From Billgrantia saliphila (GTDB lineage Bacteria > Pseudomonadota > Gammaproteobacteria > Pseudomonadales > Halomonadaceae): DNA of 64,000 nucleotides. The stretch lies in assembly GCF_002930105.1 (NCBI RefSeq), contig NZ_PJRN01000002.1:124001-188000 (forward strand). Direction: 5' to 3'. The notes beneath the pieces were generated by a model. That model was not told the origin of the DNA, ran no database searches, and saw nothing but the letters and a program-made list of their open reading frames with translations. Made by a program: the position numbers and the translations under genes. Shown piece after piece: positions 1-64,000 of this stretch; the first letter of the stretch is position 1, and every line of letters begins with the position of its first letter.

Positions 1-1
1 C

Positions 2-316
2 GCGGATCGCGAAAGCCTGCTGGCTCGCCTCTATGCAGCGTTGGAGCCGGGGGGCGTCTTGGTGCTTTCGGAGAAAGTGGTGGATCCCGACGAGCGCGAC
101 AACGCCTGGCGGGTGGAGCGCTACCACGATTTCAAGCGGGCCAACGGCTACAGCGACCTCGAGATCAGCCAGAAGCGCACTGCGCTGGAGAACGTACTGG
201 TGCCGGACACCCTCGAGGCGCATCACGACCGTCTGACCCGCGCCGGCTTCTCGCGCTCGCTGACCTGGTTTCAGTACCTCAACTTCGCCTCGCTGGTCGC
301 GTTCAAGGAGGCCTGA
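2..316 (+). CDS. cmoA: Carboxy-S-adenosyl-L-methionine synthase CmoA, C-terminal part
   Basis: Only the last ~104 residues are in the window; the reading frame is open from the left edge to a TGA at 314-316. CmoA converts SAM and prephenate to carboxy-SAM, the donor used by CmoB for 5-oxyacetyluridine at tRNA position 34. The visible part has the late methyltransferase-fold strand ([11 protein letters not shown]) followed by the [23 protein letters not shown] segment typical of CmoA and a C-terminal [19 protein letters not shown] tail. The AGGAGG near its end doubles as the ribosome binding site of cmoB, so the two are translationally linked. Identification is by family resemblance and by the cmoB neighbour. 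Confidence 0.93.
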
Positions 317-317
317 C

Positions 318-1310
318 GTGGCGATTCCTCCCGAACAGCGCCCGCTCTATCGCGCCTTCATCGACCAGGGCCTGGATACCTGGCTCTCGCGCCTGCCCGC
401 GCAGATGGCGCGCGGACTCGACCGCAGGCGCTACGGCGATCTGCCGGCCTGGGAAAAGGCGGTGGCCAAGCTGCCCACCCTGCCCCAAGCTCGCGGCGTA
501 CGGCTGGACTGCGACATAGTGACGGTCGACTGTCGGCTCGACGACAGCCAGCGCCGCCAGTGCGAGAATCTGCTGCGCAAGCTGATGCCTTGGCGCAAGG
601 GCCCCTATTCGCTGGCCGGCATTCATATCGATACCGAGTGGCGCTCCGACTGGAAGTGGCGGCGGGTCGCCCCGCACCTGGCCCCGCTGGCCGGCCGTCG
701 CGTGCTCGACGTGGGCGGCGGCAGCGGCTACCACGCCTGGCGCATGGCCGGCGCGGGAGCGGCCTTCGTGCTGGTGATCGACCCCTCGCCACGCTTCTAC
801 TACCAGTTCCAGGCCCTGCGCCATTTTGTCGGCGATGCCGACAATGGGCGCACCCACTTCCTGCCGGTGGGCGTCGAGGACGTGCCCGAGAAGCTCGCCT
901 TCTTCGATACGGTGTTCTCCATGGGCGTGCTCTACCACAGACCCTCGCCGCTGGAGCATCTGCTGCAGCTGAAGGATGCCCTGCGTCCCGGTGGCGAACT
1001 GGTGCTGGAAACGCTGGTGGTGGAAGGCGACGAGACCACCGTGCTACTGCCCGGCGAGCGCTATGCCGCCATGCCCAACGTCTACTTTCTGCCCTCGTCC
1101 AAGGCGCTGTGTCAGTGGCTCGTGCGCTGCGGCTTCGACAACGTGCGGATGGTGGACGAAGCGCCCACTTCACTCGACGAGCAGCGCTCCACCGAGTGGA
1201 TGACCTTCCAGTCGCTGGCCGACTTCCTCGATCCGAATGACCCGACGCGCACCCGGGAAGGCTATCCCGCGCCGCGTCGGGCCGTAGTCATGGCCGAACG
1301 ACCGAGCTAG
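318..1310 (+). CDS. cmoB: tRNA U34 carboxymethyltransferase CmoB
   Basis: The 330-residue protein transfers the carboxymethyl group of carboxy-SAM to 5-hydroxyuridine-34 of tRNA, giving cmo5U. Residues 91-97 (PWRKGPY) and the SAM-binding glycine motif DVGGGSGYHAWR at 131-142 are CmoB hallmarks, and the length matches the family (~323-330). The start is GTG, one base after the cmoA stop, with AGGAGG 7 bases upstream inside cmoA. The 3' end overlaps the 3' end of the convergent erythromycin-esterase-type gene by four bases. The modification lets tRNAs for Leu, Val, Ser, Pro, Thr and Ala read more third-position bases. Confidence 0.95.
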   Translation: MAIPPEQRPLYRAFIDQGLDTWLSRLPAQMARGLDRRRYGDLPAWEKAVAKLPTLPQARGVRLDCDIVTVDCRLDDSQRRQCENLLRKLMPWRKGPYSLAGIHIDTEWRSDWKWRRVAPHLAPLAGRRVLDVGGGSGYHAWRMAGAGAAFVLVIDPSPRFYYQFQALRHFVGDADNGRTHFLPVGVEDVPEKLAFFDTVFSMGVLYHRPSPLEHLLQLKDALRPGGELVLETLVVEGDETTVLLPGERYAAMPNVYFLPSSKALCQWLVRCGFDNVRMVDEAPTSLDEQRSTEWMTFQSLADFLDPNDPTRTREGYPAPRRAVVMAERPS

Positions 1311-2626
1311 ATCCCGAAGGGATAGGTATCGGGGACTTCCTCGGGCCGCCACAGCTCGCCCTTGTCGAACGGTTCCACGGCGCGAGTCTCGTCTACATGG
1401 AAGACGGCGTCGAACTGATCGGCCACCGATGTCTGGAAATAGTGGCTGATGCGTTCCGACTCGGGGCGGTAGATCACGCCGATGGCGCGTTCCCATAGCG
1501 GTTCCTTCAGCGGCGCGGCACGCTCGCCGAGCGACAAGTAGAAATCGCCGACACCGCTATCGTGGAACAGCCGCTCGACACTGCCTGCCATGGAGGGCCT
1601 GACCTTGCGATGCTCCACCGGGCCGTCCCAGTCGCGGGCGGCCGAGACGAAACCGGTATGGGTGGTGAAGCCCACCAGCAGCGCCTGGTCGGCACCGAAA
1701 CGGTGGCGCACCAGCTGGCCGACGTTGTGCTGGCCGCGGTGCCAGCCCATGTCGGTGAACGAGGCATCGCCCAGGTGCGAGTTATGCGCCCACACCACCA
1801 CCTTGCCCTGGCCGCCCTGGCGACGCAGGTGTTCGCGCAGCTCGACGATGGTGTCGGTCATGTGCTCATCGCGCAGGTTCCAGGTATCCACCCGGGAGCC
1901 AAACATGGCGCGATAATAATGCTCCGCATTGACCACCACTCGGGCGTTCTGTTCGGCGAAGAACTGCTCGTCCTGCGAGCACCGGCCATCTTCATGCAGG
2001 TAACCGCTCGATTTTTCGAGCAAGTCGGCGAGCAGGCGCACGGCGGCATCCTCGCAGATTCGGCTCAGGCCGAAGGCGGCATCGTGCCCATAGCGAACCG
2101 GGTCACCACCGTGATCGAGACAGCCGTAGCCCTCGCGGGCGAGGCGCGCCTGCTCGGGGTCGATGCCCTCGAGATACTCGATCACCGCCTCCGCCGAGCG
2201 GTGCAGGCTGTAGATGTCCAGGCCATGGAAGCCAACCTGACGCTCGGCAGGCAGGTCCGCATTGTGCTCCTTGAGCCAGCCGATGAAGTCGCGCACCTCG
2301 GTATTGCGCCACATCCACTGGGGAAAACGCTGGAAGTCGTCGAAGGCCGTTTTCAGTGAATCGTCGCCTTCGCCGCGCGTATAGCGATTGAGCCGTAGCG
2401 CATCGGGCCAGTCGGCCTCCACGATGACCGCCTCGAAGCCCTTCTCGCGGATCAGGCGCCGGGTGATCTCGGCGCGCATGCGGTAGAACTCGGCGGTGCC
2501 GTGGGACGCCTCGCCGAGCAGTACCAGTGAGCGCTCACCCACCTGATCCAGCAGGCCGTCGTAATCGGTACTACGGCCGGCAAGCGGTATGGCGTTGTCA
2601 CGCACGAAATCCTGGGGAGTCGTCAT
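1307..2626 (-). CDS. Erythromycin esterase family protein
   Basis: The 439-residue protein belongs to the erythromycin esterase/succinoglycan biosynthesis (EreA/EreB-like) family. Residues 37-50 (LGEASHGTAEFYRM) contain the conserved Glu and His of the proposed active site. A second conserved block is VVWAHNSHLGDA in the middle. I start at the ATG at 2626 because AAGGAGGAGGT lies a few bases upstream; an upstream extension to 2656 has no such signal. Known members hydrolyse the macrolactone of erythromycin, but most chromosomal homologues have no proven substrate, so resistance cannot be assumed. The 3' end overlaps cmoB by four bases. Confidence 0.85.
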   Translation of the reverse strand: MTTPQDFVRDNAIPLAGRSTDYDGLLDQVGERSLVLLGEASHGTAEFYRMRAEITRRLIREKGFEAVIVEADWPDALRLNRYTRGEGDDSLKTAFDDFQRFPQWMWRNTEVRDFIGWLKEHNADLPAERQVGFHGLDIYSLHRSAEAVIEYLEGIDPEQARLAREGYGCLDHGGDPVRYGHDAAFGLSRICEDAAVRLLADLLEKSSGYLHEDGRCSQDEQFFAEQNARVVVNAEHYYRAMFGSRVDTWNLRDEHMTDTIVELREHLRRQGGQGKVVVWAHNSHLGDASFTDMGWHRGQHNVGQLVRHRFGADQALLVGFTTHTGFVSAARDWDGPVEHRKVRPSMAGSVERLFHDSGVGDFYLSLGERAAPLKEPLWERAIGVIYRPESERISHYFQTSVADQFDAVFHVDETRAVEPFDKGELWRPEEVPDTYPFGI

Positions 2627-2709
2627 GATCGCACCTCCTCCTTGAAGGTCGGGCACTGCTCCCAGAACTGTAGAAACTCGCGCCGCTTACGCTCAAGGTG
2701 TGGTGTGGG

Positions 2710-3384
2710 TCAGCGACGAAGGATCACCAGCCAACGCCCCAAGTTAAGGATGCTCGCCAACGATGCCGCTACGTAGGTAAAGGCGCAGGCGGTCAGCACA
2801 TGGCGCGCGCCGGGCATGTCGTAAGGAGGCACATACTCCTTGAGCAGCGGCAGGGCGCGCTGAAAGCTGGCGTCGAACTCCACCGGCAGGGTAACCAGAT
2901 GGACGAGGGCCGCCGTACCGAAGCTGATCACCGCGGCCGCCACCACGATGGCAAGGCCACCCGGCAGACGCGTCAGCACGAACAGGAAGGGGGCCGCCAT
3001 CATCAGCAGGGCGCCGAGCTTCTCGGCCCGCTGCGCCACGCCGACCATGCGCGCCCGGGCGATCAGCGGCGCGTAGCCTTCGTGATGCTGGATCGCATGG
3101 CCCACCTCGTGGGCGGCGACCGTTACCGCGGTGAGCGATCGCCCTTCGTAGTGCTCGCGAGAGAGGCGCACCCGCCGCGCCTCGGGATCGTAATGGTCGC
3201 CCTGCTCGGTCATCTCCACCTTGACCCCTTCGATACCGAGACGGCGCAGCAAGTGGTCGGCCAGCTCGGCGCCGGTGCCGGGATAGTCGTCGCGGCCGCG
3301 GGAGTGACGCGCCAGCACCCAGCGCGCCCAGACGTTGGGCAGGAGAAAGATGGCCAGCAACAGGGCGATCAGCAGAACGATCAT
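2710..3384 (-). CDS. Membrane zinc metallopeptidase, YugP family
   Basis: The 224-residue protein has an N-terminal membrane segment (about residues 2-20), the zinc-peptidase signature HEVGHAIQH starting at residue 92, and further hydrophobic stretches after it (about 108-165). This matches the neutral zinc metallopeptidase 2 (YugP-like) family, membrane-anchored enzymes of unknown substrate. HExxH supplies two zinc ligands and the catalytic Glu. It is followed at its 3' side by the erythromycin-esterase-type gene on the same strand with an ~83-base gap, so co-transcription is possible but not shown. Confidence 0.88.
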   Translation of the reverse strand: MIVLLIALLLAIFLLPNVWARWVLARHSRGRDDYPGTGAELADHLLRRLGIEGVKVEMTEQGDHYDPEARRVRLSREHYEGRSLTAVTVAAHEVGHAIQHHEGYAPLIARARMVGVAQRAEKLGALLMMAAPFLFVLTRLPGGLAIVVAAAVISFGTAALVHLVTLPVEFDASFQRALPLLKEYVPPYDMPGARHVLTACAFTYVAASLASILNLGRWLVILRR

Positions 3385-3463
3385 GGGCGTAGGAAACTCG
3401 GTTCGTTGTCACGTTTAGGACCAGCGTACCCGTTCCCGGTTCTCGTTGTCGCGAAGAGGAGAC

Positions 3464-3496
3464 TTGACGCCACACTCCATACAAACAATAATTATT
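3464..3496 (+). promoter_or_regulatory. Promoter with Fur-like palindrome upstream of hemP
   Basis: A -35-like TTGACG at 3464-3469 is separated by 17 bases from a -10-like AATAAT at 3487-3492. The -10 lies inside a perfect 10-base palindrome, AATAATTATT (3487-3496), resembling the core of Fur boxes (ATAAT-ATTAT arms). A second possible -10, TG-A-TACAAT (3503-3511), follows. The site is 35-65 bases before hemP, where iron-responsive repression of a haem-uptake operon is expected. Fur binding is inference; the palindrome and hexamers are seen directly. Confidence 0.55.
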
Positions 3497-3530
3497 CGCG
3501 TTTGATACAATAACCCATCAGGCCCTCGCC

Positions 3531-3722
3531 ATGTGCGCAACATCCCCGGACCCATCCACACCACGCGCGCCAACCGCGGCGTCCGGTGACGCATCGCGTC
3601 CACCCGGCATCGTCGAGAGCAGCGCCCTGCTCGACGCACAGGGCCAACTCATCATCGAACACCGCGGCAAGCGCTATCAACTGCGCGAAACCCGCAACGG
3701 CAAGTTGATACTGACCTCCTAA
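3531..3722 (+). CDS. hemP: Hemin uptake protein HemP
   Basis: The small protein (63 residues) has a low-complexity Pro/Ala/Ser N-terminus and a conserved C-terminal half: LIIEHRGKRYQLRETRNGKLILTS. The HRGKxYQLRxTRxGKLILTK-type ending is the HemP signature. HemP-type genes sit at the head of haem uptake operons, and in some bacteria the protein activates transcription of the receptor gene. Here it precedes hmuR by 82 bases and follows the Fur-like promoter. The ribosome binding site is weak. Confidence 0.9.
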   Translation: MCATSPDPSTPRAPTAASGDASRPPGIVESSALLDAQGQLIIEHRGKRYQLRETRNGKLILTS

Positions 3723-3804
3723 CCCCGACGACAACGCCAGCCAGGTAGCCCACGCCACCCAGCCAGCCGCTCATCGCCTGATTCGACAAGGGAACTTCAG
3801 GAAC

Positions 3805-5802
3805 ATGAAGCGAGCAACGAGCTGTACCGGCGCCCTGGCGCTGTTCCTCCTGTCACCGCTGGCCCAAGGCCAGGCGGCCCCGATGACACCGGCAATGCAG
3901 CCCGAGCTGCCTCCGCTGGTGGTGACCGGCACCCGAACCCCCACCGACACCTTTCGCGCACCGCTGATCATTGACGTGATCGGGCGGGACGACCCGGCGC
4001 TCTCCACCGCATCGCGGGTGGAGGACATTCTCGCCGACCAGCCCGGCCTGCACGTGGCCGGCCAGGGACGGCGCAACGGCCAGACACTGAGCCTGCGCGG
4101 CTTCGACAGGAGCGGCGTGTTGGTGCGCCTCGACGGCGTGCGGCAGGACATCGACACCGGCCACATCGGCAACTTCTTCGTCGACCCTGCGCTGCTGCGC
4201 GAGGTGCAGATCGCCCGCGGCGCGCTGTCGAGCCTCTACGGCAGCAATGCCATGGGCGGCGTGGTCAGCTTCGAGACGGTGGACGCCGAGGACCTGTTGC
4301 GCCCGGGCGAGACGCGTGGCGCACGCCTCTCGCTGCGCGGCGCCACGGCCAGCGACGAGCTCGGCGCAACGTTGACCCTGTTCGGCCGACGCGATACCGC
4401 CGCCGGCCCCGTCGACGGCCTGCTCGCCATCGGGCGCAGCGAATCCGGCGACATCCGGCGCGCCGGCGGCCAGACCACGCCGGAGGACGCCAGCCTGAAC
4501 AGCCTGCTGGCCAAGGGCGGCTGGCGCCTCAGTGACGACCACCGCCTCTTCGCCAATTGGCAGCACTATCGGGAAAATGCCGAGCAGCCGCCTAATCCGC
4601 AAAGCCTGACCGTCGAGAACGACGCTCTACGCGATCGCGATACCACCAGCGACAACGTACAGCTCGGACATCGCTGGTCGCCCGCCGCCGTCACCCAGCT
4701 CGATACACGTGTCACCCTGAGTCGCCAGGAGGTCGAGGAGCCCGCGGCGGAGCGTACCTTGCAGCGACTCGGCGTGCAGAGCGACGGCTATCATCGCCTC
4801 GAGCACGGCTGGCTGTCGCAGACGCTGGCCTTCGGCGCCGAGGCGAGCCGCGCCACCCAGCGCCCGGGAGGCACCGCCTCGGGGTTCCCCGACGCGGATA
4901 TCGATAGCACCGCGTTCTATCTCGACGACACGCTCACCGTGGGCCGCTACCTCGACGATGGCGGTGTCGGCGAGTTCGACCTCGGCCTGGGTGCGCGCCA
5001 CGACCATTACCGCGCCGAGGACAACGAAGGCCGCGAGAGCGACGAGAGCCGGCTCTCGCCGCGTCTGAGGCTGGCCTGGAGGCCGAGCGACGACCTGATG
5101 TTCTACAGCGGATACGCCGAGGCCTTCCGCGCCCCCACCCTCTCGGAGCTTTATGCCGACGAGCGGCACTTCGGCGGCTTCTGCATGGGTCCCTTCGTCT
5201 GCGTTCCCGACAACTTCTGGGTGCCCAACCCCGACCTGAAGCCGGAGACCAGCAAGAGCTGGGAGAGCGGCCTGGCCTGGCGCTTCGGCGACTGGGGGCT
5301 GCGCGCCAGCTATTTCGATACCCGAGCCGAGGACTTCATCGACACCGTGGTCGACATCTTCGCCGGCACCACTCAAGACGTTAACGTCAATCGCGCCCAG
5401 CTTTGGGGCTATGACGCGCGCCTCGACTGGTCGCCTTCGGGCGCTCCCGTCACGGCCTTCGTGGGCCTCGCCGAGGTCAGCGGGCGCGACCGCGACAGCG
5501 GCGAGCCGCTAGGCAGCCTGACCCCGCTGGAGGCGCTGACCGGCCTCGACTATCACCTCGCCCACCCGAACCTGGTCCTGGGGTGGCGCGGCCGCTTCGC
5601 ACAATCCTTCAACGAACAGGCAAGCGACGACGAAACGCTGCCCGGCTACGGCCTGCACGACCTGCAGCTGGCCTGGCAGTTCACGCCCATGCTCAGCGCA
5701 TCGCTCAAGCTGCGCAATGTCGCCGACAAGGAGTGGTACCGCCCCGACGGCAGCCTCGGTGACGGTCGCAGCCTGCTCGCCAACGTCAGTCTGCAGTGGT
5801 GA
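3805..5802 (+). CDS. hmuR: TonB-dependent haem/haemoglobin receptor
   Basis: The 665-residue outer-membrane receptor has a signal peptide (MKRATSCTGALALFLLSPLAQGQA). A plug domain follows (LPPLVVTGTRTPTDTF through LSSLYGSNAMGGVVSFET) and then a 22-strand-type barrel ending in an aromatic residue (SLQW). The FRAP box at 441-444 and an NPDL box at 475-478, characteristic of haem receptors, flank a segment with a His (RHFGG) that is the likely haem ligand. It brings haem into the periplasm using TonB energy; no tonB-exbBD genes are in the window. It lies between hemP and hmuS in one operon. Confidence 0.93.
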   Translation: MKRATSCTGALALFLLSPLAQGQAAPMTPAMQPELPPLVVTGTRTPTDTFRAPLIIDVIGRDDPALSTASRVEDILADQPGLHVAGQGRRNGQTLSLRGFDRSGVLVRLDGVRQDIDTGHIGNFFVDPALLREVQIARGALSSLYGSNAMGGVVSFETVDAEDLLRPGETRGARLSLRGATASDELGATLTLFGRRDTAAGPVDGLLAIGRSESGDIRRAGGQTTPEDASLNSLLAKGGWRLSDDHRLFANWQHYRENAEQPPNPQSLTVENDALRDRDTTSDNVQLGHRWSPAAVTQLDTRVTLSRQEVEEPAAERTLQRLGVQSDGYHRLEHGWLSQTLAFGAEASRATQRPGGTASGFPDADIDSTAFYLDDTLTVGRYLDDGGVGEFDLGLGARHDHYRAEDNEGRESDESRLSPRLRLAWRPSDDLMFYSGYAEAFRAPTLSELYADERHFGGFCMGPFVCVPDNFWVPNPDLKPETSKSWESGLAWRFGDWGLRASYFDTRAEDFIDTVVDIFAGTTQDVNVNRAQLWGYDARLDWSPSGAPVTAFVGLAEVSGRDRDSGEPLGSLTPLEALTGLDYHLAHPNLVLGWRGRFAQSFNEQASDDETLPGYGLHDLQLAWQFTPMLSASLKLRNVADKEWYRPDGSLGDGRSLLANVSLQW

Positions 5803-5812
5803 AGGAGTTTTC

Positions 5813-6871
5813 ATGAACGCAACGACACAGACCCGACAAGCCATTCTCGACGCCCTCGACGCCACCCGTGCCGCAACTCCGCACTTGCCGGCGCGGGACA
5901 TCGCCCAGCGCCTCGGCATCAGCGAGGGCGAGCTACAGGCCGCGCGGCTCGGCCGCGACGTGCTCACGCTGCCGCTGTCGCCCCATGCGCTGGCTGCACG
6001 CTTCCAGCAACTGGGCCAGGTCAAGGCGTTGACCCGCTCGCGCCATGCCGTACTCGAGCAGAAGGGGCAATATCCCGCACTGCGCGGCTCGGAGCAGGCC
6101 GGCCTGCTGCTCGATCCGGGCAGGCTCGATTTGCGCCTGCATCTGGCCCGGTGGCACTGGGCCTGCCTGATTCGCGATCAGTTGCCCAATGCCGTGGGCG
6201 ACGGCGAGACGCGACTGAGCCTGCAGGTTTTCGATCGCCACGGCCGCGCCCTGCACAAGATCTTCTCCCTGGCAACTGACGCGCTGGCGGCTTGGCAAGC
6301 TCTCGAGGCGCTGGGCGACACGCAGGCACCCGCCTTCACCCAGCTCGCCGAGCCGCAGCCGCGCCCCCTGCCGCAGATCCCCACGCTTGCCGATGAATGG
6401 TCGCGCATGCGGAACGTCCACCAATTCCTGACCCTGCTGCGACGCCATGCGCTGCGCCGACACGAAGCCAACGCTCTGATGGAGGGACGCTTCACGCGAG
6501 CGCTTTCGCCCGCGGCCTGCGCTCAGGCCCTGCACCGGGCCGCCGAGAGCGGATTGCCGCTGATGCTGTTCGTGGCCAGCCCCGGCTGCGTACAGATCCG
6601 CACCGGCCGCATTCCGGCGCCCCAGCGCATGCGCGGCTGGCTCAACTTGTTCGACGACGACTTCACGCTGCACCTGAACGATGCCGGCATCGTCACGGCC
6701 TGGCAGGTGCACAAGCCCAACCGCGACGGTGGCGTCACCAGCCTGGAGCTCTTCGACGCTCAGGGCGGGTTGGTGCTCCAGATCTACGCCGAGCGACGCG
6801 AGGGCCAGGTCGAGAGAGATGAGTGGCGACAACTGTTGGACGATCTCGACGCCCGGGAGGTCGCGGCATGA
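5813..6871 (+). CDS. hmuS: Haem-degrading factor HmuS (HemS/ChuS family)
   Basis: The 352-residue cytoplasmic protein has two tandem HemS/ChuX-type halves, the normal size for HemS/HmuS/PhuS (~340-355). These proteins receive haem from the ABC importer and traffic or degrade it. The ATG at 5813 is chosen because GAAGGAG lies 6 bases upstream, just after the hmuR stop; the frame extends further upstream but without a signal. The first ~60 residues contain a helical segment (RDIAQRLGISEGELQAARLG) typical of the family. Its stop overlaps the hmuT start (ATGA). Confidence 0.92.
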   Translation: MNATTQTRQAILDALDATRAATPHLPARDIAQRLGISEGELQAARLGRDVLTLPLSPHALAARFQQLGQVKALTRSRHAVLEQKGQYPALRGSEQAGLLLDPGRLDLRLHLARWHWACLIRDQLPNAVGDGETRLSLQVFDRHGRALHKIFSLATDALAAWQALEALGDTQAPAFTQLAEPQPRPLPQIPTLADEWSRMRNVHQFLTLLRRHALRRHEANALMEGRFTRALSPAACAQALHRAAESGLPLMLFVASPGCVQIRTGRIPAPQRMRGWLNLFDDDFTLHLNDAGIVTAWQVHKPNRDGGVTSLELFDAQGGLVLQIYAERREGQVERDEWRQLLDDLDAREVAA

Positions 6872-7785
6872 CCCCGACTCGCCACCTGCGTCTGGTCGTG
6901 ACGCTGGTGGCCTGCCTGTGGCCAGGCTGGCAGGTGGCATTTGCCGACTCGACTCCACGCAGCGTGGTAATCGGCAGCGACATCGCCGAGATCATGGCCG
7001 CCCTCGATGCACTGGGAGGCGTGGTGGGACGCGACGATACCAGTCAGTATCCCGCGGCAGTCGCCGCCCTGCCCTCGGTGGGCTATCTGCGACACCTGGC
7101 GGCGGAAGGGGTACTGTCACTGGCCCCCGAGCGCGTGCTCGCCGCCGCGGCGGCCGGGCCTCGAGAGGTGCTTGCGCAGCTTGAAGTCGCCGGCGTCGAA
7201 GTCGTGCGCGTCGAACAAGGAGCCAACCTCGCGGCGCTGCCCGACAAGGTTCGGGCCGTGGCTCGAGCCGTCGAGCGCGAGCGTCATGGCGAAGCGCTGG
7301 TGGCCGACATCGAGGCGGATCTCGCTCGCCTTGAGGAACTGCGCAACGCCACCCAGTCAGTCGCTCCGCGTGCCATGTTTCTGCTCAGTCACAGCGGCAT
7401 GACACCCATGGCGGCGGGCCGGGACACCGCGGGCCAGGTCGTGATCGAGGCCGCCGGCGGACGTAACGCCTTCGAGCAGTTCGGCGGCTACAAGGCGGTG
7501 GGCGCCGAGGCGCTGGTGGCCCGTTCACCGGAGGTGGTGATCGCCACCCGCAGCGGTCTCGAGGGCATCGGCGGCACGGCCCGGCTATGGCAGTTGCCGG
7601 GACTAGCCATGACCCCGGCGGGGCGCGAACGCGCCCTGATCGTCTGCGACGACCAGGCCCTGCTCGGCTTCGGGCCGCGTACCCCGACCGCGCTGATCGC
7701 GCTCCACCGCGCCCTGCATGCGGCGACGGAGGACGCGAACGACCATATCAGGGAAGCCTGCGGGAGAGTCGCAGATGAGTCGTAG
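6868..7785 (+). CDS. hmuT: Periplasmic haem-binding protein HmuT
   Basis: The 305-residue protein has a signal peptide (about MTPTRHLRLVVTLVACLWPG to AFA) followed by a BtuF/TroA-type two-lobed binding fold. Recognisable features are VVIGSDIAEIMAALDALGG, the VGRDDTSQYP segment and VGYLRHLAAEGVLSL, as in haem-binding proteins of HmuT/PhuT type. It delivers haem to the HmuUV transporter. The start overlaps the hmuS stop by four bases, and the end overlaps hmuU by eleven. Confidence 0.93.
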   Translation: MTPTRHLRLVVTLVACLWPGWQVAFADSTPRSVVIGSDIAEIMAALDALGGVVGRDDTSQYPAAVAALPSVGYLRHLAAEGVLSLAPERVLAAAAAGPREVLAQLEVAGVEVVRVEQGANLAALPDKVRAVARAVERERHGEALVADIEADLARLEELRNATQSVAPRAMFLLSHSGMTPMAAGRDTAGQVVIEAAGGRNAFEQFGGYKAVGAEALVARSPEVVIATRSGLEGIGGTARLWQLPGLAMTPAGRERALIVCDDQALLGFGPRTPTALIALHRALHAATEDANDHIREACGRVADES

Positions 7786-8827
7786 CCTTGCCTCTCCCCT
7801 CCGCTGGCGCCCCCGGGTTGAACGCCGACTGACACGTCCTCCCGCCACAGTGCTCACCGCGCTGGCCCTGGCCACGCTGCTGGCGCTGATGATTGCCGCC
7901 ATGAGCGGCAGCGTCGGGCTATCGCCCAAGGTGCTGCTCGGCGACTGGCCAGCTCCGCTCGCCTGGCAGGTGTGGTGGCAGTTGCGCCTGCCACGGCTGA
8001 TCCTGGCTGCCCTCATCGGCGCCATGCTGGCCGGTAGCGGTGCGGCCATGCAGGGGTTGTTCCGCAATCCGCTGGCCGATCCGACCCTGCTGGGCCTGGC
8101 CAGCGGCGCGGGGCTCGCAGTGGCGCTGTGGGTCGTGTTGCTGGAGGGTGCCGCCGGCGCCTTGGGGCTGTACGGACAGTTCCTGGCCGGCTTTCTCGGC
8201 GCACTGGGCGTGTGCGTGCTGGTGTTCGCGCTGGGCGAGCGCCAGCGCGGCCAGGAAGCGCTGTTCACTCTGCTGCTCGCGGGCCTGGCGATCAATACCC
8301 TGGCCGGCGCGCTTGGCGGCGTGATGGCCTTCATCGCCAGCGACGAGCAGCTGCGCCAGCTCAGCCTGTGGGGCATGGGCAGCCTGTCGCATGCGCTGTG
8401 GAGCGCTGCGCTCGGTGCCCTGATCGGCATTCCGCCGGCGCTCTGGTGGCTACTGCGCAGCGCCCCGGGGCTCGATCTGCTGCAGCTCGGCGAACTGACC
8501 GCCCACGGCGCCGGGCTCGACGCCCCACGACTCAAGCGCCGGGTGGTACTGGCCACGGCGCTGGGTGTCGGGCTCTGCGTGGCGCTGGCCGGCATCATCG
8601 GCTTTCTTGGGCTGCTCGTGCCGCACTGCCTGCGCCTGTGGCTGGGACCGGGACACCGGCTGCTGCTGCCCGCCTCGATGCTGGGCGGCGCCCTGCTGTT
8701 GATCGTGGCGGATACGCTGGCCCGCACTCTGGCGAGTCCCGCCGAGATACCGGTGGGGCTGATCACCAGCCTTCTCGGCGGCCCCTACTTCCTGTGGCTG
8801 CTGCTCAAACGGAGGATGCCATGCTGA
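7775..8827 (+). CDS. hmuU: Haem ABC transporter permease HmuU (FecCD family)
   Basis: The 350-residue, very hydrophobic protein of the FecCD/BtuC permease family has about ten membrane segments. Diagnostic stretches are LRLPRLILAALIGAMLAGSGAAMQGLFRNPLADPTLLGLASGAG and GIIGFLGLLVPHCLRLWLGPGHR, the latter containing the coupling-helix Gly-Phe-hydrophobic-Gly region. The ATG at 7775 lies inside the end of hmuT and puts an Arg-rich tail before the first helix. It forms the inner-membrane channel with HmuV. Confidence 0.93.
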   Translation: MSRSLASPLRWRPRVERRLTRPPATVLTALALATLLALMIAAMSGSVGLSPKVLLGDWPAPLAWQVWWQLRLPRLILAALIGAMLAGSGAAMQGLFRNPLADPTLLGLASGAGLAVALWVVLLEGAAGALGLYGQFLAGFLGALGVCVLVFALGERQRGQEALFTLLLAGLAINTLAGALGGVMAFIASDEQLRQLSLWGMGSLSHALWSAALGALIGIPPALWWLLRSAPGLDLLQLGELTAHGAGLDAPRLKRRVVLATALGVGLCVALAGIIGFLGLLVPHCLRLWLGPGHRLLLPASMLGGALLLIVADTLARTLASPAEIPVGLITSLLGGPYFLWLLLKRRMPC

Positions 8828-9582
8828 CCCTGTACAATGCCGGCTTCATCGCGTCCCCTTCGCTCGCCCCCATCAGCGACCGGCTCCAGCCTGGCGAACT
8901 GCTCGCCATCGTCGGCCCCAACGGTGCCGGCAAGAGTACATTGCTCACGCTGCTATCGGGATACCGCCGCCCGGATCGCGGCAGCGTCTGCCTGGGCGGC
9001 GTGCCGCTGCATTGCTGGGATCCCAGGCAACTTGCGCGCCGCAGGGCCCTGGTGGCGCAGAAGCTCACCCTCGGCTTCGACTGGCCGGTGCGCGATCTGG
9101 TGGCCCTGGGCAGCGATGCCGCACCGGACGAAGTCGAGGCAGCGCTGTCTCTGCTCGACCTGCAACCGCTGGCAGCGCGCGGGGCGCAGCACCTTTCGGG
9201 AGGAGAGACCCAGCGCGTCATGGTGGCCCGGGCGCTCTGTCAATTGGGGCTGGGGAGTATCGCGGGCATGCCGCTGGGCGGCATGCTGTTGCTCGACGAG
9301 CCGACCAGCGCACTGGACATCGGTCAGCAGCAACGGCTGATGCGCCTGCTGCGCCGCCTGGTGGAGGTGCAGCGCATGACCGTCTGCTGCGTGCTGCACG
9401 ATCTCAACCTGGCGGCGCGCTATGCCCACCGGGTCTGGCTGCTGGAGCGCGGCGAGCGCATCGCCGCCGGCACGCCCGAGGCCGTACTCACGCCGGGCTG
9501 CCTGGCCCGCGTCTTCGATGCCGAACTGGACGTCAGCGTATCGCGAACGGATAACGCACCGCTGGTATTGCTGGCTCCCTGA
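8821..9582 (+). CDS. hmuV: Haem ABC transporter ATP-binding protein HmuV
   Basis: The 253-residue ATPase has Walker A GPNGAGKST at 32-40, a signature LSGGETQRVMVARAL, Walker B LLLDEPTSALD and the H-loop CVLHDLNLAARY. The length and the order hmuTUV identify the haem importer ATPase. Its start overlaps the last codons of hmuU. It is the last gene of the operon and is followed within 17 bases by a strong hairpin. Confidence 0.93.
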   Translation: MLTLYNAGFIASPSLAPISDRLQPGELLAIVGPNGAGKSTLLTLLSGYRRPDRGSVCLGGVPLHCWDPRQLARRRALVAQKLTLGFDWPVRDLVALGSDAAPDEVEAALSLLDLQPLAARGAQHLSGGETQRVMVARALCQLGLGSIAGMPLGGMLLLDEPTSALDIGQQQRLMRLLRRLVEVQRMTVCCVLHDLNLAARYAHRVWLLERGERIAAGTPEAVLTPGCLARVFDAELDVSVSRTDNAPLVLLAP

Positions 9583-9598
9583 GCGAAGTGCAGACGGC

Positions 9599-9624
9599 GA
9601 AGCCCCGGCCTTGGCCGGGGCTTC
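9599..9624 (+). terminator. Hairpin ending the haem-uptake operon
   Basis: Ten perfectly complementary bases (GAAGCCCCGG / CCGGGGCTTC) flank a six-base loop, 16 bases after the hmuV stop. There is no long T run after it on the + strand, so efficiency is uncertain. The position between hmuV and the convergent Ntn-hydrolase gene suits a two-way terminator. Confidence 0.65.
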
Positions 9625-9663
9625 GTACTGTCCGCTAGCGCGATACCAGACGCGATCGAGAGG

Positions 9664-10155
9664 CTATGAGAACTGCGCCTCGGCGGGTGTCGTCTCGACG
9701 TCGCGCATCAGCGTCTCGAAAGGCATGCCGGCCCGCGTCGCGGGCGTGACCGACTGCACCTCACCGCCGGTGTCGTGGTCGCGGGTGATGGCGTACCCGA
9801 CCGCTTCGATGGCGCTCTTGCCGTGATCGATAGCGGCCAGCGCCCACTTCCAGCCAGTGCCATAGGCAACCGGGCCGTGAACCGGGATTCGCACCAGCTT
9901 GTTGAACATTTCGAAGACCCCGTCTGGGCCGGCAATGATCATTTCAACACGCGTTACGTGAGGCTTGGCATCCCTTGGTGCCCCGGCATTGAGCCATTCC
10001 ATGACCTCCCACCACTCCTGCTGTTCGCCGGCGAAGGCCACCCACTCACCGCTGTCGAGCTGGAACAGCTTCTGCGCGTGGTTGTAGGTCGAGCCATTGA
10101 CACTAATCAGCGAATCCGTCGCGAGAGTCGTTCCATCCCATACAATTGTGGTCAT
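9664..10155 (-). CDS. Proteasome-fold (HslV-like) Ntn hydrolase, stand-alone
   Basis: The 163-residue protein begins MTTIVWDGTTLATDS. After Met removal it has an N-terminal Thr-Thr-Ile-Val, then an Asp (TDS, residue 13 of the mature form) and a Lys (AQKLF, residue 28). This reproduces the Thr1/Asp/Lys pattern of HslV and proteasome beta subunits. A GEQQEWWEVMEWL helix and a GTGWKWALAAIDHGKSAIEAVGYAI segment follow, where proteasome-fold proteins have a conserved Gly-rich helix. Similar small proteins are known in phage genomes, but no phage genes surround this one and no HslU-type ATPase is present. The start is supported by GAGGT upstream; a longer frame to 10197 lacks a signal. The substrate is unknown. 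Confidence 0.75.
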   Translation of the reverse strand: MTTIVWDGTTLATDSLISVNGSTYNHAQKLFQLDSGEWVAFAGEQQEWWEVMEWLNAGAPRDAKPHVTRVEMIIAGPDGVFEMFNKLVRIPVHGPVAYGTGWKWALAAIDHGKSAIEAVGYAITRDHDTGGEVQSVTPATRAGMPFETLMRDVETTPAEAQFS

Positions 10156-10321
10156 GTGGGCACCTCGGTATTGATAGTGCGCGGGCTTCAACGTCAATTC
10201 ACGAAGCCCCTTGCGTCAAGCGCAGGGTAATGAACAAAAACGCAAGAAATCGATACATAGCGTAACGCTTTCGCTGGGTGTCAAAAGGCTCGACAGAGCG
10301 AATCCGTGACGCTAAATCGAG

Positions 10322-11422
10322 CTATCGGGAGGATTCCCGGCGCACCTTTTCCAGCCCCGTTTGGGAGATGAGATTTTGCTCGAAGGCATGCTCGGCCATG
10401 GCGACGCTGTCTTCGGCCAGCATCAGATCGCAGCCGGTATGGCGGATCTCGTCGCGCAGTCGGTCGATGGCGCGCTCACGATCAGGCTTGCGCTCGACCC
10501 GCCGTATATAGACCGCGCGGACCCGCTCGGGGAATTCATGCACGATTCGCGTATAAACCTCGGGATCGTGCTGGCCGCTGTCCCCGATCAGCACGCAGGG
10601 CAGATCGTCGCGCATCGACAGCATGTGCAGGATCATGTCGTACTTGTGATCCTCGGCACGGCGCGGCCATGGCTTGCGCCAGGAGATGCCCCACTCGCGC
10701 AGGAACAGGATCGGCCCGACGGGGATGCGGTTGAGCTGAAAGAACTCCTCGAGCATTTCGTAGATGCTCCAGGGCCCGCGGGACACATAAAGGATCGGCC
10801 GTTTGGCATGCCCGCTCGCCCCCGCGTGCAGCGCCTGGTACAACGCCGCCGCGCCGGGAAAGGCCATGCGCTGGTGCGCCTGCTTGACGAACAGGCGGTG
10901 CAACATGCGCAGCTTGTTGGCCACCCCGGTATACATCACCGTGTCGTCGATATCACTGATCACCAGCAGATCGGCATCCGCCGGCGGTATGTAGACCTCG
11001 GCGAAGGAGTGGACCGGCTTCGCCTCGGGTAGCACCACGTGCAGCTCGGCATGGTGCCAGGCGGTATCCGCCGGCAGCGGACGCTCGAGGGGAAGATGCA
11101 CGTCGAAGTAACCGTCGCGGTCGGTGGTCACGGTCGTGACGTTCTCGCCCAGGCTCACTTCCACATCCACTTCAGGCAGCCCGCGACGGATGATTCGTCG
11201 GAGTAAATCCGCCAAATCGCGCAGGACACCGTAGCGGGGAATGCGATCGCTCAGCGCCGTCTGGCGAAAGACCCGGCCCATCAGGAACACTTCGCTACGC
11301 GAGCCATAGCCGCGGTACGGGTGCACGAAACAACCGCCGCGTCCACGATCGCCCCACATGGGCCGTGCCGCGATGCGCAGCAGACGTCGCAGGAAGCCCC
11401 CGGCTCGACGCCGACCTACCAT
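10322..11422 (-). CDS. App1-family phosphatidate phosphatase-like protein (DUF2183)
   Basis: The 366-residue protein has the HAD-like motif SDIDDT at 156-161, a conserved ILYVSRGPWSIYEMLEEF block, a basic FLREWG...HKYDMI segment and CVLIGDSGQHDPEVY. Together these define the App1/DUF2183 family (yeast App1 is a Mg-dependent phosphatidate phosphatase). The N-terminal ~150 residues hold the family's beta-rich domain (VEVSLGENVTTVTTDRDGYFDVHLPL). No membrane segment is obvious. It is expressed away from cysN, with a possible terminator in between. The substrate in bacteria is not established. Confidence 0.85.
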   Translation of the reverse strand: MVGRRRAGGFLRRLLRIAARPMWGDRGRGGCFVHPYRGYGSRSEVFLMGRVFRQTALSDRIPRYGVLRDLADLLRRIIRRGLPEVDVEVSLGENVTTVTTDRDGYFDVHLPLERPLPADTAWHHAELHVVLPEAKPVHSFAEVYIPPADADLLVISDIDDTVMYTGVANKLRMLHRLFVKQAHQRMAFPGAAALYQALHAGASGHAKRPILYVSRGPWSIYEMLEEFFQLNRIPVGPILFLREWGISWRKPWPRRAEDHKYDMILHMLSMRDDLPCVLIGDSGQHDPEVYTRIVHEFPERVRAVYIRRVERKPDRERAIDRLRDEIRHTGCDLMLAEDSVAMAEHAFEQNLISQTGLEKVRRESSR

Positions 11423-11506
11423 TGGCCGCCTCGCCCGGCGCCCCGTGATCCGTGAAGGCTCGGTCTTTCTTGGCGTGGGTCCATAGCGTCCTCCCTGACA
11501 CTCGAC

Positions 11507-11532
11507 GTGACCCGGCCCAATGACCGGGTCAC
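11507..11532. terminator. Inverted repeat between cysN and the App1-like gene
   Basis: Nine-base perfect arms, GTGACCCGG and CCGGGTCAC, flank an eight-base loop. It lies 68 bases beyond the cysN stop in the direction of transcription and 85 bases before the App1-like start. There is no T run, so it may instead be an operator. Confidence 0.45.
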
Positions 11533-11599
11533 CTACAGTGTGGAGGATCGGGAGACGAGATCAACCGTTAGAAAGAGACGCTTCGTTAACCTGCATCTT

Positions 11600-13042
11600 T
11601 CAGTGCTTGAGCAGCTCGCGCACATCCCTGGCTTCCCAATGGGGGAAGTGGCGACGAATCAACGCGTTCAGCTCGATCTCGAAAGCCGCCCAGTCGACCT
11701 CGCTCCGAGCAGGCTGCCCCGCCTCGGCGGCCGCACGGATCATCCCCGCGCCCACGGTGACGTTGGAAAGCCGGTCGATGATGATGAAGCTGCCGGTACC
11801 GGGGCTCTGCTCGTAGGGGTCGAGCGGCACCTCGGCGGTCAGCTCGACCCGGCAACGGGCGATGGCGTTGAGCTCGAGGCGCTCGGCGGCATGCCGCTCC
11901 AGCGTGTTGACATCTACCTGATGCTGGATGGCACTCACCTGCCCCGCCACCGAGCGACCCGCCAGGCGAATGTCGTACTGTCGTCCCGGCAGCAGCGGCT
12001 GCTCGTGCATCCAGACGATGTCGGCGTCGAAGGCGTTGGCGAGCGCCACCTCGGCATCCTCGGCCACGATCCAGTCACCGCGAGAGATGTCGATCTCGTC
12101 CTCCAGCGTGACGGTCACCGCCTGGCCGGGCCAGGCCGCCTCCAGGTCGCCGTCATAGGTCACCACACGTTCGACACGACTGGTCTTGCCCGATGGCAGC
12201 GCCTTAACGACCAGGCCGGGGCGCAGCACGCCGGCCTCCAGCGTGCCGGCATAGCCGCGGAAGTCGAGATTGGGCCGGTTGACGTACTGCACCGGAAAGC
12301 GCAGGTCCACCAGGTTGCGATCACGGGTGACCTCCACCGTTTCCAGCAGCTCGAGCAGCGCCGGTCCGGCCTCGTTACCGTGGCGATACCATGGCGTCCG
12401 GTCGCTGCGGTTGACCACGTTGTCACCCTCCAGCGCCGAGATCGGCACGAAGTGCAGGTCTCGCACCGAGAGCTGCTCGGCAAAGCGACGGTAGTCGGCG
12501 ACGATTTCGTCGAAACGCGCCTGCGAAAAGTCCACCAGGTCCATCTTGTTGACCGCGATGACCAGGTGCTTGATGCCCAACAAATCGGCAATGAAGCTGT
12601 GCCGGCGGGTCTGGGTCTGCACGCCGTAACGCGCGTCGATCAGAATGATCGCCAGGTTGGCGGTGGAGGCCCCGGTGGCCATGTTGCGGGTGTACTGCTC
12701 ATGGCCCGGAGTGTCGGCAATGATGAACTTGCGCTTGTCGGTGGAGAAAAAACGGTAGGCAACGTCGATGGTGATGCCCTGCTCGCGCTCCGACTGCAGC
12801 CCATCCACCAGCAGCGCCAGATCCACGGCGTCGCCGGTGGTACCGCTCTTCTTCGAGTCACGCGTTATCGCCGCCAGGTGATCGTCGAAGATCATCTTGG
12901 AGTCGTGCAGCAGCCTTCCGATCAGGGTCGACTTGCCGTCGTCCACGCTGCCGCAGGTGATGAAGCGCAGCAGGTCCTTGTTCTCGTGCTCGTGCAGGTA
13001 CTGCTCGATGTTGTCGGCGATCAGTGTCGATTGATGTGCCAT
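11600..13042 (-). CDS. cysN: Sulfate adenylyltransferase subunit 1 (GTPase), CysN
   Basis: The 480-residue EF-Tu-like GTPase drives APS synthesis by CysD. The P-loop GSVDDGKST is at 31-39; [11 protein letters not shown] and NKMD complete the G motifs; beta-barrel domains follow. The length (~475) fits CysN alone, with no fused APS kinase (CysC) domain; the ORF ends after the second barrel. It overlaps cysD by one base (TGATG). Its role is assimilation of sulfate to APS. Confidence 0.96.
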
Positions 13043-14013
13043 CAGAAATAGCCCTCACGCTTTTTCTTTTCCATCGAGCCCGCCTGGTCGTGGTCGATGG
13101 CGCGGCCACTGCGCTCGCTGGTACGGGTGAGCAGCATTTCCTGGATGATCTCCGGCAGCGTGTCCGCCTTCGATTCCACCGCGCCGGTCAGCGGGTAGCA
13201 GCCCAGGGTGCGGAAGCGTACCCACTTCTCCTGCGGCACTTCGCCGGGCTCGAGCGGCAGGCGCTCGTCGTCGACCATGACCAGCATGCCGTCGCGCTCG
13301 ACCACCGGGCGCGGAGCGGCATAGTAGAGCGGCACGATGGGAATCCGCTCGAGGTGGATGTACTGCCAGATATCGAGCTCGGTCCAGTTGGAGAGCGGGA
13401 AGGCACGAATCGATTCGCCCTTGTTGACCCGCGCGTTGTACAGATTCCACAGTTCGGGACGCTGGTTCTTGGGGTCCCAGCGATGGTATCTGTCGCGAAA
13501 CGAGAACACGCGCTCCTTGGCGCGGCTGGCCTCCTCGTCGCGACGGGCGCCGCCGAAGGCGGCATCGAAGCCGTACTTGTCCAGCGCCTGCTTGAGCGCT
13601 TGGGTCTTCATCACGTCGGTGTAGCCGCTGGAGCCGTGATCGAACGGGTTGATGCCAGCAGCACGACCCTCCTCGTTGATGTACTCGATCAACTCCATGC
13701 CGGACTCGGCCGCCATGCGATCGCGGAAGGCGATCATCTCGCGGAACTTCCAGGTGGTGTTGATGTGCATCAGCGGAAACGGCGGCGGCCCGGGATAGAA
13801 AGCCTTGCGCGCCAAGTGCAGCATCACCGAGGAGTCCTTGCCGATCGAGTAGAGCATCACCGGGTTACGGAATTCGGCCGCCACCTCGCGGATGATGTGG
13901 ATCGACTCGGCCTCAAGCTGCTGGAGGTGGGTCAGGCGGCGATGGGGCAGGGATGCCGACTTGCCGGCGATCTCGTCGGCCGGCTTCTTCTCGGGAGCAT
14001 GGAGACTGGTCAT
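13042..14013 (-). CDS. cysD: Sulfate adenylyltransferase subunit 2, CysD
   Basis: The 323-residue catalytic subunit catalyses ATP + sulfate to APS + PPi. The PP-loop-type motif [21 protein letters not shown] and [12 protein letters not shown] are diagnostic, and the C-terminal [27 protein letters not shown] tail is canonical. The start gives about 20 extra residues before the usual start region, so translation might begin slightly downstream. The 119 bases upstream are markedly AT-rich, as expected for a CysB-regulated promoter, but no site is assigned. Confidence 0.96.
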
Positions 14014-14132
14014 CGGCCCGGGTACCTCGCATGACGATGGGCAAAGGGAATCATGCGAGACAGGGTAACGTCAGGCCGGAAATAACGTAAAAGAATGATT
14101 ACCTATCTTTTTAGCTCAAAAAAGAATATTCG

Positions 14133-14870
14133 CTAGAGATCGACCCGCTCCACCCAAGTGAGCCATTCGTCAGCCTGCAGATCCACGATCCGGTAACCGG
14201 GGCGCGAAGCCTCGTCGACAGCAAAGTCCTCGGCGCCGGGCAGGAACTGGTCGGTGGTGGAGGGGCAGCCATAGATCGCCACTTCGCCGTCGGGCAGCGC
14301 CTGGCGAGCGTGGAACGCCTGATGGATATGACCGCACAGGATCAGCTTCAGTTGAGGAAATGGTGCCAGGGTCTGCCACAGCGCGTCGCGATCCTTAAGC
14401 CCGATCCGATCCAGCCAGGCCGACCCGACGACAACGGGCGGGTGATGCATCGCCAGCAATGTCGGTCGCTCATCCTCGCCCAGGCGCTCGGCGAGCCGCG
14501 CCAGGCGCTCCTCGCCCAGCTCGCCGTGGGCCTGGCCCTTGACGCCGGTATCGGCGATCAACAAGCGCCAGCGGTCGAGATCGATCTCCTCGTGAACAGC
14601 GTGCACGTCCGCCATCAGCGAGGGCTGATCGTGATTGCCTCCCAGCCAAAACCAGGGGCACTCCAGCCGCGACAACGCCTGCTCGGCCAATTCATAGGAC
14701 CCCGCCGTCTCGTCCTGGCTGACGTCACCGGTCACCAATACGACGTCCGGACGCTCGCCACGCACGGCCTCGACAACGGCCTCGAGCTGGCGCAGGGGAA
14801 AACCGGCACGTGAACGGGCCCAGGGATCGGCGTGCAGATGACAGTCGCTGATCTGGACCAGGCGCATCAT
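14133..14870 (-). CDS. cpdA: 3',5'-cyclic-AMP phosphodiesterase CpdA (class III)
   Basis: The 245-residue metallophosphoesterase carries the full motif series: ISDCHLH, VTGDVSQD, GGNHDQP, AMHHPP and CGHIHQAFH, which bind the two metals. Size and neighbours (nudF-yqiB-cpdA order, as in E. coli) identify the class III cAMP phosphodiesterase. The start is one of two consecutive ATGs (14870 or 14867) overlapping the stop of the upstream DUF1249 gene; a longer frame to 14927 would lie inside that gene. Confidence 0.9.
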   Translation of the reverse strand: MMRLVQISDCHLHADPWARSRAGFPLRQLEAVVEAVRGERPDVVLVTGDVSQDETAGSYELAEQALSRLECPWFWLGGNHDQPSLMADVHAVHEEIDLDRWRLLIADTGVKGQAHGELGEERLARLAERLGEDERPTLLAMHHPPVVVGSAWLDRIGLKDRDALWQTLAPFPQLKLILCGHIHQAFHARQALPDGEVAIYGCPSTTDQFLPGAEDFAVDEASRPGYRIVDLQADEWLTWVERVDL

Positions 14871-15316
14871 CCCGGCAGTTCCGTCACGCTGGTCGGGTGG
14901 CCGTGGGCCAGGCCATGGGCCAGCCACTCGCCGAGAAAGCGGTTGAGCTGCAGCTTCTCGTCGGGCTGGAACATGCGCACGTTGGGATAGCGATAGCGGC
15001 CGTTGAAATGGCGCTCGCGCTGGAAATCGGTGACCTCGGCCATGCGCACGTCGTGATAGAGGTGCACGCGCATGCGCGGCGGTTCGATGACCGCATCCAT
15101 GAGGCCGCTCTGGCTCACCCGAGCGATAGTGGTATAAGGCGCCTGCTCAAGCACCGACAGCCAAAGAGTACCGAAGCGGCCACGCTTGCCGCTCAGCTCG
15201 AGCTCGAGCGTCTCGCCCTCGCCGAGATCGCCCAGCAGGCGCGTCAGACGCAGGTAGTTGGCGCTGCATTCGCCCTGCAGGCTCTTCAGATCGGTGACAT
15301 AGGCGGTTCTCGCCAC
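14867..15316 (-). CDS. yqiB: DUF1249 family protein, YqiB-like
   Basis: The 149-residue protein has the YqiB pattern: YVTDLKSLQGECSANYLRL at the N-terminus, LSVLEQAPYTT in the middle and MRVHLYHDVRMAEVTDFQRERHFNGRYRYPN, ending in LNRFLGEWLAHGL. The biochemical function is unknown. It lies between nudF (one-base gap) and cpdA (four-base overlap), as in enterics, so it is translated from the same message. Confidence 0.9.
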   Translation of the reverse strand: MARTAYVTDLKSLQGECSANYLRLTRLLGDLGEGETLELELSGKRGRFGTLWLSVLEQAPYTTIARVSQSGLMDAVIEPPRMRVHLYHDVRMAEVTDFQRERHFNGRYRYPNVRMFQPDEKLQLNRFLGEWLAHGLAHGHPTSVTELPG

Positions 15317-15317
15317 G

Positions 15318-15962
15318 CTACCCCCTTGCTCGTAAAGATGCTCGTTCGCCTGCCAGCCAGTAGAAGGCGATCAGACACATGGCATTGTCGAGTCGACCCG
15401 CCTGCAAGAGTTCCCAGGCGCGATTAAACGGTAGCACGTGGACACGGATGTCTTCATGTTCTTCCTCCAACCCGTGCACGCCGCCCAGTCCATCGCAGTC
15501 GACCAGAGCACAGAACAGCGTGACCCGCTCGTCGCAGGCACCGGGGCTGGGATAGTAGGTGTGCAGTTCGATCAGCTCGTTGACCTCGCAGTTGGCCTCC
15601 TCCAGCGCCTCGCGCCGCGCCACCTCGGCCGCATTCTCACCGGTCTCGACCAGGCCGGCCACGACTTCGAGCTTCCACGGCGAAACGGGATCGTCCATGG
15701 CACCGGCCCGGATCTGCTCCACCAGCACCACGGCGTCGCGCTCGGGGTCGTACAGCAGCACCCCCACGGCATCGTGGCGATGGTGCACCTCGCGCACGAC
15801 TTCATCGCTCCAGCCGCCCTCGAAGAGCCGATGGCGCAGATGTACCTCATCCAGGCGGAAAAAGCCCTGATGCAGGCAGCGACGCTCGATCAGCTCGGCG
15901 TCGCTGCTGTTGAACGAGGGAAGGCGGTCGACATTTCGTCCATGGTCACGGTTGTCGGTCAT
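15318..15962 (-). CDS. nudF: ADP-ribose pyrophosphatase NudF
   Basis: The 214-residue Nudix hydrolase has a complete Nudix box, GLVETGENAAEVARREALEEANCEV (GX5EX7REUXEEXGU with Ala-Asn in place of the usual xG). It is preceded by the RAGAMDDPVSPWKLEVVAG strand typical of ADP-ribose pyrophosphatases. It cleaves ADP-ribose to AMP and ribose-5-phosphate. It is first in the nudF-yqiB-cpdA operon. Confidence 0.92.
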   Translation of the reverse strand: MTDNRDHGRNVDRLPSFNSSDAELIERRCLHQGFFRLDEVHLRHRLFEGGWSDEVVREVHHRHDAVGVLLYDPERDAVVLVEQIRAGAMDDPVSPWKLEVVAGLVETGENAAEVARREALEEANCEVNELIELHTYYPSPGACDERVTLFCALVDCDGLGGVHGLEEEHEDIRVHVLPFNRAWELLQAGRLDNAMCLIAFYWLAGERASLRARG

Positions 15963-16042
15963 GCGATTCTCCGAATCGACGAATGGCGACCATTATCATG
16001 ACCCCGGGCGGGTATGCCAACCGCCGCAGTGACGGGCGTGGC

Positions 16043-16678
16043 TCAGAGCCGCGACTGCAGGCGGCGAGCCTGCTCGCGCAGGGCCTCGTCGGAAGCCTGG
16101 CGATCCTCGCGTGCCGTGCCTTCCACGGCACGACGCGCGTGCTCGCGAGCCTCATCCAGGCGTCCCTCGTCCTCGAGGAAAGCCGCATAATAGTAATTCA
16201 CGTCGATGCCGTCGGGGCGGATCTCCAGCGCTCGCTGAAACATGCGCTCGGCGGTATCGCTGTTGCCGAAGCCGAGCGGGCGGCCCGGGGCACGGTCATA
16301 GAGCGCCCCCAGCGTGACGTAGGCCGAGCCGTTGCCGCCCTGCGGGTCGAGCTCGATGGCCTGCTCCAGCGCCTTGCGCGCGCTGCGGGCACTGCTGAGC
16401 GCCCCCAGGCCGCTGCGCTCCCGCGCATGAGAGGCCTCGATGATGCCGTACCAGACCAGTGGCTGAGCCTCACCTGCGTTGGCCTCCGCCACACTCTCGG
16501 CCTCGTCGGACAGCGATTTCAGCGCGGCGCGGCGCTCGCCCTCGGCTTGCTGCGTGTTGATCTGTTCCCAGCGCTGCTTGAGCGACTCCACCTCGCTCTC
16601 CCATGCCAAAGCTCCGGCAAACGGGGCGAGCAGTAGACCGGCACCCAGGGCGGCACCGATGAGCTGACGTCGTAGCAT
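16043..16678 (-). CDS. Periplasmic TPR-type protein
   Basis: The 211-residue protein has a signal peptide (MLRRQLIGAALGAGLLLAPF to ALA) and helical repeats. One TPR-like unit is SARKALEQAIELDPQGGNGSAYVTLGALYDR; a second is DTAERMFQRALEIRPDGIDVNYYYAAFLEDEG. The PGRPLGFGNSDTAERMF...GIDVNYYYA pattern resembles the TRAP transporter TatT component family, but no TRAP genes are nearby. The ATG at 16678 is supported by AAGGAG 7 bases upstream. It is probably a periplasmic scaffold; the function is unknown. Confidence 0.8.
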   Translation of the reverse strand: MLRRQLIGAALGAGLLLAPFAGALAWESEVESLKQRWEQINTQQAEGERRAALKSLSDEAESVAEANAGEAQPLVWYGIIEASHARERSGLGALSSARSARKALEQAIELDPQGGNGSAYVTLGALYDRAPGRPLGFGNSDTAERMFQRALEIRPDGIDVNYYYAAFLEDEGRLDEAREHARRAVEGTAREDRQASDEALREQARRLQSRL

Positions 16679-16857
16679 GTCCAGACTCCTTCCTTATCCA
16701 TCGAGGATTGTTCTTGGGGTACGGCACTGCCGCACTCAAAATGTAACGAACGTTTGAATGATACGCCAGTTCTCTTCACCCCGCCTGGCTCCACAACAGG
16801 GAATGACGTATGTTGCCTCTCTTGTCGTCACCGCGACCGAAGGAGGATAGAAACGGC

Positions 16858-17406
16858 ATGAAAGGCCGCAACATGACGCGCTGGCGCGACCCGGCCAAGG
16901 ATCCGCGCCAGGAGCCGAAGAGCAACCTGATCACGGCCGAGGGCGCCGAGCGCCTGCGCGGCATCCTCGATCACCTGTCGCGGATCAAGCGCCCCGCCCT
17001 ATCGGCCAAGGTCGGCGAAGCCGCCGCGCTGGGCGATCGCAGCGAGAACGCCGACTACACCTACAACAAGAAAGAGCTCAATCGGGTCATCGCGCGCATC
17101 CGCTACCTGACCAAGCGGCTCGACGAATTGCAGGTGGTGGATCGCCTCCCGGCGGATACCGGTCGGGTCTATTTCGGCGCCTTCGTCACGCTGGAGGACG
17201 AGGACGGCGAGGAGATGAAGATACGTATCGTGGGCCATGACGAGACCGATACGGCCAAGCGCTGGATCAGCGTCGACGCTCCGCTGGCCAAGGCCTTGCT
17301 GGGCAAGTCCCTGGACGACGAGTTCACCGTGGCGGCACCGGCCGGCAACACCACCTACGTGATCACCGAGATCGGCTACCGCGACCCGGCCAGGCAGGCC
17401 CGATAG
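16858..17406 (+). CDS. greB: Transcription elongation factor GreB
   Basis: The 182-residue protein reactivates backtracked RNA polymerase by stimulating transcript cleavage. It has the GreB-type start (MTRWRDP...KSNLITAEGAERLR), the N-terminal coiled coil with GDRSENADYTYNKKELNRVIARIRYL (acidic tip residues present) and the C-terminal FKBP-like domain. I start at 16858, after AAGGAGG; initiation at the MTRWRD Met (16873) is also possible. The last 31 bases overlap the convergent rsmC gene. Confidence 0.92.
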   Translation: MKGRNMTRWRDPAKDPRQEPKSNLITAEGAERLRGILDHLSRIKRPALSAKVGEAAALGDRSENADYTYNKKELNRVIARIRYLTKRLDELQVVDRLPADTGRVYFGAFVTLEDEDGEEMKIRIVGHDETDTAKRWISVDAPLAKALLGKSLDDEFTVAAPAGNTTYVITEIGYRDPARQAR

Positions 17407-18386
17407 ACTCGAAAGCGACGGTCGTCGGCAAGAATCTCGAATCCGCCGAAGGCCTGCTGCAGCAGATCCGCATAGGGCAGGAAGGCATTGGCCACCAGTA
17501 CGAGCTGCCCCCCCGGTTGCAAGTGTGCGGGCGCCTCGCGAATCAAGCGGCCCGCCGGACCGTAGTCGATGCTGCGCTCCTGATGGAACGGCGGGTTGCT
17601 GACGATGGCGGCAAAGCGGCGAGCCGGCAGCGCCGAGTAGACATCGCTGGCCAGGGTGTGCCCAGCGAGCCCGTTGGCGGCCAGGGTGCGCCGGGCCGCC
17701 TCCACGGCGAAGAGGTTGACGTCCACCGCCGTCACGGCGTGGCCACGGCGCGCCAGCCAGGCCGAGAGAATGCCGTCGCCGCAGCCCATGTCGAGGACAT
17801 CGCTCGCACCGCTGGAGCCCGGCAGCACGCCGGGAAGGGTCTCCAGCAGCAAACGGGTACCGTCATCGAGCTTGCCGTGGCCGAACACCCCCGGGTGGCT
17901 GGCAAGCGTCATTCCCTCGGCCTCGAACGCCGTCCAGGCGGCCTCGGGCTCGATCCCCACCCGCCCCAGGCGCGTCTCGACCAGAAGGCAGCGCCGGGCG
18001 CTGTCGCGCTTGCGACAGCCAAGCCCGAGCGCCGCCAGTACCTTGAGCACGCGCTTGATGCCGCCCTGGTTCTCCCCCACCACCTGCAGCGGAGTGCCTT
18101 CCGGCAACCCGGCGCACAGCCATAGTAGCCACCATTCGCCCAGCGCATGGCTCTTGGGCCAGAACAGCACCGCGCCGGGCGGCTCGGCAACCTCGGGGCC
18201 ATCGAAGGGAGAAAACGCCGGGCGACCCCGCTCACGCCACGCCTTCAGTACGCCATGATCGCCGCTGAGCACGCTGCCCTCCCCGCCCTCCAACCAGGCA
18301 TCCCGCGGCGGCGCCACCCAGAGCCAACCGCGGTAGTCGAGGTCTTGACGCTCCAACAGCTGACAGACGGGAGTCTCGGCACTCAT
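17376..18386 (-). CDS. rsmC: 16S rRNA (guanine-1207-N2) methyltransferase RsmC
   Basis: The 336-residue protein has a duplicated methyltransferase fold: a degenerate N-terminal half (residues 1-~165) and a catalytic half with VLDMGCGDGILSAWLARRGHAVTAVDVN and the base-flipping motif NPPFH. Length and the NPPFHQ motif match RsmC (~340). The start at 18386 overlaps the cmoM stop (ATGA); a longer frame to 18482 would sit inside cmoM. The 3' end overlaps greB by 31 bases tail to tail. Confidence 0.9.
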   Translation of the reverse strand: MSAETPVCQLLERQDLDYRGWLWVAPPRDAWLEGGEGSVLSGDHGVLKAWRERGRPAFSPFDGPEVAEPPGAVLFWPKSHALGEWWLLWLCAGLPEGTPLQVVGENQGGIKRVLKVLAALGLGCRKRDSARRCLLVETRLGRVGIEPEAAWTAFEAEGMTLASHPGVFGHGKLDDGTRLLLETLPGVLPGSSGASDVLDMGCGDGILSAWLARRGHAVTAVDVNLFAVEAARRTLAANGLAGHTLASDVYSALPARRFAAIVSNPPFHQERSIDYGPAGRLIREAPAHLQPGGQLVLVANAFLPYADLLQQAFGGFEILADDRRFRVYRACLAGSR

Positions 18387-19198
18387 CGGACAGGCTCCTC
18401 CTTGGCTGGCGAGGCAGCCTCGCCGGCGACGAACGTATAGAGCAGGTAGCGCCCCAGGCGCCAGTGCGGCTCGCTGCGGCAATAGCGCTGCTCCAGCGCC
18501 ACCAGCCGCTCCCAGTCGGCTTCGCTCGCCGGCGGCTGGCGCAGATAGTCATGGAAGACGCGAATCCCGGCCACCGCCTGGAGCGATAGCCCGCACTCGC
18601 GGCTCCAGGCGACGATCCACTCATGACTCAGAGGCGAGATGGGAGTCAGGCGCTGACGCTTGCCGGTGCCCTCCAGGCGATCGTCCAGCGCCTTCTGCAG
18701 GTTACCCTTGACCACATTGGAGAATCGCAGGGCATCGCGGTTGAACACCATCAGCGACAGCTGCCCGCCCGGAGCGAGCCGGCCGGCCAGGATGTTCAGC
18801 GCCGTACGGGGATCGTGCATCCACTCCAGCACCGCGTGGCAAGTGATCAGCGGCCAGGGGCCGGCGGCCCGGCTGGGCAAATCCTGCAGCGAGGCCTCCA
18901 CGTAGCGTACCGGCAGGCCCTCGAGTTCGAGCCGGGCCCGCTCGAGCATGTCCCGGGCGGGCTCGAGCAGCGTTACCGCGTGCCCGCGCCGGGCGAACCA
19001 GGCAGCCAGTTGACCCAGGCCGCCCCCCACGTCGAGCATCGGCTGGCCGTCGAGGGCGAGCATCTCCGGCAGCAGCCGGTCGAGCAGGGCCAGGCGCAGC
19101 GCCCCGCGCGGGCCGCCGTAGAGGCTGCCGGCGAACTTATCGGCCAGGCCATCGAAGTGACGATCGCCGGCCGGCGAAAGCGATGTAGGATCGGACAT
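18383..19198 (-). CDS. cmoM: tRNA 5-carboxymethoxyuridine methyltransferase CmoM
   Basis: The 271-residue SAM methyltransferase (formerly SmtA) converts cmo5U34 to its methyl ester mcmo5U. SAM motif I is PMLDVGGGLGQLAAWFARRGH. The CmoM-specific block ITCHAVLEWMHDPRTALNILAGRLAPGG and the FSNVVKGNLQKAL...RLTPISPL region are clear. It completes the pathway begun by cmoA and cmoB at the left end of the window, here at a separate locus coupled to rsmC. Confidence 0.92.
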   Translation of the reverse strand: MSDPTSLSPAGDRHFDGLADKFAGSLYGGPRGALRLALLDRLLPEMLALDGQPMLDVGGGLGQLAAWFARRGHAVTLLEPARDMLERARLELEGLPVRYVEASLQDLPSRAAGPWPLITCHAVLEWMHDPRTALNILAGRLAPGGQLSLMVFNRDALRFSNVVKGNLQKALDDRLEGTGKRQRLTPISPLSHEWIVAWSRECGLSLQAVAGIRVFHDYLRQPPASEADWERLVALEQRYCRSEPHWRLGRYLLYTFVAGEAASPAKEEPVR

Positions 19199-19231
19199 GG
19201 GGCAACTCGAGCGGCGGCTGTGCCGCGCATT

Positions 19232-20758
19232 CTACTCGCCACGGCCGGGTGACGAAACGCGCGTGGCCATGGGCAGGCGCGGCGCCCAGGGCGTAGCGGC
19301 TTCCACCTGCGCGGCCAACGCCAGCAAGCGACGCTCGTCGCCCATGCCGCCCAGCACCTGCACACCCACCGGAAGGCCCTCCGGCGTGACATGCAGCGGC
19401 AGTGACATGGCCGGCTGGCCGGTCAGGTTGGCGAGCTGGGTGAAAGGCGTGCGAGCCAGCGCATCCCGCGTCAAGTGGTCGAGCGCCCCCGCCTTGAGTG
19501 CCAGCCGGGCCACGCCGGGTAGTGCCAGCAGCGACATCAGCCGCTCCCGCGCCGGGCTCGGATAGTGCTCTCCCAGGCGCGGCGCGGGCGCCGCCGTCAC
19601 CGGCATCACGAGCACATCGAAACGGTCATGAAATTCGCCCATGGCACGCGCCGCCGCGTTCCAGTCGCGCTTGGCCAGCTCGTAGTCGCGTACCGGCAGA
19701 TGCCGGCCCAGGCGGCCGATGGCACGGGTCGAGGGTTCGATGGCCAGGCGTGGCACGGGCACACCGGTCTCGTGGGCGATCCAGGCCAGGTCGGCGCTGA
19801 CATGCCCCAGGTAGAGAGTCAGGTAGGCACTGGCCAGACGCGCGCCATCGACGGGCGGGTCGGCCCATTCCACTCGATGGCCGAGCGAATCCAATTGGCT
19901 TGCGGCACGCTCGACCGCCAGGCGTACTTCGGGATGGATCACGGTACCCAGCGGCCCGCCGAGCGGTTCGCCCAGCGACACCGCCACTCGCAGCGACTCG
20001 GGCGGCCTCTCCAGCGCTGCCAGGAATCCTCGCTCTTGTGGCAGCGGGCAAGAGGCGCCCCGGTCCATGCCGTTGATTGCATCGAGCAGTGCCGCGCTGT
20101 CACGCACGCTACGGGTTACGGCGTGCTCCACCACCGCACCCTGCCACACTCCGGCATATAGCGGCCCCTGCGGCACGCGCCCGCGCGAGGGCTTGAGGCC
20201 GAACAGGCCGCAATAGCTGGCGGGAATGCGGATCGAACCGCCCCCGTCGCCGCCCATCGCCAGTGGCACCAGCCCTCCGGCCACCGCCGCGGCCGCCCCG
20301 CCGCTGGAGCCGCCGGGAGAATACGAGGGCTGCCACGGGTTCACCGGATGGGGAAACGCTCGAGGCTCGGTGATCCCCATCAGACCCAGTTCGGGGGTGG
20401 CCGTCTGACCGAGGATGACGAAACCTGCCAGGCGCAGGCGGGAAACGAGAGTCGAATCAGCCGGCGCCTTCCACTCGGCCAACGCCGCGCTGCCGAAGGC
20501 CAACGGCTCCCCTGCGAGTGCCGTGAGCAGGTCCTTGGTCAGGGTCGGTACCCCGGCGAAGGGAGCGGCGGTATCGATCGCTTCCAGCTCTAGCCGCGCC
20601 CGCTCGAAGCGAGTGCGCACCAGCGCATGAAGTCGCGGGTCGTTTCGCTCGATGGCCAGGCAGGCAGCCTCGAACACCTCCGCCCGGCTCACTTCTCCGA
20701 CGCGCAGCAACTGTGCCAGACCGAGTCCGTCATATCGTTGGTATTCCTCGATCCGCAT
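19232..20758 (-). CDS. Amidase (amidase signature family)
   Basis: The 508-residue enzyme of the amidase-signature superfamily has the Ser-cisSer-Lys triad: catalytic Lys in TLTKDLL, and the GGSSGGAAAAVAGGLVPLAMGGDGGGSIRIPASYCG signature supplying both serines. A C-terminal NLTGQPAMSLPLHVTPEGLPVGVQ block is typical. It lacks GatB/GatC neighbours, so it is a small-molecule amidase rather than GatA; the substrate is unknown. The ATG at 20758 follows GGAGGG; a longer frame would run into the tRNA promoter. Confidence 0.85.
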   Translation of the reverse strand: MRIEEYQRYDGLGLAQLLRVGEVSRAEVFEAACLAIERNDPRLHALVRTRFERARLELEAIDTAAPFAGVPTLTKDLLTALAGEPLAFGSAALAEWKAPADSTLVSRLRLAGFVILGQTATPELGLMGITEPRAFPHPVNPWQPSYSPGGSSGGAAAAVAGGLVPLAMGGDGGGSIRIPASYCGLFGLKPSRGRVPQGPLYAGVWQGAVVEHAVTRSVRDSAALLDAINGMDRGASCPLPQERGFLAALERPPESLRVAVSLGEPLGGPLGTVIHPEVRLAVERAASQLDSLGHRVEWADPPVDGARLASAYLTLYLGHVSADLAWIAHETGVPVPRLAIEPSTRAIGRLGRHLPVRDYELAKRDWNAAARAMGEFHDRFDVLVMPVTAAPAPRLGEHYPSPARERLMSLLALPGVARLALKAGALDHLTRDALARTPFTQLANLTGQPAMSLPLHVTPEGLPVGVQVLGGMGDERRLLALAAQVEAATPWAPRLPMATRVSSPGRGE

Positions 20759-20795
20759 CCGTCCCTCCGCGCCTGGCGGGTCCAAGCCCGACCGG

Positions 20796-20824
20796 TTTAT
20801 CTTGCCGCCCTGAGCCCGTATAAT
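20796..20824 (+). promoter_or_regulatory. Promoter of tRNA-Arg
   Basis: A consensus -10 TATAAT lies at 20819-20824, 13 bases before the tRNA. Upstream, with 17-base spacing, is a weak -35-like TTTATC (20796-20801). The GC-rich stretch between the -10 and the gene is typical of stable-RNA promoters. Confidence 0.6.
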
Positions 20825-20837
20825 GCGCAGCCGTACG

Positions 20838-20914
20838 GCCCCCATAGCTCAGCTGGATAGAGCGTCCCCCTCCTAAGGGGAAGGTCCCAGGTTCGAATCC
20901 TGGTGGGGGCACCA
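20838..20914 (+). tRNA. tRNA-Arg (anticodon CCT)
   Basis: The 77-base gene forms a full cloverleaf: acceptor GCCCCCA/TGGGGGC, D-arm GCTC/GAGC, anticodon stem TCCCC/GGGGA around loop CTCCTAA (anticodon CCT, reading AGG), T-arm CCAGG/CCTGG with TTCGAAT loop, and an encoded CCA end. The variable loop is short. A chromosomal tRNA of this type is a common integration site, but no duplicated 3' end was found in the window. Confidence 0.97.
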
Positions 20915-21216
20915 GCAACCCCCTTCGTGATCGATTTTTCCGCAAGCCTCTTCTTACCCTATTTTGCAAGCTAATGTAGCAGCAAGCGTTTGAGACTTCC
21001 GTTTACCAAAAAATGACTCTGATGTTCCGAGCCAAGATAGGCAGGTCACATCTTCATTGACGTTAGTTAAAGTAGCGCCAAGGATAGGCTAAACGCCGCG
21101 CGAACGAATGCCTGCATTTTCCAACAGACCGTAACCCTTTGCGCTTTGCAGAAGCTATTCACGTTACCTATTTTTTAATGTGAAGCTAATCTTGCTTTGC
21201 TATTCAGGGACGAAAC
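20915..21216. other. Intergenic stretch after tRNA-Arg, no gene seen
   Basis: The 302 bases are clearly richer in A+T than the surrounding DNA, with homopolymer T and A runs. No ORF with a plausible start and codon use, no integrase remnant and no repeat of the tRNA end were found. The distal part, with a run of T near 21170, probably carries the promoter of the BrkB-type gene. Confidence 0.6.
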
Positions 21217-22185
21217 ATGGCAAACCGCAACGCGGCAACTTCCCAGCGTGGGCGGCAAGCAGACCGTCCAGGTCAGATACCCAAGCCCGGCTGGAAGGAT
21301 ATTCTCAAGCGAACCAAAGAAGAAATGGCCCGTGATCATGTCTCGATAGTGGCAGCGGGCATTGCTTTCTATGGGCTGCTGGCCATCGTTCCGGCCATCG
21401 TGGCGACTATCTCCATCTGGGCGCTCGTGTTCGATCCTCAACAAATCACTCAGCAAATCTCGAGCATCAGTCATCTGCTTCCTGAAGAAGCCGCAGATAT
21501 CATCCAGCAACAGGCCGAGCAGGCCAGCCAGGACGCTGGCGTAGGCATGAGCCTGGCAGCCATTTTCGGGATATTGCTTGCTGTCTATAGCGCTTCACGA
21601 GGCATTGATGGGCTCATGGAAGGGCTGAACATCATCTACGACGAACAGGAAAACCGGGGAGTCATCAAAAGAACGGCGCTGAAGTTGATCCTGACGTTAG
21701 GTGCGATTCTCATGACGCTTGTAACGCTAGGCGTCATTACGGCCATCCCCGCCATCGTCGAGCTAATCGGGCTGCCCGATGTCTTCGGCACCCTTGTCAA
21801 CTTGGTGCGCTGGCCACTGCTGATGATCGTTGTCATGCTGGCAATTGCAGTACTTTATCGTTATGGCCCGGATCGCGATAAACCCCGCTGGCAGTGGACA
21901 AGCATCGGCTCGTTCGTTGCCGTCCTGCTATGGATCGTGGGCTCGATCGCTTTTTCAATCTACGTGCGCAATTTCTCCAGCTACAACGAAACCTACGGAT
22001 CCCTGGGCGCGATCATCATACTGCTGATGTGGTTCTGGCTCTCAGCGTTCATTGTACTCATGGGAGCGGAGCTCAATAGCGAAATGGAACATCAGACAAA
22101 GCACGATACCACGGTGGGCGGAGACGAGCGAATGGGTGAGCGAAACGCGCATGTGGCCGACACCGTAGGCAAAAGCAATACATGA
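21217..22185 (+). CDS. YihY/BrkB family inner-membrane protein
   Basis: The 322-residue protein has the YihY/BrkB signature. An amphipathic start (WKDILKRTKEEMARDHVSIVAAGIAFYGLLAIVPAIVATIS) is followed by about six membrane segments, ending with YNETYGSLGAIIILLMWFWLSAFIVLMGAELNSEME. The family was once thought to be ribonuclease BN; the function is unknown and a transport role has been proposed. GC is lower than in neighbouring genes. CAGGGA precedes the ATG. Confidence 0.9.
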   Translation: MANRNAATSQRGRQADRPGQIPKPGWKDILKRTKEEMARDHVSIVAAGIAFYGLLAIVPAIVATISIWALVFDPQQITQQISSISHLLPEEAADIIQQQAEQASQDAGVGMSLAAIFGILLAVYSASRGIDGLMEGLNIIYDEQENRGVIKRTALKLILTLGAILMTLVTLGVITAIPAIVELIGLPDVFGTLVNLVRWPLLMIVVMLAIAVLYRYGPDRDKPRWQWTSIGSFVAVLLWIVGSIAFSIYVRNFSSYNETYGSLGAIIILLMWFWLSAFIVLMGAELNSEMEHQTKHDTTVGGDERMGERNAHVADTVGKSNT

Positions 22186-22331
22186 CCCCGACTCCGGCGC
22201 GCTTACGGTTCGTCAACCGGCGCAACATAAACGCACAATAATCCGAGATATAGAGTCTCCTCCTATGCCATGCTGAATTAGACTTCGGTATATGCCGAGG
22301 TTGTGACCCCTGGCTTACAAGGAGGATAGCC

Positions 22332-22706
22332 ATGCGTTTCATCTCGACTCGTGTACACGGAATGGTCGATTACCTGATGGGTCTGCTGCTCATCGTGGCG
22401 CCTTTCATTTTCGGCTTTGCCACCGGTGGTGCCGCCCAGTGGGTGCCGATCATTCTGGGCGTGGTAATGCTGGCCCAAGCCATCATGACGAAGTACGAGC
22501 TTGGGCTCATGCATCTCATTCCCATGCCGACCCACCTCATCATGGACTTGCTCAGTGGTGTCTTGCTGCTGATCTCACCCTGGCTGTTCGGTTTTGCGGA
22601 CGTCGTGTACTTGCCGCACGTGATTCTTGGTCTGCTCGAGATCGGTGCCAGCCTGACCACGGAGAAGGAGCCACGAGGGCTACGCTCGACGACTCATCAT
22701 CCATGA
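22332..22706 (+). CDS. SPW repeat membrane protein
   Basis: The 124-residue protein has four hydrophobic segments arranged as two homologous halves: HGMVDYLMGLLLIVAPFIFGF and THLIMDLLSGVLLLISPWLFGF. The second contains the Ser-Pro-Trp motif that names the SPW family. A strong AAGGAGG lies 7 bases before the ATG. The function is unknown. It shares the lower-GC stretch with the BrkB-type gene. Confidence 0.85.
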   Translation: MRFISTRVHGMVDYLMGLLLIVAPFIFGFATGGAAQWVPIILGVVMLAQAIMTKYELGLMHLIPMPTHLIMDLLSGVLLLISPWLFGFADVVYLPHVILGLLEIGASLTTEKEPRGLRSTTHHP

Positions 22707-22791
22707 AGATGGTGACGTGAACGACTCCCATACACGAGGAACCGTGTTAGGATAAAAGCGCCATTACTTGAACTTCAGGCAGGAGGCCAGA

Positions 22792-23049
22792 ATGTTTCAA
22801 CGTCCAAGGAAGGTTGCATGTCCCGAATGCAGCGGTAGCAATTACTGGAAAGCCAATCCGAAGCCAACGGATGTGCTGCATTGCCGCTACTGCCACGCTG
22901 CGATCGCTTCGTACGAAAAGTACGTGCAAGTCACGGCCCAGCAGGAAGCACAGCGGCTGCTGGCGGAGTTCGTCGAAAGCGACGTCTCGCGCGATCTCGC
23001 GCATCTGAAGGCCGTTCTGGCCACTCCCGAACTGCGCTCCAGTCTGTAA
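22792..23049 (+). CDS. Small zinc-ribbon protein, function unknown
   Basis: The 85-residue protein has two Cys pairs, CPEC (residues 11-14) and CRYC about 20 residues later, spaced as in a zinc ribbon, followed by a helical tail (KYVQVTAQQEAQRLLAEFVESD). The ATG at 22792 is chosen because GCAGGAGG is 5 bases upstream. I recognise no specific family. It is followed by a clear terminator, which supports it being a real transcription unit. Confidence 0.65.
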   Translation: MFQRPRKVACPECSGSNYWKANPKPTDVLHCRYCHAAIASYEKYVQVTAQQEAQRLLAEFVESDVSRDLAHLKAVLATPELRSSL

Positions 23050-23073
23050 GCGGCGAGCCCCCCAAACCTAGTA

Positions 23074-23100
23074 ACGGCCACCTTCGCGGTGGCCGTTTTC
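23074..23100 (+). terminator. Terminator of the zinc-ribbon gene
   Basis: Nine-base perfect arms (ACGGCCACC / GGTGGCCGT) flank a five-base loop and are followed by TTTTC, 24 bases after the stop codon. Confidence 0.8.
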
Positions 23101-23301
23101 GCTTCAAGCCACAGCCGTAACCTTGGCCTTGGCACGACTTGGCGGACCATCCTCTCCTCTGCCACTGACACCAGCGCCGGGTAGTCGTGGATGGTCATCT
23201 CACGACCGGCCAGCGTCACCCCGTGCGAAACATGCCATTTCCGGCAAATGCTCAGCTTCCTTGACGCAAATCAACCATGCCGTTGAGAACATGGAGGCAA
23301 T

Positions 23302-23328
23302 AAAAAACCGGCCCCGAAGGGCCGGTTT
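23302..23328 (-). terminator. Terminator of the porin gene
   Basis: Read on the minus strand: nine-base arms AACCGGCCC / GGGCCGGTT around a TTCG tetraloop, then a run of T. It lies about 40 bases beyond the porin stop codon. Confidence 0.88.
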
Positions 23329-23368
23329 GTCGTCGATCGCTCGACGTATCTCGCTGTGCGAGGCTCGC

Positions 23369-24460
23369 TTAGAAGTGGTAGCGAGCGCCGGTCAGCCAGT
23401 ACATGTCAGAGCCATCATCAACTTCGATACCACCGGAGCCGATAGTGGCATCCGGCTGATCTGCCTGGTGCAGCTCAAGGAAGACGTCGAAGTTGCTAGC
23501 GAGCTTGTAGTAGGTGCCAGCGGCCCAAGCCAGACGCTCATCGGAAGCATCTTCTGAGTCCACGTTGTAGACATCAGCGTTAAAGGCCCACTGACCCATG
23601 GCATAGGTCATACCCAGGCCCCAAGTGTCGAAGCCGCCGCCGTAAGTCTCGTTGTCGTCACGGGTTTCGTAACCCAGACGAGCAGAGAACTGGTCGTTGA
23701 AGGCGTAGGCGGCAGTGGCACCGTAGCGTACCTCGTCGTTGCCAACCGCATTGCTGTTGGTCAACCTAGCTCCGCTGGCATCCACGATGGCCTCGTCGTC
23801 GACATAACCCAGCGCCAGGCGCAGGCCGCCCACTTCGTACTTCACACCGCCCTGAGTGACGGTTTCAGAAGACGCTTCAGATGCTTCAAGGGTATTGCGA
23901 TCGCTGTAGTGCTTGGCCTGCAGGAAGGCCTGGAAGCCGCCCAGATCCGGGGTGTAGTAGCCGATGGAGTCACCGCGGGAGTGAGTTCGATGACTGGCGA
24001 ACTCGAGGCCGCGGTCGATGTAGACATCGAACGGGCTGGAGACGAACATGTTGTACATGCTGTCGAAGTTACCGGCCTGAACGGTACCGAAGGAGGCGCT
24101 GCGCAGGCCAAGGTACGCCTGGCGGGTCTCGCTGAAGGCATCGAAAGAGCTGACACCGTTGGAGCCGGCCTCGTCGGCACGGAAGCGCCACTCGAGGTGA
24201 GCGAAGGCGCTCAGGTCGCTGTTGATCTGCTGCTGGCCGCGCAGGCCCAGGCGGGAATAGACGTCGACAAACTCGGCGCCATTGTCGATCTCATTGCCCG
24301 CGCCGTCGTATTCGTCACCGCCGCCGGCGATACCCATGGCAATACGGCCGTAGACATCCAGACGGGTGCCGTCCTGGTCGTAAACGGTGGCAGCTTGGGC
24401 AGAAGTGGCGCCGTAGACCATGGCACCGGCAATGGCAGTCGCTAACAGTGTCTTTTTCAT
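23369..24460 (-). CDS. Gram-negative porin (OmpC-like trimeric type)
   Basis: The 363-residue outer-membrane protein starts with a signal peptide (MKKTLLATAIAGAMVYGATS to AQA). It continues with TVYDQDGTRLDVYGRIAMGIAG, a typical first strand, then SRLGLRGQQQINSDLSAFAHLEWRF, and ends in ARYHF with the C-terminal Phe needed for outer-membrane assembly. This is the general porin family of gammaproteobacteria. The ATG at 24460 follows AAGGAAC. It is probably an abundant osmolyte- and ion-passing channel; specificity cannot be read from sequence. Confidence 0.93.
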   Translation of the reverse strand: MKKTLLATAIAGAMVYGATSAQAATVYDQDGTRLDVYGRIAMGIAGGGDEYDGAGNEIDNGAEFVDVYSRLGLRGQQQINSDLSAFAHLEWRFRADEAGSNGVSSFDAFSETRQAYLGLRSASFGTVQAGNFDSMYNMFVSSPFDVYIDRGLEFASHRTHSRGDSIGYYTPDLGGFQAFLQAKHYSDRNTLEASEASSETVTQGGVKYEVGGLRLALGYVDDEAIVDASGARLTNSNAVGNDEVRYGATAAYAFNDQFSARLGYETRDDNETYGGGFDTWGLGMTYAMGQWAFNADVYNVDSEDASDERLAWAAGTYYKLASNFDVFLELHQADQPDATIGSGGIEVDDGSDMYWLTGARYHF

Positions 24461-24500
24461 CGCGATAGTTCCTTTCACTAGCTTACTGTTTCGATCGTTA

Positions 24501-24525
24501 CTGCACGGATCGGCGATCGGTGCAG
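24501..24525. repeat. Inverted repeat upstream of the porin gene
   Basis: CTGCACGGATCG (24501-24512) is the reverse complement of CGATCGGTGCAG (24514-24525) except at one position, with one base between. It begins 41 bases before the porin ATG, so it is either a 5' leader hairpin or a dyad operator. No known regulator motif is recognised. Confidence 0.5.
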
Positions 24526-24923
24526 GTAGCTTGCCGGGCATGGGTCCCGCCGTGCTTGGCTGGGTTCCTTCTCAGGAAGCGCCTGGGCCGGTCATGACCG
24601 CAGCGAAGCCTTGTTATAGTCCAATGCTCGCAGGTAGAACTCTATACCGGGAAAAATGGGAACGCAATAAGAAAAAACACTGTTTTCCTTCGAGCCCCAC
24701 TTCCCCTGCGGAACTTTACCCTGCTTTTGCGGTCGCGGGCTTTCCCGCCTCGTGACCGCCTGCCGCAGGCGGCATACAGCAGCTTGCCTGGCAGCGATGA
24801 GCCCGCACATGATGCCCCGCTGATACAAGGCTGGCAAGCATGGGCGATTCCACGCTTTTCGCTGCTTCCAAATCAAATAGTTAGGTAAACCCAAGGATAA
24901 AGGGTCATCGCGCTCGCGCGTCT
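24526..24923. other. Intergenic stretch between the ProQ-like gene and the porin leader
   Basis: There is no convincing ORF here. It contains a short hairpin (CCGCCTG / CAGGCGG, 24756-24772) that could end the ProQ-like transcript, and an A/T-rich patch near 24650-24690 that may hold the porin promoter. Both arms of transcription are leftward, so the region could also encode a small RNA; nothing in the sequence proves this. Confidence 0.5.
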
Positions 24924-26075
24924 TCAGTGCCCTTTCGCCCCGCCGTTGTGCTTGGCCAGCAGCGCCGAGAGCTTGGCTTCCATGCGCTCCTTGGGATTCG
25001 TCGGTTCAGCGGAAAAGATGGGCTGGCCCTCCGCGGCGCTCGCTCGGCGCGACTCGGGCGCGGCGTTGTCTGGCGCCTTCGCCTGGGCGCGCCGCGAATT
25101 TTCTTCACGCCGTTTGGTTTTGCCCTGCCGAACGGCCCTATCCTCTTTCTGACCCTTGTGATCCTGGCCCTTGTGCGGGTTCGCCCGTCGCGGGGAGTCT
25201 CCTGCCGCACCGCTGCGGCGACGGCGTTCGACCTGTAGGCGCTCCAGCTTACGCTTTGCATGCTCGGCCGCCTGGGTGTCGACCTCGCCAGCGGGCTTGC
25301 CTTCCAGGTCGATGCGCTCGGCGCCCTCGCGTACGGCCTTAAGGTAGCGCGGCAGGTTTACGTAGCCCGCCAGTGCCCGACGCACCAGCTTCTCGGGCCA
25401 GGGCTCGCGCTCGGCCAGGTCCTGGTGAATGCCCACCTTGAGGGGACGGGTATGCCCCTTGAAGAACGTCGCGGGATAGCGCTGATACCACTGCGCCAGA
25501 AGCGCATCGGCGGAGGGCGCCTGCTCGATGGCGAGCGCCCCCTGGCGCTCGGTGTCGGCTTGGGCGGCCTTGTCCGTCGCGGCCGGCTCCGCGGTAGTCG
25601 GACGCCAGAGGGAAGCGGAAGCAGATGACGGTGCTGATGCTGGTGCTGGTGTTGGTGTTGGTGCCACAGCTTCGGCATCGTCCCGGATTGCGGCATCGTT
25701 GCCGCCACTCTCTTCTGCAGGACGCGCTTCCGCAGCAGGGCGCGGCGGCTCCTCCCGCGTGCGCCCCATCAGCGCGGCGAGCCCTTGGGCCCGACGCGTC
25801 GGGCCGGGAAAGGTCGGGGCCGGCTCGCCTTTGCGCAGCCGTTCGCGCAGCCGTCTGTTGTCTTCCTCGAGCTCGCGGTTCTGCTCGTCGAGCTCGCGGT
25901 TCTCTTCCATCAGTTCGAGCCGCGCCGCTTCCAGCTCCTGGCGCGCCGCTTCGGATTCGGCGAGCCGGGTCTCCAACTCCTGCAGTCTGGCGCGACAGTG
26001 GCGCAGCTCGTCGAGGGCGCTTTCGGCGCGCGCCTCGAGGGCACTGAACAGGTGGGGTGAGGGTTCTTTGATCAA
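24924..26075 (-). CDS. ProQ/FinO-domain RNA-binding protein with N-terminal coiled coil
   Basis: The 383-residue protein has three parts. Residues ~10-82 are a continuous heptad-rich coiled coil (LQELETRLAESEAARQELEA...). A Pro/Ala/Ser linker (83-188) contains a PTPTPAPASAPS run. A ProQ/FinO domain lies at about 190-282 (LLAQWYQRYPATFFKGHTRPLKVGIHQDL...LVRRALAGYVNLPRYLKAV). The tail (283-383) is rich in Lys/Arg/Gln. ProQ proteins bind structured RNAs and the 3' ends of mRNAs and sRNAs. Here the domain is internal, preceded by a dimerisation-type helix, unlike E. coli ProQ with its N-terminal domain. It is monocistronic by spacing. Confidence 0.85.
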   Translation of the reverse strand: MIKEPSPHLFSALEARAESALDELRHCRARLQELETRLAESEAARQELEAARLELMEENRELDEQNRELEEDNRRLRERLRKGEPAPTFPGPTRRAQGLAALMGRTREEPPRPAAEARPAEESGGNDAAIRDDAEAVAPTPTPAPASAPSSASASLWRPTTAEPAATDKAAQADTERQGALAIEQAPSADALLAQWYQRYPATFFKGHTRPLKVGIHQDLAEREPWPEKLVRRALAGYVNLPRYLKAVREGAERIDLEGKPAGEVDTQAAEHAKRKLERLQVERRRRSGAAGDSPRRANPHKGQDHKGQKEDRAVRQGKTKRREENSRRAQAKAPDNAAPESRRASAAEGQPIFSAEPTNPKERMEAKLSALLAKHNGGAKGH

Positions 26076-26205
26076 ACCGGCATCCTCCTAGGAAAACAAC
26101 GCTTCCCTGCGAGCTCACGCGAACGGCGACAGCGATAGGCAGCAGTGGCGCATCCTTGATCCAGCAAGTGTGTGCCAGAAGCGAGACGCTGACAAACCAT
26201 CCGAC

Positions 26206-26730
26206 TCAATCCAGCCGACGGCGGTACTCGACGAAGCTGTAGTTCGGCTGCCCTTCCGCCGGCGAACCGGGCATCCGCTGCACCTCCTCCCATTCCCGCT
26301 CGTCCAGCTCGGGGAAGCGAGCGTCGCCCTGCACCTCGACATCCACCTCCGTCAGATAGATGCGACTGGCATGGGGCAGCGCCTGGGCATAGATCTGGCC
26401 GCCGCCCATCACCATGATCTCATCACAGGCATCGATGGTGGCCTGCTGGTCGGCCAGGAACAGCGCCGATTCGAGATCGTGACAGACCCGCACGCCCTCG
26501 TGGTGAAAGCCAGTGTCGCGCGTTATCACGATATTGAGCCGACCGGGCAGCGGCCGGCCGATCGAGGCGAACGTCTTGCGTCCCATGACCAGCGGCTTGG
26601 CCTGGGTCATGCGCTTGAAGAACTTGAGATCTTCGGGCAGGTACCAAGGTAGCTTGTTGTCGATGCCGATCACGCCGTTGCGCGCCACCGCGGCGATCAT
26701 GGCCACCGGCACCAGGGTCTCGTCTCTCAT
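26206..26730 (-). CDS. folA: Dihydrofolate reductase
   Basis: The 174-residue enzyme reduces dihydrofolate to tetrahydrofolate with NADPH. Diagnostic stretches are [34 protein letters not shown] (active-site acidic residue in PEDL), [24 protein letters not shown] and [15 protein letters not shown]. The start overlaps the thyA stop (ATGA), so the two enzymes of the thymidylate cycle are co-translated. Confidence 0.96.
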
Positions 26731-27566
26731 ACCGCAACCTCGGCCTTGATATGGGGATGGGGGTCGTAGCCTTCGATGGCGATGTGCTCGAAGCGAAAGT
26801 CGAACAGGTCGTCGATAGACGGGTCGAGCACCAACCGTGGCGCAGGACGCGGCGTGCGAGTCAGCTGCAGTTCGGCCTGCTCCAGGTGGTTGAGATAGAG
26901 GTGCGCATCGCCCAGGGTATGCACGAAGTCGCCGGGCTCGAGCCCCGAGACCTGGGCGACCATTTGGGTCAGCAGCGCATAGCTGGCGATATTGAACGGC
27001 ACGCCGAGGAAGATGTCCGCGCTGCGCTGATAGAGCTGGCAGGAGAGTCGTCCCTCGGCGACATAGAACTGAAACAGGCAGTGGCACGGTGGCAGCGCCA
27101 TCTCATCGACCAGCGCCGGGTTCCAGGCCGACACGATCAGCCGCCGGGAGCGCGGGTTGGTGCGGATCTGCTCGAGCAGCTTGGCTATCTGATCGACGTG
27201 ACCGCCGCGCGGGTCGGGCCAGCTGCGCCACTGGGCGCCGTAGACCGGGCCGAGATCGCCGTTCTCGTCGGCCCACTCGTTCCAGATGCTGACGCCGTTC
27301 TCCTTGAGGTAGGCAATGTTGGTATCGCCGCGCAGAAACCACAGCAGCTCGTGGATGATCGAGCGCAGATGCAGCTTCTTGGTGGTTACCAGCGGAAAGC
27401 CCCGCGAGAGATCGAAGCGCATCTGATGGCCGAAGAGGGAGCGGGTGCCGACCCCGGTGCGATCGGCCCGCTCTACGCCTTGCTCTAGCACCAGATGCAT
27501 AAGGTCCAGATAGGGCTGCTCGAGAGCGGGTTGCTCGAGCACGGGCCGGGCGTTGACGTCAGGCAT
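26727..27566 (-). CDS. thyA: Thymidylate synthase
   Basis: The 279-residue enzyme converts dUMP to dTMP with methylene-tetrahydrofolate. The active-site cysteine is in [31 protein letters not shown] and the HLYLNHLEQ motif are present. The start MPDVNARP at 27566 is an ATG with only a weak upstream signal. The first ~12 residues ([10 protein letters not shown]) form a short repeat before the conserved [12 protein letters not shown]. The length is slightly above the usual 264 because of this N-terminal extension. Confidence 0.96.
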
Positions 27567-27644
27567 GGTTGGCGAACTCTGCAAATGGTCGATAGGAACG
27601 AGAGTCTACCTCTCCCGTCCTCCGCTTCCTATTCCAGCTCCGTT

Positions 27645-28442
27645 TCACTCGGTGACCCCCACAGCATCCACCGGCTTGCGGCGCGACCACAGGATCAGTA
27701 GCACCCCGAAGGCGATCATCGGCAGGGTCAGCAGCATGCCCATGGTGAACCAGCCGAAGGCGAGATAGCCGATATGGGCATCCGGCAGGCGGAAGAATTC
27801 GACCATGAAGCGAAACACGCCATAGAGCAGCAGGAACAGGCCGGAGACCAGGCCACGCCGACGCGGCTTGGCCGACACCCACCACAAGATGACGAACAGC
27901 ACCAGGCCCTCGAGCAGCGCCTCGTAGAGCGACGTCGGATGCCGCGGCTCCGGCCCCATGCCGGGAAACGGCATGCCCCAGGGGAGATCGGTCGTCCGCC
28001 CCGGCAGTTCGCGATTGATGAAATTGCCGATGCGTCCCGCGCCAAGGCCGATCGGTACCATCGGAGCGATGAAGTCGGTCAGGGTGAAGAACGCCAGGCG
28101 TTTCCTGCGGGCGAACCAGAGCACGGCTAGCAGAACCCCGATCAGACCGCCATGGAAGCTCATGCCACCGTCCCAGACGCGAAATACCCATAGCGGATCG
28201 GCCAGCCACTGTCCCATGCCATAGAACAGGGCGTAACCCAGCCGACCGCCGATCACCACGCCGAGGGCGGTATAGAACAGCAGGTCGCCGATGTCGTCGT
28301 GGGTCAAGCCGATGCGTGCGGCGCGCCTGCGCCCCAGCCACCAGGCGCCGGCGAAGCCGATGACGTACATCAAACCGTACCAATGGACCTGGAACGGCCC
28401 CAGCGAGATGGCGACGGGATCGATATCGGGATAGTCGAGCAT
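27645..28442 (-). CDS. lgt: Prolipoprotein diacylglyceryl transferase
   Basis: The 265-residue inner-membrane enzyme attaches diacylglycerol to the lipobox cysteine of lipoproteins. About seven membrane segments are present, with the essential HGGLIGV motif ([12 protein letters not shown]), [18 protein letters not shown] and the C-terminal [16 protein letters not shown] stretch ([14 protein letters not shown]). It lies between the TauE-type gene (7-base gap) and thyA, a conserved gammaproteobacterial order. Confidence 0.96.
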
Positions 28443-28449
28443 GGTTACC

Positions 28450-29244
28450 TCAGAACAGGAATGTCAGGCCCACGAGCAGCAGCAGGCCGGCAAAGGAGAG
28501 TCGCAATACGCGGGCGGGAAGCGAATGGGCCAGCCGTGCGCCGATCCGCGCGCAGGGTACGCTGGCCATGACGATTCCCAGGAAGGCGGGCCACATTACG
28601 AAACCGGTCGCCCCCGCAGGCAGCCGCGGATCGTTCCACCCGACCGCAATGAAGGTTACCGCACCGAACAGGGCGATGGGCATGCCGCAGGCCGCCGCGG
28701 TGCCCACCGCCTGGGCCATGGAGGCACCGCAGCGTGAGAGCCAGGGCACGCACAGGGTACCGCCGCCGATACCGAACAGCGCGGAGACACCGCCGATCAC
28801 ACTGCCGGCCACGCCCATCACCGGCCGGCTCGGCATTCGACGCCCCAGCCTGGGGCCAAAGCCCATGGCCATTCTCGACGCCATCAGAATGACGAAGATG
28901 CCGAACAAGGTCCCCAGCAGGCCGCCGGAGAGCGCACCGGCTACGAAAACGCCGGCCACCGCCCCCAGCATGAGTCCGGGCAGCAATGCCAGGAAGGCGT
29001 CACGCTGAACGCTGCCTCGCTGATAGTGCGCCCAGGCCGAGGAGCCTCCGGTGATCACGATGGTGGCCAGCGACGTGCCAATGGCCAGGTGCATGGCGAT
29101 GCCGGCGTCGACGCCCTGCAGGCCGAAGGCGAAGACCAGCGCCGGGACGATGACAAGCCCTCCGCCGACGCCGAACAGGCCCGCCATCAGGCCGGCAACC
29201 GCTCCCAGGGCAAGATAGCCTAGCAGTGTCAAAGCCAGGGTCAT
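28450..29244 (-). CDS. TauE/SafE family sulfite/anion exporter-like protein
   Basis: The 264-residue protein has about eight membrane segments and the duplicated TauE pattern: [21 protein letters not shown] in the first half and [21 protein letters not shown] in the second. Members export sulfite or organosulfonates, but the substrate cannot be predicted here. The start overlaps the stop of the upstream receiver protein by four bases. Confidence 0.88.
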
Positions 29245-30647
29245 GACGTGAAGGTTTCCTCGAAGGCGTCGGGTCGCCAGCGCCGGAGCAGATCGAGCAG
29301 TGCGCGTGGGCCATAGGGCTTGGCCAGATAGTCGTCCATGCCGGCCTCCTGAAAGCGCCGGCGATCGCTCTCCGTGGCGTTGGCCGTCAGCGCGACCAGC
29401 ACGCTGCGCCGGCGCTCCGTCATCTGCGCCTCCTGCTCGCGCCAGCGCCGGGCCGCCTCCACGCCATCCATGTCGGGCATGAAGATGTCCATCAATACCA
29501 GGTCGTAGGCCTGCCGCTGCTGACGCTCCAGCGCCTCCTGGCCGCCGGAGACGCTGTCGACCCGAAACCCACGCCCTTCCAGCACCTGGCGGGCGAGCAT
29601 GCGATTGACGGGCCCGTCATCGACCACCAGCACTCTCAATGGCGCCTTCCGCTCCAGGCGAGGGGCTCCTTCGAGCTGGGTTTCATCCGCTGCATCGGGG
29701 TCGCGTTCGCCCCGCCCGTCACCGGCCAGGCTGCTGACCAGCAGCATCACATCCGCCATGCGCTCGCGCAGCTCGGCGAGATGGCGGGGGTCGTCACGCT
29801 CCGGCACCTTCTCCATCTCTCGCCCGAGATCGGTCAGCAGCGGCTCGAGCTCGCGCTGCAGCAAGGTCAGGTAATGCGACTTGAGTCGCGAGTCCTCGCG
29901 CGCGCGCTCCCGCGCAGCCACCAGATTGCCCAGGTGCGGCGTTCGCTCCTGATGAAAGAGCAACAGCTGGTAAGGCGACGCATCCAGGCATTCCATCTGC
30001 AGCGGCCGCCAGCGCCCTTCGGCATCCAGCATGCGTACTTCGGTCGGTCTGTCGCCGCTCTCCTCGTCTCTCTTCATGCGCGTCGAGAGATCCTGGCCCC
30101 TCAAGGACTCGGGACTGTCCCCGAGCAACTGCTCCATGGCCACATTGGTGCCGATGACGCGGCCATGGTAGAGCAGCAGCGCCGGTCGCGGACTCGCCAC
30201 CAGCAACTCTTCAAGATTCGGTATCCGTGTCAAGCGCACCTGCAGCTCGGCCAAGCGCTCCTGCAAGCGCTCCAGGCGTCTAGGCAGGACGTCCTCCCTG
30301 GCTTCGCCCTGCTCGGGCGCACCTAGCCAATGGGGCAGCCCCCGTTCGGTCTCGCCCAACAGCCGCTCGATGCGGCTCAGGCGAGCGGTCATCTGGGCTT
30401 CGTAATCGCGTATGCGGTAGCGCAACTGCAGCAGGAAGGCGGTAGTGGTCAGCGTCGTGCCGATCAGTAGGGCCAGCAATAGCCATCCCGACTCAGCCCA
30501 GGACGTGGGGTCGGGGGTAGCCAGCCACAGCACCAACCCCACCACCAAGCACAGCAACACGAGTGCGGCCTGAGCCAACAGCAGCGGCCAGAGCAGCGGC
30601 CATACGAGAAACGACCAGAAGCGGTCCTTGCGCGTTGCGACGGGCAT
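29241..30647 (-). CDS. Membrane-bound receiver protein resembling a hybrid kinase without kinase domain
   Basis: The 468-residue protein has two membrane segments (about 12-43 and 54-75), a coiled coil (82-140) and a PAS-like region (144-235). A helix at 254-275 reads like a HisKA H-box (KSHYLTLLQRELEPL) but has Arg265 where the phosphorylated His should be. The C-terminal receiver domain (337-460) is intact: DD at 343-344, phosphoacceptor Asp387 (LMDIFMPDMDG), Thr421 and Lys443. No HATPase_c motifs (N, G1, G2 boxes) are present. It therefore looks like a BarA/GacS-type hybrid sensor that has lost its catalytic core. The start at 30647 has AAGGA 5 bases upstream. It is co-transcribed with the TauE-type gene. 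Confidence 0.78.
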   Translation of the reverse strand: MPVATRKDRFWSFLVWPLLWPLLLAQAALVLLCLVVGLVLWLATPDPTSWAESGWLLLALLIGTTLTTTAFLLQLRYRIRDYEAQMTARLSRIERLLGETERGLPHWLGAPEQGEAREDVLPRRLERLQERLAELQVRLTRIPNLEELLVASPRPALLLYHGRVIGTNVAMEQLLGDSPESLRGQDLSTRMKRDEESGDRPTEVRMLDAEGRWRPLQMECLDASPYQLLLFHQERTPHLGNLVAARERAREDSRLKSHYLTLLQRELEPLLTDLGREMEKVPERDDPRHLAELRERMADVMLLVSSLAGDGRGERDPDAADETQLEGAPRLERKAPLRVLVVDDGPVNRMLARQVLEGRGFRVDSVSGGQEALERQQRQAYDLVLMDIFMPDMDGVEAARRWREQEAQMTERRRSVLVALTANATESDRRRFQEAGMDDYLAKPYGPRALLDLLRRWRPDAFEETFTS

Positions 30648-30681
30648 TCTCATCCTTATGCCATGCGACGATGCCGTGAGT

Positions 30682-31482
30682 TTACGCCGCCGGGCCTCGG
30701 CTGTCATGGCGGTGCAGCAATGCCACGCGCTCGCGATGCGTTCCCTGCGGATGCCCGTAGGGACCGTAACGCCGCTCCTCCAGCTCGATGACGCCGGCTT
30801 CGCCATGCCATGTCAACCAAGTGGTGGCGCGCGTCCCGTACTGTTCGCCGACAATGAAGGGTGCCGACAGCAGCCGCTCCAGCTCCAACCCCACTCCTGT
30901 ATCGGGCAGGTGGGCGTCGTCCGCCGGGGTGTCGTCGTTCATCGCGATGAGGGCATCGTCCGGCCACTTTCGGCGCAGCGCGGTCAACAGCCCCTGGCGC
31001 GCGGCAATCAACTTGGGCCACGGCGTGTCCAGGCTGGCATTGGAGAGTCCATGCACGCCGGGCGCGACCCGCGTGAGCACCAGGCGTTCGCGTCCCCGAT
31101 GCAGATGCCAGAGCCGTTCGCCGTCGCCGGCCAGCAGATTGAAGCCGGCGTATTTCCACCCGTCCCCCGCGGCCAGGGCCTCCATCCAGGCGCCCAGGTC
31201 GTCGCACTCGAGCGCCCGTTTCACCAACAGACCGCGACTCGGCGCATCGGCCGATACTCTGAGCGACGGGTCGCGCACGTTGGTCACCGCCGCCAGTCGC
31301 CCGCGACGATGCACGGCCAGCCAGCTGCCGCCGGCCTCCAGGTCCCGCCCACCGACGATATCCGGGACTTCCTCCCAGGCGCCCAGTGGCGCTGTGGGGC
31401 GATGATGGAATTCGTCGCGGTTGGCCACCAGCCGCAGCGGCACGGGGCTTCCGGGGCGATGGTCGAAGGCGATCAGACACAT
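30682..31482 (-). CDS. NRDE family protein (TANGO2-like, DUF833)
   Basis: The 266-residue protein starts MCLIAF with Cys2 as in the family, and the naming motif NRDE is at 21-24 (VANRDEFHHRP). GGRDLEAGGSWLAVHRRGRLAAVTNVRD and the later HGLSNASLDTPWPK block are also conserved. Eukaryotic TANGO2 has been linked to haem or lipid handling; the bacterial role is unknown. It is six bases downstream of ptsP. Confidence 0.9.
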   Translation of the reverse strand: MCLIAFDHRPGSPVPLRLVANRDEFHHRPTAPLGAWEEVPDIVGGRDLEAGGSWLAVHRRGRLAAVTNVRDPSLRVSADAPSRGLLVKRALECDDLGAWMEALAAGDGWKYAGFNLLAGDGERLWHLHRGRERLVLTRVAPGVHGLSNASLDTPWPKLIAARQGLLTALRRKWPDDALIAMNDDTPADDAHLPDTGVGLELERLLSAPFIVGEQYGTRATTWLTWHGEAGVIELEERRYGPYGHPQGTHRERVALLHRHDSRGPAA

Positions 31483-31488
31483 GCGCAG

Positions 31489-33768
31489 TCAGTCCCGGGG
31501 CGGCAGCAGATGCGCCAGCTGCCATTCGCTAAGGCGCGCGAACAGATGGCTGCGCACGGCGGAAGGCGTGTTCAGAGCCAGCGTCTCGTCCACCAGTTCC
31601 CGCGCCGCGTGCAGCGACACCCGGCGAATGGCGGCGCGCACCCGCGGTAGGCTGGGGGCATTCATCGACAGCGAGTCGAATCCCATGCCCATCAGCAACA
31701 GAGCGCCTGCCGGGTCGCCGGCCAGTTCGCCGCAGACGCAGATGGGCCGTTTCAGCCGCGCCGACTCCTCGGCCAGCCGCGCCAGAGCGCCCAGCACCGC
31801 CGGATGGCAGGAATCGTAGAGGGCGGCGACACGGGGATTGTTGCGATCGACAGCGAGCAGATACTGGGTCAGATCGTTGCTGCCGACGGAGAAGAAGTCG
31901 ACTCGCTCGGCCAGCGCATCGAGCTGGTAGAGAGTAGCGGGTACCTCGATCATCACGCCGACTCTGGGCCGCGTCGCCTCGATGCCCTCCTCGCCCAGCT
32001 CGCGGATGGCGCGGTCGAGCAGGCGCAGGGCGTCGTCGACCTCGTCGACGTTGGTCACCATTGGCAGCAGCACTTGCAGATTGTCGAGGCCGTGGGAGGC
32101 ACGCAGCATGGCCCGCAGCTGTACCATCAACACCTCGGGATGATCCAGGGTGACGCGAATGCCGCGCCAGCCAAGGAAAGGATTGGCCTCCTCGATGGGG
32201 AAATAGGGCAAATCCTTGTCGCCGCCGATGTCGAGGGTACGCATGACCACCGGCAATGGGGCGAAGCTTTCCAGTTGATCGCGATAGAGTCGCGCCTGCT
32301 CCTGCTCGCCGGGAAAGCGCTCGGCGATCATGAACGGCACCTCGGTGCGGTACAGGCCCACGCCGCTGATGCGCTTTCTCAGCGATACGGTGGTATCGAT
32401 GGCCAGGCCGGTATTGACCATCAGCGGCATCTCATGGCCGTCGGGCGTCTCGCTGGGCAGGTCCTGCTCGTGCTCGAGTACCTCGGTCAGCGCCTGTTCC
32501 TCTGCGATCAGGCTGCGATAGCGGTTCTTGAGCTCGTCCGAAGGACGCACGAAGAGCCGCCCACGATGGCCGTCGAGCACCACCTCGGCCCCGGAGAGAC
32601 GGGGTAGCGGCAGGTCGACCATGCCTAGTACGGTGGGTATGCCCATGGCGCGGGCGACGATCGCCACGTGAGAGGTGCTGGAGCCGCGCGCCGACACCAG
32701 GCCGGCCAGGCGTTCGCGCGGCACCTCGCCCAGGGTGGCGACGCTGATCTCGTCACCCACCAGAATGGTGCTTTCGGGAAAGACGTCGGGTATCTGCGGC
32801 GTCTCCTCCTGCAGGTGAGCCAGCACTCGACGCCCGAGGTCACGCACATCGGCGGCCCGCTCACGCAGGTAGTCGTCGTCGACGCGTTCGAGGTACTGCA
32901 CGTGGCGTCGCACCACGTCGGCCAGCGCGCCGGGCGCCCACTGTCCCTCGCGGATACGCTTCTCGACTTCCTGGGAGAGCGCCGCCTCGCTGAGCATCTG
33001 CTGATAAACCTCGAACAGCGCCAGCTCCTGGGCCGAGATTCGGTTGGCCAGGCGCTCGCCGGCGGCGCGAATCTCTTCGCGGACCCGCCCGATGGCCTCC
33101 TTCAGCCGCGCGATCTCGTGCTCGACATCGGTGGGGATCAGATCGGGCACGCTATTGAGGTCGGCCAGCGGCGCCACCACCACTACCTCGCCGATGGCCA
33201 TACCGGGCGAGGCCGCCACTCCGTTGAATAGCGCCTGGCCGCCGGGCAGCGTGGGCCGAGTCAGGCTACCGGTGGCCAGCGCATGCGCCAACACCCCGGC
33301 GAGCTGAGCCCCCATGGTGATGAGGAAAGCTTCATCTTCCTCGTCGTAGCGGCGCTTTTCGCTCTGCTGCACGACCAGCACCCCGAGCATGCGGCGCTGG
33401 TGGATGATCGGCACGCCGAGGAAGCTGGAGTAGCGCTCTTCACCGGTGGACTCGAAATAGCGGAATCGAGGATGCGCGCGCGCATCCTCGAGATTGAGCG
33501 GCTCCTCGCGCTCGGCCACCAGGCCCACCAGGCCCTCGCCCACGCGCAGGCTCACGCGCCCCACGGCCTGGCTGTGCAGACCGATGGTTTCCATCAGCAC
33601 CAGTTGCTCGATCTCCCGGTCATAGAGATAGAAGGAGCAGACATCGGTACGCATCGCCTTGCGGATTCGGCGCACCATGGTGGCCAGTGCCGCGTCGAGG
33701 TTGCGAGCCCCGTTGACTTCCTGAATGACCCGGCGCAACACCTCCAGCATCGGCGTCTTGCTTTCCAT
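31489..33768 (-). CDS. ptsP: Phosphoenolpyruvate-protein phosphotransferase PtsP (EI-Ntr)
   Basis: The 759-residue protein has an N-terminal GAF domain (about 15-160), then the enzyme I modules: PEP-utiliser N-terminal domain (GVAASPGMAIGEVVV), swivelling phosphohistidine domain with active His in RGSSTSHVAIVARAMGIPTV, and the PEP-binding barrel (GIGLYRTE-type VGLYRTEVPFM, FSVGSNDLTQY, ICVCGELAGDP). It phosphorylates NPr in the nitrogen PTS and its GAF domain senses glutamine in E. coli. The start at 33768 removes an unsupported 75-residue upstream extension. Confidence 0.95.
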   Translation of the reverse strand: MESKTPMLEVLRRVIQEVNGARNLDAALATMVRRIRKAMRTDVCSFYLYDREIEQLVLMETIGLHSQAVGRVSLRVGEGLVGLVAEREEPLNLEDARAHPRFRYFESTGEERYSSFLGVPIIHQRRMLGVLVVQQSEKRRYDEEDEAFLITMGAQLAGVLAHALATGSLTRPTLPGGQALFNGVAASPGMAIGEVVVVAPLADLNSVPDLIPTDVEHEIARLKEAIGRVREEIRAAGERLANRISAQELALFEVYQQMLSEAALSQEVEKRIREGQWAPGALADVVRRHVQYLERVDDDYLRERAADVRDLGRRVLAHLQEETPQIPDVFPESTILVGDEISVATLGEVPRERLAGLVSARGSSTSHVAIVARAMGIPTVLGMVDLPLPRLSGAEVVLDGHRGRLFVRPSDELKNRYRSLIAEEQALTEVLEHEQDLPSETPDGHEMPLMVNTGLAIDTTVSLRKRISGVGLYRTEVPFMIAERFPGEQEQARLYRDQLESFAPLPVVMRTLDIGGDKDLPYFPIEEANPFLGWRGIRVTLDHPEVLMVQLRAMLRASHGLDNLQVLLPMVTNVDEVDDALRLLDRAIRELGEEGIEATRPRVGVMIEVPATLYQLDALAERVDFFSVGSNDLTQYLLAVDRNNPRVAALYDSCHPAVLGALARLAEESARLKRPICVCGELAGDPAGALLLMGMGFDSLSMNAPSLPRVRAAIRRVSLHAARELVDETLALNTPSAVRSHLFARLSEWQLAHLLPPRD

Positions 33769-33875
33769 TATTATCGTCCCCCGCCTGGCTGAGGAAACTA
33801 GGCCTTGACCGTCACCGAAGGCAGACGGGTCATCGTCTTGGGGCTCTGCGTCGGCCCCGGTCGTACTGCATGGAC

Positions 33876-34376
33876 TCAGCGCCCTTCCAGCGCCAGCCGC
33901 TGTGCCCTGGGCGACAGCTCGCTCAACGCACGGCGATAGACCTCGCGCTTGAAAGGCACCACCTGGCCCAGCGGATACCAGTAGCTGACCCAACGCCAGC
34001 TATCGAACTCGGGCTTGGCCGAACCGTCCATGCAGATGCGGTTCTCCTGGCAGCGGATGCGCAGCAGGAACCACTTCTGCTTCTGGCCGATACAGACCGG
34101 CCGAGAATTCATGCGTACCATACGTCGCGGCAGGCGATAGCGCAGCCAACCCCGGGTACAGGCGAGAAGTTCGACATCGGCGGCGGTCAGCCCGATCTCC
34201 TCTTCCAGCTCCCGGTACAGAGCCTGCTGTGGTGTTTCGGTCGACTTGATGCCTCCCTGGGGAAACTGCCACGCATTCTGTCCTACCCGACGCGCCCAAA
34301 GCAGCTGCCCCTGGGCGTTGGCGATGATAATGCCAACGTTGGGGCGAAAGCCGTCAGCGTCGATCACGGACGTCAC
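33876..34376 (-). CDS. rppH: RNA 5'-pyrophosphohydrolase RppH
   Basis: The 166-residue Nudix enzyme removes pyrophosphate from 5'-triphosphate RNA, starting mRNA decay. The N-terminal [39 protein letters not shown] is nearly diagnostic, and the Nudix box [19 protein letters not shown] is complete. It heads the minus-strand run towards ptsP and is divergent from the HAD gene, sharing a ~197-base promoter region. Confidence 0.95.
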
Positions 34377-34573
34377 CTTGTAAATTCGTCATTGCAGCCA
34401 TTCTTCCACATTGCCGCGAATGGCATCAATACAACAAAGAGGCAGTGTCAAGCGTTGTCAGGCGGCACGGCACACACGACAGCGGGCTTAGCAGCGCGAT
34501 CGTTGTCTGACATAATCGCGTGCTTTCACGAAACAGCGGTACTTCTTTACTCAACGTCTGCAAGGGGCACGCC

Positions 34574-35230
34574 GTGAGCCTGGCCATCTTCGACCTGGAC
34601 AACACCCTGCTTTCCATCGATAGCGACCACGCCTGGGGCGAGTTTCTGCTCGAACAGGGGGCCGTGGAACCACAGGCCTACCGCGAGGCCAACGACCGCT
34701 TCATGGCCGACTATGAAGCGGGCACCCTTGACATTCACGCCTTTCTCGCCGTGGCGCTCAAGCCCCTTGCGGACAATACCCCCGAGCAGCTCGCGGCATG
34801 GCACCAGCAGTTCATGGCCAGCAAGGTCGAACCCAGCATCCTGCCCAAGGGCGAGGAACTGCTTGCACGTCACCGTAGCCGTGGGGACACCCTGCTGATC
34901 GTGACCGCCACCAACCGCTTCATCACCGCCCCCATCGCCCAACGCCTGGGGGTGGATCATCTGATCGCGGTCGAGCCGGAAGTGGTGGACGGGCGCTACA
35001 CGGGCAAGATCAGCGGCACCCCGAGCTACCGGGAAGGCAAGGTGAAACGACTCGAGGCGTGGCTCGCCGACACGGATTTCACCCTCGATGACGCCTGGTT
35101 CTACAGCGACTCTCACAACGACCTGCCGCTGCTGGAGCAGGTCGAGAACCCGGTGGCGGTGGACCCCGACCCCATCCTGCGCGAGGAAGCCGAACGGCGC
35201 GGCTGGCGCATCATGAGCCTGCGCGGCTGA
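34574..35230 (+). CDS. HAD-IB family phosphatase (SerB-like)
   Basis: The 218-residue HAD hydrolase has motif I FDLDNTLL at its N-terminus, motif II IVTATN, a Lys in YREGKVKRLEAWL and motif IV FYSDSHNDLPLL. The cap between motifs I and II is helical, as in the SerB-like IB subfamily. The substrate is not predictable; phosphoserine or histidinol phosphate are possibilities. I start at GTG 34574, preceded by AAGGGG; the upstream ATG at 34520 would add a non-conserved leader. A strong terminator follows. Confidence 0.85.
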   Translation: MSLAIFDLDNTLLSIDSDHAWGEFLLEQGAVEPQAYREANDRFMADYEAGTLDIHAFLAVALKPLADNTPEQLAAWHQQFMASKVEPSILPKGEELLARHRSRGDTLLIVTATNRFITAPIAQRLGVDHLIAVEPEVVDGRYTGKISGTPSYREGKVKRLEAWLADTDFTLDDAWFYSDSHNDLPLLEQVENPVAVDPDPILREEAERRGWRIMSLRG

Positions 35231-35300
35231 CCGACTTCGCCGGTTCAGAGTCGTAGGAACTGCGCTTCGCGCCTGGAAGAGTAAAGGCGAAAGACAAGAA

Positions 35301-35333
35301 AACCCCGGAGGCCTGACACCTCCGGGGTTTTTC
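35301..35333 (+). terminator. Terminator after the HAD phosphatase gene
   Basis: Eleven-base perfect arms (AACCCCGGAGG / CCTCCGGGGTT), a seven-base loop and a T run. There is an A run on the other side, so it can also act on the minus strand for transcripts coming from mdh. Confidence 0.9.
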
Positions 35334-35355
35334 TCGCTGGCTATGCTATGAGCAA

Positions 35356-35471
35356 ATAGCCGAGCGAAATGAAGCGCAAGGCGCGCGGCGCACAGGAACC
35401 CGAGCATATGGGGTATATGTGAGGGTTACGAGCACCGCGCAACACAGCGATTCACTCGCGCAGGCATTTGT
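35356..35471 (+). repeat. 116-base intergenic repeat, copy 1
   Basis: This stretch aligns without gaps to 50367-50482 with about 13 differences by hand count. It contains a central GCATAT-GGGGT-ATATGT hairpin and, further out, complementary GCGCGG / CCGCGC arms, giving an imperfect ~60-base stem-loop. It ends exactly at the mdh stop codon, between the HAD gene terminator and mdh. It has no transposase or obvious target duplication. It is likely a dispersed palindromic element of the host genus. Confidence 0.85.
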
Positions 35472-36445
35472 CAGCCCAGCAAGTGCTCGACGGCAGCGCG
35501 CTCTTCGCGAAGCTCGTCTTCGGTAGCCTTCATCTTGGCGCGGCTGAATTCGTCGACTTCAAGACCCTGGACGATCTCGTAGTCGCCGTTCTTGCAGCGC
35601 ACCGGGTAGGAATAGATGATGCCTTCGGCGATGCCGTAGCTACCGTCGGAGGGGATCGCCATGCTCACCACCTGATCGGTACCCAGCGCCCAGTCGCGCA
35701 TGTGGTCGATGGCGGAAGATGCCGCGGAAGCCGCAGAAGAGGCCCCGCGCGCCTTGATGATGGCGGCACCGCGCTGTTGCACGGTGGGGATGAAGTCGTT
35801 CTCGTACCAATCGCGCTCGACCAGATCGAAGGCCGGAGTGCCGGCCACCTTGCAGTGAGCCAGGTCGGGGTACTGGGTGGCGCTGTGGTTGCCCCAGATG
35901 ATCATGCTGTCCACGTCCGTGACGCGCTTGCCGGTCTTCTGGGCCAGCTGGGTCAGGGCGCGGTTGTGGTCCAGGCGGGTCATGGCAGTGAACTGGCGCG
36001 GATTGAGGTCCGGCGCGTTGCAGGAGGCGATCAGCGCGTTGGTGTTGGCCGGGTTGCCCACCACCAGTACGCGCACGTTGCGGCTGGCGTTGTCGTTGAG
36101 CGCCTTGCCCTGCACGGAGAAGATGGCGGCGTTGGCCTCGAGCAGATCCTTGCGCTCCATGCCCGGGCCGCGCGGACGGGCACCCACCAGCAGGGCGAAA
36201 TCGACATCCTTGAAGGCGACATTGGGGTCGTCGGTGGCCACGATGTCCTGCACCAGCGGGAAGGCGCAATCGTTGACTTCCATCACGACGCCGTTGAGCG
36301 CGTCCATCGCCTGCGGGATCTCGAGCAGCTGGAGAATGACGGGCTGATCCGGGCCCAGCATGTCACCCGCCGCGATACGGAAGATAAGGGAGTAGCTGAT
36401 CTGGCCGGCACCGCCGGTGATGGCAATACGTACGGGATCTTTCAT
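35471..36445 (-). CDS. mdh: Malate dehydrogenase
   Basis: The 324-residue NAD-dependent malate dehydrogenase has the dinucleotide motif GGAGQI at 11-16, the substrate loop [26 protein letters not shown], and the catalytic [13 protein letters not shown] with His. Size and loop fit the ~325-residue cytoplasmic-type group rather than the 312-residue E. coli type. I start at the second of two ATGs (36445), five bases after AAGGAG. It interconverts malate and oxaloacetate in the TCA cycle. Confidence 0.95.
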
Positions 36446-36698
36446 CATTGCTCCTTCGATTAGGTCGCCGTGAGGATGAGCCTTGCGGATCCGCGTCCGC
36501 CCTGGCCGAAATCCGGACCGCCAAGATGTTATGCCTGCACCGCACAAAACTCAATCCGACCTCCGGCTAGGGAGGCGCGGGCCGTGGCCCGTGCGCCCTC
36601 GATGAGCATTGGCTGATGCGCAGCTCGACCTGAGGTATGCTGTGCCGACTCGCGCCTAATCGCCACCTCGTCGTCAATCGCACTCCAGGGAAGGTTGC

Positions 36699-37805
36699 AT
36701 GCTGAGACGCCCCCCCATTTCCGTTCTGCTGGCCATTCTCGTGCTGGTAGCGCTGCTGCTGTGGCTGGCCCTCGGCGACATACAGCGTTTCCAGAGCGAA
36801 CCTCCCGAGTCGTCCGCCGCGACGGAAGACACGCCGACGCGGGTCGAGTACCGGCAGAGCCGCGCCACACCGCATACGCCACGCCTGGTGGCCCAAGGCC
36901 AGCTGGAGGCGGTGCGCGAGGTAGAGCTGCGCACGCGCCATGCGGGACGCGTCGTCGAACTGCCGGTCAACCAGGGTGCCTCGGTGTCGGCTGGCGATCG
37001 CCTGCTGGCGCTGTCCCGCGATGCGCTGGAAGCCCAGCTCGAGCGGGCCGAGCAACAGCTCGAGCTGGCTCGGGCCGAGCTCGCCGGTGCCGCCGACCTG
37101 CGCCGGCGCGACCTGATCTCCCAACCGGAATACCTGCGCTTGCAGAGCAGCGTCAGCGTGGCCGCAGCGGAGCTGGCCGAGCTACGCCAGACACTCGACG
37201 AGACGCGTCCGAGCGCTCCCTTCGACGGTGTGCTCGACCGCCTCGACGTGGAGCTGGGCGAGGTGCTGCAGGTCGGCGAGGCCTACGGTCGCCTCGTCGA
37301 CGACCGTCGACTCGTCGCCAGCGCCTGGGTCGCCCAGCGCGATGTCCTGAAGCTGAGCCCCGGCCTGCCGGTCGAGGTGCGCCTGCTGGATGGGAGCCAA
37401 TTGCCCGGCGAGCTGACCCATGTCGCCAGCCGTGCCGACGACGCCACCCGCTCCTTCCACATCGAAGCCGAGCTCGACAACCCGGAGCGGCGGCGCCTGG
37501 CCGGCGCCAGCGCCACTTTGTCGATCGTCCTGCCCGAGCGAGAGGTGCACCGCTTTTCTCCGGCCCTGCTGGAACTCGACGACCAGGGCCAACTGAGGGT
37601 CAAGCACCTCGACGACGACAGCCGCGTGGTCAGTACCGCCGTCGAACTGGTGGAAGCCGATGCCAGCGAGGTCAGCGTCGTGGGGCTGCCCGAGACGATC
37701 CGTCTGATCACGCTGGGCGGCGGTTTCGTCGCGCCCGGCGAACGTGTCACCGCCGTCACCGCCGATCAGATCGACGAGAACCCTCTTACCCAGGAGCTGC
37801 CCTGA
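36699..37805 (+). CDS. RND efflux periplasmic adaptor (HlyD/MFP family)
   Basis: The 368-residue protein has an N-terminal membrane anchor (PISVLLAILVLVALLLWLAL). A split lipoyl domain follows (ELRTRHAGRVVELPVNQGASVSAGDRLLAL and APFDGVLDRLDVELGEVLQVG), separated by an alpha hairpin (LEAQLERAEQQLELARAEL), and then beta-barrel and proximal domains. It links an inner-membrane RND pump to an outer-membrane channel. No lipobox is present. It is immediately followed by the permease gene; no outer-membrane factor gene is adjacent. Confidence 0.9.
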   Translation: MLRRPPISVLLAILVLVALLLWLALGDIQRFQSEPPESSAATEDTPTRVEYRQSRATPHTPRLVAQGQLEAVREVELRTRHAGRVVELPVNQGASVSAGDRLLALSRDALEAQLERAEQQLELARAELAGAADLRRRDLISQPEYLRLQSSVSVAAAELAELRQTLDETRPSAPFDGVLDRLDVELGEVLQVGEAYGRLVDDRRLVASAWVAQRDVLKLSPGLPVEVRLLDGSQLPGELTHVASRADDATRSFHIEAELDNPERRRLAGASATLSIVLPEREVHRFSPALLELDDQGQLRVKHLDDDSRVVSTAVELVEADASEVSVVGLPETIRLITLGGGFVAPGERVTAVTADQIDENPLTQELP

Positions 37806-37806
37806 C

Positions 37807-40800
37807 ATGCGCACGCTGATCGAGGCCGCCCTGGATCGTTCGCGCACGACCCTGCTGCTGCTGGTCACGTTGCTGTTGGCTGGTCTCGCCGCCTGGCAGG
37901 CGGTACCCAAGGAGGCCAACCCCGATATCGCGATTCCCATGATCTACGTCTCGCTGACGCTGGAGGGCGTGAGCCCCGAGGACGGCGAGCGGCTGCTGGT
38001 GCGCCCCATGGAACAGGAGCTGCGCACCATCGAGGGGGTGCGCAAGATGACCGCGCAGTCCAGCCAGGGTTATGCCGCCGTCACCCTGGAGTTCGATGCC
38101 GGCTTCGATCCGCGTCGGGCGCTGGCCGACGTGCGCGAGCGAGTCGACATCGCCAACGCCGAGCTGCCTGAGGAAGCCGACGAACCGCGGGTCATGGAGG
38201 TCAACGTGGGGCTCTTCCCGGTCCTGACGCTGGGCATCTCCGGGCCGATCGAGGAGCGCCAGCAGTTGGCCATCGCCCGCCGCCTGCAAGATGCCATCGA
38301 AGGTATCCCGGAAGTACTCGAGGTGGAGATCGGCGGCGAGCGCGAGGAACTGATGGAGATCGTTCTCGACCCGCTGGTGCTCGACAGCTACGGCGTCGAC
38401 TTCGACCAGCTGTTCAACCTGGTCACCCGCAACAACCGGCTGGTCGCCGCCGGCAGCCTCGATACCGGGGCGGGGCGCGCGCCGGTCAAGGTGCCGGGGG
38501 TGATCGAGACCCTCGAAGACGTCATGAACATGCCGGTCAAGGTCGACGGCGACCGGGTCGTGACCTTCGCCGACGTGGCCTGGATCCGCCCCACCTTCAA
38601 GGATCCCCAGGGCTATGCCCGCATCGATAACGAGCCCGCTCTGGTACTGGAAATCGCCAAGCGCGCCGGCGCCAACCTGATCGCCACCATCGAGAGCGTG
38701 CACGACATCCTCGCCGAGGCCGCCCCGCTGCTGCCCGAGGAACTGACGGTCACCACCATCATGGATCAATCGGTAACCGTCGAGCAGATGCTCTCGGAGC
38801 TGCTCAACAACGTGCTCACCGCGGTGGCACTGGTGCTGATCGTGATCCTCGCCGCCATGGGGCTGCGCTCGGCGCTGATGGTGGGCCTGACCATACCCGG
38901 CGCCTTTCTCACCGGCATCCTGTTGATCTGGGCGGTGGGCTACACCCTCAACATCGTGGTGCTGTTCGCCCTGATCCTGGTCGCCGGCATGCTGGTGGAC
39001 GGTGCCATCGTGGTCAGCGAGCTGGCCGACCGCCACCTGCGCGAAGGCCAGGCGCCGCGCGAGGCCTGGATCAACGCCGCCTCCCGCATGAGCTGGCCGG
39101 TCATCGCCGCCACCGCCACGACCCTCGCCGTGTTCTTCCCGCTGCTGTTCTGGCCGGGCGTGGTGGGCGAATTCATGAAATATCTCCCGGCCACGGTGAT
39201 CCTCTGCCTGCTCGCCTCGCTGGCCATGGCGCTGATCTTCCTGCCCACCCTGGGTGGAGTGTTCAGCTCGCGCCGCACCAAGGCTCAGCATGGCGACGAA
39301 TTGATCAGCGCCGGGGGGCGATGGTATCGCGCCGTGCTTGCCCGCCTGCTGGCTCGGCCAGGCATCACGTTGCTGTTCACCCTGCTGCTGATGGCCTTGA
39401 TCTTCGTCGGCTACGGCCGCTTCAACCACGGCGTGGAATTCTTTCCCGAGGTGGAGCCCGACAATGCCCAGGTAGTGATCCGCGCCCGCGGCGACTACGC
39501 CACCGACGAGAAGGACGTCATCGTGCGCCGGGTCGAGGCGCGGCTGGCGGGCATGAGCGAAGTGCAGGCGCTCTACGCCCGCTCCTACGGCGCGCCCGAC
39601 GAGCAGATCGGCAGCGATGTGATCGGCGTGGTGCAGTTCCAACTGATCGACTGGCAGCAGCGGCGTCCCGCGCGAGTCATCATGAACGAAATGGCCGAGC
39701 GTACCGCCGACCTGCCGGGGGTGGTGCTGGAGTTTCGCGAACAGGACCAGGGGCCCAGCGGCGGCAAGCCCATCGTTCTCGAGATCAGCGCCCGGGAAGC
39801 CTCCGAGGGCGAGGCCGCCGTCGAGGCCATTCGTCGCGAGATGGGGCGGCTCGGCGGCTTTCGCGACATCGAGGATAACCGCAGCCTGCCCGGCGTGGAG
39901 TGGCGGCTGAATGTGGATCGTGCCGCCGCTGCGCGCCTGGGAGCCGACGTCGCCGCGGTGGGCAGCGCCGTGCAGCTGATCACCAACGGCTTGCAGGTGG
40001 CCACCTACCGCCCCTCCTACGCCCGCGACGAAGTCGATATTCGCGTACGCCTGCCTGAGACCTGGCGCAGTCTCGATCAGCTGGATCGGCTGACCCTGAA
40101 CACGCCGCGCGGCCAGGTACCCGTCTCGCATTTCGCCAGTCTGGAGCCGGCCCCGAGGGTAGGAACGCTGCATCGCATCGATGGCCAGCGCGCCATTACC
40201 CTGGAAGCGGACGTCGCCAGCGGTTATCAGCCCGACGAGCGCTTGCGGGCCCTGCTGGACGCCCTCGGCAGCCCGCCCGAGGGCGTCCAGGTCAACGTCG
40301 CCGGCGAGCAGGAGGATCAGGAACAAGCGAGCCGTTTCCTGGTCACCGCCTTCCTGGTGGCCATCGGGTTGATGCTGCTGATTCTCGTCACCCAGTTCAA
40401 CAACCTCTACCAGTCGATGCTGGTGCTCTCGGCTATCGTCTTCTCCACCGCCGGCGTGCTGATGGGGCTGCTGGTCAACGGCCAGCCCTTCGGCATCGTC
40501 ATGGTCGGCATGGGCATCATCGCCCTGGCCGGCATCGTGGTGAATAACAACATCGTACTGATCGACACCTACAACGAGCTGCGAAAGGCGGGACTCGCCC
40601 CGTACGACGCGGCGCTCGAGGCCGGGGGCCTGCGCCTGCGCCCGGTGCTGCTCACCGCCATCACCACGGTGCTCGGACTGATGCCGATGGTGCTCGAGAT
40701 CAACGTCAACCTGTTCGCCCCCAGTCTCGGCATCGGCGCTCCCTCGACGCAGTGGTGGACGCAGCTCTCCAGCGCCATCGCCGGCGGGCTGACGTTCGCC

Positions 40801-40890
40801 ACGGGACTGACGCTGCTGCTCACGCCCTGCATGCTGGTGCTGGGGCGTGGCAAGCGTCGTCATGCGGGCGTAGAACCAGCCGAGGCATAG
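37807..40890 (+). CDS. RND efflux permease (AcrB-like)
   Basis: The 1027-residue pump has twelve membrane segments and two large periplasmic loops. The first helix and the PKEANPDIAIPMIYV start are typical. In membrane segment 4 the usual proton-relay pair Asp-Asp appears as MLVDGAIVVSELADRH, retaining only the first Asp. The C-terminal half repeats GMGIIALAGIVVNNNIVLIDTYNELR. The substrate is unknown; it is clearly drug/lipid-type RND rather than SecDF. The start ATG lies two bases after the adaptor stop. A perfect terminator follows. Confidence 0.92.
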   Translation: MRTLIEAALDRSRTTLLLLVTLLLAGLAAWQAVPKEANPDIAIPMIYVSLTLEGVSPEDGERLLVRPMEQELRTIEGVRKMTAQSSQGYAAVTLEFDAGFDPRRALADVRERVDIANAELPEEADEPRVMEVNVGLFPVLTLGISGPIEERQQLAIARRLQDAIEGIPEVLEVEIGGEREELMEIVLDPLVLDSYGVDFDQLFNLVTRNNRLVAAGSLDTGAGRAPVKVPGVIETLEDVMNMPVKVDGDRVVTFADVAWIRPTFKDPQGYARIDNEPALVLEIAKRAGANLIATIESVHDILAEAAPLLPEELTVTTIMDQSVTVEQMLSELLNNVLTAVALVLIVILAAMGLRSALMVGLTIPGAFLTGILLIWAVGYTLNIVVLFALILVAGMLVDGAIVVSELADRHLREGQAPREAWINAASRMSWPVIAATATTLAVFFPLLFWPGVVGEFMKYLPATVILCLLASLAMALIFLPTLGGVFSSRRTKAQHGDELISAGGRWYRAVLARLLARPGITLLFTLLLMALIFVGYGRFNHGVEFFPEVEPDNAQVVIRARGDYATDEKDVIVRRVEARLAGMSEVQALYARSYGAPDEQIGSDVIGVVQFQLIDWQQRRPARVIMNEMAERTADLPGVVLEFREQDQGPSGGKPIVLEISAREASEGEAAVEAIRREMGRLGGFRDIEDNRSLPGVEWRLNVDRAAAARLGADVAAVGSAVQLITNGLQVATYRPSYARDEVDIRVRLPETWRSLDQLDRLTLNTPRGQVPVSHFASLEPAPRVGTLHRIDGQRAITLEADVASGYQPDERLRALLDALGSPPEGVQVNVAGEQEDQEQASRFLVTAFLVAIGLMLLILVTQFNNLYQSMLVLSAIVFSTAGVLMGLLVNGQPFGIVMVGMGIIALAGIVVNNNIVLIDTYNELRKAGLAPYDAALEAGGLRLRPVLLTAITTVLGLMPMVLEINVNLFAPSLGIGAPSTQWWTQLSSAIAGGLTFATGLTLLLTPCMLVLGRGKRRHAGVEPAEA

Positions 40891-40923
40891 CGAGCCCAGC
40901 CATGCGAGTCGGTCGGCCAGCCT

Positions 40924-40965
40924 CCAACGAAAACGCCCCGAGGTGACTCGGGGCGTTTTCGTTGG
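40924..40965. terminator. Perfect 19-bp two-way terminator
   Basis: The arms CCAACGAAAACGCCCCGAG and its exact complement flank a GTGA loop. The arms carry AAAA/TTTT tracts, so it can work on both strands. It sits between the convergent RND permease and rsd genes. Confidence 0.92.
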
Positions 40966-41011
40966 TTCTATCGTGCCAAGGCGGCCTCGCCACTCGTACC
41001 GGGAACCCGCT

Positions 41012-41503
41012 CTAACTGACGGAGGAAGTCTCGGTCCGCGGCGTGTGCGCCGCGTGCAGGCGGGCGATCAACTGGTCTTCCAGGGCGAAGCGCTCGGTCA
41101 GCCCCTTGGCCAGACGATCTAGCCAGGCAGGCAGGCGCGGCAGGAAGTGCTGGCAGCGAACCGGCGTGGAGTAGTCGGAGTCGAAGGCAAGCACCAGCTC
41201 GGTGGAAAGCTCGAGCCGCTCCAACAGCTTGGCGGCGATTTCGAGGGCATCGTGATCCTCGAAGGCCTGGGCCTCTTCACGCAGCTGTGGGTAGATCTCG
41301 AAGTGGCCCGCGCTGATGTAGTCCATCAACAGCTCGCTGAAACGATCGATCTGCGTCTTGCTGACCGCCTCGAGTTCGGTGTCGCAGGCTTCCTTGAGAT
41401 CAACGAAGCTCACCAGCAGTTCACGGCGCTCATCGAGCCATCGGTCGATGAGCTGATGCACGCCTCCCCAGCGCTCTCGAGCGGTCTTGCACTGTTCCAG
41501 CAT
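41012..41503 (-). CDS. rsd: Anti-sigma-70 factor Rsd/AlgQ
   Basis: The 163-residue helical protein has the Rsd pattern: MLEQCKTARERWGGVHQLIDRWLDERRELLVSFVDL at the N-terminus, CDTELEAVSKTQIDRFSELLMDYISAGHFEIYPQL in the middle and RCQHFLPRLPAWLDRLAKGLTERFALEDQLI near the end. It binds sigma-70 region 4 in stationary phase. The ATG at 41503 is supported by GGAAGGAGG. The frame continues upstream to 41632 without a start signal. Confidence 0.92.
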   Translation of the reverse strand: MLEQCKTARERWGGVHQLIDRWLDERRELLVSFVDLKEACDTELEAVSKTQIDRFSELLMDYISAGHFEIYPQLREEAQAFEDHDALEIAAKLLERLELSTELVLAFDSDYSTPVRCQHFLPRLPAWLDRLAKGLTERFALEDQLIARLHAAHTPRTETSSVS

Positions 41504-41904
41504 CTTGCGAGCCTCCTTCCCTTGTGAAGCCTGTCGATTTCGGCAGCTTGCCAAGCTCGAAACCACAGACTCACCCCTGCCAACGGTAGTGTCAATCCTT
41601 CCGAAGACGAAAAACGCAGGCAACCGAGGCACGACCGGTACGCTTCGCTGTGCTCCATTGCCAGCCGCTGGCGCTCAACTACGCTAACCCCGCCTGACGA
41701 CTCAGCTTTTACCCTGTTGCCAGCCCGACCGGCCTGGCTCCGATCGTCGCAGCACAGGACCGTTGCGGCACATTTTTGTGCGCCCGGCGCGACGAAAGGT
41801 GGTAATTTCAAGAAAAGTTCAAGCTTGAAACTTTAAGCTTGAACTATTATCCGATCCGACCTAGGCTCGAGATAACGACAACGACAACGACACGGTTCCA
41901 AGCC
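41504..41904. other. Regulatory region before the aromatic-acid cluster
   Basis: The 401 bases between the divergent rsd gene and the monooxygenase/reductase gene hold no convincing gene. The rsd-proximal ~300 bases show nothing else. From about 41800 the sequence becomes AT-rich and carries the palindrome listed separately. Just before the start codon is a short ACGACAACGACAACGACA-type repeat (about 41876-41893). Confidence 0.65.
41816..41845. promoter_or_regulatory. Palindromic candidate operator for the MarR regulator
   Basis: Perfect 11-base arms AGTTCAAGCTT and AAGCTTGAACT flank an eight-base centre, and the left arm extends into a second perfect 12-base palindrome, TTCAAGCTTGAA (41818-41829). 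A further TTTCAAG lies just upstream. It is 60-90 bases before the first structural gene, AT-rich in a GC-rich genome, and the cluster encodes a MarR protein. Binding by that MarR is an inference. Confidence 0.6.
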
Positions 41905-44190
41905 ATGAGGATTGCCTGTCTTGGCGGAGGCCCTGCGGGGCTCTACTTCGCCATCAGCATGAAACTGCACGACCCCGCCCATGAGGTCGTGGTGATCGAA
42001 CGCAACCGGCCCGACGACACCTTCGGCTGGGGCGTGGTGCTCTCCGACGAAACGCTCGACAACCTGGCCGCCAACGACGCCGTGAGCGCCTCGCGCATCC
42101 GCGAGCATTTCGCCTACTGGGACGATATCGCGGTGATCCACAACGGTGTGCGGACGGTTTCCACCGGCCACGGCTTCTGCGGCATCGGCCGCCGCCAGCT
42201 ATTGATACTGCTGCAGCAGCGCGCCCGCGAGCTCGGCGTCGAGATGCGCTTCGAGACCGACATCCCCGAGGCGGATATCGACGACCTGCGCCGCGAGTTC
42301 GACCTGGTGCTGGCTGCCGACGGGCTCAACTCGCGTGCCCGCCAGCGCTACGCCGAGCACTTCGAGCCCGATATCGAGGTGCGCGCCTGCAAGTTCGTCT
42401 GGCTCGGCACCCGGCAGACCTTCAACGACGCCTTCACTTTCATCTTCGAAAAGACCGAGCACGGCTGGGTGTGGGCTCACGCCTACCAGTTCGACGCGAA
42501 CACCGCGACCTTCATCGTCGAATGCAGCGAGCCCACCTGGCGCGCCTTCGGTTTCGGCGAGATGAGCAAGGAAGAGTCGGTCGCCACCTGCGAGCGTATC
42601 TTCGCGCGCCATCTCGGCGGTCATGCGCTGATGAGCAATGCCAACCACATTCGCGGCTCGGCCTGGATCAATTTTCCGCGCGTGCTATGCGCGCGCTGGA
42701 GTCTCGGCAACATGGTGCTGATGGGTGACGCCGCCGCCACCGCCCACTTCTCCATCGGCTCGGGTACCAAGCTGGCGCTGGAGAGCGCCATCGCGCTCGC
42801 CGAGTACCTGCACAGCGAGCCCGACATGGCCGCCGCCTTCGCCCGCTACGAGGAGGAGCGCCGCACCGAGGTACTGCGTCTGCAGTCGGCGGCACGCAAC
42901 TCCACCGAGTGGTTCGAGCAGGTGGAGCGCTATCTCGACCTCGACCCGGTGCAGTTCAACTATTCGCTGCTGACCCGCTCCCAGCGCATCAGTCACGAGA
43001 ACCTTCGCCTGCGCGACCCCGACTGGCTGGAAAGTGCGGAGCGCTGGTTTCAGGCCCGCGCCGGCAACGAGGGCTCTCGTCGGGCACCGATGTTCGCCCC
43101 GTACAAACTGCGCGACATGACGCTGGCCAATCGGATCGTGGTCTCCCCCATGGCCCAGTACAAGGCGGTGGAGGGAAGGCCCACCGACTGGCATTTCGTG
43201 CATTACGCCGAGCGCGCCAAGGGCGGCGCCGGACTGATCTACACCGAAATGACCTGCGTCTCCCCCGAGGGGCGTATCACGCCGGGCTGCCCCGGCTTCT
43301 ACGCCCCCGAGCACGAGGCGGCGTGGCAGCGGCTGTGCGATTTCGTCCACACCGAGACGTCGGCCAAGCTATGCGCCCAGATCGGTCACTCCGGCCCCAA
43401 GGGGTCGACCCAGCTCGGCTGGCAGGAGATGGACGCCCCGCTACCCGAAGGCAACTGGCCGATCATGGCGGCCTCCGCCGTGCCCTGGTCGACACGCAAC
43501 CAGGTGCCGAAAGCGATGGACCGCAGCGACATGGACCGGGTACGCGACGAGTTCATCGCCGCCGCGCGCATGGCCGAGCGCGCCGGCTTCGATATGCTCG
43601 AGGTGCACGCCGCCCATGGCTACCTGCTGTCGTCGTTCATCACGCCGCTGACCAATCACCGCAACGACGAGTACGGCGGTTCGCTCGAGAACCGCATGCG
43701 CTATCCGCTGGAGGTAATCCGCGCGGTGCGCCAGGCGTGGCCCGCGCACAAGCCGCTCTCGGTGCGCATTTCGGCCAACGACTGGGTCGGCGACGAGGGC
43801 ATCACCCCCGATGACGCGGTAGCGATTGCTCGTCTGCTTCAGGCCGCCGAGGTCGACATCGTCGACGTCTCCGCCGGGCAGACCTCGACCCGCGCCCGAC
43901 CGATGTACGGCCGCATGTTCCAGACGCCCTTCTCGGATCGCATCCGCAACGAAACCGGCATGGCCACCATGGCGGTGGGCAACATCTACCAGGCCGACCA
44001 CGTCAATTCGATTCTGATGGCCGGACGCGCCGACCTGGTGTGCCTGGCCCGGCCACACCTGGCCGATCCCTACTGGACGCTGCACGCCGCCGCCGGCCTC
44101 CAGGATGCCGAGTGCGACTGGCCGGCGCCCTACCGTGCCGGTCGCGACCAGCTTCAGCGCCTGGCCGAGCGCGGCGAGGGCTGGACATGA
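41905..44190 (+). CDS. 2-Aminobenzoyl-CoA monooxygenase/reductase-like fusion (or salicylyl-CoA 5-hydroxylase/oxidoreductase)
   Basis: The 761-residue protein carries two flavoprotein domains. Residues 1-~385 form a class A FAD monooxygenase (GGGPAG at 7-12; [25 protein letters not shown]). From ~396 to the end is an Old-Yellow-Enzyme/NADH:flavin oxidoreductase domain ([59 protein letters not shown]). This layout is that of the Azoarcus enzyme that hydroxylates 2-aminobenzoyl-CoA at C5 and reduces the ring. The salicylyl-CoA hydroxylase annotation is the main alternative. The ATG at 41905 starts directly at the FAD motif. It overlaps the SDR gene by four bases. Confidence 0.85.
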
Positions 44191-44945
44191 GCATGAGCAG
44201 AAACGCCACGATGCTGGGCAAGCGGGTCGTGATCACCGGCGGCGGCAGCGGCATCGGCGCCGATATGGCGCTGGCCTTCGCCGATGCCGGCGCCGATGTC
44301 GTCATCACCGGTCGTCGGGCCGAACCGCTCGAAGAGGTGGCCGCTCGCCACCCGTCGATCACCTACGCCGTCGCCGACGTCACCCAGGAAGACGACATGG
44401 TGTCGCTGTTCGATCACCTGGGTGGGGTCGATATCGTGATCGCCAATGCCGGGGCGGCGGAGAGCGCCCCGCTCTCGCGCACCGAACTCGACCAGTGGCA
44501 GCGCATGCTGGAAGTCAACCTGACCGGCGTGTTCCTGACCCTGCGCGAAGGGCTCAAGCACCTGCGCGATGGCGGCCGGCTGATCGCCGTGGCGTCGACC
44601 GCCGGGCTCAAGGGTTATGGCTATGTGGCCCCCTATTGCGCGGCCAAGCACGGCGTGGTGGGCCTGGTGCGCGCCCTGGCCCAGGAGACGGCGGGGCGCG
44701 ATATCACCGTCAATGCCCTGTGTCCCGGCTTCACCGAGACCCCGCTGCTCGAGGCGAGCGTCGCTACCATCGTGGCCAAGACCGGCCAGACAGCGGAACA
44801 GGCCCGCGCCCACTTACAATCGACCAACCCCACGGGGCGCCTGATTCAACCCGCCGAGGTCACCGCCACGGCGCTGTGGCTTTGCGGTCCGCATAGCGGC
44901 GCCATCCACGGCCAGGCGATCTCGATCTCGGGAGGCGAGACATGA
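44187..44945 (+). CDS. SDR-family NAD(P) oxidoreductase of the aromatic-acid cluster
   Basis: The 252-residue short-chain dehydrogenase has the cofactor motif TGGGSGIG at 17-24, NAGAAES, a catalytic Ser (VASTAG), the YCAAK (Tyr-x-x-x-Lys) motif and the PG motif. In the proposed pathway it would oxidise or reduce a hydroxyacyl- or oxo-cyclohexane-carboxyl-CoA intermediate. Its start overlaps the monooxygenase/reductase stop, and its end overlaps the marR start, both by four bases. Confidence 0.87.
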
Positions 44946-45408
44946 CAGCCCCGCTGGCGGAACAGGGAACCCTGAGCAAGGAGCGCCTGCGCCTTTGGCT
45001 GCGCATGCTGCGGGTGACACGCCAGGTGGAGGCGGCACTGCGCGAGAAGCTGCGCGTGGAGTTCGATTTCACCCTGCCGCGCTTCGATGTCATGGCCGCG
45101 CTCTACCGTGACTGCGATGGGCTGAAGATGAACGAGCTTTCGAAGCGTCTGCGCGTCTCCAATGGCAACGTCACCGGCATCGTCGATCGCCTGGCCGACG
45201 ACGGCCTGGTCGAGCGAATCGCCATCGAGGGCGACCGCCGCGCCACCCTGGTACGCCTGACCCCCGACGGGCGTGACGCCTTCACCACCATGGCGGTGGC
45301 CCACGAGCGCTGGGTCGATGCCCTGCTCGACGGGGTCAGCCCAGAGGATGCCCACCATATCGGCGAGCTGCTCCACCGCTTGCCGGCCGATACCGGAGTC
45401 CAACGATC

Positions 45409-45412
<4 letters not shown>
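44942..45412 (+). CDS. MarR-family transcriptional regulator
   Basis: The 156-residue winged-helix protein has the recognition region [47 protein letters not shown], which is the MarR wing with its conserved Asp-Arg-Arg. It is embedded between SDR and enoyl-CoA hydratase genes with overlapping start and stop codons, so it is expressed with the pathway. Such MarR proteins often release DNA on binding an aryl-CoA intermediate. The palindrome at 41816-41845 is the likely site. Confidence 0.9.
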
Positions 45413-46218
<806 letters not shown>

Positions 46219-46238
46219 GCGTCCAGGGAGACTTAGCA

Positions 46239-47369
<1,131 letters not shown>

Positions 47370-47453
47370 GAAGAACCTGACGACACGCCAGACCCGTATC
47401 CCCTTCGACGCCTCGGTGCGCCGAACAACAACAAAGAAGTACGGAGAATGGTC

Positions 47454-49091
47454 ATGAACACACCGTCGGCCCAAGCCGATACCTTCGTCCGGGACAACCT
47501 GCCTCCCGCTGAAGAGTGGCCCGAGCTCAAGCTCGATGGCTTCGACTATCCCGAGCGCCTCAACGCCGCGGTGGAGCTTTGCGACCGCTGGGTCGAGCGC
47601 GGCCACGGCGAGCGCGTGGCACTGATCGGCAACGGGCGCCGGCGCAGCTACCGCGAGCTCGCCGAGTGGACCAACCGCCTGGCCCACGCGCTAGTGGACG
47701 ACCTCGGCGTGCGTCCCGGCAACCGGGTGCTGATCCGCTCGGCCAACAATCCGGCCATGGTCGCCTGCTGGCTCGCCGCCACCAAGGCCGGTGCGGTGGT
47801 GGTCAATACCATGCCGATGCTGCGTGCCGGCGAGCTGGCCCAGATCGTCGACAAGGCGGAGATCGCGCTGGCCCTGTGCGATACCCGCCTGCTCGACGAG
47901 CTCGACGCCTGCGCCGCCGACAGCGCCTTCCTGAAGCGCGTGGTCGGCTTCGACGGCACGGCGAACCACGATGCCGAACTCGACCGCCTGGCGCTGGACA
48001 AGCCAACCCATTTCGAGGCGGTGGCCACCGCCCCCGACGACGTTGCGCTGCTCGGCTTCACTTCCGGCACCACCGGCATGCCCAAGGCGACCATGCACTT
48101 CCACCGCGACCTGCTGATCATCGCCGACGGCTATGCCCGCGAGGTACTGCAGGTAGGGCCGGACGATGTCTTCGTCGGTTCGCCGCCTCTGGCCTTCACC
48201 TTTGGCCTCGGAGGGCTGGCGATATTCCCGCTGCGCTTCGGCGCCAGCGCCGTGCTGCTGGAGAAGGCCACCCCACCCAGCATGCTCGACATCATTCGCG
48301 AGCATCGCGCCACCGTCGTCTTCACCGCGCCTACGGCCTACCGCACCATGCTCGCCTCACTGGGCAGCGATGAGGCGTTGGCCAGCCTGCGCGTGGCGGT
48401 GTCGGCCGGCGAGACGCTGCCGGCCCCGATCTATCACGACTGGATAGAGAAGACGGGCACACCCATCCTCGACGGCATCGGCGCCACCGAGATGCTGCAT
48501 ATCTTCATCTCCAACCGCCTCGACGACCACCGCCCCGCCTGCACAGGCAAACCGGTGGCAGGCTACGAGGCGAAGATTGTCGGTGGCGACATGCGCGAAC
48601 TACCTCGTGGCGAGATCGGCCGGCTGGCGGTGCGCGGCCCCACCGGCTGCCGCTACCTGGCCGACGCACGCCAGCGGGGCTACGTGCAGCAGGGGTGGAA
48701 CCTCACCGGCGACGCCTTCTATCAGGACGAAGAGGGCTACTTCCACTTCGCCGCACGCAACGACGATATGATCGTCTCATCCGGCTACAACATCGCCGGC
48801 CCCGAGGTGGAGGCTGCCCTGCTGGCCCACGAGGCGGTGGCCGAGTGCGCCGTGATCGGCGCACCGAATGGGGAGCGTGGGCAGATCGTGGAAGCCTTCG
48901 TGGTACTGTCTTCCGGTGTCGAGCCGGACGCGGCCTGCGTCGAGCAGCTGCAGGCGTTCGTCAAGCAGCGCATCGCCCCCTACAAGTATCCGCGCTCGAT
49001 TCGCTTCGTCGAGACGCTGCCGAAAACCGCCACCGGCAAGGTGCAGCGGTTCCGGCTGCGTCAGACGTTCTACCCGGATGGCACTGCCTGA
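47454..49091 (+). CDS. 2-Aminobenzoate-CoA ligase-like (benzoate-CoA ligase family)
   Basis: The 545-residue AMP-forming ligase has the A3 motif LGFTSGTTGMPKATMHFHRD, GIGATEMLHIFIS, the hinge block DMIVSSGYNIAGPEVEAALL and the catalytic Lys in PKTATGKVQRF. The N-terminus (TFVRDNLPPAEEWPELKLD) is characteristic of benzoate/2-aminobenzoate-CoA ligases. It would activate the aromatic acid to its CoA ester, the substrate of the fused monooxygenase/reductase. I start at 47454, seven bases after GGAG; an ATG two codons upstream is possible. Confidence 0.88.
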   Translation: MNTPSAQADTFVRDNLPPAEEWPELKLDGFDYPERLNAAVELCDRWVERGHGERVALIGNGRRRSYRELAEWTNRLAHALVDDLGVRPGNRVLIRSANNPAMVACWLAATKAGAVVVNTMPMLRAGELAQIVDKAEIALALCDTRLLDELDACAADSAFLKRVVGFDGTANHDAELDRLALDKPTHFEAVATAPDDVALLGFTSGTTGMPKATMHFHRDLLIIADGYAREVLQVGPDDVFVGSPPLAFTFGLGGLAIFPLRFGASAVLLEKATPPSMLDIIREHRATVVFTAPTAYRTMLASLGSDEALASLRVAVSAGETLPAPIYHDWIEKTGTPILDGIGATEMLHIFISNRLDDHRPACTGKPVAGYEAKIVGGDMRELPRGEIGRLAVRGPTGCRYLADARQRGYVQQGWNLTGDAFYQDEEGYFHFAARNDDMIVSSGYNIAGPEVEAALLAHEAVAECAVIGAPNGERGQIVEAFVVLSSGVEPDAACVEQLQAFVKQRIAPYKYPRSIRFVETLPKTATGKVQRFRLRQTFYPDGTA

Positions 49092-49157
49092 CGGGCAGCG
49101 GAGGCGCCGGACGCCGCGCCGACAAACACAACAAACGAGAACGAAGAGGGTACCGCA

Positions 49158-50303
49158 ATGAAAAAACTAGCCAGCGCTGGCCTCGGCCTGCTAATGACAG
49201 CCTCCATGATGACCGCGGCCCAGGCCGAAGAGGTCAAGATCGGCATGATCACCACCCTGTCGGGCGGCGGCTCGCACCTGGGCGTCGATGTGCGAGACGG
49301 CTTCATGCTCGCCATCGAACGGGCCGGCCGCGACGATATCGAGGTTCTGGTACAGGATGACGGCAACCGCCCCGACCTGGCGCGCAGCCTGGCCAACGAG
49401 TTCATGCAGCGCGACGAGGTCGACATCCTCACCGGCATCATCTTCTCGAACCTGGCCATGGCGGTAGTACCGGCCGCCGTGCGCCAGGGCACCTTCTATC
49501 TTTCGCCCAACGCCGGTCCCTCGGATCTCGCCGGGCGCATGTGCCACGAGAACTACTTCAACGTCGCCTACCAGAACGACAACCTGCACGGCGCCATGGG
49601 CGCCTACATGCGTGAGCAGGGTTTCGAGAAGCCGATCATCATGGCGCCGAACTACCCGGCCGGCACCGACGCCCTGGCCGGCTTCAAGCATCTCTACGAA
49701 GGTGAAGTGGTCGACGAGATCTATACCCAGATGGGCCAGACCGACTACGCCGCCGAGATCGCCCAGATACGCTCCAGCGATGCCGACAGCCTGTTCTTCT
49801 TCCTGCCCGGCGGCATGGGCATCTCGTTCATGAAGCAGTGGCAGAACTCCGGCGTCGACATGCCGGTCTTCGGCGCCGCCTTCTCCTTCGACGAGATCAT
49901 CATCAAGGCGGTAGGCAGTGCCGCCATCGGGGCCATGAACACCTCGCTGTGGGCCTATGACCTGGACAACGAGGCCAATCACGCCTTCGTCGAGGCCTTC
50001 CGTGAAACCTACGGCCGAACCCCGACGCTCTATGCGGCCCAGGGCTACGATACCGCCAACCTGATCCTCAGCGCGCTGGAGAAGGCCCACCCGGACGACC
50101 AGGACGCTTTCCGCGAAGCGCTGCGCGAAGCCGACTTCGATTCGGTGCGCGGCGAGTTCCGTTTCGGCCCCAACCATCATCCGATTCAGGACATCTACGT
50201 GCGCGAAGTCGTCGAGGGCGACGATGGGGAACCCACCAATCGCCTGGTGGGCATCGCCGTCGAAGACATTCAGGACGTCTACCACACCCAGTGCGAGATG
50301 TGA
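49158..50303 (+). CDS. ABC transporter substrate-binding protein (Leu/Ile/Val-type, aromatic acid)
   Basis: The 381-residue periplasmic binding protein has a signal peptide (MKKLASAGLGLLMTASMMTA to AQA) and the type-I periplasmic fold: EEVKIGMITTLSGGGSHLGVDVRDGFMLAIE, VLVQDDGNRPDLARSLANEF, and a C-terminal VEDIQDVYHTQCEM with a Cys. By context it binds the aromatic acid activated by the upstream ligase. It is separated from the permease genes by 207 bases that hold a hairpin and repeat copy 2. Confidence 0.9.
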   Translation: MKKLASAGLGLLMTASMMTAAQAEEVKIGMITTLSGGGSHLGVDVRDGFMLAIERAGRDDIEVLVQDDGNRPDLARSLANEFMQRDEVDILTGIIFSNLAMAVVPAAVRQGTFYLSPNAGPSDLAGRMCHENYFNVAYQNDNLHGAMGAYMREQGFEKPIIMAPNYPAGTDALAGFKHLYEGEVVDEIYTQMGQTDYAAEIAQIRSSDADSLFFFLPGGMGISFMKQWQNSGVDMPVFGAAFSFDEIIIKAVGSAAIGAMNTSLWAYDLDNEANHAFVEAFRETYGRTPTLYAAQGYDTANLILSALEKAHPDDQDAFREALREADFDSVRGEFRFGPNHHPIQDIYVREVVEGDDGEPTNRLVGIAVEDIQDVYHTQCEM

Positions 50304-50311
50304 CCCGGCCA

Positions 50312-50333
50312 GGCCGGCCCTCCCGGGCCGGCC
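50312..50333 (+). terminator. Strong hairpin after the binding-protein gene
   Basis: Nine perfect GC-only pairs (GGCCGGCCC / GGGCCGGCC) around a four-base loop, nine bases after the stop codon, followed by only three T. Inside an operon it may be an attenuator or a 3' stabiliser of the binding-protein message rather than a full stop. Confidence 0.6.
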
Positions 50334-50366
50334 GCCTTTCCTTCAAACTAGGGAAACGCTTCACAC

Positions 50367-50482
50367 ATAGTCGAGCGAGATGAAGCGCAAGGCGCACGGA
50401 GCACAGGAACCGGAGCATATGCGGTATATGTGAGGATTTCGCGCACCACGCAACGCAGCGATTCGCTCGCGCAGACATTTGT
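50367..50482 (+). repeat. 116-base intergenic repeat, copy 2
   Basis: It aligns end to end with 35356-35471, same orientation, same length, about 13 substitutions and no gaps by hand. The central GCATAT / ATATGT hairpin is conserved; the outer GC-rich arms pair less well than in copy 1. It lies between the binding-protein gene and the permease gene of the same importer, ending 28 bases before the permease start. Confidence 0.85.
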
Positions 50483-50510
50483 GCAGTGTTTATCAGAGCC
50501 TGACGATCTC

Positions 50511-51425
50511 ATGACATTATTCATCGAACAGCTCATCAACGGCCTTCAGCTCGGTACCATGCTGTTCCTCATGGCCAGCGGGCTGACCCTGATTTTCGGC
50601 GTGATGGGCCTGATCAACCTGGCCCACGGCTCCTTCTACATGGTCGGCGCCTATGCCACGGCGCTGGTCAGCGCCGCTACCGGCTCGTTCCTGATCGGCC
50701 TGGCGGCCGGCATCACCGCGGCGGCCGCGGTCGGCGCCCTGGTCGAGCTGATCGTGATTCGCCGGCTCTACCATCGGCCCCATCTCGATCAGGTACTGGC
50801 CACCTTCGCCCTGATCCTGATCTTCTCCGAGGGCACCCGCTGGCTGTTCGGCTCCTCGCCGCTATGGCTCAACGCTCCGGCAGCGTTGTCGGGTTCGATC
50901 GCCCTGCCCGGCGGCTCGCGTTACCCGATCTACCGCCTGGTGATCATCGCCGTCGGCATCATGGTGGCGGTGGGCATGTACATTCTGATTTCGCGCACCC
51001 GGCTCGGCATGCGCATCCGAGCCGGCGAGAGCGACCGCGAGATGATCGGCGCTCTGGGCGTCAACATCGCCCGACTCTACACCCTGGTGTTCGCCATGGG
51101 CGCGGCGCTGGCCGGCCTGGCCGGCGCCATGGTCGGCGCCCTGCAGTCGGTCCAGGTGGGCATGGGCCAACCGGTGCTGATACTGGCCTTCGTGGTGATC
51201 GTCATCGGCGGCATCGGCTCGATAAAAGGCGCGCTCTACGGCGCCATCCTGGTGGGGGTGGTCGATACCCTGGGGCGGGTCTTCCTGCCTCTCTTCTTCC
51301 GCCAGTTCATGACCTCCTCGGAAGCCGCCGGCGTCGGTTCGGCGCTGGCCGCCATGCTGATCTACATCCTCATGGCCCTCATTCTCGCGTTCAAGCCGAA
51401 GGGACTGTTTGCCGCCCATGATTAA
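50511..51425 (+). CDS. Branched-chain-type ABC permease (LivH family)
   Basis: The 304-residue permease has about eight membrane segments and the LivH start LFIEQLINGLQLGTMLFLMASGLTLIFGVMGLINLAHGSFYMVGAY. RAGESDREMIGALGVNIARLY and GIGSIKGALYGAILVG are the cytoplasmic coupling regions. The ATG at 50511 is used because the frame upstream runs through the 116-base repeat. It overlaps the LivM-type gene by eight bases. Confidence 0.92.
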   Translation: MTLFIEQLINGLQLGTMLFLMASGLTLIFGVMGLINLAHGSFYMVGAYATALVSAATGSFLIGLAAGITAAAAVGALVELIVIRRLYHRPHLDQVLATFALILIFSEGTRWLFGSSPLWLNAPAALSGSIALPGGSRYPIYRLVIIAVGIMVAVGMYILISRTRLGMRIRAGESDREMIGALGVNIARLYTLVFAMGAALAGLAGAMVGALQSVQVGMGQPVLILAFVVIVIGGIGSIKGALYGAILVGVVDTLGRVFLPLFFRQFMTSSEAAGVGSALAAMLIYILMALILAFKPKGLFAAHD

Positions 51426-52461
51426 GTCCACGACCTCTAGCCTCGCTCCGCATCGGGAGCTGCCGGCGCCGACGGCTTCCTGGCACGATCGCAAGGGCCT
51501 GGTGCAGATCGGCCTGCTGGCCGTGCTGCTGCTGGCACCGCTGGCGGCCTACTTCCTGGGCCACGTCTATTACGTCAACCTGGCTTCGCGCGTGACCCTG
51601 ATTGCCATGGCCGCAGTGGGGCTGAACCTGGCCATCGGTTATGGCGGCATGGTGAGCTTCGGGCATGCCGCCTACTTCGGCCTGGGCGGCTACGTGGCCG
51701 GCATCAGCGCCTATCACGCCTTCGACCTCACCCCCGTCATCGCCTGGCCGATTGCCATACCCGGCAGCGACAGCATGCTGGCGATCTGGCTCGCGGCGAT
51801 CGTCGTCTGCGGCCTGCTGGCGCTGGCCATCGGTGCCGTCTCGCTACGCACCACCGGGGTCTACTTCATCATGATCACGCTGGCCTTCGCCCAGATGGTC
51901 TACTACTTCGCCAACTCCTGGCCCACCTACGGTGGCGAGGACGGGCTGCCTATCTACCTGCGCAATTCGCTGCCCATGGTCGATACCCAGGACCCCCTGA
52001 CCTTCTTCCTGATCTGCTTCGGCGGACTGCTTCTCTCGCTCGCCCTCACGTCACGCATCATGAAGTCGCGCTTCGGTGCCGCCCTGACCATGGCGCGGCT
52101 CAACGAGACCCGCCTGGCCACCGCCGGTATCGCGCCCTACCCCATCCGCCTGGTGGCCTTCGTCATCTCGGCGATGATCACGGGGCTTGCCGGCGCGCTG
52201 TACGCTGATCTCAACGGCTTCGTCAGCCCCACCATGCTCAGCTGGCACATGTCGGGCGAGCTGATGGTGATCGTGATCCTGGGAGGTGTGGGTCGGCTCT
52301 ACGGCCCGCTCGCCGGCGCCATATTGTTTGTGATGATGGAGACTCTGCTGGGCGGGCTCACCGAATACTGGAAACTGTTCCTGGGCCTGGTGCTGCTCGG
52401 CGTGGTGCTGTTCGCCAAGCATGGCGTGATGGGTTGGCTGGCAGGGAGGGAGCACCCATGA
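51418..52461 (+). CDS. Branched-chain-type ABC permease (LivM family)
   Basis: The 347-residue second permease subunit has a ~30-residue polar start, then helices with LNLAIGYGGMVSFGHAAYFGLGGYVAG, LAFAQMVYYFANSWPTYGGEDGL, the coupling segment RLNETRLATAGIAPYPIRLVAFVISA and GGVGRLYGPLAGAILF. It overlaps LivH by eight bases and the ATPase gene by four, so all transporter subunits are translationally coupled. Confidence 0.92.
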   Translation: MIKSTTSSLAPHRELPAPTASWHDRKGLVQIGLLAVLLLAPLAAYFLGHVYYVNLASRVTLIAMAAVGLNLAIGYGGMVSFGHAAYFGLGGYVAGISAYHAFDLTPVIAWPIAIPGSDSMLAIWLAAIVVCGLLALAIGAVSLRTTGVYFIMITLAFAQMVYYFANSWPTYGGEDGLPIYLRNSLPMVDTQDPLTFFLICFGGLLLSLALTSRIMKSRFGAALTMARLNETRLATAGIAPYPIRLVAFVISAMITGLAGALYADLNGFVSPTMLSWHMSGELMVIVILGGVGRLYGPLAGAILFVMMETLLGGLTEYWKLFLGLVLLGVVLFAKHGVMGWLAGREHP

Positions 52462-53201
52462 GCGATGCCGTGCTTTCACTTACCCATCTCAATAAGCGTT
52501 TCGGCGCCCTGCAGGCGACCCGCGACGTTTCCCTGGACCTGCGGCCCGGCGAAATCCACGCGCTGATCGGCCCCAACGGGGCCGGCAAGTCGACCCTGAT
52601 TGCCCAGATCGCGGGCAGCCTGAAGCCCGATTCGGGCGGCATCCAATTGGCAGGCCAGGAGATCACGTCGCTCAGCGTGGCGCAGCGCGCGCGACTGGGG
52701 CTCGGCCGCAGCTTTCAGGTGTCGTCGCTGGCCGAGCCGTTGACAGTGCTGCGCAACGTGATGATCGCCGTGCAGGCGCTGCAGGGACACAGCTTTCGCT
52801 TCTGGAAACCGGTACACCGCGACGAGAGCCTGCTCGCACCAGCCCGTGATGCACTGGCACGCATGCAGCTCGAACCACGTGCCGATACGCCAGTATCGGA
52901 GCTTTCCCACGGCGAACGCCGTCAAGTGGAAGTGGCTTGCGCACTGGCGCTCAAGCCTCGCGTGCTGCTGCTCGACGAACCCATGGCCGGGTTGGGGCCG
53001 GAGGGGTCGGCGCGCCTCACTGAGCTGCTGGAGGCGCTAAAGCATGAGGTGCCGATCCTGCTGATCGAGCACGACATGGATGCGGTGTTCCGCCTGGCCG
53101 ACCGCATCTCGGTGCTGGTGGCGGGCGGAGTGATCGCCCACGGCGACAGCGCCACGATCCGCCGCGATCCGCAGGTTCGCGAAGCCTACCTGGGAGACTG
53201 A
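52458..53201 (+). CDS. ABC ATP-binding protein (LivG family)
   Basis: The 247-residue ATPase has Walker A GPNGAGKST, a family-specific LGRSFQVSSLAEPLTVLRNVMIAVQA, signature LSHGERRQVEVACAL, Walker B LLLDEPMAGLG and the LIEHDMDAVFRLADRI H-loop. The signature has His in place of the second Gly of LSGGE (LSHGE), which is common in LivG. It pairs with the LivF-type ATPase that starts two bases later. Confidence 0.92.
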   Translation: MSDAVLSLTHLNKRFGALQATRDVSLDLRPGEIHALIGPNGAGKSTLIAQIAGSLKPDSGGIQLAGQEITSLSVAQRARLGLGRSFQVSSLAEPLTVLRNVMIAVQALQGHSFRFWKPVHRDESLLAPARDALARMQLEPRADTPVSELSHGERRQVEVACALALKPRVLLLDEPMAGLGPEGSARLTELLEALKHEVPILLIEHDMDAVFRLADRISVLVAGGVIAHGDSATIRRDPQVREAYLGD

Positions 53202-53202
53202 C

Positions 53203-53883
53203 ATGCTCAACGTCAACGCGATCGAGACCTTCTACGGCCCCTCCCAGGCGCTGTTCGGCGTCGACCTGAGCGTCCAGGCGGGCGAGATGGTGGCATTGAT
53301 GGGGCGCAACGGCATGGGCAAGACCACCACTATTCGCTCGATCTTCGGCCTCACCCCACCCCGCCGCGGCAGCATAGAGTTCGAAGCGCGGGATCTGTGC
53401 CGCCTGCCCGCCTATCGCATCGCCCAGGCGGGGCTAGGGCTGGTTCCCGAGGGTCGCCGCTGCTTTCCCAATCTTTCGGTACGCGAGAATCTATTGGTCA
53501 CCGCGCGCCCTGGGCCCTGGAGTCTCGCACAGGTGGAGGCGCTCTTCCCGCGCCTGTCCGAACGACGCAACCAGATGGCACGCACCCTCTCCGGCGGCGA
53601 ACAGCAAATGCTGGCCATTGGCCGTGCCCTGATGACCAATCCGCGACTGCTGGTGCTCGACGAAGCCACCGAGGGCTTGGCCCCGGTCATCCGCAAGGAG
53701 ATCTGGACGGCCATTCGCGAGCTCAAGGCTCAGGGACAATCCACGCTGATCGTCGACAAGTCGCTCGCGGAGCTGCTGCCGGTGGCCGACCGCTGCACCA
53801 TCCTCGAGAAAGGTTGCACGGTGTGGTCGGGCACGCCGGATGCTCTCGACGAGACGCTGCGCGACCGTTACCTCGGCGTATAG
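53203..53883 (+). CDS. ABC ATP-binding protein (LivF family)
   Basis: The 226-residue second ATPase has Walker A GRNGMGKTT, LVPEGRRCFPNLSVRENL, signature LSGGEQQMLAIGRAL and Walker B LLVLDEATEGLAP. The H-loop reads LIVDKSLAEL, with Asp-Lys in place of the usual Glu-His/Gln, a variation seen in some LivF proteins. It completes the importer of the aromatic-acid cluster and is followed ten bases later by the thioesterase gene. Confidence 0.92.
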   Translation: MLNVNAIETFYGPSQALFGVDLSVQAGEMVALMGRNGMGKTTTIRSIFGLTPPRRGSIEFEARDLCRLPAYRIAQAGLGLVPEGRRCFPNLSVRENLLVTARPGPWSLAQVEALFPRLSERRNQMARTLSGGEQQMLAIGRALMTNPRLLVLDEATEGLAPVIRKEIWTAIRELKAQGQSTLIVDKSLAELLPVADRCTILEKGCTVWSGTPDALDETLRDRYLGV

Positions 53884-53893
53884 GGAGCCTGCC

Positions 53894-54319
53894 ATGACAT
53901 TCACGACCCAACGCAAGGTGCGCTTCCAGCACTGCGACCCGGCGGGCATCGTCTTCTACCCGCGCTATTACGAGATGCTCAACTCGGTGGTCGAGGACTA
54001 CTTCGCCGAGGTGGTGGGCCACGACTTCAATCGACTGCACGTCACGTCACGTACCGGCGTTCCCACGGCCCATATCGAGACCGACTTCCACGCCCCCAGC
54101 CGACTGGGGGAGACGCTCACCTTCGAGCTTTCGCTCCGGGACGTCGGCCGCACCAGCCTGACCCTGCGCACCGAGGCCCATTGCGACGGCGACCCGCGCC
54201 TGACCTGCGATTCCACCCTGGTCTTCGTCGACCTGGAAAGCGGCCGCCCCCTGCCCTGGCCGGACGCCATGCGCCGCCATTTCGAACATGACATCACACA
54301 AGGATCTCACGATGAGTGA
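53894..54319 (+). CDS. 4-Hydroxybenzoyl-CoA-type hotdog thioesterase
   Basis: The 141-residue hotdog protein has the 4HBT motif HCDPAGIVFYPRYYEML with the catalytic Asp and helix. In the pathway it would release CoA from an aryl- or ring-derived acyl-CoA, either as an end step or to recycle CoA from dead-end thioesters. GGGAGCC precedes the ATG at 53894. It overlaps the RidA-type gene by eight bases. Confidence 0.88.
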   Translation: MTFTTQRKVRFQHCDPAGIVFYPRYYEMLNSVVEDYFAEVVGHDFNRLHVTSRTGVPTAHIETDFHAPSRLGETLTFELSLRDVGRTSLTLRTEAHCDGDPRLTCDSTLVFVDLESGRPLPWPDAMRRHFEHDITQGSHDE

Positions 54320-54728
54320 CGCCAGCGACCATCAACTTCTTCATCCCGCTCACTGGAAAGCCGCGGTGGGGTACGCCAACGGCGTGCTCGCCTCCGGCCG
54401 TACGATCTTCGTCGGCGGTCAGATCGGCTGGAACGCCGCCCAGGTCTTCGAGAGCGACGACTTCGTCGCCCAGGTGCACCAGGCCCTGGCCAACATCGTT
54501 GAGATACTGCACCAGGCCAATGCCGGACCGGAGCACGTGGTGCGCCTGACTTGGTACGTGACCGACAAGCGGGAGTACCTGGCGCGGCTCAAGGAGGTGG
54601 GTGCCGCCTATCGCGAGGTGATGGGCAAGCACTTCCCGGCCATGACCATGGTTCAGGTGGCCGATTTGATCGAGGATCGGGCCAAGGTAGAGATTGAAGC
54701 CACCGCGGTACTGCCCGAGGGGAAGTGA
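54312..54728 (+). CDS. RidA family protein
   Basis: The 138-residue YjgF/YER057c/UK114-fold protein has VGGQIGWNAAQVFE, VVRLTWYVTDKREYLARL and PAMTMVQVADLIEDRAKVEIEATAVLP. The position of the active Arg of true RidA (PARS/T motif) is Met here (PAMT), so it probably belongs to another Rid subfamily. In this cluster it could act on an enamine or imine left when the amino group of the 2-aminobenzoyl skeleton is lost; that is inference. It is the last plus-strand gene of the cluster. Confidence 0.85.
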   Translation: MSDASDHQLLHPAHWKAAVGYANGVLASGRTIFVGGQIGWNAAQVFESDDFVAQVHQALANIVEILHQANAGPEHVVRLTWYVTDKREYLARLKEVGAAYREVMGKHFPAMTMVQVADLIEDRAKVEIEATAVLPEGK

Positions 54729-54740
54729 TCTGCTCCGACC

Positions 54741-55591
54741 TCAGCGTGTGTGAAAGGCGGCGATATGCTGAACGAAGCGTCCGCTCGGCGCATAGTGATC
54801 GAGAATCGAGAAGTGGTCGTCGCCGGGCAATAGCTCGGCACCTACCGCTACGCCATGAGCCTCGAGATGCTCGGCGTGGGCCTGCATCTGGCGTGCGAAC
54901 TCCGAAGACTCCTCCCCACCCGCGACCAGATGCACCGGCGCGGGTACCCGGCAGGGCAGGAAGAGCGGGCTGTAGTCGTTGACGTCGCGCCCGGTGAGCT
55001 GCAGCTTGGGCTGCAGCCACGACCAGGGGAAGGGGCGCAGGTCGTAGAGACCACTGACGCACAGGGCCCGCCGATCAAGTCGTCGGGCAGCCCAAAGCCC
55101 CCCTGCCAGTCGGTGGCCAGCAACATGGCGCAGAGATGGCCCCCGGCCGAGTGGCCCGAGACACTCATACCCCCAGAATCGACACCCAACGATTCGCCGT
55201 GGCATTTTAGCCAGGCCACCGCGGCGCGGCTCTGGCGCACCACTTCGCCGAACGCCACCGTGGGACACAGCGCGTAGTTGACCACCGCCACGTTGATGCC
55301 GGTCCGGACGAGTCCCTCGGCCACGAAGCCGAACTCGCGATGACCGAGCGAGCGCCAATAGCCGCCATGGAAGAAGACGTGCAGCGGGGCGCCCTCGTTC
55401 CCGGCATGGTACAGGTCCAGCCGTTCGGCCAGCGTCGGGCCGTAGGCGATGTCGAAGGAGACCCGCGTCGTCTCGCACACGCGTTCGCTGCGGCGTCGCC
55501 AATCGGCGAGCAACGCGGCCGGATCGCGACCGCGCATGGGATCGTACTCGCGGTCGATCTCCTCCTGGGTGGCGAAGTCGCGATAGAGCAT
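54741..55591 (-). pseudogene. Arylformamidase-like alpha/beta hydrolase with apparent frameshift
   Basis: Two reading frames together encode one hydrolase. From 55591 the first frame gives MLYRDFATQEEIDREYDPMR, the oxyanion motif HGGYW and nucleophile elbow GHSAGGHLCA, up to LPDDLIGG. The homologous continuation (ALCVSGLYDLRPFPWSW... GDDHFSILDHY with the catalytic His) is in another frame down to 54741. The break is at a GGGCCC run (55064-55069); one extra G/C there would restore an intact ~283-residue protein. The HGGYW motif is that of kynurenine formamidase-like hydrolases. It is either a recent pseudogene or a sequencing error. Confidence 0.8.
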
Positions 55592-55608
55592 GCGCTCGTT
55601 CTCCAACC

Positions 55609-56130
55609 TCAGGGCCACAGACCGCGAACGGCGCGGTACAGAATGCCCAGCGGCGCCAGCGAGAGGACGAGAAAGCCGATCAGCGTCCAGCCGGGCAGCG
55701 AGATTCCCAATAGCAGGAAGTCGATCTCGGCACACTCCCCCGAGCCGGAAAGCACCATGGCAACCACGTCGCGCATGGGCAGGATGTCCATCATGTAGTC
55801 GAGCCCCGGACCACAGCTCGGCACCTCGCTGGGCGGCAGCGACTGCAGCCACAGGTGCCGCCCGGCGACACCGATGCCGGCGAGCACGGCGGAGAGCGAC
55901 AGCCCGCCGTAGACCACCGGCCCCAGGCGTCCGTCTGGATTGTGGATGGCCGCCACGATGAATACCGCGGCGGCGGCCAGTACCGCCACGCGCTGGAAGA
56001 TGCACAGCGGGCAGGGCTCGAGCCCGGCGATATGCTCCAGCCCCAGGGCGACCAGCATCATGAGAACGCAAAAAGCCAGCCCGGCCAGGCTCCATTGGCG
56101 CACGGAGAGACGCCGCAATCGCGAGATCAT
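55609..56130 (-). CDS. dsbB: Disulfide bond formation protein DsbB
   Basis: The 173-residue inner-membrane quinone oxidoreductase has four membrane helices, the first periplasmic pair CPLC (LEPCPLCIFQRV) and a second pair around SEVPSCGPGLDYMM and GSGECAEIDF. It reoxidises DsbA. The start overlaps the gshA stop by one base (TGATG), so the two are translated in tandem. Confidence 0.93.
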   Translation of the reverse strand: MISRLRRLSVRQWSLAGLAFCVLMMLVALGLEHIAGLEPCPLCIFQRVAVLAAAAVFIVAAIHNPDGRLGPVVYGGLSLSAVLAGIGVAGRHLWLQSLPPSEVPSCGPGLDYMMDILPMRDVVAMVLSGSGECAEIDFLLLGISLPGWTLIGFLVLSLAPLGILYRAVRGLWP

Positions 56131-57746
56131 CAAGCGCCCCCCTGGCCGGCCATCACCACGCGGGGCTCGCGGGCACTGGCGAAATAATGTTCGAGAAACT
56201 CCTCGAAGCGCTCGACGTCACCCGCCTCGATGTCATGCTGCTGCTGATGCGAGGTGGTCGTCAGCTGTTCGAACAGCGCTTCGCGCGAGCGGCTGATCTG
56301 TTCGCCGCCCAGCCGTTCGGCCTGTTCGCGGGCGATGTCGCGGATGACCTCGATGAACTCCTCTCCGGTCTCCTCGAGCCGCGCCTGCAGCTTGCCGGAG
56401 GGCGTCAGCGACGCATCCTCCAGCCACGGGGCGAGCGCCACCACGGCGTCGGCATGGGGCGTTCCCTCCTCGAGGGCGTCGAGCAGCTCGGCGGCCCGGC
56501 TGATCTCGGCGAATATCTCACCCCCCCAATCCGCAACCGAGCGATGCCGGCCGTTCTGCTCCAGCCTGAGCTCTGGATCACGGCCACGCTCGACCACGCG
56601 GCGGCGGTTATCGTCCAGCCGATCGCATTCGTCGTCGGGAATCCACGGACTGTCGGCCAGCAGGCACCACATCAGGAAGGCATCGATGAAGCGCAGGCGG
56701 GTCTCGTCGATGCCCAGCGGCAGGAACGGGTCGAGGTCGAGGCAGCGAAGTTCGATGTACTCGACGCCGCGCGCCTCGAGCGCCTGGCTCGGCGTCTCGT
56801 TGTGACGAGTGACGCGCTTGGGGCGGATGTCGCTGTAGTACTCGTTCTCGATCTGCAGGATGTTGGCATTGAGCTGCCGCCAGTCGGTACCGTCGCGTAC
56901 GCCCAGCGCCTCGTAGGCGGGCCATGGCGTGGAGATGGCATGGCGCAGGGTACCCACGTAATTGGACAGCGAATTGAAGCAGATCTTGAGCTGCGACTGG
57001 ACCTTGTTCTGGTAGCCCAGGTCGGACATGCGCAGGCTGGTGGCATAGGGAGACAAGAGCGTCTCACGGCCATGCGCCCGGAGCTTCTCGGGAATGTTGC
57101 CTTCGGGCAGGAAGCTGCGGTCCAGCGCCGGCGAGGCACCGAACAGGTAGAGCAGCAGCCAGCTGTGGCGGCGGAAGTTGCGGATCAGACCGAAGTAGCG
57201 GTTCGAACGGTAGTCGTCGAGCGACGTTTCTTCGGCACCGTCACGCTCTCGCAGCAGTGTCCACAGTTCATCGGGCAGCGAGACATTGTAGTGGATACCG
57301 GCGATGGCCTGCATGATCCGGCCATAGCGTACATCGAGCCCACGACGATAGACATGCTTCATGTAGCCCACGTTGGAGCTGCCGTAGTCGGCAATCGTCA
57401 CGCTGTCGTTGCCATCGAGCCGGGCCGGCATGCTGGCCGGCCAGATCAGCTCGTCGCCCAGGTGGCGATAGCTGAAGCGGTGCAGGTCGGCGAGAAACCC
57501 GATGGCGTCGTCCGGACGGCAGTAGACCGGAGTGATGTACTCCAGCAGCGCCTCGGAGTAATCCGTGGTGATATGCGGATGCGTCAGCTTGGAACCCAGC
57601 GCCTGCGGATGCGGAGTGGCGGCGATACGCCCAGCGCGATCGACGCGCAGCCCCTCCTTCTCCAGGCCTCGGCGCAGCCGCCCGAAGCGCTTCCGGGCCG
57701 CCAGACCGGTCAGATGCGAAACGATGGCGGAGTATGAATCAGACAA
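56130..57746 (-). CDS. gshA: Glutamate-cysteine ligase (type 1)
   Basis: The ~538-residue enzyme makes gamma-glutamylcysteine, the first step of glutathione synthesis. Diagnostic blocks are RRGLEKEGLRVDRAGRIAATPHPQALGSKLTHPHITTDYSEALLEYITP, ADYGSSNVGYMKHVYRRGL, GIHYNVSLP and ANILQIENEYYSDIRPKR. The family normally begins a few residues before the GLEKE motif, which here points to a TTG start at 57746 (LSDSYSAIV...) with GGGG upstream. An in-frame ATG at 57824 lacks a ribosome binding site. Confidence 0.92.
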   Translation of the reverse strand: MSDSYSAIVSHLTGLAARKRFGRLRRGLEKEGLRVDRAGRIAATPHPQALGSKLTHPHITTDYSEALLEYITPVYCRPDDAIGFLADLHRFSYRHLGDELIWPASMPARLDGNDSVTIADYGSSNVGYMKHVYRRGLDVRYGRIMQAIAGIHYNVSLPDELWTLLRERDGAEETSLDDYRSNRYFGLIRNFRRHSWLLLYLFGASPALDRSFLPEGNIPEKLRAHGRETLLSPYATSLRMSDLGYQNKVQSQLKICFNSLSNYVGTLRHAISTPWPAYEALGVRDGTDWRQLNANILQIENEYYSDIRPKRVTRHNETPSQALEARGVEYIELRCLDLDPFLPLGIDETRLRFIDAFLMWCLLADSPWIPDDECDRLDDNRRRVVERGRDPELRLEQNGRHRSVADWGGEIFAEISRAAELLDALEEGTPHADAVVALAPWLEDASLTPSGKLQARLEETGEEFIEVIRDIAREQAERLGGEQISRSREALFEQLTTTSHQQQHDIEAGDVERFEEFLEHYFASAREPRVVMAGQGGA

Positions 57747-57863
57747 GGCAGGGACCCCATGTCGCGGAGGCCCGGCGCGGGCCTCCCGGTCGAAGCATGC
57801 CGGCCGCTCGCGACGGCCGGTCATTCGGATGTTGACGAGAGTATGGCGACAGGTCTATCGGGA

Positions 57864-60230
57864 TCAAGATTTGCCCTTCTTCGCCTTGAGCAATGCGGCG
57901 CCGAGCGCCCCCATCGGAGCCGACGATTCCTGACCGCCCCGTGTCCCCGTACGCTGCGCCTTGCCCGGACTGCGCCGGCGCGTATCGCCATCGCCATGCG
58001 ACGAACGGCCGCTGCCCCGGCCGGCCTCGGCCTCACCCGGTTGGTCGTCGAGGCGCATGGAGAGACCGATGCGGGCGCGCTCGAGATCCACGCTCATCAC
58101 CTTCACCTTGACGATATCACCGGCCTTGACCACCGAGCGCGGGTCCTCGACGAACTTGTTCGAAAGCGCCGAGATGTGCACCAGCCCGTCCTGGTGCACA
58201 CCGATGTCGACGAAAGCACCGAAGTGAGTGACGTTGGTCACGCTGCCCTCCAGGACCATGCCCGGCTCCAGGTCCTTGAGGGTCTCGACGCCTTCACGGA
58301 ATTCGGCGGCCTTGAATTCGGGGCGCGGGTCGCGGCCCGGCTTGTCGAGCTCCTTGAGGATGTCGCTGACGGTAGGCACGCCGAAGCGCTCGTCGGCGAA
58401 TTCGTCCGGCTTGACCGCCTTCAGCGTGGCGCTGTCGCCAATCAGGCTCTCAACCGGTCGTCCGCTGCGGCTGGCGATTCGCTCCACCAGCGGGTAGGCC
58501 TCGGGGTGAACGGCGCTGGCATCGAGCGGATTCTCTCCGTTCATGATGCGCAGGAAACCGGCGCACTGTTCGAAGGTCTTGGGCCCCAGGCGGCTCACAT
58601 CCAGCAATTGCCGGCGGCTGGCGAAAGCGCCCTCGGCGTTGCGCCGGGCAACGATGGCTTCGGCCAACGCCGGATTGAGCCCGGCGACTCGCGACAGCAA
58701 GGCGCTCGAAGCCGTGTTGAGATCGACCCCCACGGCGTTGACGCAGTCCTCGATCACGGCCTCCAGGCTCTTCGATAGCTGCAGTTGGGAAACGTCGTGC
58801 TGATACTGGCCCACGCCGATCGACTTGGGCTCGATCTTGACCAGTTCGGCCAGCGGATCCTGCAGACGGCGGGCGATGGAGACCGCGCCACGGATGGTGA
58901 CGTCGAGGTCGGGCAGCTCCTTGGAAGCATATTCCGAGGCGGAGTAGACCGAGGCGCCGGCCTCGCTGACCATCACCTTGGCAAGCTGACGCTTGCCGGC
59001 GAAGGCCTTGACCAGGTCGCCGGCCAGCCTGTCGGTCTCGCGGCTGGCGGTGCCGTTGCCCACCGCGATCAGCGCCACGTCATGCTTGTCGATCAGCCTG
59101 GCCAGTTGGGCCAGCGACTCGTCCCAGCGGTTCTGCGGCGCGTGAGGGAAGATGGTGGCGTGTTCGAGGAACTGGCCGGTGGCATCCACCACCGCCACCT
59201 TGCAACCGGTGCGTAGACCCGGGTCGATGGCCAGCGTCGACTTCTGGCCCGCCGGGGCGGCCAACAGCAGGTCCTTGAGGTTGGCGGCGAATACCTCGAT
59301 GGCATCGTGCTCGGCGCGCTCTCGCAGCCGCCCCATCAGCTCGGTTTCGAGATGGGTATAGAGCTTGACCCGCCAGGTCCAGCGCACCACGTCGGCCAAC
59401 CACTTGTCGGCCGCACGCCCCTCGTCGCGGATGTCGAAGTGCCTGGCGATGGCCACCTGGGCCGGATGGACCGGCGCCTCGTCTTCGCCGGGAAGGCGAA
59501 TGGCCAGCGTCAACACGCCCTCGTTGCGGCCGCGGAACATGGCCAGAGCGCGGTGCGACGGCGCCTTGGCCAGCGGCTCGTCGTGCTCGAAGTAGTCGGA
59601 AAACTTGGCGCCTTCACGCTCCTTGCCTTCCAGCACCCGCGAGGAAAGTTCACCCTCGTTCCACAGCCGCTCGCGCAGCTTGCCCACCAGCTCGGGATCT
59701 TCGGCGAAGCGCTCCATGAGAATCTGTCGTGCACCGTCGAGTGCCGCCTTGGCATCCTCCACGGCCGGTACGTCTCCCTCGGCGGGACGAAGGTACTTGG
59801 TCGCCTCGGTTTCGGGGTCCAGGGTCGGATCGGCCAGCAGCGCATCGGCCAGCGGCTCGAGCCCTGCCTCGCGGGCGATCTGCGCCTTGGTGCGCCGCTT
59901 CTTCTTGTAGGGCAGATAGAGATCTTCCAGGCGCTGCTTGGTGTCGGCGGCCTGGATCAGCCCCTCGAGTTCCGGCGTCAGCTTGCCCTGCTCGTCGATG
60001 GTCGCGAGCACGGCGGCACGACGCTCCTCGAGCTCGCGCAGGTAGCGCAGCCGCTCGTCGAGGTTGCGCAACTGGGTATCGTCGAGGCCGCCGGTGACCT
60101 CCTTGCGGTAGCGGGCGATGAAGGGCACGGTGGCGCCACCGTCGAGCAGCTCCACCGTGGCGGCGACCTGCTGGGGGCGTACGGCGAGTTCCTCGGCGAG
60201 GCGCGAAATGATCCGGGTCGTGGCGTCCAT
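57864..60230 (-). CDS. tex: Tex family RNA-binding transcription accessory protein
   Basis: The 788-residue protein has the full Tex architecture: N-terminal helical domain ([19 protein letters not shown]), YqgF-like nuclease fold ([36 protein letters not shown]), helix-hairpin-helix ([27 protein letters not shown]) and a C-terminal S1 domain ([31 protein letters not shown]). A Gly/Arg/Ser-rich tail follows. It binds nucleic acid and influences transcription; the exact role is unsettled. Confidence 0.95.
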
Positions 60231-60301
60231 GACTTCCTTGGTATTGCGACTACGAAAGATCGCGCCAAGTTACCACAAACCTCCCCGTGTCGCTGCCGGG
60301 A

Positions 60302-60544
60302 TCAACGCCGCCAGCCGATGTCGTCCCAGTAGTGGCGTCGACTCTCTAGCCTGGCCTGCTCGCGGGTCAGGCCGACATCGCGCAGCAGTTCGTCGGGCAG
60401 CGCCTGAAGCTGATGGCGCTCGCGGCGCAGCTGGCTGTAGCGTTTCAATCGACGCCACACGCCGGCCCTGCCGAAGATGCGAAGCCACGGCGCCCACGGG
60501 CGCTCGGAAACGGTGCCGGACTCGCAGCAAACGTGAGGATTCAT
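60302..60544 (-). CDS. DUF1127 (YjiS-like) small protein
   Basis: The 80-residue protein has the DUF1127 core RRLKRYSQLRRERHQLQALPDELLRDVGLTREQARLESRRHYWDDI near its C-terminus. Proteins of this type are small, Arg-rich and often controlled by a neighbouring LysR gene. It is divergent from the LysR gene, with 106 bases between starts, which suggests it is that regulator's target. The ribosome binding site is AGGTGG. Confidence 0.85.
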   Translation of the reverse strand: MNPHVCCESGTVSERPWAPWLRIFGRAGVWRRLKRYSQLRRERHQLQALPDELLRDVGLTREQARLESRRHYWDDIGWRR

Positions 60545-60650
60545 GATGTTTCCACCTAAGTATCAGCGAAGATGGTGGAAGTCTCGCCCCTGGTTTAAAA
60601 TCAATCCAACGAATAGATCTTATGTCTTACATCAAACGAGGTGATGCCTT

Positions 60651-61505
60651 ATGGGTGCGACCATCGACCACGAACTGCTGCGCACTTTCGTCGCGATCGT
60701 CGATCACGGGGGGTTCACCCGAGCGGCACGGGCGGTCAACCGCACCCAGTCGGCAGTGAGCATGCAAATCAAGCGACTCGAGGAGGACGTGATCCAGCGT
60801 CCTCTATTCGAGCGTCAAGGCCGTCAGATGCACCTCACCAGCGAGGGCACCACGCTGCTGGGCTATGCCCGCCGCATTCTCGAATTGCAGGGCGAGGCGC
60901 TGAACATGCTGCGTGAGCCGGAGATGGTCGGCCGGGTGCGGATCGGCGTCCCCGACGACTTCGTGATGCGTTTCCTGCCCGGCATCCTCAAGTCGTTCTC
61001 CCGCACCTGGCCACTGGTCGACGTCGAAGTACAGTGCGCCCCCTCTTCCGAATTGCTCAGCCGCCCCCATGGCAGCCTCGATCTGAGCATCGTGACTCGG
61101 GAAGTGGGTCAGGAGATCGGCACGATCCTGCGCCGCGAGGAGACGGTTTGGGTCGCGGCCGAAAGCCATACCGTTCATCGTCAGTCGCCGCTGCCCCTGG
61201 CGCTGTTCGAGGACCCTTGCTTCTGCCGCCGGCACGCCTGTCACAGCCTGACCCGGGCCGGCCGTCAGTATCGCATCGCCTACTCGAGCCCCAGCCTGGC
61301 CACCCTGCAGGCGGTGGTCGGTGCCGGCCTCGCAGTCTCGGCATTGATGCGCAGCTTGGTCACACCGGGCATGCGCGTGCTCGGCGCAGCGGACGGCTTC
61401 CCCCCGCTACCCGACGGTTCGATCGTACTGCTGCGCTCGCCGGACAATGCCTCGCCTGCGGTCGACGGCCTGGCGCAGCATATTATCGAGGGCTTTCGAA
61501 ATTAG
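60651..61505 (+). CDS. LysR-family transcriptional regulator
   Basis: The 284-residue regulator has an N-terminal winged helix (LLRTFVAIVDHGGFTRAARAVNRTQSAVSMQIKRLEEDVIQRPLFERQGRQMHLTSEG) and a C-terminal effector domain starting around GRVRIGVPDDFVM. The effector domain has several Cys (DPCFCRRHACHSL) that might give redox or metal sensitivity; this is speculation. GAGG precedes the ATG at 60651. The likely target is the divergent DUF1127 gene. Confidence 0.9.
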   Translation: MGATIDHELLRTFVAIVDHGGFTRAARAVNRTQSAVSMQIKRLEEDVIQRPLFERQGRQMHLTSEGTTLLGYARRILELQGEALNMLREPEMVGRVRIGVPDDFVMRFLPGILKSFSRTWPLVDVEVQCAPSSELLSRPHGSLDLSIVTREVGQEIGTILRREETVWVAAESHTVHRQSPLPLALFEDPCFCRRHACHSLTRAGRQYRIAYSSPSLATLQAVVGAGLAVSALMRSLVTPGMRVLGAADGFPPLPDGSIVLLRSPDNASPAVDGLAQHIIEGFRN

Positions 61506-61711
61506 TTTTACTTAGCTTGCGTTTGTTTCTTGTTTAATAAGACGTCTATTTTAGATCTTGCCACTTCAATACGCGCATTAAAGTTCGAGACCAAAAAGCC
61601 GATAACTTCTATGAAGTTTCGTCCCTCCCAAGCGCGCCTGTCGCGCCACTTATAACAAAGTTGGCTAAACAACACTCGAACAGCTCTCACTCCGGCAAGG
61701 GAGTCACACCA

Positions 61712-63379
61712 ATGCGCAGCAATATCATGAACAAGATACGCGTCAAATATGCCGTCGCCTTCATCAGCGTCGCTCTTTCATTGCTGGTCGTGGTCACGGC
61801 CGATCTGCTGTTGGTGCATTCGGTCAGGGATCGAATGACCGAATTCAGCGGCACCTTCAATGCCGCCATTTCCGCCGTACTCAACGCCGACCGCGATCTT
61901 TACCAGGCGCGCGTCGCGGAACTGGAGTACCTGCAAGTCTCGACGGACTCGGACCGGGCTCAGGCCCTGCGCGACGATTACGAGGAGAACGCGCAGCAGG
62001 CCTACGACCGCATGCACGAGTTCACCCGCCTGCTCGCCGCCTACCCCGAGATCGTCGAGCGCCTGGACGGTTTCGAATCGCTGTTTTCACAGTGGTCGAC
62101 ACAATCAAGCGAGGTACTCGCGCTTCACGCCGACGGCAACACAGTTACCGCCCGAGAGCGGCTCGAGGGAACGTCGCTTGCCGCCTTCGACCAGTTGAGA
62201 GATGTCTACAACCAGGCAGGCGAACTGGCCGACGCAAAGGTCGTCGAACTCGAAGCCCTGACGCTGGCACGCGTCAGGACACAGCAGTTCGGCGTGCTCG
62301 GCTTCTCGTTTCTGGTCTTTCTCGCCGCTGTCGCGATTGCCCTGGTCGGCCCCATGTTGATGTCGCGAGCCATTCGCCAGATCACGAGCCGCATAAAGGA
62401 GATCACGGAGGGTGACGGCGACCTGACGGCACGCATCGAAAGTCGGCGCAAGGATGAACTGGGCGAGCTGGCCGAGCAGTTCAACGCCTTCGTACTGCGC
62501 ATCGACAAGACCCTGCAGACCGTGCGCAGCAGTACCCATAGCGTGCACCACGCTTCAAACGAGATCGCCAGGAGCAGTCAGGATCTGGCCTCGCGAACCG
62601 AACAGACCGCCGCCAACCTGCAGGAGACCTCGGCCTCGATGGAGGAAATCACGGCCACGGTGGGCAACACCTCCGACGCCACGCAGCAGGCCAATCAGTT
62701 GGTACAGGAAACGGTGGGCGTCGCTCGCCGCGGCCAGGAGGCCATGGCCCAGGTCGAATCCACCATGGACGACATCAGCCGCTCCGCGACGCAGATCAAC
62801 GAGTTCATCGGCCTGATCGACGGCATTACATTTCAGACCAACATTCTCGCACTCAATGCCTCGGTGGAGGCCGCACGCGCCGGTGAACACGGGCGCGGAT
62901 TCGCTGTGGTGGCTCAAGAGGTTCGCACCCTGGCCAGCCGTTCGAGCGATGCGTCTCGCGGAATCCGCGAGCTGATCGATACCTCCGTCTCCCGCACCCA
63001 GTCGGGGGCCAGCCTGGTCAAGAGCACGGGCAAGACCATGCAGGAGATCGTCGCCAGCATCGAGCGCATCACCGGCGTCATCAGCGAAATCAGCGCCGGT
63101 GCCAAGGAGCAGAGTCAAGGTATCGCCCAGGTCAACACCGCGGTCTCCGAACTCGACAACATGACGCAGCACAATGCGTCGCTCGTCGAGCAGACCAGTG
63201 CCGCGGCGGCGGAGATGCGTGAACAGGTCGCACGACTGAACGACCTCATCGCCAGCTTCCGCCTGAGCGATTCCACCGACACGGAGCAGACCTTGCTGCC
63301 CGCCCCGGTCGCTCCGAGCCACCGACACAGCGACTCTCGCCGACGTCAGGAAGCGCTGCCGACCGCAGCGTCGTTCTAA
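61712..63379 (+). CDS. Methyl-accepting chemotaxis protein
   Basis: The 555-residue transmembrane receptor has membrane segment 1 at about 12-35, a ~150-residue periplasmic helical sensor and membrane segment 2 (FGVLGFSFLVFLAAVAIALVGP). HAMP (ITSRIKEITEGDGDLTARIESRRKDELGELAEQFNAF) and the signalling hairpin with GITFQTNILALNASVEAARAGEHGRGFAVVAQEVRTLA follow. The C-terminus (PTAASF) lacks the NWETF-type CheR/CheB docking pentapeptide. The ATG at 61712 follows GGGAG. The ligand is unknown. Confidence 0.92.
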   Translation: MRSNIMNKIRVKYAVAFISVALSLLVVVTADLLLVHSVRDRMTEFSGTFNAAISAVLNADRDLYQARVAELEYLQVSTDSDRAQALRDDYEENAQQAYDRMHEFTRLLAAYPEIVERLDGFESLFSQWSTQSSEVLALHADGNTVTARERLEGTSLAAFDQLRDVYNQAGELADAKVVELEALTLARVRTQQFGVLGFSFLVFLAAVAIALVGPMLMSRAIRQITSRIKEITEGDGDLTARIESRRKDELGELAEQFNAFVLRIDKTLQTVRSSTHSVHHASNEIARSSQDLASRTEQTAANLQETSASMEEITATVGNTSDATQQANQLVQETVGVARRGQEAMAQVESTMDDISRSATQINEFIGLIDGITFQTNILALNASVEAARAGEHGRGFAVVAQEVRTLASRSSDASRGIRELIDTSVSRTQSGASLVKSTGKTMQEIVASIERITGVISEISAGAKEQSQGIAQVNTAVSELDNMTQHNASLVEQTSAAAAEMREQVARLNDLIASFRLSDSTDTEQTLLPAPVAPSHRHSDSRRRQEALPTAASF

Positions 63380-63400
63380 CCGTGGTATCGACGGCCTTGG

Positions 63401-63898
63401 CTAGGCTGGCACGAAATGCAGCGCAAGGCCGTTGTTGCACCAGCGCAGCCCCGTGGGCTCGGGACCGTCGGCGAAGACATGACCCTGATGGCCGCCGCAG
63501 CGGGCGCAATGATACTCGCGCCGCGGCCATACCAGGCTGAAGTCGAGCTGGCTCAGCAGATGTCCCTCGATGTGTTCGTAGAAGCTCGGCCACCCGGTGC
63601 CGGAGTCGTACTTCATGGCACTCTCGAACAGCGGCAGGTCGCAGCCGGCGCAGCGGTATTCGCCCTCGCGGGTTTCCTTGTCCAGCGGGCTGGACCAGGG
63701 TTCCTCGGTACCGTGATCGCGCAAGATCTCGAACTGCTCGGGCGTGAGCCGCTCCCGCCACTCGTCGCGCGACAACTCGAGGCGCTCGAGGCCGGGCGCC
63801 GCCTCCAGCGACAGGCGCGGAAATCCCCAGCCGACGCCGGGCAACAGACTGGCCGCGCCGGCGGTACCCAGCAGGCCGAGAAAAAGACGGCGTTTCAT
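63401..63898 (-). CDS. msrB: Exported peptide-methionine (R)-S-oxide reductase MsrB
   Basis: The 165-residue protein has a twin-Arg-type signal (MKRRLFLGLLGTAGAASLLP) followed by the MsrB domain: zinc pairs CAGC and CARC, GTGWPSF, GHVFADGPEPTGLRWCNNGLALHF with the catalytic Cys in RWCNN. It reduces methionine-R-sulfoxide in proteins; the leader places it in the periplasm. I start at ATG 63898; a TTG four codons upstream is unlikely. It is convergent with the chemoreceptor gene. Confidence 0.92.
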   Translation of the reverse strand: MKRRLFLGLLGTAGAASLLPGVGWGFPRLSLEAAPGLERLELSRDEWRERLTPEQFEILRDHGTEEPWSSPLDKETREGEYRCAGCDLPLFESAMKYDSGTGWPSFYEHIEGHLLSQLDFSLVWPRREYHCARCGGHQGHVFADGPEPTGLRWCNNGLALHFVPA

Positions 63899-64000
63899 GC
63901 TCTCCCCCAAGCGCTGCAGCGCAGCGCCACAGTGCCCATAGCTGAATGTATGGCTGTTTCCGTTCAGACTCGCTGGGTGGCGGTAGGTTCAGGTATTGGC

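Follow-up and report, generated by a model that had tools for sequence, protein, structure and literature searches.

A family of 142-bp miniature transposon-like elements with IS5-type ends and a modular hairpin interior in Halomonadaceae

From our comparative analyses, we conclude that two intergenic repeats in the 64,000-nucleotide stretch of Billgrantia saliphila DNA analysed here (the window) are copies of a miniature, transposon-like element of 142 bp that has IS5-type ends and YTAR flanks. It was probably mobilised in trans by the transposase of an IS5-family element, of which searches of the source genome found none. A MITE family with IS5-type ends is an already known kind of element. 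What sets this one apart from a plain MITE is a modular, covarying interior present in two families, changes of that interior at fixed insertion sites, and a bias of its right end towards stop codons.

An earlier note on this DNA had described a gap-free repeat of 116 bases at two sites, and alignment confirmed it: positions 35356-35471 (copy 1) and 50367-50482 (copy 2) share 103 of 116 bases; they differ by 13 substitutions, without gaps, and run in the same orientation. When copy 1 was slid ungapped along both strands of the window, copy 2 was the best match, and a chance match is ruled out because the runner-up place in the window reached only 53/116. Both copies have the central stem and its five-base loop, the GCGCGG/CCGCGC outer arms are seen in copy 1, and copy 1 does abut the mdh stop codon, all as had been described. 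The 116-base borders were too narrow, the family alignment giving the element its length of 142 bp (Table 1). Folding is better than in shuffled sequences for either strand of copy 1 (z -3.5 and -3.7) and of a long form of the element (z -2.8 and -3.4), and weakly so for copy 2 (z -2.0 and -1.2). An intact target duplication is missing at both window copies, the flanks of copy 2 being CTAG and CAGA.

Table 1. Coordinates of the two element copies and neighbouring features in the window.
Feature	Position	Strand	Remarks
Copy 1, short form	about 35341..35470	+	From family alignment; decayed at either outer end; follows the mdh stop
Copy 2, short form, 142 bp	50352..50493	+	From family alignment; recognisable inverted ends; covariance-model match G000:C22:174352-174493 (source genome)
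Copy 2, left inverted end	50352..50371	+	From family alignment
Copy 2, right inverted end	50474..50493	+	From family alignment
CTAG, YTAR word at left border of copy 2	50348..50351	+	Right flank CAGA
mdh-like gene	35471..36448	-	Ldh_1_N and Ldh_1_C; stop TGA at 35471-35473 touching copy 1
Terminator-like hairpin, AAAACCCCGGAGG...CCTCCGGGGTTTTT	35299..35334	.	Past copy 1, viewed from mdh
HAD-family hydrolase gene	34574..35230	+	Convergent with mdh
Periplasmic binding protein gene (Peripla_BP_6)	49158..50303	+	Upstream of copy 2
Branched-chain amino acid type permease gene (BPD_transp_2)	50511..51425	+	Downstream of copy 2

The proposal of a palindromic element dispersed through the host lineage is borne out by its copy number and host range. 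A search of the source genome with copy 1 as the query (E <= 1) gave 16 places, among them four short full copies, two of which are those in the window, and four longer versions interrupted by extra sequence (L005-L008); the rest were fragments or weak matches. Genomes of the genus had a match at E <= 1e-6 in 61 of 90 cases (best candidates scored, at most about nine per genome). A covariance model built from 41 copies, to which some of the searched genomes had contributed sequences, matched 81 of the 90 at E <= 1e-3, with 11 places in the source genome and, in others, counts that ran up to at least 35. The earlier note had held that a single local duplication would follow if no further copies turned up in the genome or in relatives; such copies were found. 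That the two window copies lie 15 kb apart in one orientation could suggest a local segmental duplication, but the copies across the genus genomes refute it, and copy 1 is common to relatives whereas copy 2 is missing from the 29 other loci examined; the probability of this origin is negligible.

Among the matches listed, 117 stretches came from Halomonas, Billgrantia, Franzmannia, Litchfieldella, Salinicola and Kushneria, the last five of which were confirmed as Halomonadaceae; this list is no test of range, since the search pattern was itself derived from Halomonadaceae. In a class-wide sample of 369 genomes, four besides the source genome had weak matches, which is weak evidence for absence elsewhere because only the best two candidates were scored per genome. 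One of these four matches, from a different family (f64), is an element of 143 bp built in the same way (L351). The elements L351 and L352 (genomes G470 and G573, family f64), outside the Halomonas family, have this build with the apex GAGACATATCAGGTAGATAGGCGAG, which resembles the apex of the source-genome copy L004 and of L255. Comparison of a long form with plasmid and phage collections gave no match.

The family alignment extends leftwards to GGAARCGCTGAACAAATCG and rightwards to GGCATTTGTGCAGTGTTTCC, which form imperfect inverted ends of about 20 bp. Our sample contained 151 distinct copies, with both ends present in 121 and clean ends in 100. Among the clean copies, the 4-bp flanks are identical in 31, agree at three of four positions in 28 and at fewer in 41, whereas random re-pairing of the flanks gave a mean of 6.1 exact matches and a maximum of 14 in 2000 trials. 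Both flanks have the consensus YTAR with no wider signal. YTAR is given as the IS5 target in the available text of PMC10359306. The earlier statement that neither a transposase nor a target duplication is visible therefore holds within the window and does not hold at the family level, where IS5-like ends and 4-bp duplications are present.

A candidate mobiliser is an IS5-family element of about 1226 bp, which was matched at E <= 1e-20 in 62 of 275 genomes of the family. Its transposase is of the DDE type, containing PF01609 (DDE_Tnp_1) and PF05598, and scores 303.2 bits with NCBIfam transpos_IS5_4 (cut-off 140). With R scored as a mismatch, 17 of 19 bases agree between the right end of the IS (L110) and the left end of the MITE; between the left end of the IS (L108) and the right end of the MITE, 18 of 20 agree. 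These are the best values among the 30 IS loci examined, the remaining IS members differing more. The IS is flanked by the duplications CTAA (L060), TTAA (L107) and TTAG (L108), and in some copies, such as L061 and L070, the YTAR flanks are unequal. No cognate IS was found in the source genome, where one weak PF01609 fragment fell below the cut-off, nor in genomes G001, G025, G084 and G089, though these have 26-34 MITE matches each. An IS5-family transposase encoded elsewhere would cut at YTAR and move the element in trans; with no cognate IS found in the source genome, such movement there would lie in the past. Points that count against this explanation are that the MITE ends are similar, not identical, to the IS ends, that no interior likeness to the IS was noticed, that 41 of the 100 clean copies match at fewer than three of four flank bases, and that neither window copy retains an intact duplication.

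With regard to class, the element is below 500 bp (142 bp in the short form and up to 272 bp in long forms among full-length copies), without a transposase gene or coding signal, and has imperfect terminal inverted repeats of about 20 bp, at both ends in 121 of 151 copies. Target duplications are present at the family level (31 of 100 exact, compared with a mean of 6.1), an autonomous IS5-family element with matching ends occurs in relatives, none having been found in the source genome, and the flank composition corresponds to the 4-bp YTAR target of the IS5 family. Of the REP/ERIC/MITE-like class suggested in the earlier note, the MITE assignment is thus upheld by the IS5-like ends and 4-bp duplications, and the REP assignment is not, with no Y1/RAYT transposase match. 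A REP unit is a 20-40-nt palindrome with a GTAG/GGAG head, whereas the unit here is 142 bp long with transposon-like ends. A REP/ERIC-like palindrome spread in some other way, for example by a RAYT transposase, with the inverted ends being the foot of a long hairpin, would agree with the many palindromic, intergenic copies and with the hairpin predicted over the whole length. However, the source genome gave no PF01797 (Y1_Tnp) match in a search that was positive in 5 of 14 control genomes, and we rejected the REP reading on this result; the 4-bp duplications and IS5-like ends likewise argue against it; such an origin is improbable. Rfam covariance models gave no match for a long form at E <= 1, and in the window matched only a tRNA.

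Gene context for the copies of the 142-bp element and its long forms was taken from a simple codon-usage gene caller, not from annotation; 144 of 145 copies with context were intergenic, and the copies collapse to 119 independent sites, 114 of them with gene context. Positions relative to gene ends, a check asked for earlier, showed an association with stop codons, which hold 47 of the 114 sites, compared with 119 of 880 non-coding YTAR words (13.5%). The like-for-like count is 36/114 (TAA or TAG), because 11 of the 47 stops are TGA and fall outside YTAR. A stop codon facing the right end of the element lies within five bases of the border or overlaps it in 45 of 54 cases, and one facing the left end in 13 of 58 (Fisher 5e-11; 45 versus 13, p = 3e-5); with the 11 overlapping cases excluded, the counts are 34 versus 13 (p = 0.003). 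Start codons within 30 bases were found at the right end in 30/60 and at the left end in 6/56, and overall the right end is the nearer one at 85 of 114 sites. Since TAA and TAG themselves supply TAR, insertion at these codons would leave the gene intact, and such insertions would hence survive. The preference for YTAR accounts for part of the stop-codon excess, but not for the side; a palindromic target leaves the side preference at stops unaccounted for, which counts against our best explanation. Terminators as the cause of the pattern were considered and found weak: a terminator-like hairpin lies past the element at 12 of 45 right-end sites (opposite strand 9/45; shuffles 8/135) and 2 of 13 left-end sites, and between stop and element at 8 of 33 (opposite strand 8/33; shuffles 1/99).

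The interior of the element is built from modules. Core lengths are discrete, namely 97-100 (96 copies), 112-114 (22), 164 (9) and 178-180 (19), with single copies of 90, 91, 106, 152 and 168. The cores gain 66 bases from a left module and about 15 from a right one; the left module contains a mini-hairpin, GCGAAGC, as well as three hairpins whose loops are mostly GNA. Additional hairpin blocks were found in either arm. An extra block in the right arm, ACAAATTCG...CGAATTTG, followed by more hairpins, was observed in L300, L310, L316, L317 and L348. The same left hairpin module is carried by a second mini-transposon family with different arms and ends (GGAARCRCTGATTTAT ... ATAAATCAGYGYTTCC), both ends being present, with at most four mismatches each, in 7 of 11 copies checked; copies of this family include L145, L304, L329, L315, L144, L150 and L140, and the source genome has one (L388).

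The element may be RNA-active, as the earlier note had suggested. Pairing in the long forms is supported by covariation in 65 distinct left-module-plus-apex sequences (1820 cells), compared with shuffles that ignore relatedness. Standard pairs occupy 97.3% of the cells, and 27.5-35.5% when the partners are slid by one to three columns. Double-change cells number 69 against a shuffled mean of 20.9, and none of 500 shuffles was as high. They occur at pairs 27:35 of hairpin 1, 40:48 of hairpin 2, 56:64 and 54:66 of hairpin 3 (54:66 being unpaired in 28 of 65) and 82:94 of the apex. The number of pairs with a double change (5 versus 4.8 in shuffles) and the number of further pair types (13 versus 14.1) show no excess.

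These results are also what could be expected if the interior were a selected, functional folded domain of RNA or single-stranded DNA riding on mini-transposons, which would explain both the covariation and the side preference. Besides the paired and double-change cells, this is favoured by the sharing of one module between two element families, by the side bias of 45 versus 13, and by the unpaired plus-strand positions of module and apex, which are 80% purine (2406/2990). Purine-rich unpaired positions are usual in folded RNA and possible in single-stranded DNA hairpins. Yet two of the five covariation measures are not above shuffles, Rfam gave no match, the advantage of copy 2 over shuffles in folding is weak, and at most stop-codon sites the gene would read the minus strand, not the strand with the purine loops; palindrome repair could likewise yield compensatory changes. 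An excess of G-U over A-C at pairs (94 versus 33 site-collapsed; by column 20 versus 7, p = 0.02) does not decide for a plus-strand RNA, since unpaired sites show a similar C-to-T excess. We regard a selected domain as possible, though not probable. That the minus strand encodes a small peptide, beginning at an ATG just behind the stop of the preceding gene, is most implausible and was rejected: the ATG is present in 81 of 89 short copies and the frame is open in 71, but the adjacent frame is equally open (73/89), and changes are even over the codon positions (252, 244 and 249), leaving no codon-position signal.

The interiors also differ between copies at the same place. We found 25 groups of copies sharing an insertion point by flank similarity, where one similar flank sufficed for linking and one group consists of two copies from a single record, and the interior differs by more than five bases in 15 of them. 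For instance, L189 and L219 agree in their flanks (112/117 and 117/120) and arms (52/52 and 50/50) and have cores of 178 and 98, and L261 and L250 agree in their flanks (116/119 and 119/120), have identical arms, and have cores of 113 and 98. At shared sites 5 and 8 the left flanks are weak; the pair L266-L270 was discarded as a shared site, its flanks not being in common. The interiors would have been swapped in place, probably by recombination of dispersed copies through their near-identical arms; deletion by slippage may be an alternative source of the differences. A still broader proposal, which we make tentatively and consider doubtful as a whole, is that at least two IS5-type mini-transposon families have taken up a mobile, modular domain of covarying multi-hairpin blocks that acts as folded RNA or single-stranded DNA. 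Dispersed copies would exchange these blocks in place, and insertion on stop codons in a favoured orientation would give many unrelated genes one and the same interchangeable hairpin block as their 3' end, with an influence on their mRNA.

MITEs are usually regarded as shrinking relics of one insertion sequence. One folded, covarying interior on two sets of transposon ends contrasts with this view and, if confirmed, would make testable both the gain and loss of palindromic blocks in bacterial DNA and the effect of a uniform hairpin right behind the stop codon on many mRNAs. The stop-codon side bias is a countable pattern that may reflect either the enzyme or selection. BOX elements of Streptococcus pneumoniae have a modular boxA-boxB-boxC build and are likewise palindromic repeats with variable inner parts; unlike in BOX elements, the modules here are common to two families with IS5-type ends. 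Clustering of BOX elements is mentioned in the available text of PMC10969869, which also describes type II MITEs of prokaryotes, whose likeness to IS is confined to the ends. The present element resembles these, as far as that text goes, in being below 500 bp, in its inverted ends, intergenic position and stable stem-loops, and in short direct repeats that fade with age; type II MITEs are mobilised in trans by IS, as we infer for this element. It differs from them in having an interior module in common with a second family whose ends are unlike its own, in interiors that differ at fixed insertion points and in its side bias on stops, and it is G+C-rich, whereas MITEs are there said to be typically AT-rich. 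Correia elements of Neisseria, according to the same portion of PMC10969869, are also short palindromic MITEs with many intergenic copies and can alter the mRNA of neighbouring genes; their ends and sequence differ, and RNase III cutting and promoters have been shown for Correia elements only. QMITE2 of Coxiella burnetii is similarly found mainly in 3' untranslated and intergenic regions, and insertions of QMITE1 and QMITE2 overlap the ends of genes, and an element immediately following a stop codon is described; their sequences and duplications differ (7-11 nt for QMITE2), and swappable covarying modules or a side bias are not described in the available text of PMC5896051. An IS5-group element has been reported from a Halomonas, namely ISHsp1 of Halomonas sp. 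ZM3 (1518 bp, 460-residue transposase, 6-bp duplication TACTTA; PMC3606827, in the part available), which is distinct from the 1226-bp IS. Our literature search, with most subscription papers outside its scope, found, among the titles listed, none on the element or on Halomonas MITEs.

The two window copies differ in age. Behind mdh, the element or part of it was seen by eye in 8 of the 30 loci examined, out of 87 genomes with an mdh match: as the short form in the source genome, G089 and G008, as a longer, rearranged version in G052, as right halves in G025, G001 and G071, and as a left half in G067. The protein end HLLG is retained in all 30 loci, and a terminator-like hairpin lies downstream in seven of the eight element-bearing loci, the eighth sequence stopping within the hairpin. 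The minus strand of copy 1 would form part of the mdh 3' untranslated region ahead of the terminator, where its RNA would form a hairpin with the protein unchanged. Some mdh loci of relatives that lack the element (L380, L381 and L384) contain, behind mdh, short tandem-repeat runs with the units AAGCGCCGAGCTAC and GGCCGCTT. The site of copy 2 was compared at 30 loci, drawn from the 42 genomes matching the permease (E <= 1e-100), and is occupied in the source genome only and empty in the 29 others. The distance separating the binding-protein stop from a fixed motif in the permease is 219 bases in the source genome versus 72 in G052, the nearest relative (permease 99% identical); the occupied and empty sites demonstrate insertion only, not movement in trans. 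Judging from these comparisons, copy 1, which some relatives share, was inserted long ago and has been inherited, whereas copy 2, without a counterpart in the other loci examined, is younger. A G+C-rich hairpin lies behind the binding-protein stop (window 50304-50340) and is similar in most of the 30 relatives' loci. Elsewhere in the window, a tRNA gene (20838-20911) is the sole Rfam match at gathering scores.
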